Assembly: GCA_937895985.1 (NCBI GenBank) | Contig: CALBKL010000009.1 | Location: forward strand, 1 to 7,116 | Reading direction: 5' to 3' | Length of the DNA: 7,116 nt | DNA from: an uncultured Solobacterium sp. | Lineage (GTDB): Bacteria > Bacillota_I > Bacilli_A > Erysipelotrichales > Erysipelotrichaceae | Part shown: positions 1-7,116 of the stretch, one piece after another | How positions within the stretch are numbered: position 1 is the first letter of the stretch | Layout of the letters: each line of letters begins with the position of its first letter | Program-made: the position numbers and the translations under genes | The notes under the pieces: model-generated | Told to the model about the DNA's origin: nothing | Databases searched by the model: none | Seen by the model: only the letters and a program-made list of their open reading frames with translations

Positions 1-591
1 ACCGAGAATCATACCTAAGATGAATGGGATCAATAATGCAATAATCTGCATAACCTGAGCGATACCAAATCCGGATGTTCCATAGAAACCTAAGAATAAG
101 ATTGGCAATAGAGGCATTGAGCAAATCAACATGATACCAAATCCAGCCTTATCAGCTTCATCGCCGAATGGAGAAATAATACCCATATATAGTGCAGCGT
201 TAGCACTTGTGATTGCACATGCAACGGCTAGGAATGGAATACCGAATACACCTTCAAATCCAAATAATACATAGTATAGTGCACATAATGCATATGCAAC
301 TACAAGACGAACAATAATCAGTGGAACACTTCTACCAAGTGCTGACTTCAAATCTGAAACCTTAACACCTGTACCTGTAAAGAATAGCATCAAGCCAATG
401 ATCAACATCTGACCAGAGGATGAGAACATATCCTTCATAGGATTTCCTAATACAGCCCAGATATCTACATTGAAGATTCCTTGACCAATTGTGGTGATGA
501 TTGCACCAATAATTAATGGAACAAACATTGTTCCTGCTGGAACCTTCTGTAAGGATTTCCAGATGTTAACGTTCTTTTTTTCTTCTGACAT
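1..591 (-). CDS. kdgT: 2-keto-3-deoxygluconate permease (KdgT family), N-terminal part, cut by window edge
   Basis: This is an inner-membrane transporter of the KdgT family, which imports 2-keto-3-deoxygluconate, an intermediate of pectin and hexuronate breakdown, with protons. The minus-strand frame is open for 197 codons from the ATG at 591-589 to the left edge. Family full length is about 320 residues, so roughly 60% is present. The start is supported by AAAGGAGAT (597-604, minus strand), about 5 nt upstream. A short polar N-terminus (MSEEKKN) leads into the family-like opening QKVPAGTMFVPLIIGAI (about residues 15-31). Hydrophobic segments lie near residues 20-40, 59-76, 88-111, 114-139, 152-172 and 178-197. 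The stretch SANAALYMGIISPFGDEADKAGF (about 131-153, given here only as a landmark) corresponds to the conserved NGGLYASI..YG...EAGAF region of E. coli KdgT as I remember it. It is divergent from a PucR/CdaR-type regulator, which fits substrate-induced control. The family call is fairly firm; the exact substrate is inferred. Confidence 0.88.
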   Translation of the reverse strand, partial: MSEEKKNVNIWKSLQKVPAGTMFVPLIIGAIITTIGQGIFNVDIWAVLGNPMKDMFSSSGQMLIIGLMLFFTGTGVKVSDLKSALGRSVPLIIVRLVVAYALCALYYVLFGFEGVFGIPFLAVACAITSANAALYMGIISPFGDEADKAGFGIMLICSMPLLPILFLGFYGTSGFGIAQVMQIIALLIPFILGMILG

Positions 592-619
592 AACTATCTC
601 CTTTAAAAACAACGTAATC

Positions 620-647
620 AATATATAACTTTTTATTTGATAATGAA
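620..647 (-). promoter_or_regulatory. Predicted sigma-A promoter for the permease gene
   Basis: On the minus strand a TTCATT -35-like box (642-647) and a TATATT -10 box (620-625) are separated by 16 nt. A transcript would start near 612-614 and leave a leader of about 20 nt containing the ribosome binding site. The -35 box is weak. It lies inside the opposing regulator promoter, so occupancy of the two is probably mutually exclusive. Confidence 0.45.
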
Positions 648-665
648 CCGTTCTGAACATATAAT
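637..665 (+). promoter_or_regulatory. Strong predicted sigma-A promoter for the PucR/CdaR-type regulator
   Basis: TTGATA (637-642) and a perfect TATAAT (660-665) are separated by exactly 17 nt, which is one mismatch from the bacterial housekeeping consensus. The start site would be near 672, giving a leader of about 37 nt. The spacer holds the GAAC/GTTC palindrome described separately. Confidence 0.7.
645..658. promoter_or_regulatory. Candidate operator: overlapping GAAC/GTTC palindromes
   Basis: GAACCGTTCTGAAC contains two overlapping odd-length palindromes, GAAC-C-GTTC (645-653) and GTTC-T-GAAC (650-658). It sits in the spacer of the plus-strand promoter and overlaps the -35 box of the minus-strand promoter. 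A protein bound here would block the regulator promoter and contact the permease promoter, as expected for a self-regulating divergent controller. That the adjacent regulator binds it is an inference. Confidence 0.4.
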
Positions 666-708
666 AGTGATTATTCTTTTTGTGCTATCAGCATAATCGG
701 AGGTGTGG

Positions 709-1917
709 ATGGATATTTCAAAATTAGTGGATGCGTTTTTAACTGGTGTTAACCTAGATGGACTGGTAAAAATATCATCAATATTATTAAAATGCCCAAT
801 ATTAATATTAGATGATGCCTTTCATGTAGTTTCTTATTATAAGTCAGAAGACTTTCAGGATATCCCTTTTGATTCAACAATCGAGAGTAAACATATTACT
901 TATGAAGTTGTACGTAATTTAAACTGGCAGCCAAATTTAAAGAAGCCAGTATTTTTGTCAATCGAAGAAAGCCCGTGGAGACGTAGAGTCTCAACGCTAA
1001 GAGCAGAACATAAAAATATCGGTTATTTATTTTGTGTAGATGTAGAAGGACATTTAGAACAAGTCAGTGATAATGACATGTATAAAATTGAAATGATCCT
1101 GGCAAAACAATACTTAGCCCAGATTGAAAATCAATTTCTTTCGAAAAATACAGAAGAAGAGATTCTGACACACTTATTAGATGGGGATTATCAGAATCCT
1201 GCTTTATTTAAACTACAAATAACGAACACATGGCTTGAACAGATGGATCAAGGACATCTTGTACTTATTGATGTATCAAATAGAACGAATCTACAGATGT
1301 CATATCGTTCATTAGACGCACAGTTAGAAACTGCTTTAGCAGGAACACGTCCATTCTTATATCAGAAGAATATTCTGCTATTTATACATGAAAAAAGACA
1401 AGTTGAAATACTTGAGACCATCGCAAAGGAATTCCAAGTATGTGTTGTTGTCTCTAGTGTTATAAAAGATATCTATGAGTTGCCAAAGGTTTATAAACAA
1501 ATTTTAGAGGTAACCTCATTATTACAAAATAGGACTTTCTCGGCCAAAGTATTCTATACGGAAGGATATCGTTTGCGTCTGATGTTGGACCAGATGAAAA
1601 GTCGATTTGATTTAGTACCTGATGTATATAAAAGAATGTACGAGTATGATAAAGAAAATCATACGGTATATTGTGAAACACTATATTATTATGAATTAAA
1701 AAATCATTCTGTAATTGAAACTGCACAAGAGTTATTTACGCATCGGAATACAATTGTGTATCGTCTTAGAAAAATTAAAGATATGTTTCATATCGATGAT
1801 GCTCACGAGAGTGAAAAATTAATTCGTTTAATTAGTTTGGGCTTATGTTTAATTAAAATGAATCAAGATGATATTGTTTTAGAACATATGCATGCCGGTG
1901 ATATATTTGAGAAGTAA
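709..1917 (+). CDS. PucR/CdaR-type transcriptional regulator, probable controller of the divergent permease
   Basis: This is a 402-residue cytoplasmic DNA-binding regulator. The C-terminal 65 residues (about 325-390) match the PucR-type helix-turn-helix domain: an ELKNHSVIETAQELF helix, then the HRNTIVYRLRKI recognition segment typical of CdaR, PucR and related activators. The middle part (about 145-270) is where such proteins carry a GGDEF-like regulatory domain. The first 140 residues look like a poorly conserved sensory region; I cannot name its ligand. I chose the ATG at 709 because CGGAGG (698-703) lies 5 nt upstream. An in-frame GTG at 703 overlaps that ribosome binding site and is unlikely. 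Family members often sense sugar acids, purines or amino acids. The divergent KdgT-like neighbour suggests a sugar acid such as 2-keto-3-deoxygluconate, but this is inferred from context. The frame ends in tandem stops (TAA TGA). No terminator follows, so read-through into the next gene is possible. Confidence 0.85.
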   Translation: MDISKLVDAFLTGVNLDGLVKISSILLKCPILILDDAFHVVSYYKSEDFQDIPFDSTIESKHITYEVVRNLNWQPNLKKPVFLSIEESPWRRRVSTLRAEHKNIGYLFCVDVEGHLEQVSDNDMYKIEMILAKQYLAQIENQFLSKNTEEEILTHLLDGDYQNPALFKLQITNTWLEQMDQGHLVLIDVSNRTNLQMSYRSLDAQLETALAGTRPFLYQKNILLFIHEKRQVEILETIAKEFQVCVVVSSVIKDIYELPKVYKQILEVTSLLQNRTFSAKVFYTEGYRLRLMLDQMKSRFDLVPDVYKRMYEYDKENHTVYCETLYYYELKNHSVIETAQELFTHRNTIVYRLRKIKDMFHIDDAHESEKLIRLISLGLCLIKMNQDDIVLEHMHAGDIFEK

Positions 1918-1947
1918 TGAATTATGTTATTTTGGTGAATATTGAGC

Positions 1948-1978
1948 TTAACAAAAAGATATCAGAAAAAATTATGAT
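1948..1978 (+). promoter_or_regulatory. Possible promoter for the patatin-like gene
   Basis: TATGAT (1973-1978), followed by AAAC, resembles the TATGATAAA boxes before two other genes in this window. The best -35 candidate is TTAACA (1948-1953), but the spacing is 19 nt, longer than ideal. I see no hairpin terminator in the 88-nt gap after the regulator, so the gene may be transcribed from here, by read-through, or both. Confidence 0.35.
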
Positions 1979-2005
1979 AAACTTACCGCATTGAGGTGAT
2001 GAAGT

Positions 2006-2860
2006 ATGAAAAAAGGACTAGTTCTTGAGGGTGGTGCGATGCGAGGCATCTTTACAGCAGGTGTTATCGATGTGTTAATGGAAAACCATATTACATTTGA
2101 TGGTGCGATTGGTGTATCTGCTGGTGCGTGCTTTGGCGTAAATCTAAAGAGTAAGCAGATTGGTCGTACGTTCCGCTATAACATGAAATACGCAAAGGAT
2201 CCAAGATATGCAAGTGTTCAATCATGGATTAAAACAGGAGACTTCTTCAATGCGGAGTTCTGCTATCATACATTGCCTGAAAAGTTAGACCCAATGGATG
2301 CAGTAACATTCTCTAAAAATCCAATGAAGTTTTATTTAGTCGCAACAGATATTGAAAGTGGTAAACCATATTATTACGATGTTAAGGATATCAATAATGA
2401 ATCATTAGATTTTGTACGTGCTTCTGCGTCAATGCCAGTATTTGCAAGTCCAGTACATATCAATGGACATATTTATCTAGATGGTGGTATCTCTGATTCT
2501 ATCCCTATTAAGAAGTTTCAAGAGATGGGATATGAAAAGAATGTAATTGTCTTAACACAACCAGAGAATTATGTAAAAAAGCCACAGCCAATGATGAGGG
2601 CAATTCGTGCAAAGTATCGTAAATATCCAAACATGGTACGTGATTTAGAATCGCGTCACGAAACCTATAATGAAACAATTGCATATATCAAAGAAGAGGT
2701 TACGAAGAATAACGTATTTGTAATTCAACCAGAAAGAGCATTAAACATTGGTAGAATTGAACATAATCGTACAAGAATTCGTGCAGTCTATGAAGAAGGT
2801 CGTAAAACAGCGATGAAAAGACTAGCAGAATTAAAGATGTTTTTAAGACAGGGTGAATGA
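2006..2860 (+). CDS. Patatin-like phospholipase (acyl hydrolase)
   Basis: This 284-residue protein is a predicted cytoplasmic or membrane-peripheral lipid acyl hydrolase using a Ser-Asp dyad. All patatin landmarks are intact. The glycine-rich oxyanion segment LEGGAMRG spans residues 7-14. The nucleophile elbow GVSAG (36-40) has Ser38, and the catalytic Asp159 is in the LDGG motif, followed by ISDSIPI. The C-terminal part (about 200-280), with NVFVIQPE and a basic helical tail, resembles the extra domain found in bacterial YjjU-like patatins. No signal peptide is visible. The start at 2006 is supported by GAGGTGA (1993-1999), about 6 nt upstream. Length fits the bacterial YjjU-like group. It lies 88 nt after the regulator and about 50 nt before a second hydrolase on the same strand, which suggests related lipid or ester metabolism. 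The fold and active site are clear; the substrate is not, since members cleave phospholipids or other acyl esters. Confidence 0.9.
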   Translation: MKKGLVLEGGAMRGIFTAGVIDVLMENHITFDGAIGVSAGACFGVNLKSKQIGRTFRYNMKYAKDPRYASVQSWIKTGDFFNAEFCYHTLPEKLDPMDAVTFSKNPMKFYLVATDIESGKPYYYDVKDINNESLDFVRASASMPVFASPVHINGHIYLDGGISDSIPIKKFQEMGYEKNVIVLTQPENYVKKPQPMMRAIRAKYRKYPNMVRDLESRHETYNETIAYIKEEVTKNNVFVIQPERALNIGRIEHNRTRIRAVYEEGRKTAMKRLAELKMFLRQGE

Positions 2861-2886
2861 CATCATTTGAAATAGTAATTTATGAT
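2857..2886 (+). promoter_or_regulatory. Possible promoter for the alpha/beta hydrolase gene
   Basis: ATGACA (2857-2862, one mismatch from TTGACA) overlaps the stop codon of the upstream gene. It is followed after 18 nt by TATGAT (2881-2886) and AAAAT. The predicted start lies near 2893, close to the ribosome binding site. Transcription from the upstream gene is also possible because no terminator separates the two. Confidence 0.45.
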
Positions 2887-2912
2887 AAAATAAATACGCT
2901 ATTGGGGGAATG

Positions 2913-3953
2913 ATGAAAATAACAACGGATATGATTCATCGTGATTTACGAAAATACGCAAATGTGGTATTGAACAATCAACCATTACTCAATTCGATTA
3001 CTGCAATTCGAGAGCGTGATAGAAATCTAAAACGTAAGTTTTATGGGAAATGGTTTGGTAAAACAACCCATATGGAAGAACAAATGATTCTAAGAAATGA
3101 TGGTTCTTCTTTGCGTATCTGTATTGTTTATCCAAATCATTTTAGCAAAGAGGAATGTACAGGTCTTTTATGGCTTCATGGTGGTGGATATGGAACAGCA
3201 CTACCTGAAGAGTGCTATCCATATGCAGAACGTTTCCTAACAAATGGAAATGTAGTTATGGTACTACCAGATTATCGCAAGAGCTATGAGGCTCCATACC
3301 CGGCGGCCTTAGAAGATGCTTATCTAACACTCAAGTGGATGAGGGAACATGCATGCAAGTTACATATTAACCCTCACCAACTATTTGTGGGTGGTGAAAG
3401 CGCAGGTGGTGGCTTGGTGGCTGCGTTATCTGCATATGCACGTGATATGAATGAAGTGAAGATTGCATTTCAAATGCCGCTATATCCGATGATTGATGAT
3501 CGCCCATCTAGCGAAAATAAACAAGAAACATTAGCCTGGACGACTTCACAGAAGTACTTCCATTGGCAGCTATATAAACGGAATCTACAGGATGTACCAG
3601 TGTACTGTGCACCTGCAAGATTAAAGGATTTTCGAAATCTACCACCGACCTTTACGGTTGTAGGAACATTAGGACCGTTCCATGAAGAAACGGTAACCTA
3701 TATGAAACACTTGTATAAAGCTGGTGTGACTATCATGTTAAAAGAGTATGAGGGTTGTTTCCACATGTTTGATACATGCTGTCCAGATGCAAAGATATCC
3801 AAAGAACTCATACATCTTGAGCAGAAGGTATTTCAATATGCGCAACAAAACTTCTTTGCAAGACAAGATGAAATCAGTCAAGAAGATATATCTTTTCAAG
3901 AGGATATATTCCGTAATTTCCATGCATACATGGATAGGAAAAATAAATATTAA
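2913..3953 (+). CDS. Alpha/beta hydrolase, HGGG/GESAG esterase family, with altered catalytic acid site
   Basis: This 346-residue protein belongs to the hormone-sensitive-lipase-like (HGGG) branch of alpha/beta hydrolases, which cleave short acyl esters. Numbered from the ATG at 2913, the oxyanion motif HGGG is at 89-92 and the nucleophile elbow GESAG has Ser163. The conserved DYR..YEAPYPAALEDAY segment lies between them, and the C-terminal histidine is His284 in GCFHMFD. The catalytic acid is normally Asp (or Glu) in a G-x-x-D-P-[LF]-x-x-E motif. Here the motif reads GTLGPFHEE and the acid position is Gly254, encoded by GGA at 3672-3674. The protein may therefore be inactive, weak, or may use the nearby glutamates. 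There are two adjacent ATGs, at 2910 and 2913. GGGGG (2904-2908) is the only ribosome binding site and is better spaced for 2913. About 60 residues follow His284, more than I expect for the family, and they include a short internal duplication. No signal peptide is seen. Confidence 0.82.
   Translation: MKITTDMIHRDLRKYANVVLNNQPLLNSITAIRERDRNLKRKFYGKWFGKTTHMEEQMILRNDGSSLRICIVYPNHFSKEECTGLLWLHGGGYGTALPEECYPYAERFLTNGNVVMVLPDYRKSYEAPYPAALEDAYLTLKWMREHACKLHINPHQLFVGGESAGGGLVAALSAYARDMNEVKIAFQMPLYPMIDDRPSSENKQETLAWTTSQKYFHWQLYKRNLQDVPVYCAPARLKDFRNLPPTFTVVGTLGPFHEETVTYMKHLYKAGVTIMLKEYEGCFHMFDTCCPDAKISKELIHLEQKVFQYAQQNFFARQDEISQEDISFQEDIFRNFHAYMDRKNKY
3879..3914 (+). repeat. 18-bp imperfect tandem duplication inside the hydrolase C-terminus
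   Basis: Two adjacent 18-bp units (3879-3896 and 3897-3914) match at 13 positions and share a CAAGA[AG]GATATAT core. They keep the reading frame and encode QEDISF followed by QEDIFR. This lies in the C-terminal tail beyond the catalytic domain. It could equally be chance similarity in a short helical tail. Confidence 0.4.
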
Positions 3954-3957
3954 AGTA

Positions 3958-3990
3958 AAGCCCGAGATGTTTATCCCGAGCTTATTTTTT
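3958..3990. terminator. Bidirectional terminator hairpin between convergent genes
   Basis: Arms 3958-3968 (AAGCCCGAGAT) and 3973-3983 (ATCCCGAGCTT) flank a 4-nt loop. Read as plus-strand RNA, the 11-bp stem has two A-C mismatches but is followed by a strong U tract (ATTTTTT, 3984-3990). Read as minus-strand RNA, the same two positions become G-U wobbles, so the stem is continuous, but the following U tract is interrupted (TTTACTTTAAT). It lies 5 nt after the plus-strand stop and just past the minus-strand stop, so it can serve both genes. Confidence 0.7.
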
Positions 3991-4456
3991 ATAGTTGTTC
4001 TGCTTGTACTTGAATGAGATTCTGTAGTTGCATACGATACAATAATAAGTCATCCTCAAGAGGATTTAATACAGCTGCCGCAACCTTTGTGTTTAGATTT
4101 AGGAAATCTAATATATCTTGTTTTGTGACGATGTAGATATGTTCATCTTTTTGTAGTGTTGGTTTAAATTTTTGTAGGCCTTCCAATGTAGAAAATACAG
4201 GAAGATACTTTTCACCATCAGTTGCCTGCATTAAATCAACACGGTCAATATTAGATGCTTGAATACTGTCATTTTTGATTGCGTCTTCTTTTGGATAGAA
4301 GGCAACATAGAAACGACGGTCACCTGCCATATAGAGTGTTAACTCTTCTAGTATCTTTTGCATACCTTCTTCACTAAGAGGTGCTTTGCGATCTAAGAGT
4401 AGGCTTTCTAGTTTTGTATCTATCGTTGTATCAGTTAATGAATTAAATTTTTGCAT
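3989..4456 (-). CDS. SseB-like protein
   Basis: This 155-residue soluble protein has features of the SseB N-terminal domain family, whose molecular role in most bacteria is unknown. Visible features are a helical N-terminal third (residues 1-43) and a strand-rich core starting at RRFYVAFYPKED (47-58). DGEKYLPVFSTLEGLQKF (80-97) is the family hallmark, with a polar DGE turn, PVFS and a following helix. ILDFLNLN (115-122) and VLNPLEDDLLL (129-139) match the characteristic asparagine-proline segment near the domain end. The frame is open further upstream to 4498, but I chose the ATG at 4456 because GTGAGGA (4461-4467, minus strand) is well placed for it. The longer form would overlap the divergent yaaA start and lacks a ribosome binding site. 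No signal peptide or membrane segment is seen. It is convergent with the hydrolase and divergent from yaaA, so it is transcribed alone. The family assignment rests on motif memory. Confidence 0.7.
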   Translation of the reverse strand: MQKFNSLTDTTIDTKLESLLLDRKAPLSEEGMQKILEELTLYMAGDRRFYVAFYPKEDAIKNDSIQASNIDRVDLMQATDGEKYLPVFSTLEGLQKFKPTLQKDEHIYIVTKQDILDFLNLNTKVAAAVLNPLEDDLLLYRMQLQNLIQVQAEQL

Positions 4457-4480
4457 GTAATCCTCACCATTTCTGCATTT

Positions 4481-4490
4481 ATTATATAAT
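4481..4490. promoter_or_regulatory. Palindromic -10 element shared by the divergent sseB-like and yaaA genes
   Basis: The perfect palindrome ATTATATAAT reads TATAAT on both strands (4485-4490 plus, 4481-4486 minus). On the plus strand the expected start site, 6-7 nt downstream, falls at about 4497, the A of the yaaA ATG. On the minus strand it falls near 4474, leaving a leader of about 18 nt with the sseB-like ribosome binding site. I see no good -35 box for either direction at 16-18 nt spacing, so this could also be a melting region or chance AT sequence. Confidence 0.45.
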
Positions 4491-4496
4491 AGGAAC

Positions 4497-5225
4497 ATGA
4501 AAATAATATTCTCTCCAACAAAAAAGATGATTCAAGATGAAGATTTAGCCCCAAAAACAACACCAGTTTTTCTTTCGAAGACAGAAACATTACTAGAAAA
4601 ACTGCGTGGAATGAGTTCTGAACAACTACAGCGTATGTACCGTTGTAACGATAAAATCTTAGCTGAAAATATGAAACGGATTGAAACGATGAACTTACAT
4701 GAGAATCTTTCACCTGCACTATTTAGCTATAGTGGTCTTGCGTTTCAGCATTTATCTGCGACTTCTCTATGTCAGGATGAACTAGACTATCTGCAAGAGC
4801 ACTTCCGCATTCTTTCTGGTTTTTATGGTGTATTAAAGCCAATGGATGGTATTACACCATATCGTTTGGAAATGTTATCAGTATTTCCGGATGGCAGTAA
4901 CTTATATGACTATTGGAATGATGCGCTTTATCGTGAGCTCAATGACAATATGATTATCAATCTTGCGTCCGAAGAGTATTCACGTTGTATTAAAGATTAT
5001 CTTCAAGAAAATGATCGCATGATCAATATTATCTTTGGCGAATTCAAGAATGGAAAGCTAATTACAAAGGCGACCAAGGCAAAGATGGCACGTGGAGATA
5101 TGATTTGGTATATGGCACAAAATCACATCACTGATCCTGAAGACATTAAGAAATTTAATGAACATTATTACTATGATGCTGAACTTTCTGATGATACACA
5201 CTTTGTATTTATTACACAGGAGTAA
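4497..5225 (+). CDS. yaaA: YaaA family peroxide stress protein (UPF0246)
   Basis: This is a 242-residue cytoplasmic protein of the YaaA family; the E. coli member is about 258 residues. In E. coli, YaaA is induced by peroxide and lowers free intracellular iron, limiting Fenton damage; the mechanism is not settled. The match runs the whole length. The N-terminus MKIIFSPTKKM resembles the family start MLILISPAKT. YSGLAFQHL corresponds to the FKGDVYTGL region. RILSGFYGVLKPMDGITPYRLEM (about residues 104-126, cited as a landmark) is the most conserved block. INLASEEY and KMARGDMIWYM follow, and the end FNEHYYYDAELSDDTHFVF matches the family C-terminus. The family-typical first residues support the ATG at 4497, yet the only ribosome binding site is a short AGGA 2 nt before it. 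A TATAAT at 4485-4490 implies a start site on the ATG itself, so translation may be leaderless. The GDPD gene follows after 6 nt and is probably co-transcribed. Confidence 0.92.
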   Translation: MKIIFSPTKKMIQDEDLAPKTTPVFLSKTETLLEKLRGMSSEQLQRMYRCNDKILAENMKRIETMNLHENLSPALFSYSGLAFQHLSATSLCQDELDYLQEHFRILSGFYGVLKPMDGITPYRLEMLSVFPDGSNLYDYWNDALYRELNDNMIINLASEEYSRCIKDYLQENDRMINIIFGEFKNGKLITKATKAKMARGDMIWYMAQNHITDPEDIKKFNEHYYYDAELSDDTHFVFITQE

Positions 5226-5231
5226 GATACA

Positions 5232-6095
5232 ATGATTGGTATGATTATCGTAATCAGTATTTGTTTACTCTATCTATGGATGATTCATCCCCAGAATCTT
5301 AATGATGAAAAGTGGGAAGGATTTCGTCATCACTATTATGCTCACCGTGGTTTACATGATATACAAAGGAATATTCCAGAGAATTCAATGGCTGCTTTTT
5401 TGAAAGCAGTAGAGAATGGTTATGGTATTGAGCTAGATATGCAACTAACCAAAGATGGTGTACCTGTTATTTTTCACGATGGAAAGACTGGTAGATTATT
5501 ACGTGATGAAAATGGTGCAGTCATTAATACAGTACTCACAGAACTACCACTAGAAGAATTACAGAGATATCACTTACTAACAAGTAAAGAGAAGGTTCCT
5601 CTGTTTGAAGATGTATTAAAGTTGGTTGATGGAAAAGTACCTTTGATTGTGGAGTTGAAGGTTGCGAATTCATCGACGGATATCAATGCATTATGTAGTA
5701 AGGCAGATTGGTTATTACAAAAATATCGTGGTTTCTATTGTATAGAGTCTTTTCATCCAGCTTGTGTAAACTGGTATCGTAAGAATCGTCCAGAGATTAT
5801 TCGTGGACAACTTGCAGAATATCCAAATACGCAAGCAAAAGGAAAGATGTTTATAGCGATGAGGGTTATGCAGTATCTTTTAACAAACTTTATCACGCGA
5901 CCAAACTTTATTGCGTATAACCATCACAATCGCCATAACCTTTCACGCATGTTGTGTCATCGCTTATTTAAAAATCCAGCGATTGCTTGGACAATCCGTT
6001 CCAAGCAGGAGTTAGAAGATAATCATAAGTACTTTGATTACTTTATTTTTGAACACTTTATACCAAATGTTGAATCAAGTTCCGAAGAACAGTAA
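5232..6095 (+). CDS. Membrane-anchored glycerophosphodiester phosphodiesterase
   Basis: This 287-residue enzyme should hydrolyse glycerophosphodiesters, the deacylated headgroups of phospholipids, to sn-glycerol-3-phosphate and an alcohol, with a divalent metal. The N-terminus has one hydrophobic segment (about residues 3-18) with no clear cleavage site, so it is probably a membrane anchor. The GDPD domain follows at once. AHRG (37-40) has His38 and Arg39, followed by PENS.AAF. ELD (67-69) supplies metal ligands Glu67 and Asp69, and FHDGK holds His82. VELKV further on matches the conserved strand bearing a later acidic ligand. The end of the barrel shows AWTIRSKQELE, the typical W-T-[VI]-[NR] motif. 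All key residues are present, so activity is likely. AGGAG (5218-5222), inside the end of yaaA, sits 9 nt before the ATG, and only 6 nt separate the genes, suggesting one operon with coupled translation. The alcohol specificity is unknown. A hairpin terminator overlaps its 3' end. Confidence 0.93.
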   Translation: MIGMIIVISICLLYLWMIHPQNLNDEKWEGFRHHYYAHRGLHDIQRNIPENSMAAFLKAVENGYGIELDMQLTKDGVPVIFHDGKTGRLLRDENGAVINTVLTELPLEELQRYHLLTSKEKVPLFEDVLKLVDGKVPLIVELKVANSSTDINALCSKADWLLQKYRGFYCIESFHPACVNWYRKNRPEIIRGQLAEYPNTQAKGKMFIAMRVMQYLLTNFITRPNFIAYNHHNRHNLSRMLCHRLFKNPAIAWTIRSKQELEDNHKYFDYFIFEHFIPNVESSSEEQ

Positions 6096-6114
6096 ATGTT
6101 TCGGAACTTTTCAT
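6077..6114 (+). terminator. Intrinsic terminator of the yaaA-GDPD operon, overlapping the stop codon
   Basis: Perfect 10-bp arms AAGTTCCGAA (6077-6086) and TTCGGAACTT (6100-6109) enclose a 13-nt loop, with T-rich sequence (TTTTCATTT) starting within the 3' arm. The left arm and loop are inside the coding region, and the stop codon (6093-6095) lies in the loop. A ribosome finishing translation would cover the left arm. Confidence 0.8.
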
Positions 6115-6147
6115 TTGAACAAGGTTTTGAATAGAGAATAATATGAT
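6115..6147 (+). promoter_or_regulatory. Possible promoter for the MarR-radical SAM fusion gene
   Basis: TATGAT (6142-6147) followed by AAAAT resembles the -10 boxes at 1973 and 2881. TTGAAC (6115-6120) is the best -35 match but is 21 nt away. It would be 16-18 nt from the weaker overlapping -10 candidates AATAAT or TAATAT (6137-6144). A promoter is needed here because a terminator lies just upstream. Confidence 0.4.
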
Positions 6148-6179
6148 AAAATACTAACTATAAGGAGCTCCAATCCGGA

Positions 6180-7116
6180 ATGAGTGATACGAGTAATTTT
6201 ATTTTGAATTTATCGGTATTGTTTCGCAATACACAAAAATATTTTGATAAGATGCTGGCGCCATATGATATTGGTTCCGGCCAATTAACATTTTTATTGA
6301 TTATCAATGAGAATGAAGGTATTACAATGCAGGATGTTACACGTATCAGTGAGGTGGATAAGGGTACCACAACAAAGAGTATTCAACGTCTTATTGAGCA
6401 GGGGTATGTAAGTGCAGTACAAGACGAAAAAGACCATCGTATGAAGCATTTACATACGACTGATAAAGCCTCCACAATGATGACAGCTGTATATGATTTC
6501 CGTAATCAATGTCGTGCAGCGCTAGCGACTGGTGTTGATTTCGACCAGTTTGAAGAGATGCTAAACGTTGCCTGTGAAAACTCTCGACATATTTTAACGA
6601 GTGAGCCGACTGCGTTCCATACGCTAAAAATTGGTGCTCTAAAAAAGACAACAATTACGGATTACCCTGGAAAAGTCGCAGCGACAATTTATACGGCTGG
6701 ATGTAATATGAAGTGTCCATTCTGTAATCAGAAAGATCTTGTGTTTATTCCTGAGAAATATCGCTATATCGCACCGGAGGAAATTCTTACATACCTCAAC
6801 GAGCGTAGCGGTTTGTTGGATGGTGTGGTTATCAGTGGTGGTGAGCCTTTATTACAAGAGGAGCTCATTCCATTTATTCGTCAGATTAAAGAACTTGGCT
6901 ATGCAGTGAAGTTAGATACGAATGGCACAAACAACGAGAAGTTAGGAATATTATTGGAAGAAGGCTTGTTGGATTTTGTGTCACTTGATATGAAGAATAG
7001 CGCCGATAAGTATCCATTAACCTGTGGTCTAAAATCAGACGTAGAATATAAGCATCCGATTACAGAAAGCGTAAGCTTACTGCAAGAATATAAAGTGGAA
7101 CATGAATTTAAAACAA
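6180..7116 (+). CDS. MarR-type DNA-binding domain fused to NrdG-like radical SAM activase, cut by window edge
   Basis: One open frame of 312 codons runs from the ATG at 6180 to the right edge. Residues 1-140 form a MarR-type winged helix protein: helical N-terminus, GSGQLTFLLIINENEGIT, a recognition region near VDKGTTTKSIQRLIEQG, and the wing DEKDHRMKHLHTTDKA, close to the family's D.xD.R...LT.KG. From about residue 149 the sequence becomes a radical SAM protein like the anaerobic ribonucleotide reductase activating protein (NrdG2 type). It has KIGALKKTTITDYPGK and the iron-sulfur motif CNMKCPFC (Cys175, Cys179, Cys182). The SAM-contacting SGGEPLL (Gly220-Gly221-Glu222) and LDTNGTN follow. 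Such enzymes use SAM to place a glycyl radical on their partner, usually NrdD. I found no stop, frameshift or plausible internal start with a ribosome binding site between the domains, so this is a true fusion. The ribosome binding site AAGGAG (6162-6167) is 12 nt from the ATG, rather far. The C-terminus and any nrdD neighbour are outside the window. Confidence 0.88.
   Translation, partial: MSDTSNFILNLSVLFRNTQKYFDKMLAPYDIGSGQLTFLLIINENEGITMQDVTRISEVDKGTTTKSIQRLIEQGYVSAVQDEKDHRMKHLHTTDKASTMMTAVYDFRNQCRAALATGVDFDQFEEMLNVACENSRHILTSEPTAFHTLKIGALKKTTITDYPGKVAATIYTAGCNMKCPFCNQKDLVFIPEKYRYIAPEEILTYLNERSGLLDGVVISGGEPLLQEELIPFIRQIKELGYAVKLDTNGTNNEKLGILLEEGLLDFVSLDMKNSADKYPLTCGLKSDVEYKHPITESVSLLQEYKVEHEFKT

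Follow-up and report, generated by a model that had tools for sequence, protein, structure and literature searches.

The window analysed here is a stretch of 7,116 nucleotides from an uncultured Solobacterium sp. (Erysipelotrichaceae; contig CALBKL010000009.1, forward strand) that ends inside a gene joining a MarR-type regulator to an NrdG2-type radical SAM activase. At positions 1-1917 a KdgT-type permease gene is divergent from the gene of a PucR/CdaR-like regulator, which is probably the local regulator of the permease. Positions 2006-6095 encode a patatin-like phospholipase with DUF6363, an alpha/beta hydrolase, an SseB-domain protein, YaaA and a GDPD-family protein. For what lies beyond the window we use a related genome, G101, as a stand-in: window bases 3093-7116 are 88.5% identical to it, its fusion is 95% identical, and YaaA-like and GDPD-like frames likewise lie ahead of that fusion. 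What we say of the window's nrdD neighbour is drawn from G101. The features of the fusion gene, with the basis for each, are as follows.

6096..6179, + strand: intergenic region ahead of the fusion, without the candidate operator TAGTTG-N6-CAACTA (upstream motif scan)
6162..6167, + strand: ribosome binding site AAGGAG, with the ATG 12 bases downstream (sequence)
6180..7116, + strand: MarR-NrdG2 fusion gene, cut by the window boundary at residue 312 of about 383 (open frame; Pfam; NCBIfam; twin protein P0002)
6273..6440, + strand: MarR winged-helix core, residues 32-87 (PF12802; P0002 model against 3bpx_B)
6357..6398, + strand: presumed recognition helix, residues 60-73, DKGTTTKSIQRLIE (D60 and K61 unchanged in all 80 rows of the alignment)
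6423..6461, + strand: wing, residues 82-94, DEKDHRMKHLHTT (D85 and R87 unchanged in all 80 rows of the alignment)
6597..6629, + strand: interdomain linker, residues 140-150 (modelled as a lower-confidence coil with well predicted domains on either side)
6630..7116, + strand: NrdG2-type radical SAM domain, visible residues 151-312 (TIGR02495; nearest folds 3c8f and 3cb8)
6702..6725, + strand: CX3CX2C cluster motif, residues 175-182 (C175, C179, C182; sequence)
6837..6848, + strand: GGEP motif, residues 220-223 (sequence)

A single ATG-initiated frame runs from 6180 to 7116 and is free of stops up to the window end, giving 312 residues. The complete protein has 383 amino acids, judged from P0002, a near twin that is 97% identical to the window protein. 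Pfam finds MarR_2 (PF12802) at residues 32-87 (41.3 bits, cut-off 27) and Radical_SAM at residues 170-278 (60.1 bits, cut-off 29.5), and the NCBIfam model for NrdG2 (TIGR02495) matches residues 151-312 with 162.8 bits against an equivalog cut-off of 131; the full-length G101 protein reaches 195.6 bits. An initial annotation of this DNA had read a MarR domain and an NrdG-like activase in one frame, and the open frame and both profile libraries confirm this, with the CX3CX2C and GGEP motifs at the residues it gave and the MarR winged helix as a whole covering residues ~1-140. It had also remarked that ATGs near the junction have no properly spaced ribosome binding site. By eye we agree for all the in-frame ATGs between 6400 and 6720 (6441, 6477, 6480, 6558 and 6708), the true start being served by AAGGAG. 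Pfam reports neither a Zn ribbon nor an ATP cone in the window protein (nine matches) or in the full G101 protein (eight matches), and the window protein scores below the cut-off of the MarR-family profile for BilQ (NF045593).

The AlphaFold2 model, built from an 80-row alignment (P0002 and 79 loci), is a single chain with a mean pLDDT of 91.9 and a pTM of 0.67. Its MarR half resembles 3bpx and 3s2w (target TM 0.90 for the P0002 model against 3bpx_B) and its other half resembles pyruvate formate-lyase activase (3c8f, 3cb8). We take residues 60-73 to be the recognition helix on the basis of the MarR fold. D60, K61, D85 and R87, which are invariant across the 80 rows, are presumably DNA contacts, as is usual in the MarR family. 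Among the three cluster cysteines C179 alone is invariant.

How widespread is this arrangement? A homologue search at E <= 0.001 matched 6335 proteins, and the domain content of 120 listed matches was taken from it. In 119 of these 120, MarR and Radical_SAM occur together in proteins of 351-407 amino acids, the exception being a 209-residue piece (P0035); the arrangement is therefore neither chance nor a frameshift, and the domain order is conserved across a clade. MarR and NrdG2 activase in one polypeptide are a real fusion. Within the order of genome G001 (157 genomes) a match across both domains is present in 65. One genome, G149, has the MarR piece alone at a contig end (residues 3-102, 69% identical), and the remaining genomes have NrdG2 by itself or neither form; fused and unfused NrdG2 are both present in G166, G169, G175 and G176. 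Class-wide, 104 of 395 genomes matched at E <= 1e-35, 23 with both domains and 81 with the activase only. We read 80 fusion loci from 80 genomes, namely the 65 from the order and 15 others, and both domains share one frame in all of them. The carriers include the named isolates Sharpea and Eggerthia.

The origin of the fusion is compatible with more than one history. A tree of the radical SAM domain (57 fused rows with an intact partner and 14 unfused) requires three changes between the forms in its best version, or one if starred branches alone are counted, and this is compatible with one origin and likewise with more than one. A standalone MarR ancestor of the fused domain was sought and rejected as a candidate, with just 15 weak matches at no more than 30% identity in nine of 11 non-fusion genomes searched. 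In viral contigs the whole fusion was not matched; there were 11 weak matches, every one to the radical SAM part. The titles and opening parts of abstracts in our literature search, in which subscription journals and preprints are thinly covered, contained no report of a MarR-NrdG fusion or of a dead NrdD acting as a regulator.

The initial annotation expected nrdD downstream. No nrdD was found inside the window, which ends before the neighbouring gene, and in the relatives an NrdD-like gene lies directly next to the fusion in 77 of the 80 loci. In G034 it is one gene further away, and two loci have no NrdD neighbour, G176 (L105) and G166 (L107). The G176 fusion has GGEA where GGEP is expected, and each of these two genomes retains an unfused NrdG2 with NrdD elsewhere. 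By partner, the 80 loci divide into 57 that are intact, 19 that we call dead, two that are cut by contig ends and two that are partnerless. The intact partners have an NrdD frame of 784 to 851 amino acids with an SCCR-type cysteine pair, zinc cysteines and a glycyl loop, and with a glutaredoxin-like domain fused at the C-terminus; the SCCR-type pair and the zinc cysteines are conserved in 57/57.

The dead partners (including those of G101 and L001) are shorter, at 381 to 684 amino acids. All 19 have lost both cysteines of the SCCR-type pair as well as the fused glutaredoxin domain, 18 have lost cysteine 175, and the zinc/glycyl region is absent in nine and retained in 10, so that across the 80 loci the glycyl-radical loop is found in the 57 intact and 10 dead partners. 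In the G101 partner (L104) the SCCR-type cysteines are replaced and the zinc site and glycyl loop are absent; its model nonetheless matches the NrdD structures 8p2c and 4coj. A separate glutaredoxin-like piece, a 76-residue frame (L104:3231-3461), overlaps the end of this dead nrdD; its thioredoxin-type match is weak and stays under the Pfam cut-off. In the Thermotoga maritima NrdD, replacing one or the other cysteine of the SCCR motif by alanine is reported to abolish activity (PMC4493059), and for this reason the NrdD that adjoins the fusion in the dead-partner lineages is very unlikely to be a working ribonucleotide reductase (RNR).

What these proteins have kept is the ATP cone. PF03477 scores over its cut-off in the G101 partner, Pfam found a cone in 7/7 of the dead partners scanned (of 19), and in the 381-residue partner the cone is detected and the NRDD domain no longer is. 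At 22 cone positions that are invariant in the 57 intact partners the dead ones retain 414 of 418 letters, compared with 51-66% where the linker, barrel and zinc/glycyl regions are invariant (gaps set aside). Mean identity to the intact consensus tells the same story: among intact partners it is 0.76 for the cone versus 0.79-0.91 for other regions, and among dead ones 0.64 versus 0.37-0.53. The cone is the least conserved region of the intact partners and the most conserved of the dead ones. On the fusion tree there are at least five changes of partner state (a quick method, counted without direction, with P0002 scored as dead on the strength of G101). For example, Eggerthia, with a dead partner, groups with two Sharpea that have intact ones (SH-aLRT 100). 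With at least five such changes and the cone kept, catalysis seems to have been lost repeatedly without loss of the cone.

The promoters provide a second line of evidence. The palindrome TAGTTG-N6-CAACTA, with at most two of its 12 fixed bases differing, is found ahead of the fusion gene at 51 of the 56 intact loci considered (the 57th begins at a contig end and was dropped), and in 4/19 dead, 0/2 partnerless and 2/2 cut loci. Shuffled sequence reaches this level in 0.55% of cases. In the window the fusion promoter has no such site, the best match within 150 bases upstream having five of the 12 bases wrong, and the G101 promoter is likewise without one.

A second NrdD was found in at least 52 of the 80 fusion genomes (among the best matches listed) and its upstream region was read; none was found in G171. 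The palindrome precedes this second nrdD with at most one mismatch in 39/52. In the dead-partner genomes it does so in 16/16, 15 of them perfect, and in the intact-partner genomes in 23/36 (27/36 at up to two mismatches). A near match is missing in nine of the 36, one of which (G163) has a variant with the GTTG-N6-CAAC core intact. As a control we took 49 nrdD orthologues (54-81% identity to the G101 gene) from genomes without the whole fusion, and found the palindrome at one mismatch or fewer in two: G131 (L332), in which no piece of the fusion was detected, and G149 (L333; also L122), the genome with the MarR piece at a contig end. It is absent from all 24 controls of 70-75% identity, and therefore follows the fusion rather than nrdD as such. 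An earlier control of 20 hand-picked nrdD genes (0/20 at one mismatch, two at two) was discarded because it contained distant NrdD types.

In G101 the palindrome ends 20 bases ahead of a 734-residue NrdD with an ATP cone and a glycyl-radical domain, and in G175 and G169, which have a dead partner and an unfused NrdG2-NrdD operon, AGGTTGGATTTCCAACCA lies about 50 bases before that nrdD. Among 30 nrdD promoters drawn, 20 have the centre of the palindrome 29-35 bases beyond the point where the predicted -10 element begins, the promoter predictions being simple consensus fits; such a position suits repression.

A scan of 157 whole genomes for the exact form TAGTTGRANNNYCAACTA found 47 copies, spread over 42 genomes. 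The fusion genomes account for 40 sites, in 35 of 65, and all 40 belong to RNR or fusion genes: the gene downstream is the fusion for 19 of them, a second nrdD for another 19 and a class I RNR alpha for two. An exact site is absent from the other 30 fusion genomes. In the non-fusion genomes there are seven sites in 7/92, of which one (G131) precedes nrdD, and no RNR gene was found within the roughly 4-5 kb read around the other six. The two class I RNR alpha genes score over the NF009028 cut-off, and the cases in G134 and G044 came from the operator search itself. Six further fusion genomes were checked at this gene and one, G038, has the palindrome (the G017 frame is unconfirmed). It was not found at class I RNR alpha in five non-fusion pieces (two confirmed as class I), or near the start of any of seven separately placed nrdG genes. 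A candidate covariation between residue 64 of the recognition helix and the inner bases of the operator (strong in raw counts, 22/5 versus 4/26) fails on the tree, and is not used here because no more than one or two pairs on the tree are independent and these do not run in the direction expected.

These observations bear on the role suggested in the initial annotation, namely that the fusion ties expression of an RNR to its activation. A part in RNR regulation fits the operator evidence. The coupling to activation of the same RNR is not supported for the window's lineage: the neighbouring NrdD of G101 is without its catalytic cysteine pair, zinc site and glycyl loop, the fusion promoter has no operator in either G101 or the window, and the G101 operator precedes a separate NrdD in a genome that has its own canonical NrdG.

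We propose the following mechanism. A class III RNR activase of the NrdG2 type, joined to a MarR DNA-binding domain, would make a transcription regulator, most likely a repressor of RNR genes. The MarR dimer would bind TAGTTG-N6-CAACTA at RNR promoters, the activase half would dock on the partner NrdD, as activase/reductase pairs normally do, and the ATP cone of NrdD would report the ATP/dATP state to the DNA-binding half. Since the activase half would retain the contact that activases are known to make with NrdD, an NrdD bearing an ATP cone could serve as the sensor for the MarR domain. Where the partner is intact, one complex would both produce dNTPs and regulate RNR genes, its own included, and a fusion beside a working-looking partner would be activator and regulator at once. 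With a dead partner only the control would remain, and the pair would act in trans on the main nrdD, filling the place held elsewhere by NrdR. We infer operator binding by this MarR domain, repression, docking and nucleotide sensing from sequence comparison, and our confidence differs between the parts of the proposal. That the fusion family is tied to the regulation of RNR genes is quite likely. That, in the window's lineage and several others, it is an NrdR-like regulator built from an activase with a dead RNR as the nucleotide sensor is somewhat probable. The widest version, in which the reductase and activase of a class III RNR were turned several times into a transcription regulator, with a MarR-activase repressor and a pseudoenzyme nucleotide sensor controlling the working RNR genes, is in our judgement evenly balanced.

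The alternative that fares best concerns the signal. The iron-sulfur cluster, SAM or oxygen may be what is sensed, with the cluster state of the activase switching DNA binding. The cluster motif is retained in 78/80 fusions, including 7/9 whose partner is without the glycyl loop, and since all three cluster cysteines are present in 17 of the 19 fusions at dead-partner loci the radical SAM half may still do chemistry. However, the fusions of G031 and G051 (L173, L174) have lost cluster cysteines, yet their MarR contact residues and the nrdD operator remain, and each is apparently a radical SAM enzyme turned pure regulator; moreover, the preserved part of the dead partners is the ATP cone, which points to nucleotides. 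We regard a cluster, SAM or oxygen signal as unlikely and the cone of the dead NrdD as the better-supported sensor, and the two kinds of signal could act together. One group of the dead NrdD (L167-L172, L175, L110, L112 and L121) is without the cysteine pair and has the zinc cysteines and the glycyl loop. The fused activase could still place a radical on these, perhaps as an oxygen sensor.

Could the fusion be mainly an autoregulated activase? The MarR domain would then tune its own operon, the operators at the second nrdD would be incidental or serve co-expression, and in dead-partner lineages the activase would serve the second NrdD in trans. The palindrome that most intact loci have before the fusion gene and the cluster motif kept in 17 of 19 dead-partner fusions speak for this. 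But a canonical NrdG scores over its family cut-off in all 16 dead-partner genomes with a second NrdD (G101 among them), so the fusion is not needed as the activase of that NrdD. The distribution of operators in the dead-partner genomes, 4/19 at the fusion's own promoter against 16/16 at nrdD, is also contrary to it, as are the two fusions that have lost cluster cysteines and still have the DNA-contact residues. We consider this reading improbable.

Alternatively, a different transcription factor binds the operator and the fused MarR domain has another DNA target or none. Relatives without the fusion do have related palindromes: a GTTG-N6-CAAC core is present at 10 of the 49 control nrdD genes, nine of which read GTTGC-N4-GCAAC. 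The GTTGC-N4-GCAAC loci are L270-L274, L269 and L362-L364 (G147, G049, G047, G040, G148, G035, G109, G111 and G091); the NrdD2 gene of G049 (L116) is preceded by one too, and G147, G148 and G047 have the exact 16-base copy ahead of nrdD and nowhere else. The presence of these sites at non-fusion nrdD genes therefore argues for another RNR regulator with similar half-sites in the relatives, and this regulator might act in fusion genomes too. G131, with the operator and no detected fusion, is a further case, as is the non-fusion genome G065, where a standalone 150-residue MarR gene (L203:2548-2997; PF12802 over its cut-off) has an exact operator 49 bases upstream. Nevertheless, the operator at orthologous nrdD genes tracks the fusion (39/52 versus 2/49), most intact loci have it ahead of the fusion gene itself, and the presumed DNA contacts of the MarR half are invariant over the 80 rows. 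An operator at the protein's own promoter is usual for MarR proteins. We find this reading decidedly improbable.

The dead partners themselves could be functionless, decaying pseudogenes; they are shorter, diverged and without catalytic residues. Yet they are open frames, and in four close pairs with a usable dS the dN/dS ratio is 0.06-0.15 for the whole gene and 0.03-0.04 for the ATP cone. Some of these values are from NG86 rather than YN00, those of L104-L001 and L141-L145 are rough because dS exceeds 1.5 in both pairs, and for two further pairs dS was not computable for the cone or the whole gene. The near-complete retention of the invariant cone letters despite repeated changes of partner state is likewise against decay. 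Our computations show the dead partners to be maintained under purifying selection with the cone preserved, as judged from these ratios, and we think it very improbable that they are mere remnants. Finally, an internal start giving two proteins, or an assembly error, can be dismissed given the lack, by eye, of a spaced internal ribosome site and the single frame seen across every one of the 80 loci read, each from a different genome, and in 119 of the 120 proteins listed.

The genomes that carry the fusion belong to an order in which NrdR (TIGR00244) was found over its cut-off in 0/157 genomes, from assemblies of unstated completeness; the same search was positive in 9 of 14 control genomes. 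Weaker matches occur in 36/157 genomes, nearly all within long frames, and are probably the ATP cones of reductases. NrdR was likewise not found in the genomes with GTTGC-N4-GCAAC. The loss of NrdR as a mark of the fusion was considered and ruled out, as NrdR is missing across the order with or without the fusion.

If our proposal is true, the control of RNR genes by an ATP cone has been reinvented from the enzyme itself, in an order without detectable NrdR, and the fusion offers a testable answer to how such bacteria could adjust RNR expression to the supply of dNTPs. An essential enzyme complex would then also have become a transcription regulator more than once. The stages coexist: an apparently working partner, a dead one with or without the glycyl loop, a cluster motif lost and a partner gone. 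Together, the comparisons suggest a group of gut bacteria in which the fused protein controls RNR genes, often together with a dead RNR copy.

The closest functional parallel is NrdR, which has been described as the universal repressor of bacterial RNR genes (PMC12051234), a repressor with an ATP cone whose boxes are reported to lie upstream of, or to overlap, transcription starts (PMC9110341, PMC12051234, PMC12176259). The fusion system resembles it in its apparent RNR-specific regulation in trans and in having an ATP cone as the proposed sensor. It differs in that the fusion has no Zn ribbon and would use a MarR domain for DNA binding, in that its cone is on a separate (pseudo)reductase, and in that its candidate operator is a single palindrome and not a pair of NrdR boxes. 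Compared with NrdG2 (TIGR02495), the activase half scores over the family cut-off, has the CX3CX2C motif and usually neighbours nrdD; the fusion differs in its N-terminal MarR domain and, in the dead-partner lineages, in an adjacent NrdD that is very unlikely to be a working RNR, the G101 neighbour being without a glycyl loop. With MarR regulators (BilQ, 3s2w, 5eri) it shares the winged helix, conserved helix and wing residues and, in most intact-partner loci but few dead-partner ones, a palindromic operator at its own promoter with likely autoregulation, whereas here a radical SAM domain is fused and RNR genes are the putative targets. The partner is homologous to class III NrdD (that of T. 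maritima with its SCCR motif, that of P. copri with its cone); the dead partners, in contrast, are without SCCR-type cysteines and the fused glutaredoxin domain, and 9/19 are without the zinc and glycyl-radical region. PutA, BirA and NadR are examples of enzymes that also act as transcription regulators, with a DNA-binding and an enzymatic half in one protein. What sets the present system apart from these is that the partner enzyme repeatedly loses catalysis, as it seems, and keeps its nucleotide-binding domain.
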